In this document: positions 1-64,000 of the stretch, piece after piece
Numbering within the stretch: the first letter of the stretch is position 1
How the letters are laid out: the number at the start of each line of letters is the position of its first letter
Assembly (NCBI RefSeq): GCF_007671725.1
Contig: NZ_VCNM01000002.1
Location: 806,001-870,000 of the forward strand
Direction: 5' to 3'
DNA from: Halorubrum depositum
Lineage (GTDB): Archaea; Halobacteriota; Halobacteria; Halobacteriales; Haloferacaceae
DNA length: 64,000 bases
Position numbers and translations under genes: made by a program
The notes under the pieces: model-generated
Database searches by the model: none
What the model was told of the DNA's origin: nothing
What the model saw: the letters and a program-made list of their open reading frames with translations, nothing else

Positions 1-80
1 GGGGATCTGAGCGCGGGCGCTGCGAGCGCGGCCGGCGCGCCGCCGCGCTCCGCCGCGGTCGCCTCGGCGCCCGGGGAACG

Positions 81-88
81 GTTTTTAC
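81..88 (+). promoter_or_regulatory. TATA-like box for the GNAT gene
   Basis: The T-rich run gtttttac lies about 26 bp before the ATG at 111. That spacing fits an archaeal TATA box serving a leaderless or nearly leaderless transcript. The 1-80 stretch before it is GC-rich and I see no gene in it. Confidence 0.55.
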
Positions 89-110
89 GTCGGCCCGCGT
101 ACGTGAGCGT

Positions 111-701
111 ATGTACGTCCGCGACGCCAAGAACCGTGACGAGGCGTGGTTGCTGGACGCGATCGAGCGGCTCGGGCTCGACGACGTCGCGTTCCGGTCG
201 CGGGACTACGTGATCGCGGTCGACCAGGAGTCGGGCGACCGGGCCGGGTTCGGCCGGCTGCGCCTGCACCGCGGCGACGAGGACGAGGAGAACCGCATCG
301 AGCTCACCGGGATCGGCGTGCTCCCCGAGTGGCGCGGCCGCGGCGTCGGCGCGCACGTGGTCGAGCGCCTCGTCGACACCGCGGCCGCGGACGGGTTCGA
401 GACGGTGTACGTGCTCACCGACCAGCCCGACTACCTGACCCAGTTCGGCTTCGAGGCGGTCGACACCGACGACCTCCCGGCGGCGCTCTCCGACCGGCTC
501 GGCGAGAAGCGCGAGTTCCTCGGCGGCGGCGTCGTCGGCCTGCGGCTCCCGGTCGACGCCTTCGAGATGCCGGACCGGTTCCGCGAGGCGTTCAAGGAGG
601 CCGAGCCGGCGGACGCGGCCGAGGAGGACACCGCGGAGTCGCCGGAGGACTTCGGGATCGACCCCGAGTCGGCGACGTACAAGTACGACACCGGGCGGTG
701 A
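111..701 (+). CDS. GNAT family N-acetyltransferase
   Basis: This 196-residue protein probably moves an acetyl group from acetyl-CoA to an amine; the substrate cannot be read from the sequence. The acetyl-CoA binding motif A is clear at residues 75-86 (RGRGVGAHVVER), after a beta strand ending IGVLPEW. The later YLTQFGFEAV segment matches the usual C-terminal GNAT strand-turn. Residues from about 155 form an acidic tail (EEDTAESPED) typical of halophilic proteins. The ATG sits about 26 bp after a TATA-like box. The next gene (cdd) follows on the same strand after a 91-bp gap with its own promoter, so the two need not be cotranscribed. Confidence 0.85.
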   Translation: MYVRDAKNRDEAWLLDAIERLGLDDVAFRSRDYVIAVDQESGDRAGFGRLRLHRGDEDEENRIELTGIGVLPEWRGRGVGAHVVERLVDTAAADGFETVYVLTDQPDYLTQFGFEAVDTDDLPAALSDRLGEKREFLGGGVVGLRLPVDAFEMPDRFREAFKEAEPADAAEEDTAESPEDFGIDPESATYKYDTGR

Positions 702-763
702 CTCCCGTCCGGACGGCCTCGCCCCGCCGACCGCGTGTCACCTCCCCGACCGCGACCCGGCCG

Positions 764-769
764 CTTATC
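764..769 (+). promoter_or_regulatory. TATA-like box for cdd
   Basis: The hexamer cttatc is centred about 26 bp before the ATG at 793, the spacing expected for a leaderless haloarchaeal promoter. It stands out as AT-richer than the GC-rich sequence on both sides. Confidence 0.55.
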
Positions 770-792
770 GCCCCGCCGGCCGACGACCGGGT

Positions 793-1194
793 ATGGACCT
801 GATCGAGGCCGCGCGCGACGCGCTCGACGACGCGCACGTCCCGTACTCCGAGTACCGCGTCGGCGCCGCGCTCCGGACCGCCGACGGCACGGTGTACACC
901 GGCTGTAACATCGAGAACGCGAACTACTCCAATAGCCTCCACGCCGAGGAGGTCGCGCTCGCGGAGGCGGTGAAGAACGGCCACCGCGAGTTCGACCGGA
1001 TCGCGGTCACCTCGGGCGTCCGCGACGGCGTCACCCCCTGCGGGATGTGCCGGCAGACGCTGGCGGAGTTCGCGGCCGACGACCTCGTCGTCGTCTGCGA
1101 CGAGGGCGACGGCGAGACGAGCGCGTACACGCTCGGCGATCTCCTGCCGAACACCATCTCCGAGGGGACGCTCGACGACGCGAAGGAAGTCTGA
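793..1194 (+). CDS. cdd: cytidine deaminase
   Basis: This enzyme hydrolyses cytidine or deoxycytidine to uridine or deoxyuridine in pyrimidine salvage. The 133-residue length is that of the short, tetrameric class. Zinc-site motifs are visible: HAE at residues 50-52 (the Glu is the proton shuttle) and CGMC at 83-86. The first zinc ligand is His, whereas short bacterial enzymes such as the Bacillus one usually carry Cys there; His is the ligand of the long dimeric class. The substrate-binding NIENANY segment (39-45) is intact. Uridine phosphorylase follows, so the pair could convert cytidine to uracil plus ribose-1-phosphate. The call is firm; the ligand swap is the only oddity. Confidence 0.93.
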   Translation: MDLIEAARDALDDAHVPYSEYRVGAALRTADGTVYTGCNIENANYSNSLHAEEVALAEAVKNGHREFDRIAVTSGVRDGVTPCGMCRQTLAEFAADDLVVVCDEGDGETSAYTLGDLLPNTISEGTLDDAKEV

Positions 1195-1245
1195 GGGCGG
1201 AGGGGAGGCCGAATCGCCGGACGACGGACCGCGAGACGGAACTAC

Positions 1246-1252
1246 TTTTGTA
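1246..1252 (+). promoter_or_regulatory. TATA-like box for udp
   Basis: The ttttgta element is centred about 26 bp before the ATG at 1275. It supports that ATG over earlier in-frame codons, which would place the start inside or before the promoter. Confidence 0.5.
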
Positions 1253-1274
1253 CGGCTCGCCGAAGGTCGGGGAT

Positions 1275-2129
1275 ATGACCGACGAGAGCGAGACCCCCGC
1301 CGACGAGGCCGGCGCGAGCGACAGCGAGGACCCCAACGACGAGATCGGCTACCACGTCGAGGTGGGTTCCGACGACGTCGCCGACGCCGTGCTCCTCCCC
1401 GGGAACCCCGAGCGCGTCGACAAGATCACGGCGCTGTGGGACGACCACGAAGAGGTCGCCCACCACCGCGAGTACCGCACCGCGACCGGCAGCTACGACG
1501 GCGCGCCGATCTCGGTGACGTCGACGGGGATCGGCTCCCCGTCGGCCGCCATCGCCGTCGAGGAGCTCGCGCGGGTGGGCGTGGACACGTTCGTCCGGGT
1601 CGGCTCCTGCGGCGCGATCCAGCCCGGAATGGACGTCGGCGACCTGGTGATCACGACCGGCGCGGTCCGGCAGGAGGGGACGAGCGACGAGTACGTCCGC
1701 GAGGACTACCCGGCCGCCGCCGACGGCGAGGTCGTCTCGGCGCTCGTCGCCGCGGCGGAGCGGTTGGGGTACGAGTACCACACTGGGGTGACGATGAGCG
1801 CCGACTCCTTCTACGCCGGGCAGGGCCGCCCCGGTTTCGAGGGGTTCGAGGCCGCCGGCTCCGACGAGCTGGTCGCGGAGCTGCGGGACGCGAACGTGAA
1901 GAACATCGAGATGGAGGCGTCGGCGATCCTCACGATCGCGAACGTGTACGGGCTCCGGGCCGGGGCGGTCTGCTCGGTGTACGCGAACCGAGTGACCGGC
2001 GAGTTCCGGACGGAGGGCGAGTCGCGGGCGGCTGAGACCGCGAGCCTCGCCGTGAAGCTCCTCTCGCGCATGGACGAGGTGAAGCGGGAGGCGGGCGCCG
2101 ACCGCTGGCACGCCGGGCTCTCGCTGTAA
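1275..2129 (+). CDS. udp: uridine phosphorylase (nucleoside phosphorylase)
   Basis: This enzyme splits uridine with phosphate to uracil and ribose-1-phosphate, the step after cytidine deaminase in salvage. The 284-residue protein belongs to the PNP/UDP family. It has the phosphate-binding LPGNPERV segment (residues 41-48), the VRVGSCGAI strand-loop near 107-115, and the NIEMEAS motif that holds the ribose late in the chain. A 25-residue acidic N-terminal extension is typical of halophiles. The frame is open well upstream, but the TATA-like box at 1246-1252 favours the ATG at 1275. Purine specificity cannot be fully excluded without a tree; pairing with cdd argues for uridine. Confidence 0.88.
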   Translation: MTDESETPADEAGASDSEDPNDEIGYHVEVGSDDVADAVLLPGNPERVDKITALWDDHEEVAHHREYRTATGSYDGAPISVTSTGIGSPSAAIAVEELARVGVDTFVRVGSCGAIQPGMDVGDLVITTGAVRQEGTSDEYVREDYPAAADGEVVSALVAAAERLGYEYHTGVTMSADSFYAGQGRPGFEGFEAAGSDELVAELRDANVKNIEMEASAILTIANVYGLRAGAVCSVYANRVTGEFRTEGESRAAETASLAVKLLSRMDEVKREAGADRWHAGLSL

Positions 2130-2195
2130 CGCCGGGGCACGTCTCCCGTCGGCGACCGGCCGGACGACGGCGACCTCACGGACGTTTCAAAGCGA

Positions 2196-2201
2196 CTTTA
2201 C
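2196..2201 (+). promoter_or_regulatory. TATA-like box for the NADH dehydrogenase gene
   Basis: The element ctttac is centred 27 bp before the ATG at 2225 and only 21 bp before the alternative ATG at 2219. Leaderless spacing therefore favours 2225 as the start. Confidence 0.45.
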
Positions 2202-2224
2202 CCGCGCACTGCGGAGCGATGTAC

Positions 2225-3406
2225 ATGAGTACACAGGTCGTCGTCGTCGGCTCCGGCTACGCCGGGGCGGGTGCGGTGAAGGCGTTCGAAGACGAGGTCG
2301 GCGAGGGCGAGGCGGAGCTCACGTGGATATCGGAGCACGACTACCACCTCGTCTTACACGAGGTCCACCGGGCCATCCGCAACCCCGCGGTCGCGGACAA
2401 GATCACTATCCCCGTCGACGAGATCAAGTCGCCCGAGTCGGAGTTCGTGCAGGGCCGCGTCGTCGACGTCCACACCGACGAGCGCGTCGTCGAGACGGAC
2501 GACGGGACGACCGTCGACTACGACTACCTCCTGCTCGGCGTCGGCTCCACGACCGCCTTCTTCGGCATCGACGGCCTGAAGGAACACGCACACCAGCTCA
2601 AGAGCCTCGACGACGCGAAGGCGATCCACGAGGACGTGCGGTCGGCCGCCGCCGAGGCGACCCGCTCCGACCCCGTCGAGGTCATCGTCGGCGGTGCGGG
2701 CCTCTCCGGCATCCAGACCGCCGGCGAGATCGCGGAGTACCGAGACAAGCACCGCGCCCCGATAGAGATCACCCTCGTCGAGGGCCTCGACGAGGTCTTC
2801 CCCGGAAACGACCCGCAGCTTCAGGGCGCGCTCCGCCAGCGGCTGGAGGACGCCGACGTGGAGATCCGCACCGGCGACTTCATCTCGGAGGCCGACGCGG
2901 ACGCCGTCTACCTCGGCGGCGGCGAGGACGAGGATCCCGAGGAGCTCGCGCACGACGTGCTGGTCTGGACCGGCGGCATCACGGGCCAGCCGGAGCTGGA
3001 GAACGTCGAGGTCGAGAAGGACGAACGCTCCAACCGCGTCCACGCCGCCTCCGACTTCGTCACCAGCGACGACCGCGTGTTCGCCATCGGAGACACCGCC
3101 CTCGTCGAGCAGGGCGACGACAGCGTGGCGCCGCCGACAGCGCAGGCCGCCTGGCAGGCCGCCGAGGTCGCCGGCGAGAACCTCGCGCGGGCCGCCCGCG
3201 GCGCGCCCCTCCAGTCGTGGGAGCACAAGGACAAGGGGACCGTCATCTCGGTCGGCGAGGAGGCGGTCGCCCACGACGTGATGGGGATGCCGATCGAGAC
3301 GTTCGGCGGCACCCCGGCGAAGCTGCTGAAGAAGTCCATCGCGGTGCGGTGGATCGCGAAGGTCTCCTCGGCCGGGCGCGGCGTGAGCGCGTTCGGCGAC
3401 ATGTAG
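2225..3406 (+). CDS. ndh: type II NADH dehydrogenase (FAD-dependent pyridine nucleotide-disulphide oxidoreductase family)
   Basis: This is a single-subunit flavoprotein that probably passes electrons from NADH to menaquinone at the membrane without pumping ions. The 393-residue chain opens with the FAD Rossmann motif VVVVGSGYAGAG. A second dinucleotide motif (VIVGGAGLSG) for NADH sits near residue 155, and the second FAD contact (FAIGDTALV) near 287. There is no CxxxxC redox pair, which separates it from disulphide reductases. The ATG at 2219 is two codons upstream; promoter spacing favours 2225. Its role fits the window, where the complex I operon lacks its NADH-oxidising module. Sulfide:quinone reductase is a less likely alternative. 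Confidence 0.82.
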   Translation: MSTQVVVVGSGYAGAGAVKAFEDEVGEGEAELTWISEHDYHLVLHEVHRAIRNPAVADKITIPVDEIKSPESEFVQGRVVDVHTDERVVETDDGTTVDYDYLLLGVGSTTAFFGIDGLKEHAHQLKSLDDAKAIHEDVRSAAAEATRSDPVEVIVGGAGLSGIQTAGEIAEYRDKHRAPIEITLVEGLDEVFPGNDPQLQGALRQRLEDADVEIRTGDFISEADADAVYLGGGEDEDPEELAHDVLVWTGGITGQPELENVEVEKDERSNRVHAASDFVTSDDRVFAIGDTALVEQGDDSVAPPTAQAAWQAAEVAGENLARAARGAPLQSWEHKDKGTVISVGEEAVAHDVMGMPIETFGGTPAKLLKKSIAVRWIAKVSSAGRGVSAFGDM

Positions 3407-3548
3407 GACCGGCGAAAGCGCACCCGTCACGGCGGCGACTCTCGTTCGCGGACGACCGTCTTCGACTCCGAGAGCGACGGCTTCGGGCCGGCGGCGACGA
3501 AGCAAGCGCGAAGAGAGGGAGACAGACCGATACAGCCGGCGAAACCGG

Positions 3549-4082
3549 TCAGTGCTCGGCGGGCTCGTCGGGCGCGCGCATGTCGTCGATCCGGAGGATG
3601 AGGATGTTCGCGGTGTCGTCTTTCCCGTCGACGGTGCCGTCGATGACGAGCTTCGAGAGCGGCGTCGGGCCGACGGTGACGGAGTCGCCCTCGTGGAAGT
3701 TCCGGACGGAGCCCTGGACGTGGATCTCGGCGCGGCAGAGCTCGGGGTGGTGGACGCTGGAGAGGTCGATCCCGTCGACGTTGACGCCCGTTACCTCCTC
3801 GCCCTCGTGGAAGATGGGGACGTCCGCGGGCTCGTCCATGCGCTGGATGTCGAGCGCCTCGTAGGCGTTCGAGGTGGGCTTGTAGCCGCCTTTCGGGCCG
3901 GGGACGCCCTCGACCAGCTGGAGGGCCTTCAGGCTCTGCATCTGGTTGCGGATCGTGCCGGGGTTGCGGTCGACCTCCTCGGCGATGGCCTCGCCTTTGA
4001 CGGCGTCCTCCTGCTCCCCGTACAGGTTGATGAGGGCCGTGAGGATGCTTTTCTGACTCGACGTGAGCTCGATCGATGACAT
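3549..4082 (-). CDS. winged-helix transcriptional regulator (Rrf2/HTH type)
   Basis: This 177-residue protein has an N-terminal winged HTH (about residues 5-70). The recognition region NPGTIRNQMQSLKALQLVEG is followed by a wing with GPKGGYKPT. The C-terminal 100 residues form a beta-rich domain of unknown ligand (FHEGEEVTGVNVDGIDL, FHEGDSVTVGPTP) and end in an acidic tail. It has no Fe-S cysteine cluster. It probably represses or activates genes in response to a small molecule; the target is unknown. Directly before its start lie a TATA-like box (4107-4113) and an imperfect 22-bp tandem repeat (4158-4236), which could be its own operator region. Confidence 0.75.
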   Translation of the reverse strand: MSSIELTSSQKSILTALINLYGEQEDAVKGEAIAEEVDRNPGTIRNQMQSLKALQLVEGVPGPKGGYKPTSNAYEALDIQRMDEPADVPIFHEGEEVTGVNVDGIDLSSVHHPELCRAEIHVQGSVRNFHEGDSVTVGPTPLSKLVIDGTVDGKDDTANILILRIDDMRAPDEPAEH

Positions 4083-4106
4083 GGTCGCGACTAGATGGCG
4101 GCACTG

Positions 4107-4113
4107 CTTAAAT
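4107..4113 (-). promoter_or_regulatory. TATA-like box for the HTH regulator
   Basis: Read on the minus strand the element is atttaag, centred 28 bp before the start codon at 4082. It separates the start from the tandem repeat block at 4158-4236. Confidence 0.5.
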
Positions 4114-4157
4114 GCGATGGAAGCCCATTATAAACGATCGTGTGAGATCCGACGATC

Positions 4158-4236
4158 CGCACCGTTGACGGCCACGATTCGTACCGTTGACGGCTACGGC
4201 CCGTACCGTCGGCTGCTACGCTCCGTACCGTCGGCG
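4158..4236. repeat. imperfect 22-bp tandem repeat, about 3.6 units
   Basis: Units start at 4158, 4180, 4202 and 4224 and share the core cgtaccgt followed by GC-rich sequence and tacg. The first two also carry ccgt-tg-acgg, a short inverted repeat. The array fills the gap between the regulator promoter and the end of the small membrane protein gene, and its last part runs into that gene's final codons. The spacing is close to two DNA turns, so it may be a protein-binding array. No function is known. Confidence 0.6.
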
Positions 4237-4455
4237 GAATCGGAGGTACGCGAGCGGGCTGGAGAGCGCGACGACGACGCCGACCCCGATCAGGGCCAGC
4301 CCGAGGTCGCTGACGAACAGGGCGATCCCGGCGCCGACGAGCCCGATCACGGCCCCCGTGAACGCCACGGCGATCATGGCGCCGACCGGTTCGATGTCGC
4401 TGCCGCGGACGTCGGCGGGGTCGAACTCGGAGGGCGGGTCGTCGGTGCCGCTCAT
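4216..4455 (-). CDS. small two-helix membrane protein of unknown function
   Basis: The 79-residue product has an acidic, Pro-rich N-terminus (about 25 residues) and then two hydrophobic helices. The first is around VGAMIAVAFTGAVIGLVGAG and the second around LGLALIGVGVVVALSSPLAYL, ending in a basic RFRRRYGA tail. The basic tail suggests an inside C-terminus. I chose the ATG at 4455 because the upstream extension reads like translated non-coding GC-rich DNA. It sits on the minus strand between arginase (divergent) and the HTH regulator. I do not recognise the family. Confidence 0.65.
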   Translation of the reverse strand: MSGTDDPPSEFDPADVRGSDIEPVGAMIAVAFTGAVIGLVGAGIALFVSDLGLALIGVGVVVALSSPLAYLRFRRRYGA

Positions 4456-4559
4456 ATCGGCCGATCGGAGCGGGACGGCAAAACCGTGTGCGATCCCGGT
4501 CGCCCGGCGGCCACCGCTGGACCCCACCATTCAAGCGTCGGGGCGCCGCGCTCACTGGT

Positions 4560-5468
4560 ATGACCACCGTCAGGATCATCGGGGCGCCGACCGACTACGG
4601 GGCGAACCGACGCGGCGTGGACATGGGGCCGTCGGCCATCCGGTACGGCGGGCTCGCCGATCAGCTCGCGAGCGCCGGCGTCGAGGTCGTCGACGCGGGC
4701 GACCTCGCGGTCCCGCGCGCGGAGGAGCGCGACCCGGACGCGGACGCGCCGAGCGCGGGGAAAGCGAAGTTCCTCCGAGAGACGGCCGACGTCTGCCGGC
4801 GCCTCGCGGACGAGGTGGGCGAGACGCTCGCCGACGGGGCCGTGCCGCTCGCGCTCGGCGGTGATCACTCGATCGCCATCGGGTCGCTCGCGGGGTCGGC
4901 GCGCGACGCCGACGTCGGCGCGGTGTGGTTCGACGCGCACGCCGACCTCAACACCCCCTCGACGACCCCCTCGGGCAACGTCCACGGGATGCCGCTCGCG
5001 GCCGCGCTCGGCTTCGACGAGTTCGCGGGGTCGGACTGGGCGAACGCGCCCGGGCTCACCCCGGAGAACGTCGCGCTGGTCGGGCTCCGATCGGTCGACG
5101 AGTCGGAGGTGGAGGTCATCCGCGACCACGGCTTCGCGGCGTACACGATGTCCGACATCGACGAGCGCGGGATCACCGACGTCACCGAGGAGGCGATGGC
5201 GACCGCGGGCGCCGGCGTCGACGGCGTCCACGTCAGCCTCGACCTCGACTGGCTCGATCCCAACGAGGCGCCCGGCGTCGGGACCCCGGTCCGCGGCGGC
5301 GTCACCTACCGGGAGGCCCACAGCGCGATGGAGATCGTCGACGACGCCGACAGCCTCCGGTCGATGGAGCTCGTCGAGGTGAACCCGACGCTCGACCAGC
5401 ACAACGAGACGGCGGAGCTCGCGACGGAGCTGGCGGCGAGCGCGTTTGGGAAACGAGTGCTGTGGTAG
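4560..5468 (+). CDS. rocF: arginase
   Basis: Arginase hydrolyses arginine to ornithine and urea using two Mn ions. The 302-residue protein has the full ureohydrolase metal set: GGDHS (H103), DAHAD (D125, H127, D129) and SLDLDWLDP (D228, D230). The arginase-specific SGNVHGMPLA loop (138-147) points to arginase rather than agmatinase, as does the N-terminal GAPTDYGANRRGVDMGP. An acidic insertion at about 53-68 (RAEERDPDADAPS) is a halophilic feature. The ATG at 4560 begins the family-typical N-terminal strand. It is divergent from the small membrane protein and converges on a C2H2 zinc-finger gene 25 bp downstream. Confidence 0.9.
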   Translation: MTTVRIIGAPTDYGANRRGVDMGPSAIRYGGLADQLASAGVEVVDAGDLAVPRAEERDPDADAPSAGKAKFLRETADVCRRLADEVGETLADGAVPLALGGDHSIAIGSLAGSARDADVGAVWFDAHADLNTPSTTPSGNVHGMPLAAALGFDEFAGSDWANAPGLTPENVALVGLRSVDESEVEVIRDHGFAAYTMSDIDERGITDVTEEAMATAGAGVDGVHVSLDLDWLDPNEAPGVGTPVRGGVTYREAHSAMEIVDDADSLRSMELVEVNPTLDQHNETAELATELAASAFGKRVLW

Positions 5469-5493
5469 GCCGGCGAGACGGCGAAGCCGCCGC

Positions 5494-5790
5494 TCAGACG
5501 CCGCGGTCCAGCTCGTCGACGACGCGCTGGAGGTCGGCCTCGCTCTCGATCTCCCGTTTGATCTCCTCGCGGCGGCGGACGGCCGCGGAGTCGGCGTCGT
5601 ACGCGCGGACGAACTCGGCGCGGGTGTGCTCGTCGAACGCGTGCCGGATCGCGAAGTAGCCGTCCGGGACGATCGTGCCGCACACCTTGCACTCGTGGCG
5701 CTGGTGGCCGTCGGTCTGGTGGACGATGGCCGACTCAACGTCGTCGAAGGCGGCGTCGCAGCCGTCGATTCCGCACGTCCAGCGGGGCAT
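5494..5790 (-). CDS. C2H2 zinc-finger protein of unknown function
   Basis: The 98-residue protein carries two zinc-finger-like units. The first is C6-x4-C11 with H24 and H29; the second is CKVC (34-37) with H50 and H55 in the segment AIRHAFDEH. The last 35 residues are a charged helix rich in Arg and Glu (RRREEIKREIESEADLQRV), perhaps a coiled coil. Such small proteins in haloarchaea may bind nucleic acid or partner proteins, but I cannot name a function. The gene converges on arginase and is divergent from the PHP-domain gene. The start at 5790 gives the first zinc ligand at residue 6. Confidence 0.75.
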   Translation of the reverse strand: MPRWTCGIDGCDAAFDDVESAIVHQTDGHQRHECKVCGTIVPDGYFAIRHAFDEHTRAEFVRAYDADSAAVRRREEIKREIESEADLQRVVDELDRGV

Positions 5791-5925
5791 GTGTCTCCGT
5801 CGCTCCCGCGGGGGATTAACCGTTTCCCCCGCGCGGCGGGCGGCGGGCGCCGTCGTCGACGACGGAACCGGATCCGCTCGCCGTCGAACGATACGCCTTT
5901 GCTCGGGCACGCATTCGATGCACTC

Positions 5926-6717
5926 GTGACCCGATCGAGAACGCGCGTCGACGCCCACGTGAAGGTGCTCGACGACGACGTCGTGGCCCTCGCGAAGGAG
6001 CGGGGGATCGACGCGCTCGTGTACGCGCCGCACTTCACCCGGCTCCCGACGGTCCGGAAGCGCGCGGCCCGGTACGCCGACGACGATCTGACGGTCGTCC
6101 CCGGCCGGGAGGTGTTCACGGGCGACTGGGGGAACCGCCGTCACCTCCTCGTTATCGGATTGGACGAGCCCGTTCCCGACTACATCACCTTCGAGGCGGC
6201 GATGGCCGAGTTCGAGCGGCAGGATGCCGCCGTGCTCGTCCCGCATCCCGGCTTCGCCACCATCTCGCTCACGCGGCCCGAGATCGCGGCCCACGCCGAG
6301 CGGCTCGCCGCGGTCGAGACGTACAACACCAAGCTCCTCCCCCACCAGAACGCCCGGACGCGACGGATCGCGGAGGTGACCGATATGCCCGGCTTCGGCT
6401 CCTCGTACGCGCACCTGTCCGGCACCGTCGGCGAGGCGTGGACCGAGTTCCAGGGCGACCTCGACGACGCCGACGCCGTCGTCGACGCCTTCCGGCAGGA
6501 GCGTCCCCGGACCGTGGTCCATCGCGGCGGGGTCCGCCACCAGCTCCGAGGGCTCTTGGAGTTCGCTCACCTCGGCTACGAGAACACCTGGGAGAAGCTC
6601 GACCGGCTGTTCCTCTCCGGCGACGAGCCGACCCTGCCGACGAACGTCGTCTACGAGGGTCGGTTCAACGACGTGAGCGTCTACTCCGGGACGCTGTCGG
6701 ACTACCGGCCGAAATAG
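5926..6717 (+). CDS. PHP-domain metal-dependent phosphoesterase
   Basis: The 263-residue product matches PHP-superfamily hydrolases. It begins with a DAHVK strand in place of the more usual HxH, and has metal-site segments YAPHFTRLP, VVPGREVFTGDWGNRRHLLVIG, LVPHPGFATIS and ETYNTK. A GTG at 5926 is the best start, giving an N-terminus of MTRSRTRVDAH; TATA-like atacgccttt lies about 27 bp before it. The first His of the canonical HxH motif is replaced by Asp-Ala, so metal binding may differ. It could act on nucleotide or sugar phosphates. It is followed after 39 bp by a convergent membrane protein gene. Confidence 0.72.
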   Translation: MTRSRTRVDAHVKVLDDDVVALAKERGIDALVYAPHFTRLPTVRKRAARYADDDLTVVPGREVFTGDWGNRRHLLVIGLDEPVPDYITFEAAMAEFERQDAAVLVPHPGFATISLTRPEIAAHAERLAAVETYNTKLLPHQNARTRRIAEVTDMPGFGSSYAHLSGTVGEAWTEFQGDLDDADAVVDAFRQERPRTVVHRGGVRHQLRGLLEFAHLGYENTWEKLDRLFLSGDEPTLPTNVVYEGRFNDVSVYSGTLSDYRPK

Positions 6718-6756
6718 GTGAGTCGCCGCGTCGCGAGCGCACCGAAGCGAGATCCC

Positions 6757-7260
6757 TCAGACGCCGAGCCCCGCCGCCGCCTCCGAGGCGGCCGCCGAGA
6801 GGTCGAGATCGAGCGTCACGACGTAGGTGTGGAGCGCCCAGAACGCCGCCAGCTCCAGCGCCGTGATGACGACGGTGACGAGGTCGGCGTACTTGCTGCT
6901 CGTCGTCACGCCGGAGGGGAGCCCGTACTCCGTGTCCGACAGCGGGTGGAACAGCGCGATGCCGCGACGGCTCCCGACGACGTCGAGGAGGTAGTGGGTC
7001 AACACGCCGATCCAGACGTACTGGAGGTTCCCGAAGACGATCGGGTACGCGACGAAGACGGCGAGCACCGGGAGGCTGTGGAGCGTCTTCCGGTGGCGTC
7101 CGAACGCGGTGTCGACGTCGGGGAACAGTGCCCCCAACACGATCGGCACGGTGATCTGGGCGGTGGTCCGCGCCGTGGCCGCGTCGAGCCCGGGCTCGAT
7201 GACGAAGCCGAGCCCGAGCGCGAGCAGCAAGGCGTTGAGGACGTGGCCGCGTTTGTTCAT
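6757..7260 (-). CDS. YdjM-type membrane-bound metal-dependent hydrolase
   Basis: The 167-residue protein has about four hydrophobic helices and the family's polar motifs: NKRGHVLNA near the start, GALFPDVDT near residue 43, RKTLHSLPVL and HYLLDV. The conserved His and Asp residues on the membrane face define the LexA-binding/YdjM family, thought to be metal-dependent hydrolases, though the substrate is unknown. The C-terminus is short and acidic. A second member of the same family lies at 55138-55635. It converges on the PHP gene and is divergent from the aminotransferase gene. Confidence 0.75.
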   Translation of the reverse strand: MNKRGHVLNALLLALGLGFVIEPGLDAATARTTAQITVPIVLGALFPDVDTAFGRHRKTLHSLPVLAVFVAYPIVFGNLQYVWIGVLTHYLLDVVGSRRGIALFHPLSDTEYGLPSGVTTSSKYADLVTVVITALELAAFWALHTYVVTLDLDLSAAASEAAAGLGV

Positions 7261-7387
7261 ACGACGGGGAGGCCGGGGGCGTAGGTGAAACCACCGGATT
7301 CCGGCGACTGGAGAGGGGTGGTCCCGCCGGACACGCGAGCGCGCCGCCGGTCGAAAGAGCCACGGCGGACGCCGCCCAGCGGTCCGT

Positions 7388-8491
7388 ATGGAGTACGAGG
7401 AGCCGAAGTTCTTCCACGTGATGCAGTACGCGGCCGCGGCCGACGGCGACGTCATCGACATGGTGAGCGGCAACCCCGACTGGGAGCCGCCGGCCGCGCT
7501 GCGGGAGGCGCTCCGCGAGTACGCAGACCTCCCGCCCGACGCCTTCCAGTACCCGCCGAGCGAGGGGTTACTGGAGCTGCGGGAGGCGATCGCCGAGCGC
7601 CGGAACGTCGACGTCAACCGGGTCGTCGTCACCAACGGGACCGGCGAGGCGAACTACCTCGCGATGGCGCGCGCGCTCGATCGCGACGCCGGCGACGAGG
7701 CGCTGTTGATGGACCCCGTCTACCCGTACTACCCCGGGAAGGTGGACATGCTCGGCGGCGAGGCGACGCTCGTCCCGACCGAGCGCGACGGCGGGCTCGA
7801 CGTCGCGGCGATCCGAGAGGCCGCGAACGCGGACACCGCGCTGATCGCCTTGAACACGCCGAACAACCCGACGGGGGCCGTCTACGACCTCGACACGGTC
7901 CGCGAGGTCGTCGAGATTGCACACGCGGTCGACGCCTTGGTCCTCGTCGACGAGGTGTACGACCACTTCGATCTCACCGGCTCGTTCGAGTCGGCGCTGA
8001 CGCTGGACTCCGACCGCGTCATCGTCACCACCGGCTTCTCGAAGTCGATGGCGATCACGGGGTTCCGGGTGGGATACGGGGTGTTCCCCGAGGCGCACGT
8101 CGGCGACGCGAAGACGCGGCACATGCTCGTGAACGTCGCCGGACCGCGGCCCTCGCAGTACGCGGTCCACCACGCGCTCGCGGAGACGCCCCCCGACTAC
8201 TACGCGGAGGCCCGGGACCTGCTCGCGGAGCGCGCCGACGCGTTCACCGACGCGCTCGACGCAGCCGGCGCCGAGTACAGCCGCCCCGAGGGCGCTTTCT
8301 ACGTGCTCGCGCGCTTCGAGGGGTTCCCCGGGACGATGACGAACGTGAAGCGGCTGGTCGACGAGGCCGGCGTCGCGGGGATGCCCGGCGAGGCGTTCGG
8401 CTCCGCGCGCGACGAGTGGATCCGGTTCGCCCTCGTCACCCCCCGAGCCGTCGAGGCTGCGGAGCGGTTGGCCGACTACTTCGGAGAGTAA
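7388..8491 (+). CDS. class I/II pyridoxal-phosphate aminotransferase
   Basis: The 367-residue protein has the fold type I aminotransferase pattern: the substrate segment SGNPDWEPP, the cofactor segment NGTGEANY, the NTPNNPTGAVY motif, the Asp that binds the pyridine nitrogen in LVDEVYDHF, the Schiff-base Lys in TTGFSKSMAITGFRVGY, and the carboxylate-binding Arg near the end (WIRFAL). It probably uses aspartate or another amino acid as donor; the acceptor cannot be told from sequence. It stands alone, with a 395-bp non-coding element downstream. Confidence 0.85.
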   Translation: MEYEEPKFFHVMQYAAAADGDVIDMVSGNPDWEPPAALREALREYADLPPDAFQYPPSEGLLELREAIAERRNVDVNRVVVTNGTGEANYLAMARALDRDAGDEALLMDPVYPYYPGKVDMLGGEATLVPTERDGGLDVAAIREAANADTALIALNTPNNPTGAVYDLDTVREVVEIAHAVDALVLVDEVYDHFDLTGSFESALTLDSDRVIVTTGFSKSMAITGFRVGYGVFPEAHVGDAKTRHMLVNVAGPRPSQYAVHHALAETPPDYYAEARDLLAERADAFTDALDAAGAEYSRPEGAFYVLARFEGFPGTMTNVKRLVDEAGVAGMPGEAFGSARDEWIRFALVTPRAVEAAERLADYFGE

Positions 8492-8886
8492 TCGACGACG
8501 CAAGGCGGTGGCGCGTGCCTTCGAGCGCCCACCGGGCGCGAGGAGCACGCGCGAGGGAGGCGGCGGGCCGGCGCGGCTTCGCCCGCGCCGGGCCGTCCGC
8601 CGAGGCTGGGGAGGCGTGAGGCTGTGGTGTTTTGCGGTCGGGTGGGGCTCAAAGGGGCAGCCGCGAGGACGAAGCACGGCGACGGAAGCACCGCAGTGAA
8701 GGAGCGGTAGCGACTGAGCGAGGAGCGCACCGAGCCGCGCGAGTCCTCGCGGCTGGGCTTTGGAGGTGTGCTCCGTCACAGCGATTTCAACGAAGAAGAG
8801 CCGATCGGCTGGGACTTTGGAGGTCTTCACCCCCGAGCCGCAATCAACTACTTATAAACGTTCAATCGAAACGTACCGAACCGCGT
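8492..8886. other. 395-bp non-coding repeat-like element with strong inverted repeats
   Basis: No credible gene is present; possible short reading frames are Arg-rich and unlike the acidic neighbours. Three structures stand out. A 9-bp hairpin (8568-8576 with 8583-8591, loop cttcgc) lies near the upstream end. A perfect 13-bp inverted repeat, cagccgcgaggac at 8658-8670 with gtcctcgcggctg at 8743-8755, encloses 72 nt. A near-direct repeat cggctggg(a)ctttggaggt occurs at 8750-8767 and 8806-8824. The element ends in AT-rich cttataaacg (8851-8860). It resembles a dispersed intergenic repeat or structured RNA, not a promoter region alone. The flanking genes converge here. Confidence 0.6.
8658..8755. 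repeat. perfect 13-bp inverted repeat enclosing 72 nt
   Basis: Arms 8658-8670 and 8743-8755 are exact reverse complements. The enclosed segment is rich in gcg/gag and contains no good reading frame. If transcribed on either strand it would form a closed stem with a large internal domain. Confidence 0.8.
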
Positions 8887-9531
8887 CTACCCGAAGTTCT
8901 CGACCTTCGCGGCGTCGGCGTCGCCGCCGGCGGCCTCGACCGCGGCCTCGGCGTCGGCCACGAGATCGGCGAAGCCGTACACGAAGACGGTCTCGCCGTC
9001 GACCCCCGTCAGCGCCTCCGCGACCGCGACGTCGAGCGCCTCGGCGGCGTCGAGGAGGTGAATCGCGGCGCCGCGCTCTTTCAGTCGGTCCAGGCGGTCG
9101 GCGTGCGACACGTCGTCGTCGCGGTAGACGACCGCGGCCTCGGCGCCGTCGTCGAGCGCGCGCTCCGCGATGGCGACCGCCGGGCCGACGCCCGGGCCGC
9201 CCGCGATCACGACCGCACGCGGCTCGCCGTCGTAGTGCTGGTCGCCGAAGGGCCCGGAGAGCGTCATCTCGGTGCCCGCCTCGGCGTCCGCGAGGAACGC
9301 GGAGAACTCGCCGCCCTCCTCGGGGTCGATGCCGACCGTGACCTCGAACGTGTCGCCGACCGTCGGCGACGAGAGGGTGTAGAAGCGGGCGACCGACTCG
9401 CCGTCGATCTCCGTGCCGAGCTTGACGAATTGACCGGGCTCCGCGGCGAATCCGTCCGGCGCGTCGAACCGGAGGGCGTACGTGTCGCGGCCGACTTCCT
9501 CGACCGCGCTGACCGTCGCTGTCGTGTCCAT
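8887..9531 (-). CDS. FNR-like FAD/NAD(P)-binding oxidoreductase
   Basis: The 214-residue flavoprotein has a beta-barrel FAD domain (FVKLGTEI, then the FAD motif RFYTLSS) followed by a nucleotide-binding domain (VVIAGGPGVGPAVAIAE, then VVYRDDD). It lacks any Fe-S or haem domain. It likely transfers electrons between NAD(P)H and a carrier such as ferredoxin. It is divergent from korA, and a ferredoxin-NAD(P) reductase next to a ferredoxin-reducing oxidoreductase would be a logical pair. I chose the ATG at 9531, which opens directly onto the first barrel strand; an upstream codon would add eight residues. Confidence 0.78.
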   Translation of the reverse strand: MDTTATVSAVEEVGRDTYALRFDAPDGFAAEPGQFVKLGTEIDGESVARFYTLSSPTVGDTFEVTVGIDPEEGGEFSAFLADAEAGTEMTLSGPFGDQHYDGEPRAVVIAGGPGVGPAVAIAERALDDGAEAAVVYRDDDVSHADRLDRLKERGAAIHLLDAAEALDVAVAEALTGVDGETVFVYGFADLVADAEAAVEAAGGDADAAKVENFG

Positions 9532-9959
9532 ATCGCCGATCCGGCCGGCGGACACAAACGTGTTCCCGTCCGCGTCGGTGTTGCCCGCGTCTGGGACGCC
9601 GCCCGCGTCAGGGACGCCGCCCTCGTCGAGGACGTCCGGTCCGTGACGCCCGCACCGCGGGCGACCATCCGAGGACGGATCTCGTCGGCGCGCGCCCCCG
9701 GGGCGCCGGTCCGCGCCGCCGGGCGCGACCCGTGCGCGAGGACGACGCCGAATAGTTCGACGAACGTCGAAAACCGACTGCGACGAGGTGGGTCGATCGT
9801 GAGGAAACTGGAAAACGATCGTCCACTAAAAACCGATTCTGAACGAAAGTGCCATCCATATCCACCTATATTCGAGGATAGTTGAACGAACGTTGGGAAA
9901 GTCGCTGGTGGCTCCTTCCAGAAGTCTTTTGATGAGTCCGGCGAAAACTGCGTCATAGC
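9532..9959. other. 428-bp divergent intergenic region upstream of korA
   Basis: This region has no supportable gene. Its left part is GC-rich with an 18-bp tandem repeat (9583-9636). The right part is AT-richer and holds an almost perfect palindrome ttcgac-gaac-gtcgaa (9756-9771), a related copy at 9880-9895, and a 17-bp word at 9810-9826 that recurs before the halorhodopsin/halocyanin pair. It probably contains both promoters and operators of the FNR-like gene and korAB. Confidence 0.6.
9583..9636. repeat. 18-bp tandem repeat, three units
   Basis: Units at 9583-9600, 9601-9618 and 9619-9636 follow gcccgcgtc-n-gggacgcc; the first two differ at one position and the third has drifted. The array lies about 50 bp before the start of the FNR-like gene. 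Confidence 0.65.
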
Positions 9960-11717
9960 ATGGCTGCGGACTTCAATTGGGCCGTCGGCGGGGAGGCCGG
10001 CGACGGCATCGACTCGACCGGGAAGATCTTCGCGCAAGCGCTCTCTCGGGCGGGTCGACACGTGTTCACGTCGAAGGACTTCGCCTCGCGGATCCGAGGC
10101 GGCTACACCGCCTACAAGGTGCGAACCTCCGTCGACAAGGTACAGAGCGTCGTTGACCGGCTCGACGTGCTCATCGCGTTGACCCCGCGGACCATCGAGG
10201 AGAACCTCGACGAGCTCCACGAGGGGTCGGTGATCATCTACGACGGCGAGCGGACCACGATGCAGGACGTCGAGATCCCGGAGGAGATGATCGGCCTCGA
10301 CGTGCCCCTCAAGAGCCTGGCCGAGGAGGCCGGCGGGGCGATCATGCGGAACGTCGTCGCGCTCGGCGCGGCCTGCGAGGTCGCCGAGTTCCCCATCGAG
10401 AACCTCGACTCCGCCCTCGAAAAGCGGTTCAACGACAAGGGTCAGAAGCTCGTCGACAACAACAAGGAGGCCGCTCGCGCGGGCCAGTCGTACGTCGACG
10501 AGGAGTACGACCACGAGTTCGACTACGACCTGGAGACCACCGACGAGGACTACGTCCTCCTCAACGGCGACGAGGCCATCGGGATGGGCGCCATCGCCGC
10601 GGGCTGCCGCTTCTACGCCGGCTACCCGATCACGCCCGCGACCGACGTGATGACGTATCTCACGGGCCGGATCGAGCGCTACGGCGGCCACGTCGTGCAG
10701 GCCGAAGACGAGCTCTCCGCGATCAACATGGCGCTGGGCGCGGCCCGCGGGGGCGCGCGGTCGATGACCGCGACCTCCGGGCCCGGGATCGACCTGATGA
10801 CGGAGACGTTCGGGCTCATCGCCACCTCGGAGACGCCGCTCGTCATCTGTAACGTGATGCGCTCCGGTCCCTCGACCGGGATGCCGACGAAACAGGAGCA
10901 GGGCGACCTGAACCAGATGCTGTACGGCGGCCACGGCGAGGTGCCGCGGTTCGTGCTCGCGCCGACGACCATCGACGAGTGCTTCTGGAAGACGGTCGAG
11001 GCGTTCAACCTCGCCGAGAAGTACCAGCTCCCCGTCTACCTCACCGCCGACCTCTCGATGGCGGTCACCGAGCAGACGTTCTCTCCGGACACGTTCGACA
11101 TGGACGCGGTCGAGGTCGACCGCGGCAACGTCGTCGACGAGACGACGATCGACGACCACATGAGCGACTCCGGCGGCTTCCAGCCTCACGAGATCACCGA
11201 CGACGGGGTCTCGCCGCGGGCGTTCCCCGGCACCGCCGACGGCGCGCACATGTCCACCGGTCTCGAACACGACGAGCAGGGCCGCCGGACCGAGGACACC
11301 GAGATGCGCGTCGCGCAGGTCGACAAGCGCAACCGGAAGGTCGAGACGGCCCGCGAGCGCGAGGACTGGAGCCCGCGCGAGTTCGGCGACGCGGACGCCG
11401 ACACCCTCGTGATCACGTGGGGGTCGAACGAGGGCGCGCTCGCCGAGGCGGTCGATCTCCTCGACGACGAGGGGCTCGACGTGCGGGTGCTCTCGGTGCC
11501 GTACATCTTCCCGCGGCCGGACCTCACCGACGACGTCGCGGCCGCGGAGGACGTCGTCGTCGTCGAGTGCAACGAGCAGGGGCAGTTCGCGGACCTGGTC
11601 GAGCACGACGTCTTAGAGCGCGTCGACCGGGTGAACAAGTACAACGGCGTGCGGTTCAAGGCCGACGAACTCGCATCGGAGATCAAAGCGACCCTCGCGG
11701 AGGGGGCGGAGGCGTAA
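9960..11717 (+). CDS. korA: 2-oxoacid:ferredoxin oxidoreductase, alpha subunit (gamma-alpha fusion)
   Basis: With the beta subunit this enzyme oxidatively decarboxylates a 2-oxoacid to its acyl-CoA and reduces ferredoxin. The 585-residue chain has the gamma domain first (about 1-190; GGEAGDGIDSTGKIFAQAL and SRIRGGYTAYKVR). The alpha pyrimidine-binding domain follows (YAGYPITPATDVM near 220; TATSGPGIDLM), then the transketolase-like domain II (ITWGSNEGALAEA). The delta ferredoxin domain is absent, as in haloarchaeal two-subunit enzymes. korB follows after 3 bp. Whether the substrate is 2-oxoglutarate or pyruvate cannot be settled by reading; the nearby citrate synthase and FNR-like gene favour a TCA-cycle role, so kor is used with caution. 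Confidence 0.82.
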   Translation: MAADFNWAVGGEAGDGIDSTGKIFAQALSRAGRHVFTSKDFASRIRGGYTAYKVRTSVDKVQSVVDRLDVLIALTPRTIEENLDELHEGSVIIYDGERTTMQDVEIPEEMIGLDVPLKSLAEEAGGAIMRNVVALGAACEVAEFPIENLDSALEKRFNDKGQKLVDNNKEAARAGQSYVDEEYDHEFDYDLETTDEDYVLLNGDEAIGMGAIAAGCRFYAGYPITPATDVMTYLTGRIERYGGHVVQAEDELSAINMALGAARGGARSMTATSGPGIDLMTETFGLIATSETPLVICNVMRSGPSTGMPTKQEQGDLNQMLYGGHGEVPRFVLAPTTIDECFWKTVEAFNLAEKYQLPVYLTADLSMAVTEQTFSPDTFDMDAVEVDRGNVVDETTIDDHMSDSGGFQPHEITDDGVSPRAFPGTADGAHMSTGLEHDEQGRRTEDTEMRVAQVDKRNRKVETAREREDWSPREFGDADADTLVITWGSNEGALAEAVDLLDDEGLDVRVLSVPYIFPRPDLTDDVAAAEDVVVVECNEQGQFADLVEHDVLERVDRVNKYNGVRFKADELASEIKATLAEGAEA

Positions 11718-11720
11718 CCA

Positions 11721-12584
11721 ATGAGCTCAGACATTCGATTCACCGACTTCAAGTCCGACAAGCAGCCGACGTGGTGCCCGGGGTGCGGCGACTTCGGCAC
11801 CATGAACGGGATGATGAAGGCCCTCGCGGAGACGGGCAACGACCCCGACAACACCTTCGTCGTCGCCGGCATCGGCTGTTCCGGTAAGATCGGCACGTAC
11901 ATGCACAGCTACGCGCTCCACGGCGTTCACGGGCGCGCACTCCCCGTCGGGACCGGCGTCAAGATGGCCCGGCCCGACATCGAAGTGATGGTCGCCGGCG
12001 GCGACGGCGACGGCTACTCCATCGGCGCGGGCCACTTCGTCCACGCCGTCCGGCGTAACGTCGACATGACGTACGTCGTGATGGACAACCGCATCTACGG
12101 GCTGACGAAGGGGCAGGCGTCGCCCACCTCGCGCGAGGACTTCGAGACCTCGACGAGCCCGGAGGGGCCGAAACAGCCCCCGGTCAACCCGCACGCGCTG
12201 GCGCTGGCGTCGGGCGCGACGTTCATCGCGCAGTCGTTCTCCTCCGACGCGCTCCGTCACCAGGAGATCATCCAGAAGGCGGTCGAACACGACGGGTTCG
12301 GCTTCGTCAACGTCTACTCGCCGTGCGTCACGTTCAACGACGTCGATACGTACGACTACTTCCGCGACTCGCTGGTCGACCTGAAGGAGACCGACCACGA
12401 CCCGACCGACCGGAGCGACGCGAAGGACGTCATCCTCGACTCCGAGAAGGAACACCAGGGCGTCATCTACCAGAACGAGGACTCCGTGCCGTACCACGAG
12501 CAGCACGGCGTCGACGAGGACATGTCCGTCATCCCGGACGGCGCGCCCGAGGGCGCGACCGACCTCGTCCGCGAGTTCTACTGA
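11721..12584 (+). CDS. korB: 2-oxoacid:ferredoxin oxidoreductase, beta subunit
   Basis: The beta subunit binds thiamine diphosphate and the single [4Fe-4S] cluster of the complex. In the 287 residues, cluster cysteines are C19 and C22 (WCPGCGDFG), C53 (GIGCSGK) and probably C202 (SPCVTF). The thiamine diphosphate/Mg motif is GGDGDGYSIGAGHF (93-106) with the downstream MDNRIYGLTKGQ. It starts 3 bp after korA stops, so the two are cotranscribed and likely translated together. A short T-run at 12597-12601 follows. Substrate choice has the same uncertainty as for the alpha subunit. Confidence 0.85.
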   Translation: MSSDIRFTDFKSDKQPTWCPGCGDFGTMNGMMKALAETGNDPDNTFVVAGIGCSGKIGTYMHSYALHGVHGRALPVGTGVKMARPDIEVMVAGGDGDGYSIGAGHFVHAVRRNVDMTYVVMDNRIYGLTKGQASPTSREDFETSTSPEGPKQPPVNPHALALASGATFIAQSFSSDALRHQEIIQKAVEHDGFGFVNVYSPCVTFNDVDTYDYFRDSLVDLKETDHDPTDRSDAKDVILDSEKEHQGVIYQNEDSVPYHEQHGVDEDMSVIPDGAPEGATDLVREFY

Positions 12585-12596
12585 CGCCGGCGCCCG

Positions 12597-12601
12597 TTTT
12601 T
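12597..12601 (+). terminator. possible T-tract terminator after korB
   Basis: A ttttt run begins 13 nt after the korB stop, preceded by GC-rich cgccggcgcccg. Short U-tracts are the usual archaeal termination signal, so this is plausible but unproven. Confidence 0.35.
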
Positions 12602-12748
12602 CCGACCGCTTTCGGTGACCGGCGATCGGCGACTCCGTCGACATTCCGACCTTCTCGGATAGCCAAATTCCGGCGATCGAGCCGGGTCAGGGGCCGTTCG
12701 CGACCCGTTTCAGCAAGCCTAATTACGTGGGTCCGAATTACGTGAGGT

Positions 12749-13984
12749 ATGGTTGATCGCTACGACGTCGTCGTCGCGGGCGCCGGTCCGGCGGGGGCGC
12801 AGTGCGCCCGCGACCTGGCGACGCGCGGCTACGACGTCGTCGTTCTCGAAACGGAGCCGGAGGCCGAGTTCCCCCGCCAGAGCAACAAGTCGACCGCGGG
12901 GACGTTCCCCTCGATGATGTCGGCCTTCGGGATCCCCGACGACGTCGTGATGTCGTACACGGACGACGTGGTGTTGGAGTCGCCGAACAGCTACTACGAG
13001 AGCTACCAGCCCGGCGCCGTCCTGGAGTTCGCCGATTTCAAGCGGTTCCTCGTCGAAGACGGCCGCGAGAACGGCGCGGAGTACCGGTTCGACGCCCGCG
13101 TCTCCCGCCCGATCCTCGACGACGACGGCGTCATCGAGGGGGTCCGGTACGACGGCGACGAGGAGGTGTACGCCGAGGTTGTCGTCGACGCGACCGGGCC
13201 GGCCGCGCCGATCGCGAGCGCGCTCGACGTGGTCGATCTGGAGCGGGAGAACCAGGCGATCGGGATCGAGTACGAGATGGAGGGCGTCGAGATGAACCAC
13301 CCCGAGTACGCCGACCTCCGGCGGGCGATGATGCTCCGGCTCGACCACGACATCGCGCCCGGCGGTTACTCGTGGATCTTCGCGACCGGCGAGGACACCG
13401 CGAAGGTCGGCATCTGTTACATCCAGAACGACCGCCACCGCGAGGAGGCCGAGGAGGGGAAGACCGTCGACGGCTACCTCGAGGCGTGGGTCGACCGCGA
13501 CCCGCGCTTCGCCGACGCCGAGCGCATCGACGGGAAGGTCCATCGCGGCTCGGCGCACATCCAGATGCCGGACGAGATGCACACCGACCGGTTCCTCGCG
13601 ATCGGCGACACCGTCCCCACCATCGACCCGCTGTGGGGCGAGGGGATCCACAAGGGGATGAAGTCGGCCCGCGCGGCCGCGGCCACCATCGACCGGTGTC
13701 TCACGGACTCGGAGCGCCGCGTCGACGCCGAGAGCCTCGCCGTCTACGAACGGCTCTGGCACCGGGACGTGGCCCCGCGGATGCGCGCCCGGCTGATGCT
13801 CACCCGACTGCTGTACCTCGCGCCGAACGAGCGGTACGACCGGTTCATGGAGGACCTCCGCCGGACCGACGACGACACCTTAGAGAAGGCGAACCAGGGG
13901 GACAAGTCCGCGATGGCGAAGCTGCTCCACCTCGACGACCTCCCGCTGTTGGCGAAGTTCGCCCGGGAGCGGTGGGGAGCGTAG
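12749..13984 (+). CDS. geranylgeranyl reductase family FAD-dependent oxidoreductase
   Basis: The 411-residue flavoprotein opens with the FAD motif VVVAGAGPAGAQCARDLA and has the second FAD contact FLAIGDTVPTIDPLWGEGIHKGMKSA near residue 285. This pattern places it with geranylgeranyl reductase-like enzymes, which saturate isoprenoid chains of archaeal lipids or quinones. The middle segment (SWIFATGEDTAKVGICYIQ) also fits. It is not clearly the main archaeol-lipid reductase and the substrate is uncertain. It follows korB by 165 bp and converges on citrate synthase. AT-rich cctaattacgtg lies about 27 bp before the start. Confidence 0.78.
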   Translation: MVDRYDVVVAGAGPAGAQCARDLATRGYDVVVLETEPEAEFPRQSNKSTAGTFPSMMSAFGIPDDVVMSYTDDVVLESPNSYYESYQPGAVLEFADFKRFLVEDGRENGAEYRFDARVSRPILDDDGVIEGVRYDGDEEVYAEVVVDATGPAAPIASALDVVDLERENQAIGIEYEMEGVEMNHPEYADLRRAMMLRLDHDIAPGGYSWIFATGEDTAKVGICYIQNDRHREEAEEGKTVDGYLEAWVDRDPRFADAERIDGKVHRGSAHIQMPDEMHTDRFLAIGDTVPTIDPLWGEGIHKGMKSARAAAATIDRCLTDSERRVDAESLAVYERLWHRDVAPRMRARLMLTRLLYLAPNERYDRFMEDLRRTDDDTLEKANQGDKSAMAKLLHLDDLPLLAKFARERWGA

Positions 13985-14036
13985 ACGTCTGCTTATAAGA
14001 AAAACACGCTCGCGCGTCGGGGTGCGCTGAGCCGCC

Positions 14037-15191
14037 CTACCGCTCGTCGATCGGGACGAAATCGGCGCTCTCCGGGCCGGTGTACCGAGCGCGCGGGCGG
14101 ATGAGCCGGTTGTCGGCCTGGTACTCGACCATGTGGGCGATCCAGCCGCCGGCGCGGCTCATCGCGAAGATGGGCGTGTACATGTCGACCGGGATCCCGA
14201 GCGAGTCGTACACCGAACCGGAGTAGAAGTCGACGTTCGGCGCGATCCCCTTGTCGAGCAGTCCCTGGTCTGTCAGGTACTCCTCGATCGCGGTGGTGTA
14301 GTCGAGCCACTTCGCGTCGCCGGACGACTCCGAGAGGTCCCGCAGCTTCTCCTGGAGGATCTTCGCGCGGGGGTCTTTCACCTTGTACACGCGGTGACCG
14401 AAGCCGGGGATACGCCGGCCGTCATCGCGGGCGTCCTTCACCCACGAGACCGGGTCCTTCGACGACTCGTCGATCTCGTGGAGCACCTCCATCACGTCCT
14501 GGTTCGCGCCGCCGTGGAGCGAGCCGGAGAGCGCGCCGATCCCCCCGGTGACGCCGGAGTAGACGTCGGCCAGCGTCGAGCCGATCACGATCGCCGTGAA
14601 CGTCGAGGCGTTGAGCCCGTGGTCGGCGTGGAGGGTCATCGCCATGTCGAACGTCTCCTCGCTGACGGCGTCGGGCTCGGTCCCGGTAAGCATGTAGAGG
14701 AAGTTCCCGGCGTACGAGAGGTCCGGATCCGGCGCCACGGGCGCCTCGCCCTGGCGCGCGCGCTCGAAGGCCGCGAGGACGGTCGGGATCTTCGCCGTGA
14801 TACGACGGCCCTGCCGGCGGGCCGTCGCCGTGACATCGTCGTCGTCCTCCGCGTCCGCGTCGGGGTCGTACGCCGACAGCATGGAGGTCGCCGTCCGGAG
14901 GGCGGCCATCGGCCGCTCGCCGGCGTCGGCGAGGGTCCGGACCGTGTCGAGCACGTCGTCGTCGACGGCCCGCTCCGCGGCCAGGTCCGCGGCGAACGCG
15001 TCGAGCTCCTCGCGCGTCGGCAGCGAGCCGTGCCAGAGGAGGTACAACACCTCCTCGTAGCTCGCGCCGCGAGCGAGGTCCTCGATGTCGTACCCACGGT
15101 ACACGAGCTTGCCGACCTCGCCGTCGACGTAGCTCAGCTCCGACTCCGCGACGAGGACGCCTTCGAGCCCGCGCTTTAACTCGTCTGACAT
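14037..15191 (-). CDS. citZ: citrate synthase
   Basis: This TCA-cycle enzyme condenses acetyl-CoA with oxaloacetate. The 384-residue length matches archaeal/Gram-positive type II enzymes. Catalytic residues are visible: His in SLHGGANQDVM, His in GFGHRVYKVKDPRA and Asp in NVDFYSG. The N-terminal GVLVAESELSYVDGEVGKLVYRGYDIEDLA is diagnostic. An acidic insertion (DPDADAEDDDD, near residue 113) is a halophilic feature. The 2-methylcitrate synthase alternative is hard to exclude from sequence, but the haloarchaeal context supports citrate synthase. It has its own upstream region and no operon partner. Confidence 0.93.
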   Translation of the reverse strand: MSDELKRGLEGVLVAESELSYVDGEVGKLVYRGYDIEDLARGASYEEVLYLLWHGSLPTREELDAFAADLAAERAVDDDVLDTVRTLADAGERPMAALRTATSMLSAYDPDADAEDDDDVTATARRQGRRITAKIPTVLAAFERARQGEAPVAPDPDLSYAGNFLYMLTGTEPDAVSEETFDMAMTLHADHGLNASTFTAIVIGSTLADVYSGVTGGIGALSGSLHGGANQDVMEVLHEIDESSKDPVSWVKDARDDGRRIPGFGHRVYKVKDPRAKILQEKLRDLSESSGDAKWLDYTTAIEEYLTDQGLLDKGIAPNVDFYSGSVYDSLGIPVDMYTPIFAMSRAGGWIAHMVEYQADNRLIRPRARYTGPESADFVPIDER

Positions 15192-15315
15192 GCTGTGACC
15201 TTCCGACCACCACCAAAAAAGCGTTATCTTTCAGGAGGGATAGAGTACGACGATCGACGAACCCGGGGGAGTCGAACGACGCCGTTGGAATCGGTGCGGG
15301 GCCACCCCGGCCGCG

Positions 15316-17214
15316 TCAGCGCGCCGGGACGACCGTGACGGTCCGCTTGCGGTCGATCGCGTCCTCTAACTCCTCGGCGATGGCGGACCCGCGGGACACC
15401 TGCACCTCGCCGCCGCGGCCGACGGTGGCGGTGAACAGGTACTCGCCGTCGGCGCGCACCTCCACCGTCTCGCCGACGCCGTCGTCGACGTCGATGACGA
15501 CGTGCCGAGACGTGATCTCGGGCTGGACGACGGTGCCGCGCTCCTCGCCGACCTGCCCGCCGGACCGTCCGTTCCCGCCGCGCCCGCCATCGCCCGCGCC
15601 GCCGGCACCACCGGAGTCCTTCGGCTTCTCGTCGTGTGTGCGGACGTCGATCTCGATGCCGAGCCGGCTCTCGATGTCGCTGATGCGACCGCCCCCCTTC
15701 CCGATGACGGTGCCGATGTCTCCCTCGGAGACGTACACGATCGCCTCGTCGTTCCCCCTGAGCTCGACGTCGACGTGGCCGTGCGCGACCGACCGGATCT
15801 CGCGTTCGATCTCTTTCTTGGCGATGCGACCGACCCCCGTCTCGCTTTCCCCCTCGCCGTCCTCGTCGTCGAGCGGGACCGTGACGACCTGCCGGTTGAA
15901 CGTGTAGATCTCGTACTCCGGCCGGCCGGTCTCGAAGTTCGACACCTGGATGACCGGGCGCGCGAGGTCCTCCGCGGTGAGCCCCGCGGGCACCTTCACC
16001 TCCGTCGTCACGTCGTAGACGGTGTGGACCTCGCCGGCCTCGATGTACACGACGGTGTCGACGATCTGGGGGATCATTCCCAGCTCGACACGACCGACGA
16101 GCCGCTGGAGCGCGTCGATGGCGCGGGAGGCGTGGACGACGCCGACCATGCCGACCCCGGCCATCCGCATGTCCGAGAACACCTCGAAGTCGTTCGTCTT
16201 CCGCACCTCGTCGTAGATGGTGTAGTCGGGGCGGACCAAGAGGAGGGAGTCGGCCGTGTTCTCCATTTCGCCGCCGAGCGCGCCGTACTGGGTGATCTCC
16301 GGGCCGACCTGGAGGTCGCGCGGCTTCTCCATCGTCTTCACCGCGTAGTCGTTCTCGTTTAAGAACTCCGCGACCGCCTGCGCGAACGTCGACTTCCCGG
16401 CGCCGGGCGACCCGGAGATGAGCACGCCGCGCTTCCGCTCTTTGAACCGCTCGCGGAGCTCGTCGGCGAACTCGTAGTCGTCGAGCGTCGTCTTCGCGAT
16501 CGGTCGGACTGCCGTGATCTCGATCCCGTCCGCGAACGGCGGCCGCGCGACCGCGATCCGGTAGTTCCGGAACTGGACGATGTCCATGCCGTCGTCGGCG
16601 AGCTCGATGAACCCCTCGTTGGACTGGCGCGCCAGGTCGACGATCGCGGTCGCCCACTCGTCCATCTGCTCCTCGCTCGTCGGCTCCTCGTCGATGACCT
16701 CGTACCGCATCTCGCCGAGGCTCCCGCGCTTCGCCTTCGGCTTCGTCCCCGTCTTGAGGTGGACCGACATCGTCTCGTCGGTGAAAAAGTCCTGAATCGG
16801 GAGCTCGTCGACGACGCCGCGGGCGACCGGCTCGACGTACTCGACGTCGACCCCCTTCGCGCGGGCGACCTCCGCCTGCACCACGTCGCTGGAGAGGAGC
16901 GTGGCGCCGTGGTCGACGGCGAGGTCCCGGATCAGGGCGTCGACGTCGCCCTCGTGGGCGTGCGAGCGAGCGTCGCCGCCGGCGCGCTCGCCGACGTACC
17001 GCAGCTCGATCGTCCCCTCGTCGGCGAGGTCGGCGAGGCGCTTGAGCTCGCTCAGACCGTCCCACCCCGATTCGAGCCCGTCGTTCGCCTGCGACTCCAG
17101 CTCGCCGACGACGGCCTCGGGGACGAGCACCGTCGCCCCCTCGTAGGTCCCGTCCGCGACGCGTTCGGACACGCGGCCGTCGACGACCGCACTGGTGTCC
17201 GGTACTACGTTCAT
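15316..17214 (-). CDS. PIN domain - secretion-type ATPase - KH domain protein
   Basis: The 632-residue protein fuses three modules. A PIN nuclease-like domain (about 1-130) has acidic residues in VPDTSAVVDGR, PEAVVGELE, DVDALIRD and SSDVV. A VirB11/PilT-like ATPase follows, with Walker A SGSPGAGKST at 268-277 and DYTIYDEVRKTNDFEVF as the Walker B region. A KH RNA-binding domain near 490-545 has the GKGG loop (VIGKGGGRISDIE). A Gly-rich linker (near 555-575) precedes a C-terminal TRAM-like beta domain. This architecture is archaeal and suggests ATP-driven RNA processing or decay; the real substrate is unknown. The gene is monocistronic. Confidence 0.85.
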   Translation of the reverse strand: MNVVPDTSAVVDGRVSERVADGTYEGATVLVPEAVVGELESQANDGLESGWDGLSELKRLADLADEGTIELRYVGERAGGDARSHAHEGDVDALIRDLAVDHGATLLSSDVVQAEVARAKGVDVEYVEPVARGVVDELPIQDFFTDETMSVHLKTGTKPKAKRGSLGEMRYEVIDEEPTSEEQMDEWATAIVDLARQSNEGFIELADDGMDIVQFRNYRIAVARPPFADGIEITAVRPIAKTTLDDYEFADELRERFKERKRGVLISGSPGAGKSTFAQAVAEFLNENDYAVKTMEKPRDLQVGPEITQYGALGGEMENTADSLLLVRPDYTIYDEVRKTNDFEVFSDMRMAGVGMVGVVHASRAIDALQRLVGRVELGMIPQIVDTVVYIEAGEVHTVYDVTTEVKVPAGLTAEDLARPVIQVSNFETGRPEYEIYTFNRQVVTVPLDDEDGEGESETGVGRIAKKEIEREIRSVAHGHVDVELRGNDEAIVYVSEGDIGTVIGKGGGRISDIESRLGIEIDVRTHDEKPKDSGGAGGAGDGGRGGNGRSGGQVGEERGTVVQPEITSRHVVIDVDDGVGETVEVRADGEYLFTATVGRGGEVQVSRGSAIAEELEDAIDRKRTVTVVPAR

Positions 17215-17350
17215 ACCGCCGTTCCGGGCGGGAGCGGTATAAGCGTGTTCGACCCGGCCGGCACCCCCGTCCGCGGGGTCGAAACCGCTCCGCGACCGAC
17301 GCGACGCAGACGAGAGAAGCGACCGACTGCGACCGTCGCGCCGCGGCCCC

Positions 17351-18067
17351 TCAGTCGTCGGCCGCCGCCCGCGACCCCCGTTCCGCCCGAAGCCGCCGGG
17401 CGTACTCGGTGAAGTTGTCGAACAGGCCCTTCACCTCGCAGGCGGCGTCGTGCGCCGCCGGGGTGATCGCCTCGAGGACGGCGTCGACCCGCGCGTCGCC
17501 GAGCCGCTCCCGTTTCCCCTCGGTGACCTCCCGAGCGGTGTCGACGTCGTACTCCGGGTGGAACTGCACGCCCCAGCAGTGGCCGTCGCGGAAGGCGTGG
17601 ACGCCGTGGTCGTTCTCGGCGAGCAGCGTCGCGCTCGGCGGGAGCTCGACCACCGCGTCGCCGTGGGTGGTGAACGCGGTGAACTCCTCGCTCACCCCGT
17701 CGAACAGCTCGTCGTCGCCGCGTCGGCGCACCGAATTATACCCGATCTCGAAGCCGTCCATTCCCGCCACGCGTCCGCCGAGCGCCTCGGCGAGCACCTG
17801 GTGGCCGTAACAGACGCCGAGCACCGGGACGCCGGCCGCCGCGGCGTCCGCGACGTAGTCGACGAGCGCGGGGATCCACGCCTCGTCCCAGTAGACGGAC
17901 GACCGCGAGCCGGTGACCACCACGCCGTCGAAGTCGGTGTGTTCGGGGAGGTTCCCCTCGGTCGCGTCGAACTCGACGAGGTCGGCGTCGAGCTCCCGCC
18001 GGAAGTTCCGCCGGGTGTCGGCGCCGTCGTGGGCCGCGTTCAGCAGGGCGAACCGAAGCCGTGTCAT
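17351..18067 (-). CDS. class I glutamine amidotransferase-like protein
   Basis: The 238-residue protein has the amidotransferase triad: Cys86 in LGVCYGHQ, His170 and Glu172 in VQFHPEY. Its sequence around the nucleophile (GVCYGHQVLAEALGG) places it with GMP synthase-like or gamma-glutamyl hydrolase-like class I domains that stand alone. There is no adjacent synthase subunit, so the acceptor is unknown. It differs from the dedicated GuaA glutaminase subunit at 59177-59731. The ATG at 18067 gives the usual MTRLRFALLNAA start; an ATG at 18076 would add three residues. Confidence 0.8.
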   Translation of the reverse strand: MTRLRFALLNAAHDGADTRRNFRRELDADLVEFDATEGNLPEHTDFDGVVVTGSRSSVYWDEAWIPALVDYVADAAAAGVPVLGVCYGHQVLAEALGGRVAGMDGFEIGYNSVRRRGDDELFDGVSEEFTAFTTHGDAVVELPPSATLLAENDHGVHAFRDGHCWGVQFHPEYDVDTAREVTEGKRERLGDARVDAVLEAITPAAHDAACEVKGLFDNFTEYARRLRAERGSRAAADD

Positions 18068-18203
18068 TGACCCCACCGAGGCGCGACGGACGCAAAACGG
18101 TTGCGGCGACGGGAAGCGCTACCGGCGTCGGGGAGGGCACGGTCGGGGGCACCCGGGAACGCGGCCGGGCGCGGTTGCGACGCTCGGAGAGCCGGGCCGG
18201 ATC

Positions 18204-19010
18204 CTACCCCGAGAACGGGTCGGCACCGTGCTCCGCGAGCCACCCGGCCAGCGCGTCGTTGACCGCGGCCGACGCCTCGACGCCGACGAGGTGGCGCGCG
18301 CCCTCGACCGCGCGGAGTTCGCCGCGAGGGAGCCCCTCGGCGAGTGTCTCCGACGCCGGTGCCGGGCACACGGTGTCGTCCGTCCCGTGGACGACGAGCG
18401 TCGGCGTCGTGACCTCGTAGAGCCGGTCAGCGACGTCGAACGACTCGACGGCCGCGCGGTGGGCCTCGAACGTCTCGCGGCCGGCGTCCTCCGCGAGCCG
18501 CCACTCTGCGATCCGCCGGATCGCGTCGGGGTGCGTCTCGCGGAAGTCGACGGAGAGCAATCCGTGGAGCGATCCCTCCACCGCCGCGGGGTCCGAGGGG
18601 TCGGCCCACACGGCGTCGGGTTTGAAGGCGTCGCCGGAGGGCGGCGTGCCGATGACCGTCAGGCTCGCCGGGCGCGAGGAGGCGAGCGCGGCCGCGAGCG
18701 CGACCATCCCGCCGAGCCCGTAGCCGACGAGGTGGGCGTTCCGGACTCCCTCAGCGGCGCACACCGCGTCGACGTCGGCGGCGAGGTCCGCGACCGCGTA
18801 CGGGCCGGGCGGCGCGTCGGAGTCGCCGACGCCGCGCGTCTCGGGCGTGATCACCGTGTGCGGCCCCGCGAGCGCGGCGTGCTGCCAGCCGAACTGCCAG
18901 GCGCCGAGCCCGACGTCGCCGCAGAAGACCACCGCCTCGTCGGGGGCGCCGGCGTCGGGCGCGTCGACCTCGTAGCGGATCGAGACGCCGCCGTTGTTCG
19001 CGTGTGGCAT
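18204..19010 (-). CDS. alpha/beta hydrolase-fold protein lacking the nucleophile serine
   Basis: The 268-residue protein has the alpha/beta hydrolase fold: the oxyanion region CGDVGLGAWQF (30-40), nucleophile elbow GYGLGG (96-101), acid Asp211 in HGTDD, and His240 in GARHLVG. The elbow normally reads GxSxG; here the serine position (98) is Gly (codon ggg), while Asp and His remain. It may therefore be non-hydrolytic, a binding protein or a lyase, or it may use another residue. Between amidotransferase and alaS on the same strand, it gives no functional context. It ends 136 bp before the amidotransferase gene starts. Confidence 0.75.
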   Translation of the reverse strand: MPHANNGGVSIRYEVDAPDAGAPDEAVVFCGDVGLGAWQFGWQHAALAGPHTVITPETRGVGDSDAPPGPYAVADLAADVDAVCAAEGVRNAHLVGYGLGGMVALAAALASSRPASLTVIGTPPSGDAFKPDAVWADPSDPAAVEGSLHGLLSVDFRETHPDAIRRIAEWRLAEDAGRETFEAHRAAVESFDVADRLYEVTTPTLVVHGTDDTVCPAPASETLAEGLPRGELRAVEGARHLVGVEASAAVNDALAGWLAEHGADPFSG

Positions 19011-19040
19011 GTTGGGGAGTATCGGGCGCGAGTGCGTCGC

Positions 19041-21821
19041 TCAGGCCTCCTGCAGGTTCCGAAGCACGTCCGGCGCCGCCGCGAGCGCGTCGTCGAGGGC
19101 GTCGACGTCGGGGCCCCCGCCCTGCGCGAAGTCCGGCGGTCCGCCGCCGCCGCCGCCGACGCGACCGGCGAGCTCGGCGACGACCTGGCCGGCGTTGACG
19201 TCGACGCCGTCCGGGACGCCGACGACGAAGCTCGCGGAGCCGTCGGCCCCGCTGCCGACGACCGCGACCTTCCCGTCCTCGACGTGGGCGTTCGCGGTCG
19301 CGCGCAGCTCGTCGGCGTCACCGTCGAGCCGCTGGATCACCGCCGTGGCGCCGCCTAAGTCGACCTCTTCGACGTCGGCGCCGCCGGAGGCCCGCGCGGC
19401 CGCGAGCTCCTCTTTCAGGGACTCGATCTCCTTGCCCCGCGCCTTCCACTCCTCGAAGAACCGCTCGGCCGTCTCGGGGACGTCGAGCGGGTCGACGTCG
19501 AGCACGTCGGCCGCGTCGTACAGCGCGTCCTCCGTGCGCTGGGTCGCCTCGATCGCCGCGCCGCCCGCGGCGAACACGATGCGCTCGACGCCGTCCTGCA
19601 CCGGCTCCGTCTTCAGCACCTTCACCGCGCCGATCTCGCCGGTCCGATCGACGTGAGTGCCCGCACACGCCTGCACGTCGGCGTCGCCGACGTGGATCAG
19701 CCGGACGTTCGTTCCCGGCGGGACGCCGCCCTGGTAGAGGTCGAAGCCGTGTTCGGCCTCGGCCTCGTTGCGGTCGGGCCACTCCTGGCGCACGGGCACG
19801 TCGTCGCGGACGAGCTCGTTGGCGACGCGTTCGATCCGCTTGACGTCCTCCCGGGTGATCCGGTCGTAGTGGCGGACGTCGAGCCGCGAGGAGTCGATCC
19901 CCTTCTGCGCGCCGGCCTGCCGGACGTGCTCGCCGAGCACCTGGCGGGCAGCATGGCCGATCAGGTGCGTCGCCGTGTGGTGCGCGCGGAGCCGGTCGCG
20001 GCGCTCGCCGTCGACCTGCCCCCTGACGAACTCGCCCTTGCCGGGGTCGGCGTCGGTCCGGTGGAGCACGACGCCCGCCTCCTCCTGCACGTCGACGACG
20101 TCGACCGTCGTCTCGCCCACCGTGAGCTGCCCGCGGTCGGCGGGCTGGCCGCCGCCCTCGGGGTAGAACATCGTCTGATCGAGAACGACGTCGTACCCCT
20201 CCTCGCGCTCGAACACGTCGAGGACGACCGCCTCGAACTCGGTGCGGCCCTGGTCGTCGTAGAACAGCTTCTCCGTCTCCGGGAGGCTGCCGAGCCGCTC
20301 GTCGGCCTCGTCCCCGGCCTCGTCGGCGTCCGCCTCCTCGTGGCGGTCGGCGACGAGCGCGTAGAAGTCGTCCGGCACGTCGACGGTCGCGCCGCGCTCC
20401 TCGGCGATGTCGGCGACCATGTCCGGCTGGATCCCGTGGGAGTCGTACAGCTCCAAGAGCGTCTCGGTCGGGATCGGCTCGCCGGTGCCGGCGTACTCGT
20501 CGGCGAGCGACTCGACCTTTCGGGAGCCGCGCTCGAGCGTCTCCCGGTACTTCCGCTCCTCGGTGCGGACGATCTCGCGGATCGTGTCGCGGTTCTCGTA
20601 GCCGAGCCGCTCCGCCTGCATGTCGACGAGCTCGTCGAGGGGGGCGTCGACGTCGACCTCGTCGACGAGCCGCTTCGTCCGCCGGAGCACCATCCGGGCG
20701 AGGTAGCCCGTGCCGACGTTCGAGGGGACGATCCCGTCGCCGAACATGTACGCGAGCGTCCGCGAGTGGTCGGCGATCGCGTAGATGGATTCGAGGGGCT
20801 CGACGAGCTCGCGGAGGCGGTCGACGTCGACGTCGAGCCGGTCGGCGATCTCGCCGCGCGCGGCCTCCACGTCGTCGACGTCGTCGATGTCGAGCCGCCC
20901 GGAGAGCTTCGCGGCGCGGTGGACCAGCTTCCGTTCCTCCTCGGTGTGTTCGATCCCCGCGTTCTCCTTCAGGAACTCGATCGCGTCGGGGTACACCGCC
21001 TCGTAGACGGTCGCCGTCCCCTGGCTCATCCACGTCCACCGCTCTAACCCGTAGCCGGTGTCGACGATGTACGTGTCCATGAACGAGTACGTGTTCCCGT
21101 CTTTCATCTCGTACTCGCCGTCGGGGTCCCGCTCCATGCACATGAAGACGAGCGTCGCCAGCTCGGCGCCCTTGTAGATCACTTCGATCGCCGGCCCGGC
21201 GTTGCCGCCGCCGACCCACGGGTCCTCGATGTAGGTGATCTCATCCAGATCCGCGCCGAGGCTCTCGAACAGCTCGTCGCAGTAGGCGACCGTCTCGTCT
21301 TTCCAGTACACCTCGCCGTGGTAGGCGTACTCGTCCTCGTCGACCTCCTCGCGCGTGTTGAACGCGTGGTGGGCCATCATCTCGAACGCCATCGTGTGCC
21401 GGCCCGTCTTGCCGACGTTGTCGATGTCCTGCATCCGGATGCAGGGCTGCGAGATGGTGAGCGGGTTCGCCGGCGGCGGCGTCCGCCCCGAGGTGACGAG
21501 CGGCTGGAAGTCGTAGATCGACGCCTGCGTCAGGAGGACGTCGTCGCGCCAGCGGTTCGCCGCGACCGGGTACGGGTCGATCCGCTCGTGGTCGTGCTCC
21601 TCGAAGAAGGAGAGGAACGCCTCCCGCATCTCCGACAGCGAGTACGGCTCCGGAAAGCCGGGGTCGTCGATGAAGCTGTAGTCCTCACAGGGCGGCTCCC
21701 CGCAGAGCTCGCGGTCGCCGTCCCGGGTCCAGAAGTGCGCCCCACAGGAGGGACACTCCTTCCGGACGAACCCCTCCTCCTCGAAGTAATCGAGGCGGTA
21801 CTCCGCTTCGAGATCGCTCAT
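19041..21821 (-). CDS. alaS: alanine-tRNA ligase
   Basis: This enzyme charges tRNA-Ala and edits mischarged Ser/Gly. The 926-residue chain has an archaeal N-terminal zinc ribbon ([13 protein letters not shown] then CGEPPCEDY), the class II catalytic core ([41 protein letters not shown]), an editing domain with the metal motif HHTATH and [13 protein letters not shown], and a C-terminal C-Ala domain ending in a Gly-rich [16 protein letters not shown] segment. All expected domains are present. The start at 21821 places the zinc ribbon at residues 19-44. It stands 139 bp from the divergent srp19. Confidence 0.97.
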
Positions 21822-21960
21822 TAGGGGAACGTGACCCGTGTTCGTGCAAAAGGGTTCCGGGGTGGGTCGCGGCCGAGCGCTCGAATCCGACCGCGCCCGA
21901 GTCGCCCAGCCGGCCGCGCGCGTCCGAAACGACCTTAGGCCGCGCGCTCGCCTCTCCGGT

Positions 21961-22239
21961 ATGGTCGAGAACGTCGTCTATCCCGCGTACTTCGACGCCG
22001 AGCGGTCGCGATCGGATGGCCGCCGCGTTCCGATGGACCTCGCGATCTCCGAGCCCACCGTCGACGAGATCGCCAAGGCGGTCCAGCAGGTGGGCTACGA
22101 CGCGGTGATCGAACGCGACAAGACGTACTCCCGCGAGTTCGAGCCGCGGGGCGCGGTGGTCGTGCGCGGCACCGAAGACACCGCGAAGAACGACCTCGTG
22201 CAGGCGGTCGCCGCCTACCTCGGGGTTATGCGGGAGTGA
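21961..22239 (+). CDS. srp19: signal recognition particle 19 kDa protein
   Basis: SRP19 binds SRP (7S) RNA and helps SRP54 assemble for co-translational targeting. The 92-residue protein has the family opening [20 protein letters not shown] and the RNA-binding stretch with [15 protein letters not shown]. The length fits the archaeal family. Its TATA-like ccttagg is about 27 bp upstream. The gar1 ATG starts 2 nt after its stop (an in-frame GTG even overlaps), so srp19 and gar1 form an operon. Confidence 0.93.
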
Positions 22240-22241
22240 CG

Positions 22242-22472
22242 ATGCGACGCGTCGGTACCGTCGTCCGCACCGCCGGCGGGCTCGCGATCGCCCGCGGCGA
22301 CCGCGGCGAGGAGCCCCCCCGGATCGGCTCGGCGGTCGTCGACGAGTCGCTGTCGACGGTCGGCCGCGTCGTCGACGTGTTCGGTCCCGTCGACCGGCCG
22401 TACGTGGCGGTCACCCCGAACGACGGCGACGGCCTCGCCGCGCTCGTCGGCGGGAAGCTGTACGCGCGCTGA
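22242..22472 (+). CDS. gar1: H/ACA RNP component Gar1
   Basis: Gar1 is part of the box H/ACA ribonucleoprotein that guides pseudouridylation of rRNA. The 76-residue beta-barrel protein has the pattern MRRVGTVVRTAGGLAIARG, then VVDESLSTVGRVVDVFGPVDRPYVAV, which is typical of the archaeal core without the eukaryotic Gly-Arg tails. I use ATG 22242; a GTG at 22236 overlaps the srp19 stop and would add two residues. The gene ends 1 nt before a convergent zinc-ribbon gene. Confidence 0.9.
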   Translation: MRRVGTVVRTAGGLAIARGDRGEEPPRIGSAVVDESLSTVGRVVDVFGPVDRPYVAVTPNDGDGLAALVGGKLYAR

Positions 22473-22473
22473 C

Positions 22474-22809
22474 TCAGTCTCCGGCCGACGCCTCGCTCGT
22501 TCCGGCCGCCGCCTTCCCTTTCCCGGCCGACGCGCCTCCGTCGACGACGTCAAAGTCCGCCAGCGTCTTCGTCGAGCGGACGAGCCGCTCCGAGACCATC
22601 AGCTTCTCCGTGCGGTCCAGCCGCGCCCAGTCGAGTTCCGCGGGCGGCGACTCCTCGAACGCTCGGAACTGCTGAAACACCGCGTCGTTGACGAACCGCT
22701 CGAACGAGCCGCAGTTCGGACACGTCACCGAGAGATGCGACGTGTCGAACTCCCGGCTCACGGTGTGATCCAGACAGTTCAGACAGCGGTACGTTCGGGT
22801 CCTGCTCAT
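22474..22809 (-). CDS. zinc-ribbon protein of unknown function
   Basis: The 111-residue protein has one zinc ribbon near the N-terminus: C10 and C13 (YRCLNCLDH), then C30 and C33 (TCPNCGSFERFVN). A helical middle (FQQFRAFEESPPAELDW, SERLVRSTKTLADF) follows, and then an Ala/Gly-rich tail (GKGKAAAGTSEAS). No function is known to me. It converges on gar1 with 1 nt between stops. The ATG at 22809 is preferred over an earlier in-frame ATG because it begins directly with MSRTRTYRC. Confidence 0.75.
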   Translation of the reverse strand: MSRTRTYRCLNCLDHTVSREFDTSHLSVTCPNCGSFERFVNDAVFQQFRAFEESPPAELDWARLDRTEKLMVSERLVRSTKTLADFDVVDGGASAGKGKAAAGTSEASAGD

Positions 22810-22905
22810 ACACAAACGAAGGCGCCGGACGCGGGAATACCTGCGGGTACCGGACGGACGGTTACTCGGAAAGAACGAAGAAGCGGGGAGGGAACCGCGA
22901 GGCCG

Positions 22906-24438
22906 CTAGAACAGCGCCGACGCGGCCGCTTCGGCGGTCTCGATGACCGGACCGAAGCCGGGCAACAGCAGCACCGTCGCGACCGCCGCGAAGACGACCG
23001 CGGCGTACAGCGCCGTCGGCCGCACGTCGATCGCGTCCAGCGCGGTCGGCGACGCGGGGTCGTCGATGAACAGCGCCTTCACGACCCGGCTGTAGTAGTA
23101 CAGCGAGATCACGCTGTTGACGGCGCCGATCGCCGCCAGCCACAGGAAGCCGTTGTCGATGGCGCCCATGAACAGGAAGTACTTCGAGAAGAACCCGGCG
23201 AACGGCGGGAGCCCGGCCAGCGAGAACATGAACACGGCCATCGCCGTCGAGGCGACGGGCGCGCGCTCGGCCAGCCCGGCGTAGTCCTCGAAGGTCCGGC
23301 CGACGTCCCACCGCTCCGCCATCGCGACGAAGAGGAACGCGCCGGTGTTCATGAAGCCGTAGACGAGCAGGTGCGCCATCGCCGCGCCCATCACCGCGCC
23401 GTTGCCGCTCCCGTCCGCGGAGAGCGCCGCGACGCCGATGAGCGCGTAGCCCGCGTGACCGATCGAGGAGTACGCGAGCATCCGCTTGACCTCCTCTTGG
23501 ACCGCCGCCGCGAAGTTGCCCAGCGTCATCGTCACGGCCGCGAGGATGCCGAATGCGAGCACCCAGTTGATGTTCGCGGAGAGCGACGCGCCGACCGGGA
23601 ACGCCTCCGTGAACACGCGGAACGCGACCACGAAGCCGGCCGCCTTCGACGCCGACGAGAGGAACGCGCTCACGGGCGCGGGCGCGCCCTCGTACGCCTC
23701 CGGCGCCCAGAAGTGGAACGGGACGGAGGCGGTCTTGAACGCGACGCCGCCGAGGATCATCACGATCCCGAGGCCGGCGATCCCGCTGCGGCTGCCGATC
23801 CCGTCGGTGTCGGAGGCGATGTCGCCGAGTACCCCGGCGACCTCGCCGAGCATCAGCGATCCCGTGGCCGCGTACACCAGCGAAATGCCGAACAGGAAGA
23901 TCGCCGAGGAGAGCGCGCCAACGAGGAAGTACTTCAGCCCCGCCTCGACGCTCCCGCGGTTCTGCTTGAGGAACGCGACGAGCACGTACGACGGCAGCGA
24001 CACCATCTCTAAGGCGACGAACACGACCGCCAGCGAGTTCGCGACCGCGAGCAGCGACATGCCGGTCGCCGCGAACAGCGTCAGCGAGTAGAACGTCGCC
24101 GGGTTCGGGTGGTCGTGGAAGTAGTCGTGGGCCGCGACGACGACGAGCGACGTCACGGACGCGAAGATGGCGGTGAAGAACAGCGCCATGGTGTCCACCT
24201 TGACCGCGTCGGCGAACAGCAGGATCGCGCCGCCGGTGTCGCCGCTCCCCGTGCCGGAGGCGACGAACCAGACTGTCGCGGCCAGCGACGCCAGCGCGCC
24301 GAGTGCGCTCACGACCGCCATAGAGGTGTTCGACCGGGTGTCGGGGCGGAAGGTGTCGACGAGCAGCAGCGCGAGCCCGGTGAAGCCGAGCAGCAGCACC
24401 GGCAGCAGCGCCGTCACCTGCGGGAGCGTATTAACCAT
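22906..24438 (-). CDS. nuoN: NADH-quinone oxidoreductase-like complex I, subunit N
   Basis: NuoN is one of three antiporter-like membrane subunits that pump protons. The 510-residue protein has about 14 transmembrane helices. The conserved polar core is visible in PFHFWAPEAYEGAPAPVSAFLSSASKAAG, which holds the half-channel Lys. It is the last gene of an eleven-gene run in the usual order, overlapping nuoM by 8 nt. The partner quinone in haloarchaea is menaquinone. The start at 24438 gives the first helix directly (TALLPVLLLGFTGLALLL). Confidence 0.93.
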   Translation of the reverse strand: MVNTLPQVTALLPVLLLGFTGLALLLVDTFRPDTRSNTSMAVVSALGALASLAATVWFVASGTGSGDTGGAILLFADAVKVDTMALFFTAIFASVTSLVVVAAHDYFHDHPNPATFYSLTLFAATGMSLLAVANSLAVVFVALEMVSLPSYVLVAFLKQNRGSVEAGLKYFLVGALSSAIFLFGISLVYAATGSLMLGEVAGVLGDIASDTDGIGSRSGIAGLGIVMILGGVAFKTASVPFHFWAPEAYEGAPAPVSAFLSSASKAAGFVVAFRVFTEAFPVGASLSANINWVLAFGILAAVTMTLGNFAAAVQEEVKRMLAYSSIGHAGYALIGVAALSADGSGNGAVMGAAMAHLLVYGFMNTGAFLFVAMAERWDVGRTFEDYAGLAERAPVASTAMAVFMFSLAGLPPFAGFFSKYFLFMGAIDNGFLWLAAIGAVNSVISLYYYSRVVKALFIDDPASPTALDAIDVRPTALYAAVVFAAVATVLLLPGFGPVIETAEAAASALF

Positions 24439-25972
24439 CGACGCTCACCCCCTCGACCACGGGAACGGCGGCGTCGCGGATCATCTCGAAGAAGATGTCC
24501 GGCGCGACGCCGAGGACGATGATCGCCACCAGAAGCACCGCGAGCGGGGCGACGTCGTGGAACGGCGCCGGACCCACGTCGTAGTCGGTCGCGAGCTCGA
24601 ACGGCCCGAACAGCGTGCTCTGCATCGCCGACAGTAGGTAGCCGGCGACGATGACGATGCCGAACATCGCGAGCGCCGTGAACAGCGGCGCGTACGGGAG
24701 CGCCGGCGCGGAGAACGAGCCCACGAAGATGAAGAACTCGCCCGCGAAGCCGGCCATCAGGGGGAGCCCCATGTAGCCGAACGCGCCGGCGACGAGGATG
24801 CCGACCGTGACAGGCATCCGGTCGGCCATCCCGGCCATGTCGCCGACCATCCGCGTGTGAGTCGCGTTGTAGACGACGCCGACCGCCATGAACATCAGCC
24901 CCGAGATGAGGCCGTGCGCGACCATCTGGAACGTCGCGCCGCCGACGCCGTACTCGGTGAACACGATGAGTCCGAGGATGACGTACCCCATCGACGAGAC
25001 GGAGGAGTAGGCGACGATGCGCTTGAGGTCCTTCTGCGCGAGCGCTAACATCGCGCCGTAGATGACGCTGATGACGGCGATCGCCGCGATCGGGATCGCG
25101 AGCGCGGACGCCTGCTCCGGGAGCATCGTGAAGTTGAACCGGAGCAGCGCGTACGTCCCCATCTTCAGGAGGACGCCCGCCAAGAGCACCGACACGGGCG
25201 TCGGCGCCTCGACGTGAGCGTCCGGCAGCCACGTGTGGAACGGGACGATCGGGACCTTCACCGCGAACCCGAGGAACATCGCGAGGAACGCGACCATCGC
25301 GATCCGGCCCGGAGAGATGCCGAACCACGTCTCGAGGCCGCCGTTCGCGATCGCCGCTGTGATCTCCGGGAGCGCGAACGAGCTCACGGAGTCGCCGAGC
25401 GCGAACACGAGGCTCATGAACCCGATGAACATCAGCAGCGACGCCGCGTTCGTGTAGACGAAGAACTTGATCGCTGCGTACTTCCGCCGGGGGCCGCCCC
25501 AGATGCCGATGAGGAAGTACATCGGAACGAGGACGGCCTCCCAGAAGACGAACCAGAGGAAGAAGTCCAGCGCGGTGAACACGCCGAGGAGGTTCGCCTC
25601 CATGAACAGCATGAGCCCGTAGAACTGGCTCTGCCGCAAGTCGATCGGCGTCCACGCGCTGAGGATCGCCAGCGGGACGAGGAACGTCGTCAACACGACG
25701 AGCGGGAGGCTGATGCCGTCCAGCCCGACGAACCACGAGACCGAGCGGCCGCCGACTTCCAGCCACTCGATCTGCGTTTGGTAGGCGATCTCGCCGCCCG
25801 TGAGGGCGTTGCCGGAGCCGTCGAAGCCGGACCAGAGGTATAACGACCCGAGGAACGGGATCAGGCTCAGCGCGAACGCGAGCCGACCCGCCCACTCGTT
25901 CGGCGAGAGCATCACGAGGAGCGCGCTCGCGAACGCGACCGCGATGAGCGCCTCGACTATCACAGGAACCAC
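24431..25972 (-). CDS. nuoM: complex I subunit M (antiporter-like)
   Basis: NuoM is a proton-pumping membrane subunit. The 513-residue protein has about 14 helices. Conserved features are VPIVPFHTWLPDAHVEAPTPVSVLLAGVLLKMGTYALLRF and the early Glu-bearing WEAVLVPMYFLIGIWGG segment. It overlaps nuoL upstream by 13 nt and nuoN downstream by 8 nt, so translation is probably coupled. The charged HVEAPTP segment distinguishes NuoM from NuoN (YEGAPAP) and NuoL (MEGPTP). Confidence 0.94.
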   Translation of the reverse strand: MVPVIVEALIAVAFASALLVMLSPNEWAGRLAFALSLIPFLGSLYLWSGFDGSGNALTGGEIAYQTQIEWLEVGGRSVSWFVGLDGISLPLVVLTTFLVPLAILSAWTPIDLRQSQFYGLMLFMEANLLGVFTALDFFLWFVFWEAVLVPMYFLIGIWGGPRRKYAAIKFFVYTNAASLLMFIGFMSLVFALGDSVSSFALPEITAAIANGGLETWFGISPGRIAMVAFLAMFLGFAVKVPIVPFHTWLPDAHVEAPTPVSVLLAGVLLKMGTYALLRFNFTMLPEQASALAIPIAAIAVISVIYGAMLALAQKDLKRIVAYSSVSSMGYVILGLIVFTEYGVGGATFQMVAHGLISGLMFMAVGVVYNATHTRMVGDMAGMADRMPVTVGILVAGAFGYMGLPLMAGFAGEFFIFVGSFSAPALPYAPLFTALAMFGIVIVAGYLLSAMQSTLFGPFELATDYDVGPAPFHDVAPLAVLLVAIIVLGVAPDIFFEMIRDAAVPVVEGVSVDG

Positions 25973-28002
25973 CCCCCGGTGGCGCCGAGCACGAGAATCA
26001 GCGCGACCAGCCCCAGCGTGAGCAGCGCGGCGTACTGCGAGACGACGCCGTTCTGCAGCTTCCGGATCCGGTCACCGCCGATGAGACTCACCGAGGAGAC
26101 GCCGTTGACGACGCCGTCGACGATCCCCTGATCGAAGGTGTCGGCGCCGCCGGCGACGTCCTCGGTGCGATACGCGAGCCATACCTGCAGTTCGTCGAGG
26201 TAGTAGTTGTTGTACAGCACGTCTTTGATCCCGCCGAGTTTCGCCGTGTGCTCCGTCGGCGACGGAACGTTGTAGAGCCGCCACGCCACCAGCAGACCGG
26301 TCAGCGCCAGTCCGAGCGAGACGGCCGCACCGACGAGCACCGTGGCGACCTCGCCGCCGACGATGTACTCGCTACTGTACGGTCCGATGTCGCCGTAGTG
26401 GTGCGAGGAGAGCCCCTCGATGCCGCCCCACTCGTTGTCGAGCCAGCGGTGGAGCAGGTCGATCCCCTCGAGGCCGAGGACCTTCTGGACCGGCACCATG
26501 TTGATGAGACCGGTGACGACCGCGAGCGAGCCGAGGACCGCCAGCGGCCCCTTCACGTTCCAGCGAACGGGTTCGGGGTCGCGCGCGGTGTCGCTACGCG
26601 GCTCGCCGTGGAAGGTCAAGAACACCATCCGGAAGGTGTAGAAGGCGGTGACGGGGACCGCGAGCAGCCCCATCAGGTAGCCGCCGAACAGCAGCGGCTC
26701 GCCGGGCGCGTGGACGAGCGCCTCGTAGAGGATCTCGTCTTTCGACCAGAAGCCGGCGAACGGGAAGATGCCCGCGAGCGCCAGCGACCCGGCCAGGAAG
26801 GTGTAGTAGGTGACGGGCATCTTCGATTTGAGCCCGCCCATGTCCCACATGTCCTCGTTGTGGTGCATCGCGATGATCACCGCGCCCGCGCCGAGGAACA
26901 GCAGGGCCTTGAAGAACGCGTGCGTGGTCAGGTGGAACACCGCGGCCACGTAGCCGCCCGCGCCGAGCGCGAGCATCATGTAGCCGTACTGCGAGATGGT
27001 GGAGTACGCGAGCACCTGCTTCAGCTCGTCTTTGACGACGCCCATCGTCGCCGCGAACAGCGCGGTGAAGCCGCCGATGAAGGCGATCACCGCGAGCGTC
27101 GTCGGCGTCAGCGCGTAGAAGCCGTACATCCGCGCGACGAGGTAGACGCCGGCCGCGACCATGGTCGCGGCGTGGATCAGCGCGGAGACGGGCGTCGGGC
27201 CTTCCATCGCGTCGGGGAGCCACGTGTGCAGCGGGAACTGCGCCGACTTCCCGACGACGCCGCCCAGAACGAGCAGGCCGACGACGGTGAGCCACGTCTG
27301 CAGCTCGACGCCGCCGGGCGTCCACGCGACCGACCCCTCGCCGGCGAGCGCCGCCTCGGCGAGCGCCGGGAACGACTCCGGCCCGGCGAACTGCGCCGTA
27401 CCGAACGTCCCGATGACGGCGACGACGCCGACGAGGAAGAAGTAGTCGCCGAAGCGGGTGACGAGGAACGCTTTCTTCGCCGCCGACGGCGGGCCGGGCT
27501 CACGGAAGTGGAACCCGATGAGCAGGTACGAGCAGAGCCCGACGAGCTCGAAGAACATGAACGCCATCAGCAGGTTGTCGGCGACGACGAAGCCGAGCAT
27601 CGACGCCGTGAACAGGCCGAGCCCGGCGTAGTAGCGCGGCAGGCCCGTCTCGCCCTCGTCGTTCATGTAGCCGAGCGAGAACACGTGCACGAGCAGCGCG
27701 ACGAGCGTCACGATGACGAGCATGAGCGCCGACAGCGGGTCGACGAGGAGCCCGAAGGAGAGCTCGACGTCCGTCGGGCCGATCCCGCCGGCGCTCGCCC
27801 ACGTGTAGATGGTTCGGTTCGCCGCCGCGCCGCCCGCGACCGTCGCGAGCACCCACAGCGAGAGCAGGAACGAGCCCGCCGTCGCCGCGATGCCGCCGAA
27901 CGCGCCTCCCTTGGGGAGGTACTTGCCGGCGCCGAGCGCGATCAGGAACGAGAAGAACGGGAGGAGTACGATCGCCGGAACGTATGAGAACACGTCTATC
28001 AT
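25960..28002 (-). CDS. nuoL: complex I subunit L (antiporter-like)
   Basis: NuoL is the distal antiporter-like subunit of the membrane arm. The 680 residues begin with helices and include PLHTWLPDAMEGPTPVSALIHAATMVAAGVYLVARMY, the signature of NuoL. The C-terminal part should hold the long lateral helix that braces the other pumps, plus a terminal helix (LLTLGLVALILVLGATGGWFL). It begins 1 nt after nuoK ends (minus orientation) and overlaps nuoM by 13 nt. Confidence 0.95.
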   Translation of the reverse strand: MIDVFSYVPAIVLLPFFSFLIALGAGKYLPKGGAFGGIAATAGSFLLSLWVLATVAGGAAANRTIYTWASAGGIGPTDVELSFGLLVDPLSALMLVIVTLVALLVHVFSLGYMNDEGETGLPRYYAGLGLFTASMLGFVVADNLLMAFMFFELVGLCSYLLIGFHFREPGPPSAAKKAFLVTRFGDYFFLVGVVAVIGTFGTAQFAGPESFPALAEAALAGEGSVAWTPGGVELQTWLTVVGLLVLGGVVGKSAQFPLHTWLPDAMEGPTPVSALIHAATMVAAGVYLVARMYGFYALTPTTLAVIAFIGGFTALFAATMGVVKDELKQVLAYSTISQYGYMMLALGAGGYVAAVFHLTTHAFFKALLFLGAGAVIIAMHHNEDMWDMGGLKSKMPVTYYTFLAGSLALAGIFPFAGFWSKDEILYEALVHAPGEPLLFGGYLMGLLAVPVTAFYTFRMVFLTFHGEPRSDTARDPEPVRWNVKGPLAVLGSLAVVTGLINMVPVQKVLGLEGIDLLHRWLDNEWGGIEGLSSHHYGDIGPYSSEYIVGGEVATVLVGAAVSLGLALTGLLVAWRLYNVPSPTEHTAKLGGIKDVLYNNYYLDELQVWLAYRTEDVAGGADTFDQGIVDGVVNGVSSVSLIGGDRIRKLQNGVVSQYAALLTLGLVALILVLGATGGWFL

Positions 28003-28003
28003 G

Positions 28004-28324
28004 TTACCACCTCATCTCCGTTGGGACGGTCACGTCGGTGACCCCGAAGTTGCGGTACAGCACCAGGATGATGCCGATACCGATCGCGACCTCCGCGGCG
28101 GCGAGCGCGATGACGAACAGCGCGAACACCTGCCCCGTGAGGTCGCCGTAGTACAGCGCGAAGGCGACGAAGTTGATGTTCGCCGCGTTCATCATGAGCT
28201 CGACGCTCATCAGGAAGTACAGCGCGTCGCGCCGCGTGAGTATGCCGAACAGGCCGATACAGAAGACGGCGGCCGAGAGCAGCAGGTACCACTCCGGCGG
28301 GATCGAGGAGGCGACGGCGGTCAC
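28004..28324 (-). CDS. nuoK: complex I subunit K
   Basis: NuoK is a three-helix membrane subunit (106 residues) that carries two glutamates on the proton pathway; these appear in LMSVELMMNAANINF (helix 2) and AAAEVAIGIGIIL (helix 3). It overlaps the second nuoJ-like gene by 4 nt and is followed by nuoL after 1 nt, a tight translational arrangement. Confidence 0.93.
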   Translation of the reverse strand: MTAVASSIPPEWYLLLSAAVFCIGLFGILTRRDALYFLMSVELMMNAANINFVAFALYYGDLTGQVFALFVIALAAAEVAIGIGIILVLYRNFGVTDVTVPTEMRW

Positions 28325-28671
28325 TGCCGCTCACCTCCGTCGGTGAACGCCTGCCCCACCGCGGCGATGATCGAGCCGCCCTCCTCGCGTTTCGCCAGGT
28401 ACACCGCGCCGTCGACGGCGACGTCGAGGGCGACCGCGGCGATCAGGAACGCGGCGAGGAACCCCTCGGAGGGGATCGTCGCGACGTCGTACTCGCCGAG
28501 GTTGAAGAGGGCGTACCCGATGTTGTGGACGACAGACGCGTCGGCCGGGAAGCCGGCTCCCGCCGACGCGAAGTCGGCCGAAAGCGCCGTCAGGGCCATC
28601 GTGGCGAAGAGAAGCCCGACCACAGCGGCGGGGACGACGCGTCCGCCCCGGCCCGAGTCGTCGTCGCTCAT
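28321..28671 (-). CDS. nuoJ2: complex I subunit J, second part
   Basis: In haloarchaea NuoJ is encoded in two parts. This 116-residue piece has the C-terminal helices: a first one (VVGLLFATMALTALSA), the conserved NIGYALFNLGEY segment, and a helix with FLIAAVALDVAVDGAVYLA. A charged tail (KREEGGSIIAAVGQAFTDGG) ends the protein. It overlaps nuoJ1 by 4 nt and nuoK by 4 nt. It is recognised mainly by gene order and the GYALF motif. Confidence 0.85.
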   Translation of the reverse strand: MSDDDSGRGGRVVPAAVVGLLFATMALTALSADFASAGAGFPADASVVHNIGYALFNLGEYDVATIPSEGFLAAFLIAAVALDVAVDGAVYLAKREEGGSIIAAVGQAFTDGGERQ

Positions 28672-28934
28672 GCGCTATTCACCTCCGTTTCCGTGTCCGA
28701 TCGCGTGAGCATCACGGCGAACGTGACCAAGATCAGAACCCCGCCCACGTAGACGAGGATCTGCATGGCGGCGATGAACTCCGCCTGTAACATCACGTAG
28801 TGCACCGCGACGCTCGTCAGGGCTCCGCCCAGCAGCAGCGCGGCGTGGAACACGTCGCGCGCCAGGACGACCCCGAGGCCGAACGCCAGCGTGACCGCGG
28901 CGAACAGCCCGAACGCGATGGTAGCATAAACCAT
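28668..28934 (-). CDS. nuoJ1: complex I subunit J, first part
   Basis: This 88-residue membrane protein carries the N-terminal helices of NuoJ: helix 1 (FGLFAAVTLAFGLGVVL), then DVFHAALLLGGALTSVAVHYVMLQAEFIAAMQILVYVGGVLILVTFAVML. The LQAEF-x-A-x-QILVYVGG segment holds the conserved pi-bulge region of NuoJ. It overlaps the second NuoJ part by 4 nt. Together the two parts span the length of one bacterial NuoJ. Confidence 0.9.
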   Translation of the reverse strand: MVYATIAFGLFAAVTLAFGLGVVLARDVFHAALLLGGALTSVAVHYVMLQAEFIAAMQILVYVGGVLILVTFAVMLTRSDTETEVNSA

Positions 28935-28983
28935 TGTGTTTGTCTCCTATGAGAGTCCCTTTGAAGATTTCGAGACGCGCCCG

Positions 28984-29445
28984 CTACTGGTAGTCGACCT
29001 CGCCGTCGCCCTCCCCGATCCACGCGCCGCGATCGGGGTTCCGGGACTCCAGCGGGTCGATTCCCTTGTACCACGGGACGTTCTTGAGCTGTTCTTTGTT
29101 GAACACGAAGTCGTCCTTCGTGTCCGCGGTGAACTCGAAGTTCTGCGTCAACAGGATGGCGTCGACGGGGCAGACCTCCTCGCAGAGCCGGCAGTAGATG
29201 CACTGCCCGATGTGGAGGTTGTACTGCTCCCCGTTGCGCTGGTCGTCCTGCACGATCTGGATCGTGTCGTTCGGACAGACGTTCTCGCACTGGCGGCACC
29301 AGATGCACCGCTCCTGGCTGAACTTGTGGACCCCGCGGAAGCGCGGGCTCACCTCGGGCGCGTCCTCCGGGTATTCCACCGTGAACGTCGACCCGTCCAG
29401 CGCGTGTTTCATCGTCGTCGCCATGGATTTCATGAGTCCGATCAT
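28984..29445 (-). CDS. nuoI: complex I subunit I (2x[4Fe-4S] ferredoxin-like)
   Basis: NuoI carries clusters N6a and N6b, which pass electrons to NuoB. In 153 residues the ligands are C47, C50, C53 and C57 (CIWCRQCENVCP), and C82, C85, C88 and C92 (CIYCRLCEEVCP). The N-terminus is amphipathic and lies along the membrane. It begins 1 nt after nuoH ends and is separated from nuoJ1 by 49 bp. With no NuoEFG in the operon, this subunit may be the entry point for electrons from ferredoxin or another reduced donor. Confidence 0.95.
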   Translation of the reverse strand: MIGLMKSMATTMKHALDGSTFTVEYPEDAPEVSPRFRGVHKFSQERCIWCRQCENVCPNDTIQIVQDDQRNGEQYNLHIGQCIYCRLCEEVCPVDAILLTQNFEFTADTKDDFVFNKEQLKNVPWYKGIDPLESRNPDRGAWIGEGDGEVDYQ

Positions 29446-29446
29446 G

Positions 29447-30520
29447 TTACGCGATCACCCCCACGATTACGGCCGTGAGCACCAGGTTCGCGAACGACAG
29501 CACCAGCATTCCCTTCCAGCCGATCTCGATCAGCTGGTCGATACGGACGCGCGGCAGCGCGGCGCGGCACCACTGCGTGAACAGGAAGAAGCCCCAGATC
29601 TTCACCACGAACCAGATGAAGCCGATGCTCTCCGGACCGGGCCCGGAGGCGCCGCCGAGGAACGTCACCGCGAGGATCGCCCCGCCGAGGAAGATGTGGA
29701 CGAACTCGCCGAGGTAGAACAGGACGAAGTACGCGGAGGAGTACTCGGTCTGGTAGCCGGCGACAATCTCCGTCGGCGCCTCCGGGATGTCGAACGGGTT
29801 CCGGCCGATCTCGGCCATGTTCGCGGTGAGGAACAGGACGAACGCGAACGGGTTCACGAAGGCGTACCACGCCGGGATGTCGATCCCGGCGATCGTCACC
29901 AGCGTCGTCGTCTGCGCGCCGACGATACCGCTCATCTGGAGCGTACCCGCGAACAGCACGACGGACATCGCCGTGACGATGAGCGGGATCTCGTACGCGA
30001 GGTTCTGCGCGACCGCGCGGAGCCCGCCGAGCAGCGAGTACTTGTTGTTCGACGCGTAGCCGGCCATCACCAGCGATATCGAGGCGATGGAGGCGAACGC
30101 GAACACCAACGCGAACCCGACTTCGGGGTCCGCGAGGTGGAAGTTGATCGGGCCGAGCCGGCCCATCGGAATCACGGCGAAGCCGAGCAGCGCCGACGCG
30201 GGCAGGATGATCGGCGCGATGTCCCAGGAAGGGCGGTCGACGCCCTCGGGGATGATCAGCTCCTTCGCGAGCAGCTGGACCGCGGACGCCGGGATGATCA
30301 GGAGGCCGAACGGCCCGACCCGGTTGACCGCGATCCGGTCGGTGAACGCCGCCGTGATCTTCCGTTTCGCCCACGGACCGGCGACGCCGGTGAACGCGAG
30401 GACGATGTTGCCGACGACGGCCGCCGCGATCAGCGCCGCGACGACCTCGCCGAGCACGCCTGGGAGCCCGAACGTCTCGGCGAGGAACTCGGGGAACAGC
30501 TGTGCGGGCGCCGTCCCCAT
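29447..30520 (-). CDS. nuoH: complex I subunit H (quinone-site membrane subunit)
   Basis: NuoH forms the membrane part of the quinone chamber. The 357-residue protein has about eight helices. It has the conserved ANMAEIGRNPFDIPEAPTEIVAGYQTEYS loop, with the Glu residues that line the E-channel, plus ERK-like basic loop residues (RKITAAFTDRIAVNRVGPFG). Its start at 30520 abuts the end of nuoCD, and it ends 1 nt before nuoI starts. Confidence 0.95.
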   Translation of the reverse strand: MGTAPAQLFPEFLAETFGLPGVLGEVVAALIAAAVVGNIVLAFTGVAGPWAKRKITAAFTDRIAVNRVGPFGLLIIPASAVQLLAKELIIPEGVDRPSWDIAPIILPASALLGFAVIPMGRLGPINFHLADPEVGFALVFAFASIASISLVMAGYASNNKYSLLGGLRAVAQNLAYEIPLIVTAMSVVLFAGTLQMSGIVGAQTTTLVTIAGIDIPAWYAFVNPFAFVLFLTANMAEIGRNPFDIPEAPTEIVAGYQTEYSSAYFVLFYLGEFVHIFLGGAILAVTFLGGASGPGPESIGFIWFVVKIWGFFLFTQWCRAALPRVRIDQLIEIGWKGMLVLSFANLVLTAVIVGVIA

Positions 30521-32184
30521 TAGCGGTCCACCTCCCCGAGCACGATGTCGAGGCTCCCGAGCGCCGCGATGACGTCGGGGATGTACTCCCCGTTGGCCAT
30601 CTCAGGCAGCGTCTGGAGGTTCGAGAAGCACGGCGACCGGATCTTGAACCGGGCCGGCTTGTCGGTGCCGTCGGAGCGGATGTAGATGCCGAGCTCGCCC
30701 TTCGCGGCCTCGACGGCCCGGTAGATCTCGGCGTCGTCGTCCGGGCGGAGCGTGCGGGGCACGTTCGCCTGAATCGTCCGCTCGTCCTCGGGCCAGTCCT
30801 CGAGGAGGTCGACGCACTGCTCGATGATCTTCGCGGACTCCTCGACCTCGCGCATCCGGACGAGCAGGCGGCTGAAGTTGTCGCAGCCGTCCTCGGTGAC
30901 GACGTCCCAGTCGAGCTCGTCGTAGTAGCCGTACGGGTCGTCGCGGCGGAGGTCGAAGTCGATACCCGAGCCGCGGGCGACGGGGCCGGTCGCGCCGTAG
31001 TCCTTCGCGACGTCCGGCGGGAGGATTCCGGTGTCGATCGTCCGCATCTGGAAGATCTCGTTGGAGGTGACGAGGTTGTGGTACTCCTCGACGGACTCCG
31101 GCAGCTGGTCGAGGAAGTCGCGCGTCTTCGAGAAGAACTCCTCGCGGGGCTCTGGCAGGTCCCAGACGACCCCGCCGAGCCGGAAGTAGTTGAACATCAG
31201 CCGCTGGCCCGTCAGGTCCTCCAGCAGGTCCTGCACGCGCTCGCGGTCGTTGATGGCGTACATGAACGTCGCCGTGAAGTCGCCGTTCACGTCGAGCGCG
31301 AACGTCGCGAGCGCGAGCATGTGCGCGGCGATCCGGCACATCTCCGCGCCCATCGTCCGGATGACCTGCGCGTACTCGGGCACCTCGATCTCGGCGAGGT
31401 CCTCGGCCGCGCGGGCGTACGCCCACTCGTTGAGGAGCCCGGCCGAGATGTAGTCCCAGCGGTCCGGGTACGGCATGATCTGGTGGCGGTACGTCCCGGA
31501 CTGCGCCATCTGCTCCTCGCTGCGGTGGAGGTAGCCGATGTCGGGCTCGACGTCGACGACCTGCTCGCCGTCGAGCGTCGTCTTCAGGTGGAGCACCCCG
31601 TGGGTCGCCGGGTGGTGCGGCCCGATGTTGAGGAACATCGTGTCGGACTCGCTGTCCTTGTGGTGCTCCTGCAGCGGGTTCGCGTGCTCCGGTAGCGTGG
31701 CGATCTGCGGCCGGTCCTTGTCGTAGTCCATCGACAGGGGGTGGCCCTGCCACGTCTCGGGAAGGAGGATCCGGCGCAGGTCGGGGTGGTCGTCGTACTC
31801 GACGCCGATCAGGTCGTACGCCTCCCGCTCGTGCCAGTCGGCGGTGCGGAAGACGGGCTCGGCCGACTCCGAGACCGGGTCGTCCTTGTCGGCGGGGACG
31901 ACGACGCTGACCTCCTGGGTCGGGTCGTCGAACTTCTTCAGGTGGTAGATCGACTCGTAGCGGTTCTCGTACTCCTGGGCGGTGACCACCGAGAGGTGGT
32001 CGTACCCCGCCCGCTCTTTCAGGATCGAGAGCGTCTCCTGGACGGCGTCCGGGCGGATGACGAAGCCGGGCGCGTTCAGGTGGTCGTCGCGCTTGACGAC
32101 GAGGTCGCCCAAAAGCGCCTCCAGCTCGTCGGGGGTGCGCTCGATCGCCGCGTCGTCGGTGGTGTCCGGTCGTTCGAGGCTCAT
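30520..32184 (-). CDS. nuoCD: complex I fused subunit C/D
   Basis: The 554-residue protein fuses NuoC (30 kDa, about 1-170; WHEREAYDLIGVEYDDHPDLRRIL) and NuoD (49 kDa, from about 180). NuoD starts with FLNIGPHHPATHGVLHLKTTLDGE, whose His lines the quinone site. It continues with GYLHRSEEQMAQSGTYRHQI and DRWDYISAG, which hold the conserved arginine and Tyr environment. It overlaps nuoB by 4 nt upstream and shares 1 nt with nuoH downstream. Fusion is known in other bacteria and archaea; here it replaces two genes. Confidence 0.95.
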   Translation of the reverse strand: MSLERPDTTDDAAIERTPDELEALLGDLVVKRDDHLNAPGFVIRPDAVQETLSILKERAGYDHLSVVTAQEYENRYESIYHLKKFDDPTQEVSVVVPADKDDPVSESAEPVFRTADWHEREAYDLIGVEYDDHPDLRRILLPETWQGHPLSMDYDKDRPQIATLPEHANPLQEHHKDSESDTMFLNIGPHHPATHGVLHLKTTLDGEQVVDVEPDIGYLHRSEEQMAQSGTYRHQIMPYPDRWDYISAGLLNEWAYARAAEDLAEIEVPEYAQVIRTMGAEMCRIAAHMLALATFALDVNGDFTATFMYAINDRERVQDLLEDLTGQRLMFNYFRLGGVVWDLPEPREEFFSKTRDFLDQLPESVEEYHNLVTSNEIFQMRTIDTGILPPDVAKDYGATGPVARGSGIDFDLRRDDPYGYYDELDWDVVTEDGCDNFSRLLVRMREVEESAKIIEQCVDLLEDWPEDERTIQANVPRTLRPDDDAEIYRAVEAAKGELGIYIRSDGTDKPARFKIRSPCFSNLQTLPEMANGEYIPDVIAALGSLDIVLGEVDR

Positions 32185-32879
32185 GGCGAATCAGCGAAGT
32201 TGTACCGCATGACGAGTTCGTCGTCGTCGATCTGGTCGGCGAGCTTGTCGACGAGCTCGTCGCGTTCGAGGTCGGAGAACTCCTCCAGCTCGTACGGTTT
32301 GACCGTCACGGGGGCGGCCTCGCCGTTGGCGACGCGCTCCTGGAGCTTCACGACGCCGTAGACGAGCGCCTCGGGACGGGGCGGGCAGCCGGGGACGTGG
32401 ATGTCGATCGGGATGACCTCCTCGGCGCCCTTGATCACGTTGTACCCCTCCTGGAACGGGCCGCCGGAGATGGTACACGAGCCCATGCCGACGACGAACT
32501 TCGGCTCGGGCATCTGGTCGTAGACGCGCTTCATCCGCGGCGCGAACTTCGAGACGATCGTCCCGGGGACGATCATCACGTCGGCCTGCCGCGGCGACGC
32601 GCGGGGGACCCCGCTCCCGAACCGGTCGAGGTCGTGTTTCACGGCGTAGGTGTGCATCATCTCGATGCTGCAGCAGGCGATGCCGAACTGCAGCATGAAC
32701 ATCGAGGAGCCGCGACACCAGTTCAGGAACTTGTCGAACTTGGTGAGGATGAACGGCGAGGAGCCGAACGCCTCGCGGAGGCGGGAGTTGAACCGGTCTC
32801 CCTGCCCGGTCATCCGGGCGTCCCGAGTTTCAGTTACGACCTGCGATTCGTCGGTGATAAATGGTTGATCGCTGCTCAT
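32181..32879 (-). CDS. nuoB: complex I subunit B ([4Fe-4S] N2)
   Basis: NuoB holds cluster N2, the last before the quinone. The 232-residue protein shows the ligands C69 and C70 in [11 protein letters not shown]135 in [10 protein letters not shown] and C165 in VPGCPPRPE. The N-terminal 30 residues are an acidic halophilic extension, and the C-terminal helix ([17 protein letters not shown]) is also extended. Its start overlaps the nuoA stop by 1 nt (ta-atg arrangement), so translation is probably coupled. Confidence 0.95.
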
Positions 32880-33295
32880 TAATTGAGGTCACGCTCCGTT
32901 TTCCGTCTGGTCGCGCGGGGGCTCCGGGCCCAGCTGATCGCCCCCGACCGCCACGCCCAGACGAGCCCGATCGCGAGGATCCCGACGAACGCCAACATCG
33001 GCCACATGAGGGCGGTCATCGGCACGCCCGCCTCGATCGCCGGGCGGTAGATGACGGCCCACGGGAACAGCAACACGGTCTCGATGTCGAACACGACGAA
33101 CAACAGCGCGACCATGTAGTACTGGATGTTGAACCGGATCCGGGTCCCGCCCGTCGGGGTCTCGCCGGACTCGTAGGTGGTGCTTTTACCGGTCTCAGGC
33201 ACGCTCGGACGGAGTAACGCCGACACGGTCATCATCCCTATCGGGATGAGCAGGCCGACGGCCGCCAAGGCGCCGATCGCTATCCAATCGCTCAT
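32879..33295 (-). CDS. nuoA: complex I subunit A
   Basis: NuoA is a three-helix membrane subunit at the hinge of the quinone chamber. The 138 residues show helix 1 (WIAIGALAAVGLLIPIGMM), the conserved loop YESGETPTGGTRIRFNIQYYMVALLFVVFDIETVLLFPWAV (ESGxxP, F-DxE), and a third helix before a basic tail. It is the first gene of the operon. A GGAG (33302-33305 on the minus strand) sits 6 nt before the ATG, and a TATA-like box lies at 33333-33340, so a short leader is likely. Confidence 0.95.
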   Translation of the reverse strand: MSDWIAIGALAAVGLLIPIGMMTVSALLRPSVPETGKSTTYESGETPTGGTRIRFNIQYYMVALLFVVFDIETVLLFPWAVIYRPAIEAGVPMTALMWPMLAFVGILAIGLVWAWRSGAISWARSPRATRRKTERDLN

Positions 33296-33301
33296 ATAGG
33301 T

Positions 33302-33340
33302 CTCCGTAACGTGCGGGGATTTGGACCGCCCCCTCATAAG
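33302..33340 (-). promoter_or_regulatory. nuo operon promoter and ribosome-binding site
   Basis: On the minus strand, TATA-like cttatgag lies at 33333-33340 and a GGAG at 33302-33305, 6 nt before the nuoA ATG. Unlike many neighbours this transcript would have a short leader with a Shine-Dalgarno site. Confidence 0.5.
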
Positions 33341-33439
33341 CGTTGAGTCTTCACCGCAACGCCCCCACGCCGCCGAAAACGACGGCGAGCGGTCCGGACG
33401 GGGGATCGGCTCGGGTGTCGTCTCGGCGGTCCGGCCCTC

Positions 33440-34057
33440 CTACGAGTCGTCGCGCTCGCGGAACCCGTCGATACCGAGGTCGTGGAGCTCGGCGGAGACG
33501 TCGGCGACGCCGCCTTTGAGGTCCTCGTGGTACGCGATCAGCCGCTCCTCGATCGCGTCGTGCTCGCGCGCGAGCACCTGCGCGGCCGATAGGCCGGCGT
33601 TGAACGACTTCCCGGCGTCGACGGCGACGATCGGGGCGCCGGTGGGCATCCCGATCACGGAATCCACCGACTTCTCCTGTACCGGGACCCCGATGACGGG
33701 GATCGGGTACGCGATCGACGCGGTCATGTTCGGGAGGTCGGCGGATTTCCCGCCCGCGCCGGCGATCACGACGTCGAGCCCGCGGTCGGCGGCGGTCTCC
33801 CCGTACGCGTACATCAGTTCGGGAGTGCGGTGCGCGGAGACGACGTAGCTCTCGTAGGTGAACCGGGCGTCCGGCGCCTCGTCGAAGTCGGTCTGCTCCG
33901 CGAAGCCGAGCTCGTCGAGCGCGTCGTACGCGCCCTCCATGACGGGGAGGTCCGAGTCCGAGCCCATGACGATCCCGACGTCGGGGGTGGTCTCCGGATC
34001 GGCGTCGGCCGCCGCTTCCGCTTCGAGCCGGTCGATGAGGTCCTGCACCGTTGGCAT
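33440..34057 (-). CDS. purE: 5-(carboxyamino)imidazole ribonucleotide mutase
   Basis: PurE converts N5-CAIR to CAIR in purine synthesis, after PurK. The 205-residue protein has the GIVMGSDSDLPVM phosphate loop, VVSAHRTPELM with the catalytic His, and the GAGGKSADLPNMTAS segment. A 25-residue N-terminal extension precedes the core. It is transcribed on the minus strand 662 bp downstream of purK, with an oppositely oriented hicBA pair in between. Its nearest upstream DNA is therefore the region shared with hicB. Confidence 0.95.
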   Translation of the reverse strand: MPTVQDLIDRLEAEAAADADPETTPDVGIVMGSDSDLPVMEGAYDALDELGFAEQTDFDEAPDARFTYESYVVSAHRTPELMYAYGETAADRGLDVVIAGAGGKSADLPNMTASIAYPIPVIGVPVQEKSVDSVIGMPTGAPIVAVDAGKSFNAGLSAAQVLAREHDAIEERLIAYHEDLKGGVADVSAELHDLGIDGFRERDDS

Positions 34058-34146
34058 GGACGGTGGTTCGGCGGAGGCCGATAAGGAAGTGCCGGATGTG
34101 CGGCCGCGGGGGACACTTCCAGTCCCAGCGATTCATCTGCCCAACC

Positions 34147-34153
34147 CTTATCA
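34147..34153 (+). promoter_or_regulatory. TATA-like box for hicBA
   Basis: The element cttatca is centred about 29 bp before the hicB ATG at 34179. It shows that the toxin-antitoxin pair has its own promoter pointing away from purE. Confidence 0.45.
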
Positions 34154-34178
34154 ACGAAATCGCACGAATAGTACGGTA

Positions 34179-34448
34179 ATGGCGAGCTCGACGGAAAACG
34201 GGACGGACCGCGATGGCGAGATCCGACTCTGGCGGGAGGACGACTGGTGGATCGCCAGAGACGTTGGGACGGGCGTCACGACGCAGGGAGCGTCCCGATC
34301 CGACGCGCTGGAGAACCTCGACGAGGCTGTCGCGCTTCGTCGGGGAGAGATCGGCCGGGAACCGACAGACGAAGAACTCCGGGAGGTCGGGATCGATCCC
34401 GATGGGAACGCGACGGGAGAGGCGGAACCTCCCGACGTCCTCGAGTAG
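34179..34448 (+). CDS. hicB: HicB-like antitoxin
   Basis: The 89-residue protein has the partial RNase H-like HicB fold (IRLWREDDWWIARDVGTGVTTQGASRSDALENLDEAVALR). It ends in an acidic stretch (PTDEELREVGID) rather than a long DNA-binding domain. It probably neutralises the HicA toxin and may repress its own promoter. The hicA start codon follows its stop by 1 nt. It is oriented against purK and purE, as expected for an independently acquired module. Confidence 0.82.
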   Translation: MASSTENGTDRDGEIRLWREDDWWIARDVGTGVTTQGASRSDALENLDEAVALRRGEIGREPTDEELREVGIDPDGNATGEAEPPDVLE

Positions 34449-34449
34449 C

Positions 34450-34701
34450 GTGGCGAGACGCACGTTCTCCGGACAGGAGGTCGTGAAGGTACTCGTCAAC
34501 CGCGGCGGGTTCGAGTGGCGACGGACCGCCGGCGACCACGCACAGCTCTACTACGAACACCCGACGAATGATGCGGACAGGAGGCAGGTCACGGTCCCGT
34601 TACACGACGAACTTCGAGCGGGAACGCTCAGGGACATCGCCGAGAGCGCAGGAGCGCGCGACTTCGACGCGTTCTGCGCGTGGATCGCCCGGAACTCGTG
34701 A
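34450..34701 (+). CDS. hicA: HicA-like mRNA interferase toxin
   Basis: The 83-residue protein has the HicA double-stranded RNA-binding-like fold, with the catalytic His at position 30 in TAGDHAQLYYEHP. Around it are the usual FSGQEVVKVLVNRGGFEWRR start and VTVPLHDELRAGTLRDIAESAG end. It is predicted to cleave mRNA when HicB is absent. The GTG start at 34450 lies 1 nt after the hicB stop. A downstream gap of 18 bp leads to the convergent purK end. Key residues look intact, so the toxin may be active. Confidence 0.85.
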   Translation: MARRTFSGQEVVKVLVNRGGFEWRRTAGDHAQLYYEHPTNDADRRQVTVPLHDELRAGTLRDIAESAGARDFDAFCAWIARNS

Positions 34702-34719
34702 TGATCGACCGACCCGCAG

Positions 34720-35901
34720 CTACACGTCTCGGAACGTCAGCCCGTCGCGGAGCTCGCGCGCCCGCGAGAGCAGGGCGTCGCGGTCGGTGTCACCGGGAGC
34801 GTCCGCGTCGTCGCGACCGGCCGTCGCCGTCAGGTGACCCATCTTCCGGAGCGGGCGCACGTCGTCTTTCCCGTACCAGTGGAGGTCGGCGTCGGGCGCG
34901 TCGAAGACGGTCTCGACGTTCCGGAGCATCGCGGGTTCGGTCTCGTCCACGTCGCCGAGGACGTTCGCCGTCACCGCCGGCGCGACGAGGTCGGTCGGGC
35001 CGAGCGGCCATCCGAGCACCGCGCGGACGTGGTTCTCGAACTGCGACGTCCGCGCGCCCTCGATCGTCCAGTGACCGGAGTTGTGGGGGCGCGGCGCGAT
35101 CTCGTTGACGAGGACCACCCCCTCCTTCGTCTCGAACAGCTCTATCCCGTAGACGCCGCGCCCGTCGAGGAACTCCAGCACGTCGCCGGCGACCGACTCG
35201 GCCTCGGCGACGACCGCGTCGTCGGCGCGGGCGGGCGCGACGCTCTCGCGGAGGATCTCCTCGCGGTGGATCGTCTCCGTGACGGGGTACGTGCGCGTCT
35301 CGCCGTCGGCGCCCTTCAGGCCCATCACGGCGATCTCGCGCTCGAAGTCGAGGAGCTCCTCGGCCATCGCGTTCCCGCCGACCTCGTCGAGGGCGTCGGC
35401 GGCGTCGTCCGGGTCCTCCACGGGGACGTTCCCGCGGCCGTCGTAGCCGCCCTCGCGGGCCTTCAGCATGACGCCGCCGAACTCCTCGACGACGCGTTCG
35501 AGCCCCTCGGCGGTCGCGACCGCGACGAACTCCGGGACGGGGATGCCGGCGTCGGCGAGCGCCTCCTTCTGCACCAGCTTGTCCTGGATCGTCTCGAGGG
35601 TCGCGGGGTCCGGCTGGACCGGCACGTCGTGCTCCGCGCTCGCCTCCGCCAGCAGGTCCGGGTCGGCCAGCTCGATCTCGAAGGTGAGCGCGTCGACGCG
35701 GCTCGCCAGCTCGTGGACCGCGTCGGGGTCGTCGAAGTCGCCGACGATCTGGTCGCTGACGACGGGGGCGGCCGGGCAGTCCGGCGTCGGGTCGAGCACG
35801 ACGACCTCGACGCCGAGCCGCGCGACCGCCTCGCCCATCATCCGACCGAGCTGTCCGCCGCCGACGACGCCGAGCGTCGGCCCCGGGAGAGTGATCGACA
35901 T
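34720..35901 (-). CDS. purK: N5-carboxyaminoimidazole ribonucleotide synthase
   Basis: PurK uses ATP and bicarbonate to carboxylate AIR. The 393-residue ATP-grasp protein begins LGVVGGGQLGRMMGEAVARLGVEVVVLDP and contains the ATP-binding loop MLKAREGGYDGRGNVPV. It also has the metal-binding region VNEIAPRPHNSGHWTIEGARTSQFENH, which is specific for PurK. An acidic insert occurs near residue 135-160. It converges on hicA after 18 bp. In a simple purEK arrangement purE would follow directly; here hicBA lies between. Confidence 0.95.
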   Translation of the reverse strand: MSITLPGPTLGVVGGGQLGRMMGEAVARLGVEVVVLDPTPDCPAAPVVSDQIVGDFDDPDAVHELASRVDALTFEIELADPDLLAEASAEHDVPVQPDPATLETIQDKLVQKEALADAGIPVPEFVAVATAEGLERVVEEFGGVMLKAREGGYDGRGNVPVEDPDDAADALDEVGGNAMAEELLDFEREIAVMGLKGADGETRTYPVTETIHREEILRESVAPARADDAVVAEAESVAGDVLEFLDGRGVYGIELFETKEGVVLVNEIAPRPHNSGHWTIEGARTSQFENHVRAVLGWPLGPTDLVAPAVTANVLGDVDETEPAMLRNVETVFDAPDADLHWYGKDDVRPLRKMGHLTATAGRDDADAPGDTDRDALLSRARELRDGLTFRDV

Positions 35902-35924
35902 ACGCGGTCGCTACCCGACGTTAC

Positions 35925-35934
35925 TGCATAAATA
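35925..35934. promoter_or_regulatory. AT-rich core of the purK promoter
   Basis: The cataaatatt block is centred 27-29 bp before the purK start at 35901 on the minus strand. It is about 38 bp from the plus-strand start at 35967, so it could serve both directions. Confidence 0.45.
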
Positions 35935-35966
35935 TTCCCACATCGGACGAAGAAATACGCACGAAC

Positions 35967-36257
35967 ATGGACACCGTCGAGCGACGGCGGCGGCCACGAA
36001 CCGTTTTCCGTCCGGGGGTGCTCCCCGTTGGCGTGACCGCAATAACGGGACTTTACGACCGGGTCGACGGGTGGGCGCGCGGCCTCTCTCGCGGACGGTA
36101 CGCGGCCCTGTTGGGGGGCTCTGCGGGCGTCGGCGTGCTCGCCGTCGGCCTCGTGTTGAACGGGGACCTCCTCGTCGTCCGCGCCCTCACGATGGCGCTC
36201 GTCATGTTCGGCCTGGAGTACACGTTCGGCGCCTTCAGCGGGTCGGGAGGTAAGTGA
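35967..36257 (+). CDS. small membrane protein of unknown function
   Basis: The 96-residue product has a basic N-terminus (DTVERRRRPRTVFRPG) and two hydrophobic helices, about residues 46-63 (YAALLGGSAGVGVLAVGLVL) and 67-90 (LLVVRALTMALVMFGLEYTFGAF). A GTG at 36033 is also in frame; it would give a shorter protein starting MTAITGLYDRVDGWARG, so the N-terminus is uncertain. I do not recognise the family. It lies divergent to purK and converges on the hypothetical gene at 36295. Confidence 0.6.
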   Translation: MDTVERRRRPRTVFRPGVLPVGVTAITGLYDRVDGWARGLSRGRYAALLGGSAGVGVLAVGLVLNGDLLVVRALTMALVMFGLEYTFGAFSGSGGK

Positions 36258-36294
36258 GAAAGAGGCGGGTGAGGGGACGCCGAGCGGGGGCTCC

Positions 36295-37029
36295 TCAGAG
36301 TTCGACCGTCGCCAGGTCGCTCTCCAGCTCGTCGACGAACTCGTTGTACGCGTCGACGAACCCCCGGAACGAGTCGGCGTACTCCCGGACGTCGGCCGCG
36401 GAGGGCGCCTCGTACTGCGAGAGGAGGTAGAGGCCGCCGGAGCCGCCGACGCGGAGGTACGAGACCGTCCCCTCGTCCCACTTCAGCTCCCAGCGGTCGC
36501 CGTCGACGCGGGCGGTGTACGTCCCGTAGTCGTCGCCCTCGTACCGATATATCTCGCCCGCCATGACGGCGCAGGCCTCGCGGATCCGGTCCAGCACGCG
36601 GTCGCGCTCGGCGACGACCCCGTCGGTCGAGGCGGGCTCCGGAAACTCGGCGCTCACCCCGTCGAGGACGCCCGACAGCGACGCCACGTAGTCGTTCCAG
36701 GCGGCGACGAGGTTCGCGTAGTCCTCGAGCGCGGCCGCGAGGTCCTCCGGGTCAGGCGGCTGCTTCGTCGAGATCACGTACACGTCGGAGCCGGACTTCG
36801 GCGAGAACAGCAGGAACTCCAGCTCCCCGGCCTCGTGTTTGACGGTCCACGTCCCGCCCGGCGTCGACAGCTCCCGTCGGCCGTAGTCGCCCCCCTGGAG
36901 CTTCGCGAGCTGGTAGGCGATGGTCCCGGCGTGGTCGCGGACCGCGGCGACGATCTCGTCGCGGCGGTCGGCGACCGCGTCCGCGTCGCGCACGTCGAGG
37001 TCGAGCCCGAGGTCGGCGTGGGTGGTCAC
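36295..37029 (-). CDS. conserved-type acidic protein of unknown function
   Basis: The 244-residue soluble protein has two similar halves. Each carries a helix, a beta-hairpin containing a W-x-V/L-K segment (TWTVKHEAGELEFLLFSPKSG; RWELKWDEGTVSYLRVGGSGG) and a YVI/YLL strand, followed by a long helix (AALEDYANLVAAWNDYV; REYADSFRGFVDAYNEFV). This looks like an internal duplication. A GTG at 37029 is the best start because a TATA-like gttaatc lies 27 bp upstream. No function can be assigned. It ends 37 bp from the convergent small membrane gene. Confidence 0.7.
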   Translation of the reverse strand: MTTHADLGLDLDVRDADAVADRRDEIVAAVRDHAGTIAYQLAKLQGGDYGRRELSTPGGTWTVKHEAGELEFLLFSPKSGSDVYVISTKQPPDPEDLAAALEDYANLVAAWNDYVASLSGVLDGVSAEFPEPASTDGVVAERDRVLDRIREACAVMAGEIYRYEGDDYGTYTARVDGDRWELKWDEGTVSYLRVGGSGGLYLLSQYEAPSAADVREYADSFRGFVDAYNEFVDELESDLATVEL

Positions 37030-37052
37030 GGCCGATCTGGGCGCCACAAGGG

Positions 37053-37059
37053 GTTAATC
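37053..37059 (-). promoter_or_regulatory. TATA-like box for the gene at 36295-37029
   Basis: On the minus strand this reads gattaac and is centred about 27 bp before the GTG start at 37029. It favours that GTG over the ATG six codons upstream. Confidence 0.45.
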
Positions 37060-37112
37060 GGTTCGGGTCCGGGGTCCGGCCCGCGCCCCGAGGTCCGGGC
37101 CCCGACCGGGAG

Positions 37113-38258
37113 TCACGCGATCGACTCCCGGATCTCCCGGACTCGCGCCGGCTCGTCGACCCCCGAGCGCAGCACGACGGCGAAGACGGCCTCGGCGTCC
37201 GGCTCCGGCGCGTCGCCGCTCAGTATCGCGTCCGAGCCGGTCTCCTCGGCGAGCCACCGCCGCCCGTCGGCGATCGCCTGCCGGTTGAGCCACGCCGGCG
37301 GCCCGCCGACGACGAGCAGCGTCCGGTCCGCGCGTCCCTCCGGGACCTCGACCGTCGACTTCCCGCGGGCCGCCTTCCGGATCGTCGTCTCGATCGCCGA
37401 CACCGCTTCGCCGGTGTCGACCTCCGCGGGCTCGCTCGAGCCGAACAGTCCGAGCCCGAACCGCGACCCCGATTCCGGGGGTTCGACCGCCTGCGTCGCG
37501 TGGCCGATCGCGGCGATCTCCCCGTCGTCGCCGACCGCGCGGGCGACGTCGCTCGCGTCGAGCACCTGCTGCGGGGTCGACTCAGCCTCCCCCGCCTCGC
37601 CGGCGCCGAACAGCGCCGCGATCCGGTCGGCGACGACGCCGTTCAGCCGGTCTCTGGCGTCCGGGAGCGTCTCGCCCGGGCGGAGCCACGCGTCGTTGTC
37701 GAACGGGAACAGGGCCGCACAGGGGTCCGAGAGGCCGTCAAGCGTCCGAGCGGCGTTCTTCTCCGCGAGCGGGCGCCGGGGCGCCCGATCCTCGGGTTCG
37801 GTCGCGCTCCCGCGGACGGGGTCGACCTCGCTCGACGCCGACTCCGCCGGCGTCGGGAGCAGCCCGACGGCGTACACCGGGACGTCGTAGAGGCGCGACA
37901 GCTCCCCGGCGAGCGCCGGCGCGGCCCCGGCCCCCGCGCCCCCGCCGAGGCCGACGACGAGCAGGAACGCCTCCGCGGCCGACGGGCTCTCGTCGTCCAT
38001 GACGCGGCCGAGCTCGCTCGCGTGGGCGTCGCCGAGCCGCCGGGCGGCGTGGAGGTCTCCGTCGAGTCCGCTCCCATCGGCCGCGTCGCCGAAGCGGTAG
38101 CGCCGCGACTCGTCGAGCGACCGGAGGGCGTCGAGGGCCGCCGCGTCCGTGTCGAACGCGTTGAGTCCGTGAAGGAACCGGTCGCCGCCGTGGTCGGCCG
38201 CGAGCCGGTCGGCGATCCGGCCACCGGCGCCGCCGAGACCGATGACGTGAAGGCGCAT
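37113..38258 (-). CDS. divergent FtsZ/CetZ-superfamily protein
   Basis: The 381-residue protein looks like a tubulin/FtsZ relative. The T1 loop is VIGLGGAGGRIADRL (5-19), the T3 loop NAFDTDAAALDAL (33-45), and the T4 glycine signature GGGAGAG (105-111) is followed by AAPALAGELSRLYDVPVYAVGLLPTP. The usual signature is GGGTGSG/GGGTGTG, so both Thr/Ser positions are Ala here. A candidate T7 segment (VLDASDVARAV) lacks the Asn of NxDxxD. It may bind GTP poorly or not polymerise like FtsZ. A role in cell shape or division is inferred from the fold only. Confidence 0.68.
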   Translation of the reverse strand: MRLHVIGLGGAGGRIADRLAADHGGDRFLHGLNAFDTDAAALDALRSLDESRRYRFGDAADGSGLDGDLHAARRLGDAHASELGRVMDDESPSAAEAFLLVVGLGGGAGAGAAPALAGELSRLYDVPVYAVGLLPTPAESASSEVDPVRGSATEPEDRAPRRPLAEKNAARTLDGLSDPCAALFPFDNDAWLRPGETLPDARDRLNGVVADRIAALFGAGEAGEAESTPQQVLDASDVARAVGDDGEIAAIGHATQAVEPPESGSRFGLGLFGSSEPAEVDTGEAVSAIETTIRKAARGKSTVEVPEGRADRTLLVVGGPPAWLNRQAIADGRRWLAEETGSDAILSGDAPEPDAEAVFAVVLRSGVDEPARVREIRESIA

Positions 38259-38336
38259 ACGTCACTCCGGTCGGCGAGCGGGGGCTTATCTCTTCGGCTC
38301 GGCGGTGCCGGAGAGCCCCCGCTCCGCGCCCGGCGG

Positions 38337-39461
38337 TCAGAACTCGTCGAGCCGCCGTTGCCCTCGGGGGACCGGCGCGAAGCGCCCTTCGGAACCGGTC
38401 GCGTCCGGGTCGCCGCCGAGCAGCCGGATCAGCGCCGTGTCCGCGAAGGTGAGAGCCAGCACCAACACGATCGGCGCGAGGAACAGCCCGTGGAAGCCGA
38501 AGACGACGGGCCCGAAGATGTACGCGAGCATGAGCAGCCCGACGTGAGTCGTCTTCCCGCTGAAGTACGGTCGGAGCACGACGTCGGGGATCGTGTCGAC
38601 GACGACCGCCGCGACGACGAGGAAGCCGGCGACGTAGGCGAGCAGCGCGAGGTCGCCGCCGCCGAGGACCGTCGGCACCGCGGTCACCGCCGCCAGCGGG
38701 ACGTACACGATCTTCATTCCGATCACCGGAATGAGGCTCGCGATCCCGGTGAGCGCGCCCGCGAGCGCCGGATACGGAACCTCCACGGGCGCCGGCGCGA
38801 CCACGTTGTAGGCGGTGTAGGTCACGACGGCGATGATCGAGATGGCGATGACGTTGAGCAGGTTCCCGTACAGCACCGCCTCCAGCTCGGCGTCGGCCGT
38901 CTCGAGGTACTCCCGGACCACCGCGTCGTCGTCGAACGTGAGCAGCCACTCGTGGAACTTCGAGCCGTCGAGCAGGAGGTAGTACGTGACGACGACGACG
39001 ATCAGGAGGTTGAGGGCGAGGCCGCCGAGCGTGCTCGCCAGCAGCGGCGCCTGCTCGGAGACGAACTCGATCAAGGGGTCGAGCTGGCCCGAGCGGTAGG
39101 CGGCGACGACCCCGTCGAGCGTCGGATTCGAGAGCTCGGCCAGGTCGCCGACCCAGGAGTTCTCGGCGCCGACCGCCTCGGCGACCGGGTACTGCTCGAT
39201 GAACCGACGCGCCTCGATCAACACCAGCAGCACGGTGTAGCCGATGAGCCCGATCAGCGGGACGCCGATGAGCGACAGGGAGAGCGCGGCCCGGACCCGT
39301 GCGGGGAGCCGGAAGCGTTCGAGCCGGTGGAAGAGCCGTCGCGTCGAGTAGTACAGGAACACGGCGACCGTGAGCGGGGCGACGAACCGGTAGCCGATGA
39401 ATCCGACGATGAGCGCGACCGCGAGGCCGAAGAGGGCGATGACGAACCGCTTCTCGTCCAT
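38337..39461 (-). CDS. AI-2E family transporter-like membrane protein
   Basis: The 374-residue protein has about eight transmembrane helices and the AI-2E/PerM family layout. N-terminal helices (FVIALFGLAVALIVGFIGYRFVAPLTVAVFLYY) are followed by a soluble stretch (about 95-150) and a C-terminal helix bundle (ALAGALTGIASLIPVIGMKIVYVP; FGPVVFGFHGLFLAPIVLVLAL). Members export small molecules or ions; the substrate here is unknown, and autoinducer transport should not be assumed. The start is the ATG at 39461, which begins directly before the first helix. Confidence 0.8.
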   Translation of the reverse strand: MDEKRFVIALFGLAVALIVGFIGYRFVAPLTVAVFLYYSTRRLFHRLERFRLPARVRAALSLSLIGVPLIGLIGYTVLLVLIEARRFIEQYPVAEAVGAENSWVGDLAELSNPTLDGVVAAYRSGQLDPLIEFVSEQAPLLASTLGGLALNLLIVVVVTYYLLLDGSKFHEWLLTFDDDAVVREYLETADAELEAVLYGNLLNVIAISIIAVVTYTAYNVVAPAPVEVPYPALAGALTGIASLIPVIGMKIVYVPLAAVTAVPTVLGGGDLALLAYVAGFLVVAAVVVDTIPDVVLRPYFSGKTTHVGLLMLAYIFGPVVFGFHGLFLAPIVLVLALTFADTALIRLLGGDPDATGSEGRFAPVPRGQRRLDEF

Positions 39462-39560
39462 GGCCGCTCGTCTCGGTGTGCCGACATAAACTATGCGCCT
39501 CCGGATCGGACGGTCGACCGTCAGTCGACGGCGCCGACCGTCGGTCGTCAACGTCAACCG

Positions 39561-40574
39561 TCAGTCATCGTCGTCGGCGTCGATCGACCGGTCGCCCGCG
39601 TTGACGTCGGCCGCCCGGCCGCCCGCACCCTCGTCGCTCCGCTCGTCGGCCTCACGGTCTTCGATCGCCTGCTCGAGCCGCGCCACCTGTTCGCGGTGCA
39701 GCGAGAGGATCATGTCCGCCAGCACGCCGAAGATCAGCAGTTGGATCCCGAGGATCGCGGAACCGACGGCGCCGATGGCGATGACCTCGTGGGTAACGCG
39801 GAAGACGAACCACTCGTAGAGGACGTACGCGGTCATGAGCGCGCCCGCCGCCGTCGACAGCCCACCGATGCTGCCGAAGTAGAACAGGGGGTTGTTCGTC
39901 TTCGCCTTGCGGTACAGTTCGAGGAATATCACGCCGCCGTCGCGGATCGGGTGGAGGTTGGTCGCGGAGCCGCCGGGGCGCTCGCGGTAGGTGATCGGGA
40001 CGACCGCGACCGAGACCTCGTTTTTGACGCACTCGACCGCCATCTCGGTCTCGATCCCGAACCCGTCGGCGGTGAGGTGGAGCCGGAGGAACGACTCTCG
40101 GGTGAACGCCCGGTAGCCGGAGAGGATGTCCCTGTAGCCCTCGCCGTGGATCGCGCGGAACGCGAGGTTGATGACCCGGTTTCCGATCCGGTTCAGGCGG
40201 GTCATCGCCCCCGGTCGCATGTCGGCGAACCGGTTCCCGATGACGTGGTCGGCCTCGCCGGCGAACAGCGGTTCGAGCATCGCGTCGACGTCGTCGGCGT
40301 CGTACGTCGCGTCGGCGTCGGCCATCACGACGTACGTCGCGTCGACGTGGTCGCGCACCGCCTCGCGGACGGCCTGTCCCTTCCCGCGGCCCGACTGCTC
40401 GGCGACGCGCGCGCCGGCCTCTCGGGCGGCCGCCCGCGTCCCGTCGGTCGAGCCGCCGTCGATCACGAGGACCTCCTCGATCCCGACGTCGCGAAAGGCC
40501 TCGACGACGCGCGCGACCGTCTCGACTTCGTCCATCGTGGGCAGCAGGACGCAGACGTCGTCGTAGTCGCTCAT
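39561..40574 (-). CDS. aglJ: family 2 glycosyltransferase, AglJ-like (dolichyl-phosphate hexosyltransferase)
   Basis: The enzyme probably attaches the first sugar to dolichyl phosphate for archaeal N-glycosylation. The 337-residue protein has a GT2 domain with CVLLPTMDEVETVARVVEAF, the DGGSTDGT segment, the DxD motif in VMADADATYDADD, and the acceptor loop HVIGNRFADMRPGAM. Two C-terminal helices (SIGGLSTAAGALMTAYVLYEWF; AIGAVGSAILGIQLLIFGVLADMIL) anchor it. The layout fits AglJ and DPG-synthase-like enzymes. No other agl genes are in the window, and the symbol rests on similarity only. Confidence 0.75.
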   Translation of the reverse strand: MSDYDDVCVLLPTMDEVETVARVVEAFRDVGIEEVLVIDGGSTDGTRAAAREAGARVAEQSGRGKGQAVREAVRDHVDATYVVMADADATYDADDVDAMLEPLFAGEADHVIGNRFADMRPGAMTRLNRIGNRVINLAFRAIHGEGYRDILSGYRAFTRESFLRLHLTADGFGIETEMAVECVKNEVSVAVVPITYRERPGGSATNLHPIRDGGVIFLELYRKAKTNNPLFYFGSIGGLSTAAGALMTAYVLYEWFVFRVTHEVIAIGAVGSAILGIQLLIFGVLADMILSLHREQVARLEQAIEDREADERSDEGAGGRAADVNAGDRSIDADDDD

Positions 40575-40639
40575 GGCGGGTCGACGGCGGGGCGGTCCCT
40601 AAACTCTGCCCTTCCGACGCGAGCGTTGTCGGCGGCGGC

Positions 40640-40722
40640 GCTCCGGACACCTCGGCGACACCGCTCCGGACACCTCGGCGACACCGCTCCGGACACCTCG
40701 GCGACACCGCTCCGGACACCTC
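40640..40722. repeat. 23-bp tandem repeat, 3.6 units
   Basis: Units at 40640-40662, 40663-40685 and 40686-40708 are identical (each begins gctccggacacctcggcg), and a partial unit runs to 40722. The period is not a multiple of three, so it is not coding. The array sits in the divergent region between aglJ (minus, start 40574) and the gene starting at 40800. It could be an operator array or a replication-slippage product. Confidence 0.85.
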
Positions 40723-40799
40723 TCGAGACGGCCGTCGCTCGCACCGACGGGCCTGCGGACACCCATACGCTCATGTATGAGACGATCGATCGTGGTAGC

Positions 40800-41180
40800 A
40801 TGACACATGTTCCGGACTCCAACGCCGAGGAGCTTCTCAGCGCGTCGCGAACCGCGACCGGCGACGAGCTTCGCAGCCTCACCTACTTCACCGACGACGA
40901 CGTCGAACAGCTGTACCTCCGCAGCGACCTGAGCCGGACGGCCGACCTCGTCGGGTTCGCGGAGAGCGAGCGCCACGGGTTCCACGCGCAGTCGCTGTAC
41001 GCGAACACCCAACTCGGCGACTACCAGTTCACCGTGCGGGTGTTCGAGAACGGGTACCTCACGCGCGTGATCGCCAACGGTCACGGGGTGTGGGTGACGA
41101 CCGACTCGATGGAGATGGACCGCTTCGAGGAGCTGGCGAGCGCGCTCGCGTCGCTCCTCCGGTCGTTCGATCCGCCGTGA
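40800..41180 (+). CDS. conserved-type haloarchaeal protein of unknown function
   Basis: The 126-residue product is acidic and alpha/beta. It has a helical first third (NAEELLSASRTATGDELRSLTYFTDDDVEQLYLRSDLSRTADLVGF) and a beta-rich second part (YQFTVRVFENGYLTRVIANGHGVWVTTDSMEMDRFEELASAL). It resembles a small sensory or roadblock-like fold, but that is a guess. The ATG at 40773 would add nine residues; the one at 40800 fits the usual N-terminus. It ends 31 bp before a convergent CheY gene. Confidence 0.65.
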   Translation: MTHVPDSNAEELLSASRTATGDELRSLTYFTDDDVEQLYLRSDLSRTADLVGFAESERHGFHAQSLYANTQLGDYQFTVRVFENGYLTRVIANGHGVWVTTDSMEMDRFEELASALASLLRSFDPP

Positions 41181-41210
41181 CCGGAGCGAACCGACCCGTA
41201 CCCCCGTCGC

Positions 41211-41570
41211 TCAGCCGAGGTGACACTCCAGCTCCGGGACCAGATCGTCGGGGTCGACCGGCTTGGTGACGTAGCCGTCGGCGCCGGCCTTCACCGCCTC
41301 CATCATCTTCTCTCGCTGGTCGACGCTCGTGCACATCACGACCGCGGCGTCCGGCCACCGATCCTTGATCGCCCGCGTCGCCTCGATCCCGGTCATCTCC
41401 GGCATGACGACGTCCATCGACACGGCGTCGGGCTCGTGCGCCTCGAACAGCTCCACGGCCTCCGCGCCGTTCTCCACCTCGCCGACGACGTCGAACGACC
41501 CATCCAGCGCGTCCCGGAACACGGTCCGCTGGAACGGGGAGTCGTCGACGACGAGCACCCGCTCGGTCAT
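41211..41570 (-). CDS. stand-alone CheY-like response regulator
   Basis: The 119-residue receiver domain has all phosphotransfer residues: the acidic pair D9-D10 (VVDDS), phospho-acceptor D53 (SMDVVMPEM), T81 (CTS) and K103 (TKPV). No output domain follows, so it acts by protein-protein interaction or as a phosphate carrier. No histidine kinase or chemotaxis gene is adjacent, so the partner is unknown. It has its own promoter: on the minus strand TATA-like cttatg is centred about 28 bp before the start. Confidence 0.88.
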   Translation of the reverse strand: MTERVLVVDDSPFQRTVFRDALDGSFDVVGEVENGAEAVELFEAHEPDAVSMDVVMPEMTGIEATRAIKDRWPDAAVVMCTSVDQREKMMEAVKAGADGYVTKPVDPDDLVPELECHLG

Positions 41571-41594
41571 GGGTCGCGATCGGCAACTGACCGA

Positions 41595-41703
41595 CATAAG
41601 CGCGCGGATCGCCCGGCGCCGGCCCCGATCGGCGCGTCCGATCCGCACAACAAGCCCTTGTATATTCGATCAAGCGTATAATGAACATAGGAACAACGTT
41701 AAG
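41595..41703. promoter_or_regulatory. divergent promoters for the CheY gene and the PhoU-like gene
   Basis: A minus-strand TATA-like cttatg (41595-41600) is 25-30 bp before the CheY start. A plus-strand gttaag (41698-41703) is 27 bp before the PhoU-like start at 41728. Between them is an AT-rich patch with cttg...caag arms (around 41658-41675) and repeated gtata, a possible shared operator. Confidence 0.45.
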
Positions 41704-41727
41704 GTGTATCCCGCGATATCTCCTCGC

Positions 41728-42759
41728 ATGGAAACGCGGAAGGTCCAACGGCTGGGTCCGTCGACGCTGGCGATGACCCTCCCCGCCGAATGGGCACAGG
41801 AACACGGCGTCAACAAGGGCGACGAGGTGTCGCTCCGGATGGGCGGCAAGGGAACGCTCACCGTTCTCCCCGAGTCGGTGAGCACGGAGGAGTCGGAGGC
41901 GGTCATCAACGCCGACGGGCTCGACGCGCGGTCGCTGGAGCGGGCCATCGTCGCGCAGTACGTGCTCGGGCGGCGCGTGATCCACGTCCGGAGCGAGGGC
42001 ACGCTCGACAGCGAGCACATCAACGCCGTCTACAAGGCCGAGACGCAGCTGATGGGGCTCGGCGTCATCGAGGAGACGCCGGAGGACATCTCCATCCGCT
42101 GCTCGGTCGACCCCGAGGACTTCACCCTCGACAACCTGCTCGAGCGGCTGGAGAACACCGGGTCGACGATGCGCGGCGAGGCCGTGAAGGCGCTCGCGCA
42201 CGGCAACCCCGACCTCGCGCAACGCGCGCTCAACCGCGAGCGGCAGGCGAACAAGATCTTCGTCCTCCTGCTCCGGCTCATCTTCACGGCGTACCAGAAC
42301 CCGAACCTCGCCCGCGCGGTCGGCTTAGAGGAGGGGTTCCCCCTCATCGGCTACCGCTCCGTGGCGAAGAACCTGGAGCTCACCGCCGACAACGCGGAGG
42401 ACATCGCCGACATCGTGATGGAGGCGGACGGCCACACGCTCGACGTCGACAGCGCGACGATGCGCCAGATCCGCGAGTTCACCGACCAGGTCGACGAGCT
42501 GACGGCGCTCGCGGTCAGGGCCGTCGTCGAGCGCGACTACGACCTCACCGTCGAATGCCGCGACCTGTTCGCCCGGCTGGAGGACCGCGAACAGGAGATC
42601 CTCGCCGAGCTGCCGGACGACCTCGACAACGACACGCTGCTGATGACCCGCGAGGTGCTCGTCAGCCTCCAGCACACCGCCGAGTACGCGATGCGGAACG
42701 CGGAGATCGCCGCGAACCTCGCGCTCAACGAGGAGTCGGAACACGTCGAGATCATCTGA
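41728..42759 (+). CDS. AbrB-PhoU fusion regulator of phosphate uptake type
   Basis: The 343-residue protein has an N-terminal AbrB/SpoVT-like DNA-binding swap-hairpin (METRKVQRLGPSTLAMTLPAEWAQEHGVNKGDEVSLRM, residues 1-38). It then has two PhoU-type three-helix bundles with E/DxxxD metal-binding positions in TADNAEDIADIVMEADGH and LQHTAEYAMRNAEIAANLAL. Such haloarchaeal fusions are thought to control phosphate uptake, but no pst genes are adjacent. The ATG begins the AbrB strand directly, and its TATA-like box is 27 bp upstream. Confidence 0.85.
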   Translation: METRKVQRLGPSTLAMTLPAEWAQEHGVNKGDEVSLRMGGKGTLTVLPESVSTEESEAVINADGLDARSLERAIVAQYVLGRRVIHVRSEGTLDSEHINAVYKAETQLMGLGVIEETPEDISIRCSVDPEDFTLDNLLERLENTGSTMRGEAVKALAHGNPDLAQRALNRERQANKIFVLLLRLIFTAYQNPNLARAVGLEEGFPLIGYRSVAKNLELTADNAEDIADIVMEADGHTLDVDSATMRQIREFTDQVDELTALAVRAVVERDYDLTVECRDLFARLEDREQEILAELPDDLDNDTLLMTREVLVSLQHTAEYAMRNAEIAANLALNEESEHVEII

Positions 42760-42854
42760 GAGCGACCGGTTCCGACGCCGCGTCGCCTCCTTCGCGGGAA
42801 CGATCGCGTCGCGCCCTTCGTATGAACTAAGTAGCCGCCCGCGAAGCGACGGGT

Positions 42855-43037
42855 ATGAGCGAGGGATCTATCGAGTCTGACATGGAGATCGGCGTGGCGC
42901 TCGCGTTGGGGGCCGTCGCGCTCGTCGGCACGGCGCTGATGTTCGGGTACCCGTCGCAGCTCGGCCGCGCGTGGGGGTTCGCGGCGGCGTTCGTCTTCGC
43001 CCTCTGTGCGGTCGTCGCCGTGCAGCTGTTCGACTGA
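42855..43037 (+). CDS. 60-residue membrane protein of unknown function
   Basis: After an acidic N-terminus (SEGSIESDMEIG) the protein is two hydrophobic helices: about residues 12-30 (GVALALGAVALVGTALMFG) and 37-57 (AWGFAAAFVFALCAVVAVQLF). The ATG is preceded by an AT-rich element (tatgaactaa) at the right spacing. Codon use looks like its neighbours. Function unknown. Confidence 0.6.
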   Translation: MSEGSIESDMEIGVALALGAVALVGTALMFGYPSQLGRAWGFAAAFVFALCAVVAVQLFD

Positions 43038-43089
43038 GCGACCGGGGAACGAGAAACCGTTAAGGACGTCTGACGCCTACGCTCGCAGC

Positions 43090-43317
43090 ATGAGCGAGTA
43101 CACCGAGGAGGAGCAGCGGATCCTCGCGTACCTCACGGACAGCGTCACCCGTGGCGAGCGGTACGTCCGCTCGAAGACGATCGCCGACGCCATCGGCCTG
43201 ACGGCCAAGCAGGTCGGCTCACGCCTCCCCCGACTCGCCGAGAAGGCCGACGACGTCGACATCGAGAAGTGGGGCCGCTCCCGGTCGACGACGTGGCGCG
43301 TGACGCCGCAGGGCTGA
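43090..43317 (+). CDS. small winged-helix protein of unknown function
   Basis: The 75-residue protein appears to be a compact winged helix: helices EEEQRILAYLTDSV, SKTIADAIGLTAKQVGSRLPRLAEKA, then a beta wing (VDIEKWGRSRSTTWRVTPQ). The recognition helix AKQVGSRLPRLAE is typical of DNA binders. It has no ligand domain, so it may be a chromatin or transcription accessory factor. The TATA-like ccgttaag is about 27 bp upstream. No operon partner is obvious. Confidence 0.7.
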   Translation: MSEYTEEEQRILAYLTDSVTRGERYVRSKTIADAIGLTAKQVGSRLPRLAEKADDVDIEKWGRSRSTTWRVTPQG

Positions 43318-43442
43318 CCGGCGGGACTGAGTGCGGGGCGGCGCGTCGGACGGGCCCCTCGGCCGACGGCGACTCCGCCGGGGTCCGTGATCCGCCTGCC
43401 GGACTCGCGTGTTTTTAACCCCCGTGGCACCAACGGAGTGGT

Positions 43443-43871
43443 ATGACCGTCCGAGTCTCCCGGACGTTCGAGTTCGACGCGCCCGCGGAAGACGTGTGGG
43501 CGTTCATCTCGGACGCAGAGAAGCGCGCCGGCGCGATCAGCGTGGTCGACACCTTCGACGTCCACGGCGAGGGACGCGCGACCTGGCACGTCGCGCTCCC
43601 GATCCCGATGATCCGGTCGACGATCTCCGTCGAGACCGAGGAAGTCGAGCGCGACCCCCCGAATCGGGTGAAGTTCGTCGGTAGGTCGAAGGCGTTCCGC
43701 GTCACCGGCGAGCACGCGATCACCGAGACCGACGGCGGCTGTCGGCTCGCCAACGAGTTCGTCGTCGACGGTCGACTGCCGGGCGTCGAGTCGTTCTTCG
43801 AGCGCAACTTCGACGCGGAGCTCGACAACCTCGAGGACGCGCTCCGCGCCTCGTTGGGTCCCACGGCATGA
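43443..43871 (+). CDS. CoxG/SRPBCC-family protein
   Basis: The 142-residue protein has the START/SRPBCC helix-grip fold: N-terminal strand SRTFEFDAPAEDVWAFISDAEKRAGAI, a middle strand region (GRATWHVALPIPMIRSTISVETEEVER) and a long C-terminal helix (FFERNFDAELDNLEDALRASL). It probably binds a hydrophobic ligand. Its stop overlaps the nitrilase start by 4 nt, so the two are cotranscribed. A textbook TATA-like gtttttaa lies 27 bp before the start. Confidence 0.78.
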   Translation: MTVRVSRTFEFDAPAEDVWAFISDAEKRAGAISVVDTFDVHGEGRATWHVALPIPMIRSTISVETEEVERDPPNRVKFVGRSKAFRVTGEHAITETDGGCRLANEFVVDGRLPGVESFFERNFDAELDNLEDALRASLGPTA

Positions 43872-44674
43872 GGATCGCCTGCGTCCAGCTCGGCGTCGAG
43901 GGGGGCGCCGTCGCGGCCAACGTCGAGCGCGCGGTCGACCGGGTTCGGGCGGCAGCCGCCGAGGGCGCGGACCTCGTGGTCCTCCCGGAGCTGTTCGACG
44001 TCGGCTACTTCGCGTTCGACGCTTACGCCCGCGCGGCGGAGAGCCTCGCCGGCGACCGGCTGGCTCGGTTCGCGACCGTCGCGGCCGAGGCCGACGTCAA
44101 CCTCCTCGCGGGGACCGTCGTCGAGGACCTGGCGGCCTCCGCGGCCGACGGGATCGACGTCCCGGCCGAGGAGGGCCTCGCGAACGCGGCGGTCCTCTTC
44201 GACCGCGACGGGGATCGGCGGCTGGTCTACCGGAAGCACCACCTGTTCGGGTACGGCTCCGAGGAGACCGACCGGATGGTCCCCGGCGAGCGGGTCCCGG
44301 TCGTCGACCTGGAGGGCGTGCGCGTCGGCGTCACGACGTGTTACGACCTCCGCTTCCCGGAGCAGTTCCGCGAGATGGTCGAGGCGGGCGTCGAATGCGT
44401 GCTGGTGCCGAGCGCGTGGCCGTACCCGCGCGTCGAGCACTGGCGGACGCTCGGTCGGGCGCGGGCGATCGAGAACCTCGCGTACGTCGCCGCCGTCAAC
44501 GGGAGCGGCGCGTTCGACGGCGACGCGCTCTGCGGGCGGACGACCGTCTACGACCCGTGGGGCACCACGCTCGCGTCCGCAGGGGAGGAGCCGACCACGG
44601 TGACCGCGGAGATCGATTCCGAGCGGGTGGCGGCGGTGCGCGAGGAGTTCCCGGCGCTGCGGGACCGGCGCTGA
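43868..44674 (+). CDS. nitrilase-superfamily carbon-nitrogen hydrolase
   Basis: The 268-residue protein has the nitrilase catalytic triad: Glu41 in LVVLPELFDVGYF, Lys123 in YRKHHLFGYG and Cys158 in TTCYDLRFPEQFR. It hydrolyses a carboxamide or similar bond; the branch resembles omega-amidase/NIT-type enzymes, but the substrate is not readable. It overlaps the SRPBCC gene by 4 nt. A 645-bp non-coding stretch follows before the presenilin-type gene. Confidence 0.85.
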   Translation: MRIACVQLGVEGGAVAANVERAVDRVRAAAAEGADLVVLPELFDVGYFAFDAYARAAESLAGDRLARFATVAAEADVNLLAGTVVEDLAASAADGIDVPAEEGLANAAVLFDRDGDRRLVYRKHHLFGYGSEETDRMVPGERVPVVDLEGVRVGVTTCYDLRFPEQFREMVEAGVECVLVPSAWPYPRVEHWRTLGRARAIENLAYVAAVNGSGAFDGDALCGRTTVYDPWGTTLASAGEEPTTVTAEIDSERVAAVREEFPALRDRR

Positions 44675-45319
44675 CCGCCGATCACCGAGCGTCGACCCCC
44701 CGGCGGCCGAGGTCGGACCGTCTGGTTTATACCGGAGAAGCGACAATGAGGAGTTGCCGAAGTCCGACGCTTTTCTCGTTGGAGTTCGGCGACAACAACG
44801 CGCGCCCGTCCCGACCGCTCGGGCGGCGACGCCGACGACAGCCCGGGGGTCCGCTGTCCGGCTGCCGCCCGCCCGCCTCCCATCCCACCTTCGCCTCTCG
44901 CCTTTCCGGTTCCGCGCCACACCTCGCCCCGCGAAGTCTCCCGCTTTTCACTCCGCGTCACGCGTCGACCCGTCTCCGAGTCCCCCCTTTTGCATCGCGG
45001 CTCCGCATCGGTCCGCGTCGAGTATCGGTCGCGATAATTCGAGCGGTAGCTTCTTGTTCCGAATGGGGCTGGTCGTAAACGCCGCGGACGAACCCGGCCG
45101 GCTCGTCCGGTTTCGGGCGGGCCGGCCGGACGCTCGCTTCCACCGTCCGTCGTCCGTCGGCTCTCGGGTTCGGGTCCGACCCGCTCCCACACCGTACCCG
45201 AACCCGTTCTGCGGCGCGCGCTCGACGGTTACGCGGCCCGCGTCCGTGACACCCGATTCCCTCCAGCGACGGGGGCGAAGCGCAAGGACGAAACCCCCTG
45301 ATCCCGAACCGTCGGTCGA
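44675..45319. other. 645-bp non-coding region with several hairpins
   Basis: No supportable protein gene is present; the only long frame is Arg/Ser/Pro-rich. The region has a TATA-like tttata (about 44726-44731), a 10-bp stem with one mismatch (44756-44765 with 44781-44790), a pyrimidine-rich patch (about 44870-45000), and a perfect 11-bp inverted repeat, cgggttcgggt at 45165-45175 with acccgaacccg at 45196-45206, loop 20 nt. A structured non-coding RNA is possible. The presenilin-type gene starts at its end. Confidence 0.5.
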
Positions 45320-46306
45320 ATGTTCCCCCGCGAGTACCGCGGCGTCGCCTTCGTCGTCGGCCTGTTCCTCGTCGTCCAGCTCGGCGCGCTAGCGCTGGTC
45401 CCCGAGTTCGCCGAGAGCGGGTATCAGGCGGTCGAGAACCCGGACGACCCGACGAACAGCGTCGTGTACGTCCTCGCAATCTTGGCCATGACGGGGCTGA
45501 TGCTCGCCGCGTTCAAGTACGACTTCGACGGCGCGATCCGGCTCCTCATCGTCGGCGTCTCGGCGTGGCTCTCCTGGTACGTCTTCTCCGCGCTGGTGTC
45601 GCCGCTGGCGGCGGCCGTGCCGGCGGCCGCGGTCGGCGTCGGGCTGCTCGTCTACCCCGAGTGGTACGTGATCGACACGGCCGGGGTGTTGATGGGCGCC
45701 GGCGCGGCCGGGCTGTTCGGCATCTCGTTCGGGCTGCTCCCCGCGCTGATCCTCCTCGCGTTCCTCGCCGTCTACGACGCGATCTCGGTGTACGGCACCG
45801 AGCACATGCTGTCGCTCGCGGAGGGCGTGATGGAGCTGAACATCCCCGTGGTGCTCGTCATCCCGCTGTCGCTGTCGTACTCGCTCCTCGGCGCCGACGA
45901 GGAGGGGGAGAGAGACCCCGACGGCGACGACCCCGCGACTACCGACGACGATGAGGGCGCGGGCGAAGGCGCCGACGTCTCGGACCCCACGCCGATCGAG
46001 GAGCGCGACGCGTTCTTCATCGGCCTCGGCGACGCCGTGATCCCGGCCGTGCTGGTCGCGAGCGCGGCGACGTTCTCACCCGCGGCCGGGCTCGCGGTCC
46101 CGCTGATCGGGATCAACCTCCCCGCGCTGCTCGCGATGGTCGGGAGCCTCGCCGGGCTCCTCGTGCTGATGAGCTGGGTGATCAAGGGCCGGCCGCACGC
46201 CGGGCTCCCCCTGTTGAACGGCGGCGCCATCGGCGGCTACCTGATCGGCTCCGTCGTCGCCGGGGTCCCCCTCGCGGACGCGATGGGACTCGCCGGGTTC
46301 CTCTGA
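45320..46306 (+). CDS. presenilin/signal-peptide-peptidase-type intramembrane aspartyl protease
   Basis: The 328-residue protein has about nine transmembrane helices. Its catalytic pair is Asp153 in VYDAISVYG (YD motif) and Asp238 in GLGDAVIPA (GxGD motif). The PAL-like motif reads PLL (297-299) in GLPLLNGG. A long acidic loop (about 192-228; EEGERDPDGDD, TTDDDEGAGEG) separates the two catalytic helices on one side of the membrane. Such archaeal homologues cleave single-span membrane peptides, possibly after signal-peptide release. No partner is adjacent. Confidence 0.85.
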   Translation: MFPREYRGVAFVVGLFLVVQLGALALVPEFAESGYQAVENPDDPTNSVVYVLAILAMTGLMLAAFKYDFDGAIRLLIVGVSAWLSWYVFSALVSPLAAAVPAAAVGVGLLVYPEWYVIDTAGVLMGAGAAGLFGISFGLLPALILLAFLAVYDAISVYGTEHMLSLAEGVMELNIPVVLVIPLSLSYSLLGADEEGERDPDGDDPATTDDDEGAGEGADVSDPTPIEERDAFFIGLGDAVIPAVLVASAATFSPAAGLAVPLIGINLPALLAMVGSLAGLLVLMSWVIKGRPHAGLPLLNGGAIGGYLIGSVVAGVPLADAMGLAGFL

Positions 46307-46382
46307 CGGGGGTCGGTCGGCGCGGCGGGGAAACCGAGTCCCGGCCGACACGGTTTTGAAATCGGTCGGCGTCGTTCGACCC

Positions 46383-46814
46383 GTGTCCGATCCGACCCCC
46401 CATCACGTCGGCGTCACCGTCTCCGACCTCGACCGCGCCGTCGACTTCTACACCGAGACGTTCGGCCTCGACGTCGCCGCCGAGTTCGCCGTGGGCGGCG
46501 AGGCGTTCGCGGACGCCGTCGACGTCGACGGCGCGGCCGCCGAGTTCGCGCACCTCGTCGCCGACGGGGGAGGCAACGAGACCGTCGTCGAACTCGTCGC
46601 GTACGACCCGGAGGGCGAACCGGCGCCCGACCCGGAGCTGAACCGACCGGGTGCGATCCACCTCGGGCTCTCCGTCGACGACGTGGCGGAGTTCTACCGT
46701 GAGCTCGACGACGACGTGGAGACGCTCAGTGAACCGCGAACGACCGAGAGCGGGACCACGATCCTGTTCGTCGTCGACCCCGAGGGGAACCTGATCGAAG
46801 TGCTGGACGCGTGA
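46383..46814 (+). CDS. VOC (glyoxalase/bleomycin resistance) superfamily protein
   Basis: The 143-residue protein has two beta-alpha-beta-beta-beta modules with metal-ligand positions HHVGVTVSDLDRAVDFYTETFG (first His), VVELVAYD (Glu side), IHLGLSVDDVAEFYRELD (second His) and FVVDPEGNLIEVLDA (Glu). The pattern fits glyoxalase I-like or methylmalonyl-CoA epimerase-like enzymes; the substrate is unknown. A GTG at 46383 is the best start because a TATA-like gttttgaa lies 27 bp upstream. It converges on metG with 24 bp between them. Confidence 0.8.
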   Translation: MSDPTPHHVGVTVSDLDRAVDFYTETFGLDVAAEFAVGGEAFADAVDVDGAAAEFAHLVADGGGNETVVELVAYDPEGEPAPDPELNRPGAIHLGLSVDDVAEFYRELDDDVETLSEPRTTESGTTILFVVDPEGNLIEVLDA

Positions 46815-46838
46815 GGTCGGAGAAAAGCCAGACCGTTC

Positions 46839-49001
46839 TTACTTGACCTTCGTGCCCGGGCCGGCGTCCTCGTAGGTTGTGAGGAGGTCGGCCTCGTCGC
46901 CGGCGGCGAGCACCATCCCGTTCGACTCCACGCCGAACAGCTCCGCCTTCTCCATGTTGGCGAGCACGACGACCTTCGTCCCGGGCAGGTCGTCGACGTC
47001 GTGGAGCTGCTTCAGCCCGGCGACGATCGTCCGGGTCTTCGCGCCGAGGTCGACGCGGAGCTTCAGGAGGTCGTCGGCCCCCTCGATCCCCTCGGCCTCG
47101 TCGATCCGGCCGACCCGGATGTCCAGTTCCTGGAAGTCGTCGAAGCTGACGCGGTCGTCGCTGAGAGGTTCGATGTCGGTCATGTCGGTGTCGTCGGTGG
47201 TGTCGGTCGCGTCTCCGTCGGTCGCGTCTCCGTCGGTCGCATCCTCGTCGGTCGATGCGTCCTCGTCGCCCTCGCTCTCGTCGCCGTCGGCCGCCTCCGC
47301 CTCGGCGACCCGCGATTCCAGCTTCTCGTTGAGCGCCTCGACGCGCTCGTCTTCGATCTGCTCGAACAGCTCCGTCGGCTCCGCGAGGTCTCCGGCGGGC
47401 CCCTCGCGGGCCGCCGCGACGGTCACGTCGTGGACGGAGCCGTCCTCGCCGAGCTGGGCCCACAGGCGCTCACACTTCTCGGGGGCGATCGGCTCGAAGA
47501 GGACGGCGATCGCCTTCGCGATCGCGACGCAGTCGTAGATCACCCGTGCGGCCTCGTCGGGCTCCTCGTCGACGAGCTTCCACGGCTCGTTCCGCTGGAT
47601 GTACTCGTTGCCGAACCGCGCGAGGTCGGTGACGGCGTCGCCGAGCGCGCGCACGGAGTAGTCGTTGACCGCGGCCTCGACGTCGGCGATCGCCTCCTCG
47701 ATCCGGTCTTGCACCTCGTCGCTCGTCTCCTCCGCGATGGGCGCGTCGTCGTAGTTGCGGTGCGCGAAGAGGAGCGAGCGGTAGAGGAAGTTGCCGACGG
47801 TGCCCACAAGCTCGGTGTTGACGCGGTCGCGGAACTTCTCCCACGAGAAGTCGACGTCCTGCTGGAACCCGCCGTTGGTCGCGAGGTAGTAGCGCAGCGG
47901 GTCGGGGTGGAACCCCTCGTCGAGGTACTCGTCGGCCCAGACGGCGCGGTCGCGGCTCGTGGAAAAGCCCTTCCCGCCGAGGGTGACGAAGCCGCTCGCC
48001 ATCACCGCGCGGGGCTCGGCGTGGCCGGTCGCCTCTAACATCGCGGGCCAGAAGATCGTGTGGTGCTGGATGATGTCGCGGCCGATCACGTGGACGATCT
48101 CGCCGCCCTCGGGGTGAGCGTCGCTGGCGCCCTCCCTCCACGCGGCCTCCCAGTCGAAGGCGTCGGCGCCGACGCGCTCGGAGTACTGCTTCGTCGAGGA
48201 GATGTACTCGATCGGGGCGTCGACCCAGACGTATAAGACGAGGTCCTGGGGATTGTCTCCCGGATAATCGATCCCCCAGTCCATGTCGCGGGTGATACAC
48301 CAGTCCTGGAGCCCCTGCTCGATCCACTCGCGGGGCTGGTTCCGGGCGTTCGAGGTCCCCTCCAGCCGGTCGAGGAAGCCGGAGAGGTACTCCGAGAACT
48401 CCGAGACCGCGAAGAACTTGTGGGTGCGCTCGCGGTACTCGGCGGGGTTGCCGGTGATCGTCGACTCGGGGTCCTCGACCTCGCCGGGCTCGAGGTGGCG
48501 CTGGCATCCCTCGTCGCACTCGTCGCCGCGGGCGTGCGCGCCGCAGTACGGGCAGGTCCCTTCCACGTAGCGGTCCGGGAGGTACTGGTCGTCGACCGGG
48601 TCGTACGCGACCATGATCTCCTTCTCGTAGACGTGGCCGGCGTCCTCCAGGTCGCGGACGAGCTCCTGGGTGACCGCGGTGTTCGTCTCGTCGTGGGTGT
48701 GGCCGTAGTTGTCGAACTCGACGTTGAACTTCGGGAACGTCGCGGCGTACCGCTCGTGCCAGTCGAGCGCGAAGGCCTCGGGCGAGACGCCCTCCTGCTC
48801 GGCGTTGACCGCGACGGGCGTCCCGTGCATGTCGGAGCCGGAGACGAACGCGGTCTCCTGACCGAGTCGCTCGAGCGCGCGGCTGTACACGTCGCCGCCG
48901 ACGTAGGTGCGCAGGTGGCCGATGTGGAGGTCGCCGTTGGCGTACGGCAGTCCACAGGTCACCACCGCCGGGTCGTCGGTGGGGAAGTCGTCGTGGCTCA
49001 T
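46839..49001 (-). CDS. metG: methionine-tRNA ligase
   Basis: The 720-residue enzyme has the HIGH-like motif (ANGDLHIGH, 21-29), a zinc region (CPYCGAHARGDECDEGC) and the KMSKS-equivalent (KGFSTS). The anticodon-binding region includes EYIQRNEPWKLV. A C-terminal tRNA-binding OB domain (DIRVGRIDEAEGIEGADDLLKL) completes it. Between the catalytic part and this OB domain lies a long acidic linker; part of it is three near-identical 15-bp units (DGDAT repeats) at 47204-47248. The archaeal architecture is complete. Confidence 0.97.
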   Translation of the reverse strand: MSHDDFPTDDPAVVTCGLPYANGDLHIGHLRTYVGGDVYSRALERLGQETAFVSGSDMHGTPVAVNAEQEGVSPEAFALDWHERYAATFPKFNVEFDNYGHTHDETNTAVTQELVRDLEDAGHVYEKEIMVAYDPVDDQYLPDRYVEGTCPYCGAHARGDECDEGCQRHLEPGEVEDPESTITGNPAEYRERTHKFFAVSEFSEYLSGFLDRLEGTSNARNQPREWIEQGLQDWCITRDMDWGIDYPGDNPQDLVLYVWVDAPIEYISSTKQYSERVGADAFDWEAAWREGASDAHPEGGEIVHVIGRDIIQHHTIFWPAMLEATGHAEPRAVMASGFVTLGGKGFSTSRDRAVWADEYLDEGFHPDPLRYYLATNGGFQQDVDFSWEKFRDRVNTELVGTVGNFLYRSLLFAHRNYDDAPIAEETSDEVQDRIEEAIADVEAAVNDYSVRALGDAVTDLARFGNEYIQRNEPWKLVDEEPDEAARVIYDCVAIAKAIAVLFEPIAPEKCERLWAQLGEDGSVHDVTVAAAREGPAGDLAEPTELFEQIEDERVEALNEKLESRVAEAEAADGDESEGDEDASTDEDATDGDATDGDATDTTDDTDMTDIEPLSDDRVSFDDFQELDIRVGRIDEAEGIEGADDLLKLRVDLGAKTRTIVAGLKQLHDVDDLPGTKVVVLANMEKAELFGVESNGMVLAAGDEADLLTTYEDAGPGTKVK
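47204..47248 (-). repeat. 15-bp coding repeat in the metG acidic linker
   Basis: Two identical units cggtcgcgtctccgt (47204-47218, 47219-47233) and one variant (47234-47248) encode DGDAT on the minus strand. Being in-frame, the unit can expand or contract without breaking the protein. Confidence 0.8.
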
Positions 49002-49157
49002 GAGGTGCGTGTATCGAGTTGTCGTGGATACGGGCCTAAAGCCCGCTGATTTCCGGGTGGGATCGAAACGGGTGGGTCGCGTCGGCGGGAAGCCGTGCCC
49101 GATCGCTCGGACGGGGGTCAGACGCGGCCGCTCGGCGACGGTCTCGCGGGGACGCCC

Positions 49158-49610
49158 CTAGGGGTCCATCGGTCGTTCGGCGCGACCGGTGAGTCGGTCC
49201 GGATCGAGCCGGTAGAACTCGAACTCCACCCGGCCCGGCGGCTCGCCGAAGACGTCGACTATCGGTATCCGGTCCGTCCGTTCGAGACCGGCGAGCGACT
49301 CCGCGGAGACGGACTCGTCGGTGGTCGACACAAGTCGACCGCTCGCCACCACGCTCTTCCACCGGCCGTCGCGTTCCCCGTAGGTGACGAACGTGGTCCC
49401 GCGATCTGTGGGGTTCGCTTTTCCGCTCTCTTCTCCGACGGCGAGCCGGAAGTAAAACACCTCCTCGACCGGGTCGTATCCGTACGACACCGGGACCGAG
49501 TGCGGGGGGTCGTCGCCGGCCCTCGACAGGGAGAGGACCCCAGTTCCCGACCGCCCGAGGAACTCGTCGCGCTCGTCGTCGTCCATTCGAACCGCGTCGG
49601 GGGCGCTCAT
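49158..49610 (-). CDS. pyridoxamine 5'-phosphate oxidase-fold flavin-binding protein
   Basis: The 150-residue protein has the split-barrel PPOX fold, with FLGRSGTGVLSLSRAGDDPPHSVPVSYGYDP and FYFRLAVGEESGKANPTDRGTTFVTYGERDGRWKSVVASGRL. It likely binds FMN or F420 and reduces or senses a small substrate; it is not necessarily pyridoxal metabolism. The ATG at 49610 gives the usual N-terminal helix (MSAPDAVRMDDDERDEFL); an upstream in-frame ATG would add 13 residues and looks less likely. The start lies 77 bp from thiR. Confidence 0.78.
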   Translation of the reverse strand: MSAPDAVRMDDDERDEFLGRSGTGVLSLSRAGDDPPHSVPVSYGYDPVEEVFYFRLAVGEESGKANPTDRGTTFVTYGERDGRWKSVVASGRLVSTTDESVSAESLAGLERTDRIPIVDVFGEPPGRVEFEFYRLDPDRLTGRAERPMDP

Positions 49611-49686
49611 ACGCGATCTTGGACGGGCACGGTAATGAAGACCGGCCACGGACCGGGGCGAGGGCGGAACGCGTCGTCCGTCGCGC

Positions 49687-50601
49687 CTACACGATCTCGC
49701 GGACGACCGCGGCCGCCTCCGACGCCGTCGGGGCGAGCACGTAGACGATCGGTTCGACGCCGACGGCGCCGGTCTGGTAGAGGACGAGCGTCGCCGACTC
49801 GTCGCCCGCCGGGAGGTCGGCCGCGGCGACCGCGTCGGCGACGGCCTCGCGGGTCGGGAGCTCGGCGTCGAACTCGACGGTCGGGTGCGACTCGGCGAGC
49901 GCCGCGACGGTCTCGGGATCGTACCGGACGTTCACGGCGCCGCGGGCGGTCGACCCCGCCTCGCGGGCCGCGAGCAGCACCGTCGCGACGTGCTCGCTCA
50001 CGCCGAACTCGGGCTCGCCGGGGACCATGGCCCGCCCCTTCACGTCGACGAGGCGCCCGGGGACCGCGGCGACGTCGTCGATCGTCCGGGCGTCGTCGAG
50101 GCACTCGGCGACGTTGGCGCCGACGTTCGGGATGAGCGCGGCGAAGCCCGAGGCGTTCGTCAGGGTGCGGAGCCCGCGCCGCACCGAGCCGAGGACCCGC
50201 TCGCGCTCGCGGAGCCCGCTGTCCGGGTCGTGGACCGAGAACTCCACGTCGGCATCGGCGAGCGCCGGCATCGCCTCCTCGTGGAGCTCCGCGAGGAGGT
50301 CCCCCTCCTCAAGTCGACGGATCAGCACCTCGATCTCGACGAGCGCGCCGACCGGGCTCAGGTCGCCCGTGGCGAGCCCCTCGCCCACGCGGTCGACCAG
50401 GTCGCGGACGCGCTCGTCGGCGACGATCCGGTCGTGACGCGCCACGTCGCCGTGGGCGTACTTCGAGACCGCTGACTGGGAGATCCCGAGGGCGTCGGCG
50501 ACCTCCCGCTGCGTGAAGCCGCGGTCGCGGAGGTCCTCCGCGAGCATCGAGCGGACCGTGGGGAGGAACTCGTCGACGACGACCTCCTCGATGAACTTCA
50601 C
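49687..50601 (-). CDS. thiR: ThiR-type thiamine-responsive regulator (HTH-ThiN)
   Basis: The 304-residue protein joins a Cro/C1-type HTH (about residues 28-52; [23 protein letters not shown]) to a C-terminal ThiN domain (about 120-304; [28 protein letters not shown] and [14 protein letters not shown]). ThiN alone makes thiamine phosphate; fused to an HTH it is known as a thiamine-phosphate-sensing repressor. It overlaps dcd by 4 nt downstream of it. A palindrome at 56692-56717 before thi4 is a candidate target; the link is inference. Confidence 0.85.
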
Positions 50602-51245
50602 GGGCGGTCCCCCGCGGTTCCGTCGTCGCCCTCGGCGGCGTCCGGCGGCGTCTCCGCCTCGCGGTCGCCGTCGAACTCCGGGTCGTCGCCGATCCGGGAG
50701 GCCTGCGGCCCGTCCTGGTCCTGGTACTTCGAGCCGCGCTCCGCGCCGTACGGGCGGTCGGCGGGCGACTTCAGCTCCGTGAACGTGAGCTGGGAGACGC
50801 GCATGCCCGGCGAGAGCGCGACGGGCGCGGTGCCGAGGTTCGACAGCTCAAGCGTGATTTGTCCCTTATATCCCGGGTCGCAGAGGCCGGCGGTGGCGTG
50901 CACGACGATCGCGAGCCGCCCGAGCGACGAGCGGCCCTCGACGTGCGCGACGAGGTCGTCCGGGATCTCGACGCGCTCGGTCGTCGTCCCGAGGACGAAG
51001 TCGCCCGGGTGGAGGATGAACTCGTCGCCCTCGTCGACGGTGGTCTCCGTGACGTACTCGCCGACCTCGTCGGCCTCGGTCGGGTGGATGCAGGGGATGT
51101 TGGTGCGCTGGAACTCCAGGAAGCGCTCGCCGAGCCGCAGGTCGACGCTCGCGGGCTGGACCTGCTGGTCGACGTCGCCGAGCGGCTCGACCACGAGGTC
51201 CCCCGCCGCGAGCCGGTCGAGGATGTCCGCGTCCGACAGGATCAT
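50598..51245 (-). CDS. dcd: dCTP deaminase
   Basis: This enzyme deaminates dCTP to dUTP for dTTP synthesis. The 215-residue protein has the trimeric dUTPase-like fold with [42 protein letters not shown], which supplies the nucleotide-binding and catalytic residues. The C-terminus is an acidic tail ([18 protein letters not shown]) beyond the enzyme core. It overlaps thiR by 4 nt, so thiR is probably cotranscribed. Whether it also has dUTPase activity cannot be read. Confidence 0.93.
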
Positions 51246-51353
51246 GTCGGGAGACGGAGCCCGCTCGGCTTAAAAACTCCCGAATGCGTCGTCGCGGGGG
51301 TCAGAGAGCGTCGCGGGAGCAGCGCGGGCGTCGCCGGCCGCGCGGCCCACGCT

Positions 51354-52100
51354 TCACACCGCCGCGAGCAGGAACGCGAGGGCGGCGAACGCGCCGGCGA
51401 CCGTCCCCGCGGTCCCGCGGTCGAGGTCGTGGACCGCCTCCAGCCCGCTGACGACGATCACCCACTGGACCGCGATCACGACCGCGGAGGCGGCGAGCAG
51501 GGGGCCTTCCATCGTCCCGATCGCGGCGACGATCTCGTTCGCGATCGCCTCGATCGTCGCGCCGTCGACCGTCGCGGTCGAGAGCGCGTACCAGATCGCG
51601 GCGAGCCCGGCGGCGAGTCGGAGGAGCTCGGGGACGAGCGCCCACGCCGCGATCGCGAACGAGTCGCCCGCGGTGCCGCTCCCGCCGGCGAGGCGCGCGC
51701 CGCCGTGGAGCGCGAGCGCGAAGATCCCCCACCAGACCGGCACGCCGAACAGGCCGTACGCGACGTAGTCGCCGGTCGCGCCCCGGAGTTCCTCGCCGAC
51801 GTCGACCTCGATCCGCTCGGGCCGGTCGCACCGCTCGCCGATCAGCGAGTCGTCGTCGCCGAACGACTCGCAGGTCGCCTCCGGCGGCCGGTCGGGGTTG
51901 TCGACGGTGACCTCGCTGTCGATCGTCGCGTCGAAGGCCGCGCCGAGCGCGAGGACCCCGGCGACCGTCGAAAGGGTGACGAGCAGGACGAGCCCGACCG
52001 CGACCGCGCCGGACCGCGGGCGGACCGCCTCGAAGTGGGCGCGGGAGCGGTCGAGGAGCGAACCGACGGCTCGGGAGAGGGGGGCGATCGGGGAGGGCAT
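51354..52100 (-). CDS. YIP1-like membrane protein
   Basis: The 248-residue protein has about five transmembrane helices: AVAVGLVLLVTLSTVAGVLALG, DYVAYGLFGVPVWWGIFALALHGG, AWALVPELLRLAAGLAAIWYAL, LLAASAVVIAVQWVIVVSGLEAV and a terminal one. A soluble loop (about 60-115; TIDSEVTVDNPDRPPEATCESFGDDDSLIGERCDRPE) carries two Cys that may form a disulphide outside. The pattern is that of YIP1 family proteins, which have unknown transport or trafficking roles. I chose the ATG at 52100 as the earliest plausible start after the promoter region. Confidence 0.7.
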   Translation of the reverse strand: MPSPIAPLSRAVGSLLDRSRAHFEAVRPRSGAVAVGLVLLVTLSTVAGVLALGAAFDATIDSEVTVDNPDRPPEATCESFGDDDSLIGERCDRPERIEVDVGEELRGATGDYVAYGLFGVPVWWGIFALALHGGARLAGGSGTAGDSFAIAAWALVPELLRLAAGLAAIWYALSTATVDGATIEAIANEIVAAIGTMEGPLLAASAVVIAVQWVIVVSGLEAVHDLDRGTAGTVAGAFAALAFLLAAV

Positions 52101-52188
52101 AGCCGTGCGATCCGCGGGGCCGCACAAGTGTCTTGTCCGTCCGGGCCTCGGTTGACCAGACCGGACCGCGGCCGACCCCCGAACGCGG

Positions 52189-52848
52189 TCACTCGCGTTC
52201 GGTCTCGGTCTCCGCGTCGGCCTCGGTTCCCTCTCCCTCGGAGTCCTCCTCGCGCTCGTCCGTCTCCGCGCCCTCCGCCGCCTCCTTCCGGGCGCGGTCC
52301 GCCGCGAGCTCCCTGTCGATGTCGTCCTCGACGTACCCCATCGACTCCACGGTGACGACGTTGCCGCCGCCGGGGTCGACGACCATCACCTCCTCGCCCT
52401 CCTCGATCTCCCCCTCGATCGAGCGCGCGGAGTAGTAGGGGTTGAAGCCGCCGCCGGAGAGCTTCACCTCGCCGCCGGACGGGGTCACCGGCTCGGTGAC
52501 GGTGCCGGTCTTCCCCTTTAGCGAGTCGCTGTCGCTGGTCTGTCGCTGGCCTTTCCCGCCGTAGAGGTCGAACTCGTGGTAGCCGTAGAAGGCGGCCGCG
52601 CCGACGACGAGCGTCAGCAGCGCCATGATCAGCGTGAGACCCGCGCCCGCGACGCCGAGCGACGTCAGGAGGAGGCCGCCCAGTCCCGCGCCGATCAGCG
52701 CGATACCGACGACGATGAAGTTCGCGCCGGGTGCGAGCGCCTCCGCCATCGAGAGCAGCAGGCCGGCCGTCAACAGCAGGAGGGGAAGCGTGTCCGGTCC
52801 GATCAGCCCGGACTGGAGGAGCGACCCGGATCCCAAGAGCAGATCCAT
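52189..52848 (-). CDS. NfeD-like membrane protein
   Basis: The 219-residue protein has three N-terminal helices (TLPLLLLTAGLLLSMAEALAPG, FIVVGIALIGAGLGGLLLTSLG, LTLIMALLTLVVGAAAFYGY) and an OB-fold domain (about 110-170; GKTGTVTEPVTPSGGEVKLSGG then EEVMVVDPGGGNVVTVESMG). A highly acidic tail follows. NfeD normally partners stomatin/SPFH proteins, but none is adjacent here. The start at 52848 gives the first helix directly. It lies between the YIP1-like and small acidic membrane genes on the same strand. Confidence 0.82.
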   Translation of the reverse strand: MDLLLGSGSLLQSGLIGPDTLPLLLLTAGLLLSMAEALAPGANFIVVGIALIGAGLGGLLLTSLGVAGAGLTLIMALLTLVVGAAAFYGYHEFDLYGGKGQRQTSDSDSLKGKTGTVTEPVTPSGGEVKLSGGGFNPYYSARSIEGEIEEGEEVMVVDPGGGNVVTVESMGYVEDDIDRELAADRARKEAAEGAETDEREEDSEGEGTEADAETETERE

Positions 52849-52935
52849 GTCCGGACGTACGGCCGCGTCGGTATAAGTGGTGGTGCGGGCGCCGGGGAGT
52901 CGGGGACGGCGTGCACCCGCCGAGCGCGGGCCGGC

Positions 52936-53196
52936 TCAGAAGCCGAACAGCAGCACGCCGACCGTGATCGCGACGCCGAGCGCGACGAGGGCGGCGTTCT
53001 CGAGGTCGATCGACCCGGGCTCTATCGGCTCCTCTTCGGGGGTGCCGGTGTCCTCCGTGATCCCGTCGGGCCCGACGTCGTCGACGGCGAACCGCCACTG
53101 GCGCTCGTCGCCGCCGTCGGCGTCCCGGGTCTCGTTCGCCCGGCTCCGCGTGTCGTCGTCGGCGGCGTTGTCGTCGGTCCCCTCGTCGCTGGACAT
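52936..53196 (-). CDS. small acidic protein with C-terminal membrane anchor, unknown function
   Basis: The 86-residue protein has a strongly acidic, low-complexity first half (SSDEGTDDNAADDDTRS, TRDADGGDERQW) and a single C-terminal helix (LENAALVALGVAITVGVLLFGF). It is probably tail-anchored. Codon use is normal for the window. The neighbouring NfeD gene is 87 bp away on the same strand, which might suggest a joint role, but I cannot name one. Confidence 0.65.
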   Translation of the reverse strand: MSSDEGTDDNAADDDTRSRANETRDADGGDERQWRFAVDDVGPDGITEDTGTPEEEPIEPGSIDLENAALVALGVAITVGVLLFGF

Positions 53197-53256
53197 GCCC
53201 GGCGGTAGGCGGGTGACGGGTAAATGGCTGGCGGGTGCGTTCGGCAGAGAGGTCGG

Positions 53257-55014
53257 TTATCGCTCGCGCGCCGCCGCGATCACGTCGCCGTCGTACACGA
53301 TACCGCGCTCGCCGTCGAGCGTGACCACCGTCCCGTCGGCGACGCGCTCGGGGAGCGTCGCGCCGGAGACCATCGGGACGCCGAGCTCGCGGGCGACGAC
53401 GGCGGGGTAGCCCGTCATCCCCTCGCGGGCGTCGACGATGCCGGCGATCGCGTCGAGGTCCCCCGAGAACTCGCCCTCGAAGCCGGGACCGAGCGCGACG
53501 ATCGACCCCTCAGGGACCTCGGTCAGGTCGCCGTCGTCGGTCCGGTAGACGGGCGCTGCGACGCGGCCCGCGACGGCCGCCTTCCCGGTCACCAGCGTCT
53601 CGGCCGCGACGTGGACCTTCAGCGTGTTGGTCGTGTTCGTCCCCTCGAACTCCGTCAGCATGCCGGAGAGCACGACGAGCGTGTCCCCGGAGGAGGCGCC
53701 GCCGGTGTCGAGCGCGGCGTCGACCGCGTTGTCGAGGATCGCCTCCATGTCGCGGGCGTACTCCGTCAGGACGGGGCGGACCCCCCACGAGAGCGCGAGC
53801 TGTCGCCGGACCCGGTCGTCCGGAGTCGTCGCGACCACGGGGACGCCCGGTCGGAACATCGCGGTCTTGCGGGCCGTGAAGCCGGACTCCGACACCGCGA
53901 CCACGGTGGAGGCGCCGATGTCGCGGGCGAGGTAGCGCGCCGACCGCGCCAGCGCCTCGGTCCGGGAGCCCTCCGCGGCGGCCGGGACGCGCTGCTCGCG
54001 CGTCTCGGCGTACTCGTCGCTGGACTCGACCTCGCGGACGATCCGGTCCATCGTTTCCACGACGTTGACCGGGTCGTCGCCGATGGCGGTCTCGCCGGAC
54101 AGCATCACGGCGTCGGTACCGTCGAGGACCGCGTTGGCGACGTCGGAGGCCTCGGCGCGGGTGGGCCGCCGCGAGTGGACCATCGAGTCGAGCATCTCCG
54201 TCGCGGTGATGACGGGGACGCCCGCGTTGACGCACTTGCGGATGATCCGCTTTTGAATGACGGGGACGTCCTCCAGGGGGCACTCCACGCCGAGGTCGCC
54301 GCGCGCGACCATCACGCCGTCCGCGGCGTCGACGATGCCGTCGAGGTTCTCGACCGCGCCGGCCCGCTCGATCTTCGCGACGACGGGGATGTCGTCGCCG
54401 CCGCGCTGCTCTAACTCGTCGGCGATACGGTAGACGTCGTCGGCGTTGCGCACGAACGACGCCGCGACGAAGTCGGCGTTCGTCCGGACGGCCAGGTCGA
54501 GCTCGGCCTCGTCCTCGGGCGTGATCAGGTCGACGTCGATGGCGACGCCCGGGAGGTTGACGCCCTTCCGCGAGCTGAGCTTCCCGCCGGAGACGACGGT
54601 CGCGACGACCGAGTCGCCGTCGACCCGCTCGACGCGGCACTCGATCCGCCCGTCGTCGAGGAGGATCGTGTCGCCCGGGCCGGCGGCCGCGATGGAGTGG
54701 GTGAGTCCCACGCGATCGGGAGTGGCGTCGTCGCCCTCCGCGAACGTCACCTCGGAGCCCGTCGGGAGCTGGATCGGCTCGTCGAGCTCCGCGGTGCGGA
54801 CCTCCGGGCCCTTCAGGTCGACCATCACCGCGAGCGGGTCGTCGATCGCGTCGTCGACCGCGCGGGCCCGCTCGATGACTTTCTCGCGGTGGGCCGTCGT
54901 CCCGTGGCTGGCGTTCAGCCGGACGACGGACATCCCCGCGTCGGCGAGGGCGCGGATCGCGTCCCGGTCGTCCGACGCGGGACCGATCGTACAGACGATC
55001 TTGGCGTTGCGCAT
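53257..55014 (-). CDS. pyk: pyruvate kinase
   Basis: This glycolytic enzyme transfers phosphate from PEP to ADP. The 585-residue protein has RNAKIVCTIGPAS (start), the LKGPEVRTAEL loop, the active-site region VVAKIERAGAVENLDGIVDAADGVMVARGDLGVECP and the conserved HSRRPTRAEASDVANAVLDGTDAVMLSGETAIG. After the C domain there is an extra PEP-utilising-enzyme-like swivel domain of about 110 residues (GIVDAREGMTGYPAVVARELGVPMVSG), as in some bacterial and archaeal forms. It looks complete. Confidence 0.95.
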   Translation of the reverse strand: MRNAKIVCTIGPASDDRDAIRALADAGMSVVRLNASHGTTAHREKVIERARAVDDAIDDPLAVMVDLKGPEVRTAELDEPIQLPTGSEVTFAEGDDATPDRVGLTHSIAAAGPGDTILLDDGRIECRVERVDGDSVVATVVSGGKLSSRKGVNLPGVAIDVDLITPEDEAELDLAVRTNADFVAASFVRNADDVYRIADELEQRGGDDIPVVAKIERAGAVENLDGIVDAADGVMVARGDLGVECPLEDVPVIQKRIIRKCVNAGVPVITATEMLDSMVHSRRPTRAEASDVANAVLDGTDAVMLSGETAIGDDPVNVVETMDRIVREVESSDEYAETREQRVPAAAEGSRTEALARSARYLARDIGASTVVAVSESGFTARKTAMFRPGVPVVATTPDDRVRRQLALSWGVRPVLTEYARDMEAILDNAVDAALDTGGASSGDTLVVLSGMLTEFEGTNTTNTLKVHVAAETLVTGKAAVAGRVAAPVYRTDDGDLTEVPEGSIVALGPGFEGEFSGDLDAIAGIVDAREGMTGYPAVVARELGVPMVSGATLPERVADGTVVTLDGERGIVYDGDVIAAARER

Positions 55015-55137
55015 ACCGCCGGCTTCGGCGCACGGCCGCAAAAAGGCACACGGTTGAGTCGGGGGCGAGTGAACGTTCGTGACGTTCCCGGAAGGGCAGT
55101 CGAACGACCGGTGACACCCCCGCGTTCGCGGGCGCGC

Positions 55138-55635
55138 TCAGGGCGTGAGCCCGATCGACAGCGCGAGGGCGGCGACGCCGAGCCCGAGGAACAGCCGGTT
55201 CGCGCGCGGATTCGCCGCCGGCGTCAGGTCGAGCGTGACGTGCCACCCCGAGAGCGGGCGGAACGGCCGGATCCCCATCGGCGTGATCGCGTCGCCGGCG
55301 ACGTGCGAGCAGACCGAGAGGGCCGCGACGCCGCCGACGAAGGCCGGAGTCCACGGCGGGAGGGTGGTCCCGGTCGGCGCGCTCGCAGGGAGCACGACCC
55401 CCGCCGCGAGGGCCGCGAGGGCCGCGACCACTCCCGCGGCGACGACGAACGCGACCGTGTGCGTCGGCCCGCGGTGCGCGACCGGCAGCCACTCGTCGGC
55501 GTCGGGGAGCGTCGCGAAGGCGACCGCGACCACCGCGCCGAGGGTCGCAAGCCCCGGCTCGCCGGCGACGCGGACCGCCCCCGCGACCGGCGCGTACGCG
55601 AGCAGCGCGATGCCGACGTGGCCCCGCCAGTACAT
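55138..55635 (-). CDS. YdjM-type membrane-bound metal-dependent hydrolase
   Basis: The 165-residue protein has about four helices and the YdjM/LexA-binding family motifs: YWRGHVGIALL at the start, ATLPDADEWLPVAHRGPTHTVAF and SVCSHVAGDAITPMG. Its metal ligands are probably the His/Asp of the PDADEW and HRGPTHT segments. A second, distinct copy is at 6757-7260. Function is unknown. It starts 120 bp from the thi4 end on the same strand. Confidence 0.78.
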   Translation of the reverse strand: MYWRGHVGIALLAYAPVAGAVRVAGEPGLATLGAVVAVAFATLPDADEWLPVAHRGPTHTVAFVVAAGVVAALAALAAGVVLPASAPTGTTLPPWTPAFVGGVAALSVCSHVAGDAITPMGIRPFRPLSGWHVTLDLTPAANPRANRLFLGLGVAALALSIGLTP

Positions 55636-55755
55636 GAGCGACGCTCGGGAGATACGGATAATAAAACCGTCGGGGAGGGAGGGTGAGAGCCGTCAGCGGG
55701 GTCGCCGTCGCTGGCGTCGCGTTCCGAGCGTCGACCGCGGGGTCCGCGCCGCTCT

Positions 55756-56691
55756 CTAGTCGTCGGCCGGCGCGGGCGCGTCGCCCGCGGAGAGACGGAC
55801 GTCGGGGCCGTCGACCTCCAGCTCGTCGAGGGCGGCCTGCGCGGCGCGCTTCCCGGAGACGAGCATCGCGCCGAACGTCGGCCCCATCCGCGGGAGGCCG
55901 TGGGCGGTCGCGACCGCCATCCCGGACGCGATCAGCCCGTCGTGGACGACGCCGGTGTGCTCGACGACCTGGTCCTCGCTCTCGCCGACCCACATGGAGT
56001 CGTGGCCGGGCGAGTCGTGGCCGGGGGCGCCGTACTCGCCGTCTCCGGTCTGGTCCATCCCGGTGTTGTGCTCCTTCGCGTGCTCGATGCCGGGCGCCGA
56101 GAGGACGCCGCGCTCGTCGAGCTTGCTGATCGCGACCGCGTCGTGGCCCGTCGCGTCGATCACGAGGTCGGACTCGACCGCGATCGGGTCGACGCAGGTT
56201 ATCTCGCGCGGGAGCGCGTGAACGGGCGTCCAGTTCATCACGATCCCGCCGACGCGGTGGTCCTCGCGGACGACGAGGTCGGTGAACTCCGTCATGTTCT
56301 GGACGCGCGCGCCGGCGTCGCAGGCGGCCTTGATCAGCCCGGAGCAGGCCTCGGGACCGGCCGCCGTGTAGAGGCCGTCGACGTCCTCGACCGGCTCGTA
56401 GTCGACGTCGAGGTCGTCGAGGATCTCCTGGGCGGGGTCCCGGACCGTGACGGTGTTCATCAGGAACCCGCCGAGCCAGAAGCCGCCGCCGAGGTAGTTG
56501 TTCTTCTCGACGATCATCACCTTCACGCCGCGTTCCGCGAGCTCCTTGGCCGCCATCAACCCGGACGGACCGCCGCCGAGGATGATGACCTCGGAGTCGG
56601 TGAACTCGAGGAACCCGTCGGTCCACTCCTCGCCGATCGCCTTCGTCACGTCGGTCTCGCTCACGTCGCTGAAGCCGTCGAATCCGTGCAT
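55756..56691 (-). CDS. thi4: thiamine thiazole synthase Thi4
   Basis: Thi4 builds the thiazole half of thiamine from NAD and glycine. The 311-residue protein has the FAD/NAD motif [38 protein letters not shown] (35-72). The candidate sulphur-donor Cys is residue 166 in EITCVDP, which aligns with the active Cys of yeast Thi4 (Cys205) and of Haloferax Thi4, a suicide-type donor. A His/Asp-rich loop ([15 protein letters not shown]) and a C-terminal [13 protein letters not shown] segment follow. The start directly abuts a 26-bp palindrome (56692-56717), a candidate operator. Confidence 0.93.
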
Positions 56692-56717
56692 ACAACTTAG
56701 TGATATTACTCAGTTGT
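56692..56717. promoter_or_regulatory. 26-bp palindrome immediately before thi4, candidate ThiR operator
   Basis: The arms begin acaactnagt and end with the complementary act-n-agttgt; 22 of 26 positions match their reverse complement. The element touches the thi4 start codon region (start at 56691), so a bound repressor would block transcription. The ThiR-like regulator encoded at 49687-50601 is an obvious candidate, but binding is not shown. Confidence 0.7.
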
Positions 56718-56795
56718 CAAAGGCGTTGCGGTCGGCGGCAAGCCCGTCTTGCCGAGGGGCGCCGGCGGCCCCTCGTGACGCCCCCGACTCGTAGC

Positions 56796-56802
56796 CTTTT
56801 TA
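56796..56802 (+). promoter_or_regulatory. TATA-like box for the rpl37ae cluster
   Basis: The element cttttta is about 31 bp before the ATG at 56830. It probably starts an operon with rpoP and pcc1. Confidence 0.45.
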
Positions 56803-56829
56803 CCCGCGCTGGCGGTAGACGGACTCACT

Positions 56830-57096
56830 ATGGCTGAGGACAAGGCACGAAGCACCGGTAGTGCGGGCCGATTCGGCGCCCGTTACGGCCGGGTCTCCCG
56901 CAAGCGGGTCCAGGACATCGAAGAGGAGATGCGCAACGCGACCGTCGACGGCGACGACGTCACGCGCAAGGGCACCGGCATCTGGGTGAACGAGGAGACC
57001 GGCGAGACGTTCACGGGCGGGGCGTACCGCCCCGAGACGCCCGGCGGCCGCACCGTCCGCCGCTCCATCCGCGCCGCGCTCGCCGACGAGGAGTAG
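56830..57096 (+). CDS. rpl37ae: ribosomal protein eL43 (L37ae) without zinc-binding cysteines
   Basis: eL43 is a large-subunit protein. The 88-residue protein keeps the N-terminal signature [15 protein letters not shown] and the C-terminal GTGIW...[24 protein letters not shown]. Family members normally have a CxxC...CxxC zinc ribbon in the middle; here the region reads [29 protein letters not shown] and has no Cys at all. The zinc site is lost, perhaps replaced by salt-stabilised acidic contacts. It starts an operon with rpoP 3 bp downstream. Confidence 0.9.
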
Positions 57097-57099
57097 GTA

Positions 57100-57234
57100 A
57101 TGAGCTACAAGTGCTCCCGCTGTAAGCGCGACGTCACCCTCGACGAGTACGGCGGCGTGCGCTGCCCGTACTGCGGCCACCGCGTCCTCCTGAAGGAGCG
57201 CGGCGGCGACGTGAAGGAAGTCAACGTCGAGTAA
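57100..57234 (+). CDS. rpoP: DNA-directed RNA polymerase subunit P (Rpb12-like)
   Basis: This 44-residue zinc-ribbon subunit of archaeal RNA polymerase has C5 and C8 (YKCSRCKRD) and C22 and C25 ([16 protein letters not shown]). Length and the RCPYCGxRvL motif are those of the family. It is too short for many gene finders. Its start is 3 bp after the eL43 stop, so translation is probably coupled. pcc1 follows after 20 bp. Confidence 0.93.
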
Positions 57235-57254
57235 CCGTCCGGTCCGATCCGACC

Positions 57255-57506
57255 GTGACGGCGTCCCGCGCACACGAGACGGTCCTCTCGTTCGCCTACC
57301 CCTCCGAGCGGCGCGCACGGGTCGTCGCCGACGCGCTCGCCCCCGAGGTCGGCGAGATCGACGACGCGCGCTCGGCCGCGACCGTCTCCCGCGACGGCGA
57401 CGCGGTCCGAGTCCGAGTCGCCGCGGACGACCTCGTCGCCCTCCGCGCCGGGGTCAACAGCTGGTCCCGCCTCGTCGAGGTCGCGGAGCGCGTCGGGGAT
57501 CGGTGA
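57255..57506 (+). CDS. pcc1: KEOPS complex subunit Pcc1
   Basis: Pcc1 is the dimerising subunit of the KEOPS complex that makes t6A37 in tRNA. The 83-residue protein has beta-alpha-beta features and the tRNA-binding [19 protein letters not shown] near the end. The GTG at 57255 gives a start that matches Pcc1 length. Other KEOPS genes are not in this window. It follows rpoP by 20 bp. Confidence 0.85.
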
Positions 57507-57629
57507 ACTCGCGGGGCGATCCGAAGCCAAACTCGACCGCGGGTAACGCCGATCCGGTTCGATCATCCGACGGAATCAATCCGCTCGCGGCTCCTCGCGC
57601 CATTTCAGGCCGACAGGCTAGAAGACGGG

Positions 57630-57638
57630 GGTTTTTCC
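57630..57638 (+). promoter_or_regulatory. TATA-like T-tract before pfdB
   Basis: The ggtttttcc run is centred 28 bp before the ATG at 57662. Its spacing suggests a promoter, although a T-tract could also terminate the upstream transcript. Confidence 0.4.
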
Positions 57639-57661
57639 GTCCGGACCGCCTCGCTTCGCCC

Positions 57662-58060
57662 ATGCAAGGGAACATGCCGCCCGAGGCACAGGAGAAGATC
57701 GAGGAGCTTCAGGAACTGCAGGAGACCGCACAGCAGGTCGCCGAGCAGAAGGAGCAGGCGCAGACCGCGCTCAACGAGTCGAAGACGGCGCTCGACGCCC
57801 TCGAAGACGTCGACGAGGACGCCGGAATGTACCGCGAGATCGGCGAGGTCCTCGTCGAGACGGACTACGAGTCCGCCTACGACGACCTCGAGAACAAGGT
57901 CGACTCGCTCGAGGTCCGCGCCGAGCAGCTCGAGAAGCAGGAAGAGCGCGTCGAAGAGCAGTTCGACGACCTGCAGGGCGAACTCCAGCAGATGCTCCAG
58001 GGCGGCGCCGGCGGCGGCGGTCCGATGGGCCCGGGCGGTCCGGGCGCGGGCGGCGCGTAA
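57662..58060 (+). CDS. pfdB: prefoldin subunit beta
   Basis: Prefoldin beta is one of two subunits of the hexameric chaperone that captures unfolded proteins. The 132-residue protein has an N-terminal coiled-coil helix ([21 protein letters not shown]), a central beta hairpin region, and a second helix ([31 protein letters not shown]). It ends in a Gly/Pro-rich tail ([18 protein letters not shown]), a halophilic extension. The DUF3194 gene starts 7 bp after its stop. Confidence 0.93.
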
Positions 58061-58067
58061 GCGAGCG

Positions 58068-58310
58068 ATGAGCGACGAGCCGACGGACGACGAAGTGGTC
58101 CGCACCGCGGCCGAGGCCGCGGAGGGCGTCGTCTTCGCCCACTACGACCAGTCGGCGGTGACCGACCTCGACGTCACGGTGACGTTCGAGGAGGGCGTAC
58201 TCGACGTGGACGTCTACCTGAACGCCCCGGAGGACCCCGACCCCGACGCGGTCGCCCGCGAGGCGGCCGAGACCGCCGGCGAGGCGGTCGACGAGCTGTT
58301 CGCGGAGTAG
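58068..58310 (+). CDS. DUF3194-type acidic protein next to prefoldin
   Basis: The 80-residue protein is very acidic, with a central beta region (LDVTVTFEEGVLDVDVYL) and helices at both ends. Archaeal genomes often place this family after pfdB, so it may be a prefoldin or ribosome-biogenesis companion. No catalytic motif is visible. It begins 7 bp after pfdB stops and is probably in the same operon. Confidence 0.75.
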   Translation: MSDEPTDDEVVRTAAEAAEGVVFAHYDQSAVTDLDVTVTFEEGVLDVDVYLNAPEDPDPDAVAREAAETAGEAVDELFAE

Positions 58311-58446
58311 GCGGTCGTTTCCTCCCGCTTTTCCACGAGTCCGACGAGCCTGACGACGGGTCCGACCGTCGCGGCGTCGACGCGCGTCCCGGGTCCGAGA
58401 GCGACGCACGGGAGCGGCGCGGTCCGCACGGATCCCTCACCGACAG

Positions 58447-58454
58447 CTATTAAT
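58447..58454 (+). promoter_or_regulatory. TATA-like box for the zinc-finger gene
   Basis: The element ctattaat lies 25-32 bp before the ATG at 58479, fitting a leaderless start. Confidence 0.45.
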
Positions 58455-58478
58455 CGATTCCGTGTGTACTGTTACCGC

Positions 58479-58676
58479 ATGTCATCGAGCTACGGCGGCA
58501 GGTCGGCGTTCGAGCGACTTCGCGAGCGGCTCGACGAGCGCCCCCACGCCTGCGAGGAGTGCGGGTTCGTCGACGACGAAGGCGGGTGGGAGGCGGTCAC
58601 GACGGGCGCGACCGTCGAGTACCGACGGGAGTGCCCGAGCTGCGGGACCGAGCACGTCCGGCGGTACCGTCTCTGA
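58479..58676 (+). CDS. small zinc-finger protein
   Basis: The 65-residue protein has CEEC at about residues 25-28 and CPSC at 52-55, separated by acidic and beta-hairpin sequence (DDEGGWEAVTTGATVEYRR). The basic N-terminal helix (GGRSAFERLRERLDERPH) could contact nucleic acid. It resembles the family of small haloarchaeal zinc-finger proteins often called HVO_0649-type, a similarity I recall rather than can test. The USP gene starts 24 bp downstream. Confidence 0.72.
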   Translation: MSSSYGGRSAFERLRERLDERPHACEECGFVDDEGGWEAVTTGATVEYRRECPSCGTEHVRRYRL

Positions 58677-58700
58677 GACGGGAGGGGAGGCCCCGCCGCG

Positions 58701-59126
58701 ATGTACGACGAGATCCTCTGTCCGACCGACGGGAGCCCCGGGAGCGACGCGGCCGTCGAACACGCGCGCTACCTCGCCGAGCTGGCCGACGCACGGATCC
58801 ACGCGCTGTTCGTGGTCGACGAGACGATCGCGGGCGCCGACGGCTGGGACGTGGTCGTCGAGCGCGAGGAGGAGCGCGGCGAGCGCGCGCTCGACGCCGT
58901 CGCCACGGTCGGCGCGGAGCGCGGGATCCCGGTCGAGAGACACCTCCGACGCGGGCGCCCGCACGAGGAGATCCTGGACGCCGCGAGCGACTACGAGGCC
59001 GACCTGATCGTGATGGGGACCCACGGTCGGACCGGCGTCGGTCGGTTCCTCGCCGCCGGATCGGTCGCCGAGCGGGTCGTGCGACACAGCGAGGCGCCGG
59101 TGTTGACCGCGCGGCTGGAGGAGTGA
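58701..59126 (+). CDS. universal stress protein
   Basis: The 141-residue UspA-like protein has the ATP-binding pattern: [37 protein letters not shown] and [30 protein letters not shown] (G-x2-G-x9-G-S motif). It should bind ATP and act in stress response. It has no membrane or kinase domain. It follows the zinc-finger gene by 24 bp and could be cotranscribed. Convergent guaAa is 50 bp downstream. Confidence 0.9.
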
Positions 59127-59176
59127 GAGGGCAGTCGGAACTGCGGCGCGGGTGGGGAAGCGCAGCGCGGGTGGCC

Positions 59177-59731
59177 CTACGACGATTCGCAGATCGAGAC
59201 GAAGTTCTCGAACACCTCGTCGCCGCGCTCGGTGTGGGCGACCTCCGGGTGCCACTGGACGCCGTACAGGTCCGCCTCGGGGTTCGACATCGCCTCGATG
59301 CCGCAGACGTCGGAGGTGGCGGCCCGAGTGAACCCGTCCGGGAGCGACTTCACCTCGTCGGCGTGGGAGGCCCAGACGCGGGTCGACGGCGCGAGCGAGC
59401 CGACGAGGGGGTCCTCGTCGTCGACGATCTCCACGTCGACGTCGGCGTAGCCGCCGTAGTCGCCGCCGCCGACCTCGCCGCCCAGCTCGGTCGCGATCAG
59501 CTGCATGCCGAGGCAGATCCCGAAGACGGGGACGTCCAGGTCGAGGTAGTCGGGCGCGTTGCCGACGCGGTCCATGTCGGGGCCGCCCGAGAGGACGATC
59601 CCGTCGGCCTCGACCTCGTCGGCCGGCTCGTCGGCGTCGACGATCTCGGTGTCGACGCCGATGTCGCGGAGCGCCCGCCGCTCGAGGTGCGTGAACTGGC
59701 CGTGGAGGTCGATGACGACGATTCGGGTCAT
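59177..59731 (-). CDS. guaAa: GMP synthase, glutamine amidotransferase subunit
   Basis: This stand-alone glutaminase subunit feeds ammonia to the separate GuaAb synthetase to make GMP from XMP. The 184-residue protein has the triad Cys73 (GICLGMQ), His161 and Glu163 (GVQWHPEV). The SHADEVKSLPDGF segment is typical of GuaA. Archaea commonly split GuaA; the partner gene is not in this window. A TATA-like tttttg lies about 27 bp upstream on the minus strand. The ATG at 59731 gives the usual MTRIVVIDLHGQFTH start. Confidence 0.92.
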   Translation of the reverse strand: MTRIVVIDLHGQFTHLERRALRDIGVDTEIVDADEPADEVEADGIVLSGGPDMDRVGNAPDYLDLDVPVFGICLGMQLIATELGGEVGGGDYGGYADVDVEIVDDEDPLVGSLAPSTRVWASHADEVKSLPDGFTRAATSDVCGIEAMSNPEADLYGVQWHPEVAHTERGDEVFENFVSICESS

Positions 59732-59856
59732 GGCTCCGATTGACGGCTCCGGCACAAAAACGGCTCGGAACGGGGCGCAGTATCGTGGTGGTTTCGACTC
59801 TCTCAACGCCTCGGTAATGCACGAACGAGGATCGATCGAGGGATCCACGCCCCCGA

Positions 59857-61374
59857 TCAGAGGTCGAGCGGCTCGCGCTTCGTGAACTCCCGGAGCAACA
59901 CGGTCGCGTACGAGCCGCTTGGAAGCGCGAACGCGAACCGGGGGTCGCCGTCCGCAACCGACGCGTCGAGGTCGGTGCGTAGGAGTATCGCCCGGCGAGT
60001 GCCCGCCGAGTCGAAGTCGCCGGGGAGCGCGAAGTCGCCCGGTTCGATCCCGGCGTCGGTGAGGACCTCGCGCTCGATCTCGCCGGGCTCGCCGTCACCG
60101 AGCTCGGTCTCCGTGCCGACGAGCGGGGCCGTGACGAACGCCCGCCCGCGCTCGCAGTGCCGCGAGACGACCGACACGCGGTCGGCGTCGACGCGCTGGA
60201 GCCGGTCGGTGTCGGGCGCGTACAGCTCGTCGGGGGCGTCGCCGTCGGCGAAACAGACCACGTCGCCGGCGACGGGGCGGTCGAAGGGGAGCCCGCGGCG
60301 GAGCCGCTCGCTCAGGATCCGGTTGAAGAGGAACGACTGCGCGGCGTTGACGAACAGCCGCTGGAGGTTCGACGGCACCGCCTCCAGCGCGTGCCACCAG
60401 TCCCCGTCGTCGGGCGGCGCGTCGGGGGCGACGCCGCGGTCGGCGAGCCGGTGGACCATCGAGCGCTCGAATCGGAGCTTGCCCGGGATCGCGTCGAGGC
60501 AGGCCCCCCAGTCGCCGTCGCCGGTGCCGTCGGCGGCCGAGCGCTCCGCGTCGTCGACGCCGGCGGCGACGTCCCCGGCGAGGCCCTCCTCGGCGGCGCC
60601 GCCGGCGGCGTCGGGGTCCACGCCGAACGCCGCGTCGACGCGGTCGCGCGCGGCCCGGGTGTCGTCCGGCTCCGTCTCGGCGGGGTTGCCCGCGTACAGC
60701 CGCACCGCCTCGCGCGGGTCGTTGCGAGCGATCGCGAGCCCGACGACGTGGGTGACCGGCCGCCGGCTGCCGAAGCGCTGCTGGCCGAAGTAGTTCGGGA
60801 CGCCGACGGTCGCCTCGGCGGGCGCGTCCTCGGTGTCGGATGCGTCGCCCTCGTCGCCCGCGAACGCCCGGAGGTCACGGACTGTCTCGGCGACGCGCTC
60901 GGGCGCCTCCGCGACCGCGTCGGCGACCCGGATCTCGAAGGCGTTGCCGGCGAGGTCGCCGAAGGAGAGCCGCCGCCCCGCCCGGCCGAGCGGCTCGATG
61001 TCGGCGCCGCGGATCGCGGGGAGGTCGTCCGGGTCGACCTCGCGGAGGGTGAACAGCTGCGTCGTGACCGCGCGCTTGTCCTTCGTGCCGGCCCACGAGA
61101 CGCGCTCGCGGCTGATCCCGAGCGCGTCGGAGATCCGGCGCGCGAAGTCGTTCGTGTCCCAGTCGCGCAGCGTGACGCGGACGACCAACTCGGGGTAGCT
61201 CCCGCGGTCGGCGCCCAGCGGCTCCGGGTCGAACGCCTCCAGCTCGCGGACCCGGAAGTCCTCGGGAGACTCACGGAGCCGGCCGCCGATCCCGTCGGCG
61301 TCGCTGACGTAGTAGTCCATGCCGACCGCGCGCTCGGTCGGGTGCGCCTCGCGGAGGGCGTGTTCGGGGGCCAT
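59857..61374 (-). CDS. truD: tRNA pseudouridine(13) synthase TruD
   Basis: TruD isomerises U13 in tRNAs. The 505-residue protein has the catalytic Asp99 in [13 protein letters not shown], the [14 protein letters not shown] segment early, the motif [18 protein letters not shown], and the [19 protein letters not shown] region. It is longer than most relatives because of an acidic insertion (about 250-292; [23 protein letters not shown]) and an extended loop at 165-175. Its start codon directly follows the pth2 stop with no gap, so the two genes form one unit. Confidence 0.93.
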
Positions 61375-61713
61375 CTAGTACAGCGAGAGGTCGCCGGTCA
61401 CGCGGTCGACGCTGTCGTCGCGGGCGGGGCCGACCGCGAGCGCGGTGACGGTCCCCGGCTCCAGCTGCGTGTGGCCCGCGTCCCGGACGATGGCGTACGG
61501 GAGCCCCTCCTTGTCCGCCTTGTCGGCCAGCTCGAACAGCTGGCTCTCGGAGTCGCCCTTCAGCACGACCTTCTTCTGTCCCTCGCCCTGCCACTTCTTC
61601 CGGGCGCGGCGCCCCGCGTCCTGGTACGCCGACAGCGACGCGTGCGCGACCTGCGCGGCGAGCTTCCCCTCGCCCATGCCGATGTCCGTCCGGGCGACGA
61701 TGGCCTGTTTCAT
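61375..61713 (-). CDS. pth2: peptidyl-tRNA hydrolase Pth2
   Basis: Pth2 recycles stalled peptidyl-tRNA. The 112-residue protein has the family motifs [27 protein letters not shown] and [41 protein letters not shown]. The conserved residues around [15 protein letters not shown] mark the active site. Its stop touches the truD ATG. Its own TATA-like gctaaac is about 26 bp upstream. The start at 61713 is the strongest ATG. Confidence 0.95.
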
Positions 61714-61830
61714 GTCCCGAACCACCGCCGCCGCGGGTTTAGCGCTTTGCTCTCGACCGGACCGGCGGCTGACCGGGCGGACCGAAAGATGCCAGAGGAG
61801 AAATTCGAGCCGCGGGGCGGTCGACCGACC

Positions 61831-62682
61831 TCAGTCGTCGGCGGGCGAGGCGCCGCCAGAGGCGGAGCCGAGGCCCGAGGCCATCTTGGCGACCGTCCGC
61901 TCGTTGTCGACGACCCACCGCAGCAGGAGGAACGCGAAGAGGTACTTCGCGACGATGTCCATCCCGCTGTAGGCCCACGAGGTGACGGCGACGTCGAGCA
62001 CCGCGAACCCCTCGGCGCCGAGCGCCCAGAAGATCGGGTAGCCGAGCCAGAGGACCACGGTGAGCACCTTCAGCGTGTTGAAGATCTCGGCGGTTCCGGC
62101 GACCTCGGCGTCCTCCGCCCACTCGGCGAGCAGGATGTAGAGAACGACGGCGAAGAACGCGCAGCTGATGGCGTACCACACCCAGCGCAGCATGTAGGAG
62201 GACGTGGTCAGCGCGGCCGCGAGGCCGGTGACGCACATCCCGACGTCGGCCACGACGGCCGTGAACAGCTTCGTCAGATTCGATCCGGCGAGCAGACCGA
62301 GCGCGATGAGGATCATCGGTGTCGACAGCGCCCACGTGAGATACCGGCCCCACGGCGTGAGCACCTCCTGGCCGGCCAGCGCGTGTCCGGCCGGCATCTC
62401 GAGGAAGCTCACCGTGAGCCCGGAGACGAGCCCGGTGTAGCTGGAGATGGACACCAGCGGCACCATCAGCGTGGCGACGAAGATCAGCTGGGCGCGGGGG
62501 TCATCCACGTTCCTCCCCATGTACACGAACAGGAGGATCGAGAGGCCCGCGAGGGCGATGTTTATCCAGAGCGACGCGCTCAGGAGCGCGTCGTCCCGAA
62601 TCGCCTGGAACGCGTCGGCTTGGGTCATTTGGAGCGGGACCGTTCCGCTTGCGAGTAGGTCGGCCGCGGCTGTTTCGATCAT
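61831..62682 (-). CDS. hop: halorhodopsin, light-driven chloride pump
   Basis: The 283-residue seven-helix retinal protein has the halorhodopsin helix C signature: R113, T116, S120 and A127 (RYLTWALSTPMILIAL) in place of the bacteriorhodopsin D85/T89/D96. The Schiff-base Lys is K246 in DIVAKYLFAFLL, with D242 one turn before it. The loop SYTGLVSGLTVSFLEMPAGHALAGQEVL is also halorhodopsin-like. It therefore probably imports chloride under light. No brp/blh, bop or bat genes are in the window, so retinal synthesis must be encoded elsewhere. Upstream lies an imperfect AAACC-N11-GGTTT element. Confidence 0.95.
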   Translation of the reverse strand: MIETAAADLLASGTVPLQMTQADAFQAIRDDALLSASLWINIALAGLSILLFVYMGRNVDDPRAQLIFVATLMVPLVSISSYTGLVSGLTVSFLEMPAGHALAGQEVLTPWGRYLTWALSTPMILIALGLLAGSNLTKLFTAVVADVGMCVTGLAAALTTSSYMLRWVWYAISCAFFAVVLYILLAEWAEDAEVAGTAEIFNTLKVLTVVLWLGYPIFWALGAEGFAVLDVAVTSWAYSGMDIVAKYLFAFLLLRWVVDNERTVAKMASGLGSASGGASPADD

Positions 62683-62708
62683 GCGACGTCCGCGGGTAGG
62701 CGTCGACC

Positions 62709-62742
62709 TCAGTAAACGTCCAAACCTGACGAGTAAGGGTTT
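62709..62742 (-). promoter_or_regulatory. hop promoter with a possible upstream activator site
   Basis: On the minus strand a TATA-like tttact (about 62711-62716) is 28-34 bp before the hop ATG. Upstream are arms aaacc and ggttt separated by 11 bp (62722-62742), about 40-60 bp before the start. This position resembles known upstream activator sites of retinal-protein genes, but the sequence is not identical to the published one as I recall it. Confidence 0.4.
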
Positions 62743-62792
62743 TCTGACGGATTTCGATCTCAGACCGGATAGTTCGAAATGTTCCGATTCGT

Positions 62793-62817
62793 AAAATCGA
62801 TCGTGGACGATCGTTTT
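62793..62817. repeat. hairpin-forming palindrome in the hop-halocyanin spacer
   Basis: aaaatcgatcg (62793-62803) pairs with cgatcgtttt (62808-62817) with one bulged T and a tgga loop. The T-run on one arm means it could also act as a bidirectional terminator, but no gene ends here. An operator is more plausible. Confidence 0.65.
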
Positions 62818-63003
62818 CCGCGGATCTCCATCAGCGCCCGACCTTCGGGAGCCAGTCGGGGGGAGGGCGGCCGGCGACGACCGCTGCGACCGCGGCACGG
62901 GGAGGAGCGGTCCCGTCCGCGTCATCGCGTGGGCGAGCCCGAGCGATTCCCACGCGGTGGGGCGAACCGCGATATTGAAACGACCGAGGCCCCGAGGTGG
63001 GGT

Positions 63004-63432
63004 ATGCAACGGAGACGGTTCCTCCGACGGGTCGGTGCGGCCGGCGTCGGGACCGGAGCGACCGCCGCCCTCGCCGGCTGCGCCGGCGTCGGCGGCGACC
63101 CCGGCTACGACGTCGGGATGCTCGCGTCCGCCTACCGCCCCGCGGAGCTGACCGTGTCGGTCGGCGACACCGTCGTCTGGGAGAACACGAGCTCGCGGGC
63201 GCACACGGTGACCGCCTACGAGGCGGCGATCCCGGACGCGGCCGACTACTTCGCCTCCGGCGGCTACGACGACGAGGAGACCGCCCGCGAGGCGTGGGCG
63301 TCCGACTTCGGCGGCGGGCTGGAGAGCGGCGACCGCTACTCGCACACCTTCGAGGTCGCCGGGCGCTACGACTACGTCTGCATCCCGCACGAGACCGGCG
63401 GGATGTACGCGACCGTCTTCGTGGAGGAGTGA
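63004..63432 (+). CDS. halocyanin-like blue copper lipoprotein
   Basis: This 142-residue protein is a Tat-exported lipoprotein with a plastocyanin fold. The N-terminus has RRRFLRR (twin-Arg, 3-9), a hydrophobic stretch and a lipobox LAGC with Cys26. The copper ligands are H67 (RAHTV), C126 (VCIPHE), H129 and M134 (GGMYA). It probably carries electrons at the outer face of the membrane. It is divergent from hop; a TATA-like gatattga lies about 28-34 bp before the start. TauE-like gene follows by 86 bp on the same strand. Confidence 0.9.
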   Translation: MQRRRFLRRVGAAGVGTGATAALAGCAGVGGDPGYDVGMLASAYRPAELTVSVGDTVVWENTSSRAHTVTAYEAAIPDAADYFASGGYDDEETAREAWASDFGGGLESGDRYSHTFEVAGRYDYVCIPHETGGMYATVFVEE

Positions 63433-63518
63433 TGCGCCGGAGCCTTCCCGGCCGATCCGACCCGCGACCGACGAAACCCATTACCGCCCGCGACGCCAAG
63501 ACGCGGTAACACACGCCC

Positions 63519-64000
63519 ATGGACATCTCGACGCTTCTGGGGACCGACGTCCTGCTGTTCCTCGCCATCGGGCTGCTCGGCGGCGCCCACTGCATCGGCA
63601 TGTGCGGCCCGCTCGTGACGGTGTACGCCGGCCGGATGCGAGAAGGCGGCGGCCGGACCGACGGCGGCGCGGCGAGCGGCGGGACCGGCGGCGCCGCGTC
63701 CGCGGCTTCCGACCGCCGCGGGAGTCACCTCACGACCTACGAGGTCCGCCAGCACGCGCTGTTCAACCTCGGCCGCGCGGCGAGCTACGCGACCATCGGG
63801 ACGGCGCTCGGCGCGCTCGGCGGTGTCGTTCTCGTTACGACGGCGACGCTGACGGGCGCGGCAGAGGTCGTCCGGGGCGTCGTCGGCCTCGGGGTCGGCG
63901 CGGCCGTGATCCTCGTCGGCGTCCGGTACGCGCTCGGCGGCGCGACCGGCGGGGTCCACCTCCCCGGGCTCGAACGGGTCACCGGCTGGCTCACCGGCCA
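63519..64000 (+). CDS. TauE/SafE-type sulfite exporter-like membrane protein (partial, runs off the window)
   Basis: The visible 160 residues start MDISTLLGTDVLLFLAIGLL and include the GGAHCIGMCGP motif (residues 22-32) with its two Cys, typical of the SafE/DsbD-like cytochrome-biogenesis-type branch. A Gly/Ala-rich insert with a basic centre (GRMREGGGRTDGGAASG) follows, then helices beginning QHALFNLGRAASYATIGTALGALGG. The CxxxC pair hints at metal or thiol handling; next to a copper protein, a role in copper trafficking is possible but unproven. The gene continues past position 64000. Confidence 0.8.
   Translation, partial: MDISTLLGTDVLLFLAIGLLGGAHCIGMCGPLVTVYAGRMREGGGRTDGGAASGGTGGAASAASDRRGSHLTTYEVRQHALFNLGRAASYATIGTALGALGGVVLVTTATLTGAAEVVRGVVGLGVGAAVILVGVRYALGGATGGVHLPGLERVTGWLTG

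Follow-up and report, generated by a model that had tools for sequence, protein, structure and literature searches.

A 395-bp intergenic gap of Halorubrum depositum holds one copy of what we take to be an order-wide haloarchaeal family of short, non-coding, dispersed repeats. With a rough probability of 0.6, these are non-autonomous mobile elements of a REP-, MITE- or PATE-like kind whose domains are exchanged, and whose copies are homogenised, by recombination. We favour a non-autonomous repeat that acts in folded form because there are many diverged intergenic copies, because these follow no rule of orientation to genes, because they are present in some genomes and absent from others, and because the single-strand fold is strictly kept.

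The window analysed is a stretch of 64,000 nt (contig NZ_VCNM01000002.1, positions 806,001–870,000). The element copy spans window positions 8505 to ∼8860, between two convergent genes, and starts 13 bp past the stop codon of the aminotransferase gene. Its features are as follows (window coordinates, strand, feature, basis):

7388–8491, plus strand: class I/II aminotransferase gene, left neighbour of the gap
8505–8511, plus strand: GCGGTGG, the conserved motif that opens the element (40 own-genome copies aligned)
8511–8552, plus strand: domain I hairpin, basal stem 8511–8518/8545–8552 (RNAalifold consensus; fold of copy L002)
8559–8601, plus strand: domain II hairpin (arms in the alignment; module types and linkage test)
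8602–8647, plus strand: linker, near-invariant GAGGCTGGGGAGGCGTGAGG and then a variable part ending GGGTGGG(G/A) (invariant columns of alignment A1)
8648–8766, plus strand: domain III, a long stem containing the 13-bp inverted repeat (covariance model R1, 125.5 bits, E = 2.4e-26; pair counts)
8755–8831, plus strand: 3′ tail, with the start of a 57-bp unit (GGCTGGGGCTTTGGAGGTGTTCACC...) twice, at 8755–8774 and 8812–8831 (direct repeat D1, spacing 57)
8851–8858, no strand assigned: TTATAA box closing the tail, consensus TTTATAAA (sequence read directly)
8887–9555, minus strand: FAD-binding oxidoreductase gene, right neighbour of the gap

A preliminary description of this DNA had reported a structured block in the gap, and we found that a larger single unit contains all of the structures that it named. 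The perfect 13-bp inverted repeat lies exactly where it had been placed (8658–8670/8743–8755), enclosed by arms of 23 nt (8648–8670/8743–8765) that are 83% complementary; when the gap was dinucleotide-shuffled 500 times, a perfect repeat at least as long (13 bp) arose in only 2 cases. The hairpin that it saw near the left end is the basal stem of domain I, and domain II was absent from its list. Its near-direct repeat is also present, with coordinates that were a few bases off and are corrected above. When the region 8500–8800 was folded, its stability exceeded that of 100 out of 100 shuffles (z = −3.5). The description had also seen no reading frame of normal haloarchaeal composition; our gene calls, for which a simple codon model was trained on the window, likewise placed no gene in the gap. 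R1 gave one match in the window, and no second element copy was found within it.

The consensus unit opens with GCGGTGGCGCG. Next come two hairpins, domains I and II, both of them variable, and then the linker GAGGCTGGGGAGGCGTGAGG, which is conserved and single-stranded. A variable stretch with GGGTGGGA at its end leads into domain III, a long stem of 119 nt, to which the tandem 57-bp unit is joined. The core is 250–280 nt long in most copies, too short for transposase coding. Domain I has a GA internal loop and a variable inner stem, in which RNAalifold detected double changes. Domain II is very variable in sequence and length and is swapped between copies as a module. Domain III of the aligned own-genome copies has the consensus CTCAAAGGGGCAGCC...GGCTGGGGCTTTGGAGGTGTTCACC, with a core that reads GACGCAAGCACCGCAg...GAGGAGCGCAGCGAG on the GA-rich strand. 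Its apical helix is built of 2-bp steps with tandem G.A mismatches between them, and the cap is mostly a GNA triloop.

Two alternative forms of the domain III stem were seen in alignment A2 (columns 22–31 and 89–97): a continuous stem, CGGGCGCA...TGCGCCCG, and a form with GA mismatches in a shifted register, CGAAGCACGG...CCGCGCGAG. One copy (L040:2177–2295) lacks the GGG/GGG internal loop that nearly all others show at the foot of domain III, its GGG there being paired with CCC.

Full-length units are recognisable in other genera (L078, L079, L085, L090 and L095), where the GCGGTGGCG start also occurs (e.g. L078, L085) and where domain III is found solitary behind GGGTGGGA as well. Domain III often forms back-to-back pairs ∼40 bp apart (L080, L084, L086 and L097), whose outer ends read GAACACC..GAAAGCCCC; in this inverted arrangement it resembles a MITE or a BIME.

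Pairing was counted in domain III. Among 28 own-genome copies, 98.0% of cells were paired as against 85.9% after shuffling; double changes affected 17 pairs, with 103 double-change cells as against 28 in the shuffled data, and slid controls were 28–42% paired. For 37 class-wide matches, the corresponding values were 98.3% and 71.3% paired, and 299 and 79 double-change cells; this alignment was fitted to R1 and is biased towards the structure, but its slid controls were nevertheless only 35–43% paired. Applied to the whole unit, RNAalifold counted 29 double-change pairs altogether and supported hairpin I as well as domain III.

The wobble pairs allowed us to assign the fold to a strand. On the GA-rich strand, G.T outnumbered A.C in two sets (28 to 2 and 31 to 5). 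As G.T is common and A.C is rare, the GA-rich plus strand is the folding strand. Motifs of the tandem G.A and GNA-triloop type are stable in single-stranded DNA as they are in RNA, and the apical motifs therefore cannot decide between the two.

The copies are numerous and diverged. A BLASTN search of the own genome gave at least 45 matches (40 of the 159 first-look candidates were scored), with 71–93% identity apart from the window copy itself. Forty copies were fetched with their flanks and aligned; all 40 are intergenic. With R1, a covariance model built on domain III whose E-values are rough, at least 53 domain III copies were detected in this genome at E ≤ 3e-9. The element was present in all 52 Halorubrum genomes searched, and R1 matched 222 of 292 genomes of the class, representing 62 of 77 genera. 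Genomes of other genera in distant families are also copy-rich, with at least 64 copies in G279, at least 82 in G174 and at least 93 in G172. A sample of 393 genomes from the phylum gave no match outside the order. A 40-nt pattern hit 112 stretches in named genomes; all of the 80 matches listed are haloarchaeal, from Halorubrum, Halobellus, Halorussus, Haloglomus, Natronococcus, Salinarchaeum and haloarchaeal MAGs. Viral contigs gave no match; as phage records were also without a match and only weak matches were obtained, to four haloarchaeal plasmids, we rejected a phage or plasmid origin.

The family combines many copies with one covarying structure, the marks of a dispersed structured repeat or non-coding RNA. 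The preliminary description had proposed either a mobile non-coding repeat or an RNA that is transcribed. This is supported by the strong own-genome copies, the copies in all 52 Halorubrum genomes and the massive compensatory change; the outcome was not the single-copy match without covariation that the description had named as refuting.

The copies also turn over between species. When the own genome was compared with G026 (∼86% identical), 12 syntenic sites were readable, of which 4 were filled in both genomes and 8 in one only. The site beside the aminotransferase gene holds an element in most near species, with differing hairpin modules and 1–3 tail units, and reduced remnants or nothing in others. 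No clean target-site duplication or exact ends could be fixed between the own genome and G026, since even the nearest genomes with filled and empty sites are too diverged; the single locus compared did not offer a closer pair of species. Among the full copies compared within the own genome there was no near-identical pair (maximum identity 0.90), and therefore no recent burst is visible.

The strict class-wide structure could equally reflect selection for a cellular RNA. A serious rival, possible though doubtful, is that the family is a structured RNA of a new class with a function: many loci would transcribe it, and selection would keep it for a role in the cell, e.g. the binding of a protein or of rRNA. 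Its complex structure, with a non-canonical core and dozens of compensatory changes, is kept across the class, and the tolerance of G.U but not of A.C indicates that one strand folds. Rfam at its gathering score gave no match in the window, and even at E ≤ 1 the eight copy-bearing loci searched showed nothing convincing at the element (one chance-level match, E 0.86, in L048), hence a possible undescribed class. Against this, the copies number dozens per genome, are diverged, take any orientation relative to genes and are present or absent from species to species, and an orthologous site can carry a reduced copy.

The possible promoter bears on the same question. A TATA-like sequence, TTTATAAA, lies just upstream of many Halorubrum copies, which favours the functional RNA; the window copy, however, has no upstream box. 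Because the TATA begins at −26 (PMC8707807), the upstream TTTATAAA is too close for a transcript with the whole of stem I. The start would fall near +10, within the 5′ arm of the stem, and we rejected this box as the element's own promoter.

Within the tail, the box TTTATAA is fixed at +32 nt after CTTT in most box-bearing Halorubrum copies. The HF2 halovirus has intergenic repeats of 57–58 bp with an AT-rich box, which resemble the element tail in their length, their box and their link to Halorubrum, but the HF2 motifs (e.g. TCTTTAAGTC) differ (PMC8707807). The 57-bp unit found no match in phage records. We rejected an identity of the tail unit with the HF2 promoter repeat, given the differing motifs. 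Two copies in G026 (C21, 150151 and 345288; L118 and L128) have another short sequence in common downstream, AATACCCACTCCCGCTATCGATCA or similar.

Also unlikely, to about the same degree as the functional RNA, is a new large structured RNA specific to haloarchaea, with dozens of transcribed copies per genome, that would spread as folded RNA or single-stranded DNA by a mechanism unlike those of known transposases.

We consider it improbable that the repeat is an IS200/IS605-type element, i.e. a PATE, or a REP that depends on a RAYT-type Y1 transposase for its movement. Recognition of hairpins in a single strand would fit the folded-strand bias. The PATEs of Haloquadratum have near-terminal palindromes in common with IS605-type transposons, and haloarchaeal PATEs are likewise numerous, non-coding, diverged and, when full-length, without terminal inverted repeats (PMC3119063). 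In 38 TnpB/TnpA loci we found five domain III matches. However, all five are from G021 and lie at variable distances on either side of TnpB, and the sequence after the TnpB genes bears no resemblance to the element ends (GCGGTGG... and ...GGGGCTTTNGNGGTGTTC). Moreover, there was no Y1_Tnp (PF01797) in the own genome, G172 or G279, though each genome holds at least 53 to at least 93 copies, and TnpB numbered zero in G172 and one in the own genome. With the resident enzymes missing from copy-rich genomes and the ends unmatched, we rejected mobilisation of the IS200/605, PATE or RAYT kind.

The five G021 TnpB loci (L153, L157, L161, L165 and L179) have domain III within ∼1.5 kb, and IS605-type elements may favour insertion near element copies. 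At L153 (G021:C1 near 1440790), five TTTATAA boxes ∼57 bp apart lie upstream of the TnpB gene, a longer tandem run of the element's tail unit beside an IS605-type gene.

A bidirectional transcription terminator or mRNA 3′-end stabiliser for convergent genes, suggested by strong GC-rich hairpins and by the position of the window copy, between convergent genes and close behind a stop codon, is very improbable, and we rejected it on gene context: of the 40 own-genome copies only 12 (of 39 classed) are convergent, whereas 21 lie between tandem genes (9 sense and 12 antisense to both neighbours), 6 are divergent and 1 is unclassed, and other genera have a like mixture of contexts. The convergent position, which the preliminary description had taken as a clue, is thus not explanatory, as copies occur in every gene orientation.

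Identity was 0.686 within a genome, 0.677 between genomes and 0.679 at orthologous sites, where copies are thus no more alike than elsewhere. Distances in domains I, II and III showed no correlation (Mantel r −0.05 to −0.01), but r was 0.49 between the two halves of domain III. From these sequence comparisons, we read the copies as often swapping modules, with domains I, II and III freely reassorted. One inversion between the own genome and G026 has a copy at either end, the two being inverted, and synteny between these genomes is also broken at several other copies. Copies are enriched at synteny breakpoints only to a suggestive degree (p = 0.19 and 0.058).

The free exchange of domains and the synteny breaks at copies would fit a chromosome-organising or recombination-promoting site, with hairpins extruded from DNA and kept for genome plasticity, but we give this very little credence, as breakpoint enrichment was not significant at 0.05 in either direction and ordinary homologous recombination between repeats gives an equal picture.

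Under our preferred reading of a folded non-autonomous repeat, a putative enzyme supplied in trans would recognise the folded GA-rich strand in single-stranded form, as DNA or as a transcript, and would place the unit, copied or moved, in intergenic sites. Copies already resident would then swap domains via homologous recombination, sometimes producing inversions. Three points here are inferred: the action of an enzyme in trans, selection of the fold for mobility, and transposition beyond recombination and loss.

Haloarchaea are model archaea, and this repeat occurs in most of their genera, with at least 53 to at least 93 strong copies in the richest genomes counted. It is absent from Rfam, and searches of open-access papers with sequence fragments and keywords found no description; an earlier one in a subscription journal or in ISfinder is possible. 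If the repeat is mobile, an archaeal transposition or retro-mechanism with a novel enzyme is implied; were it a functional RNA, few structured RNAs of any archaeal order would be more numerous. Under either reading, the copies are ready substrates for recombination and help to explain rearrangements between species. R1 provides a direct means to mask, count and test the repeat.

The nearest described elements in the open-access literature are the PATEs, MITEs and SMRs of Haloquadratum and the bacterial REP/BIME sequences. The latter, which are associated with RAYT transposases, are intergenic hairpin repeats that occur singly or as inverted pairs with linkers. Our element is similarly hairpin-forming, intergenic and found singly or in inverted pairs, and in both cases the folded strand matters. 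In contrast, it is ∼10 times longer and structurally complex, and the Y1 transposase is missing from three copy-rich genomes. Like MITEs and SMRs, the element is short, non-coding and dispersed, and its back-to-back domain III pairs have inverted ends; SMRs are 80–110 bp long and often target PATEs (PMC3119063). Unlike a MITE, the full-length form is asymmetric, without terminal inverted repeats, and has no parent transposon among IS200/605 elements. Although the element differs from PATEs in its larger size, its covarying structure and the lack of an IS605-type relation in the 38 loci checked, both are haloarchaeal and non-coding, have tens to hundreds of diverged copies with internal palindromes (PMC3119063), lack terminal inverted repeats in their full-length form and are too short for a transposase gene.
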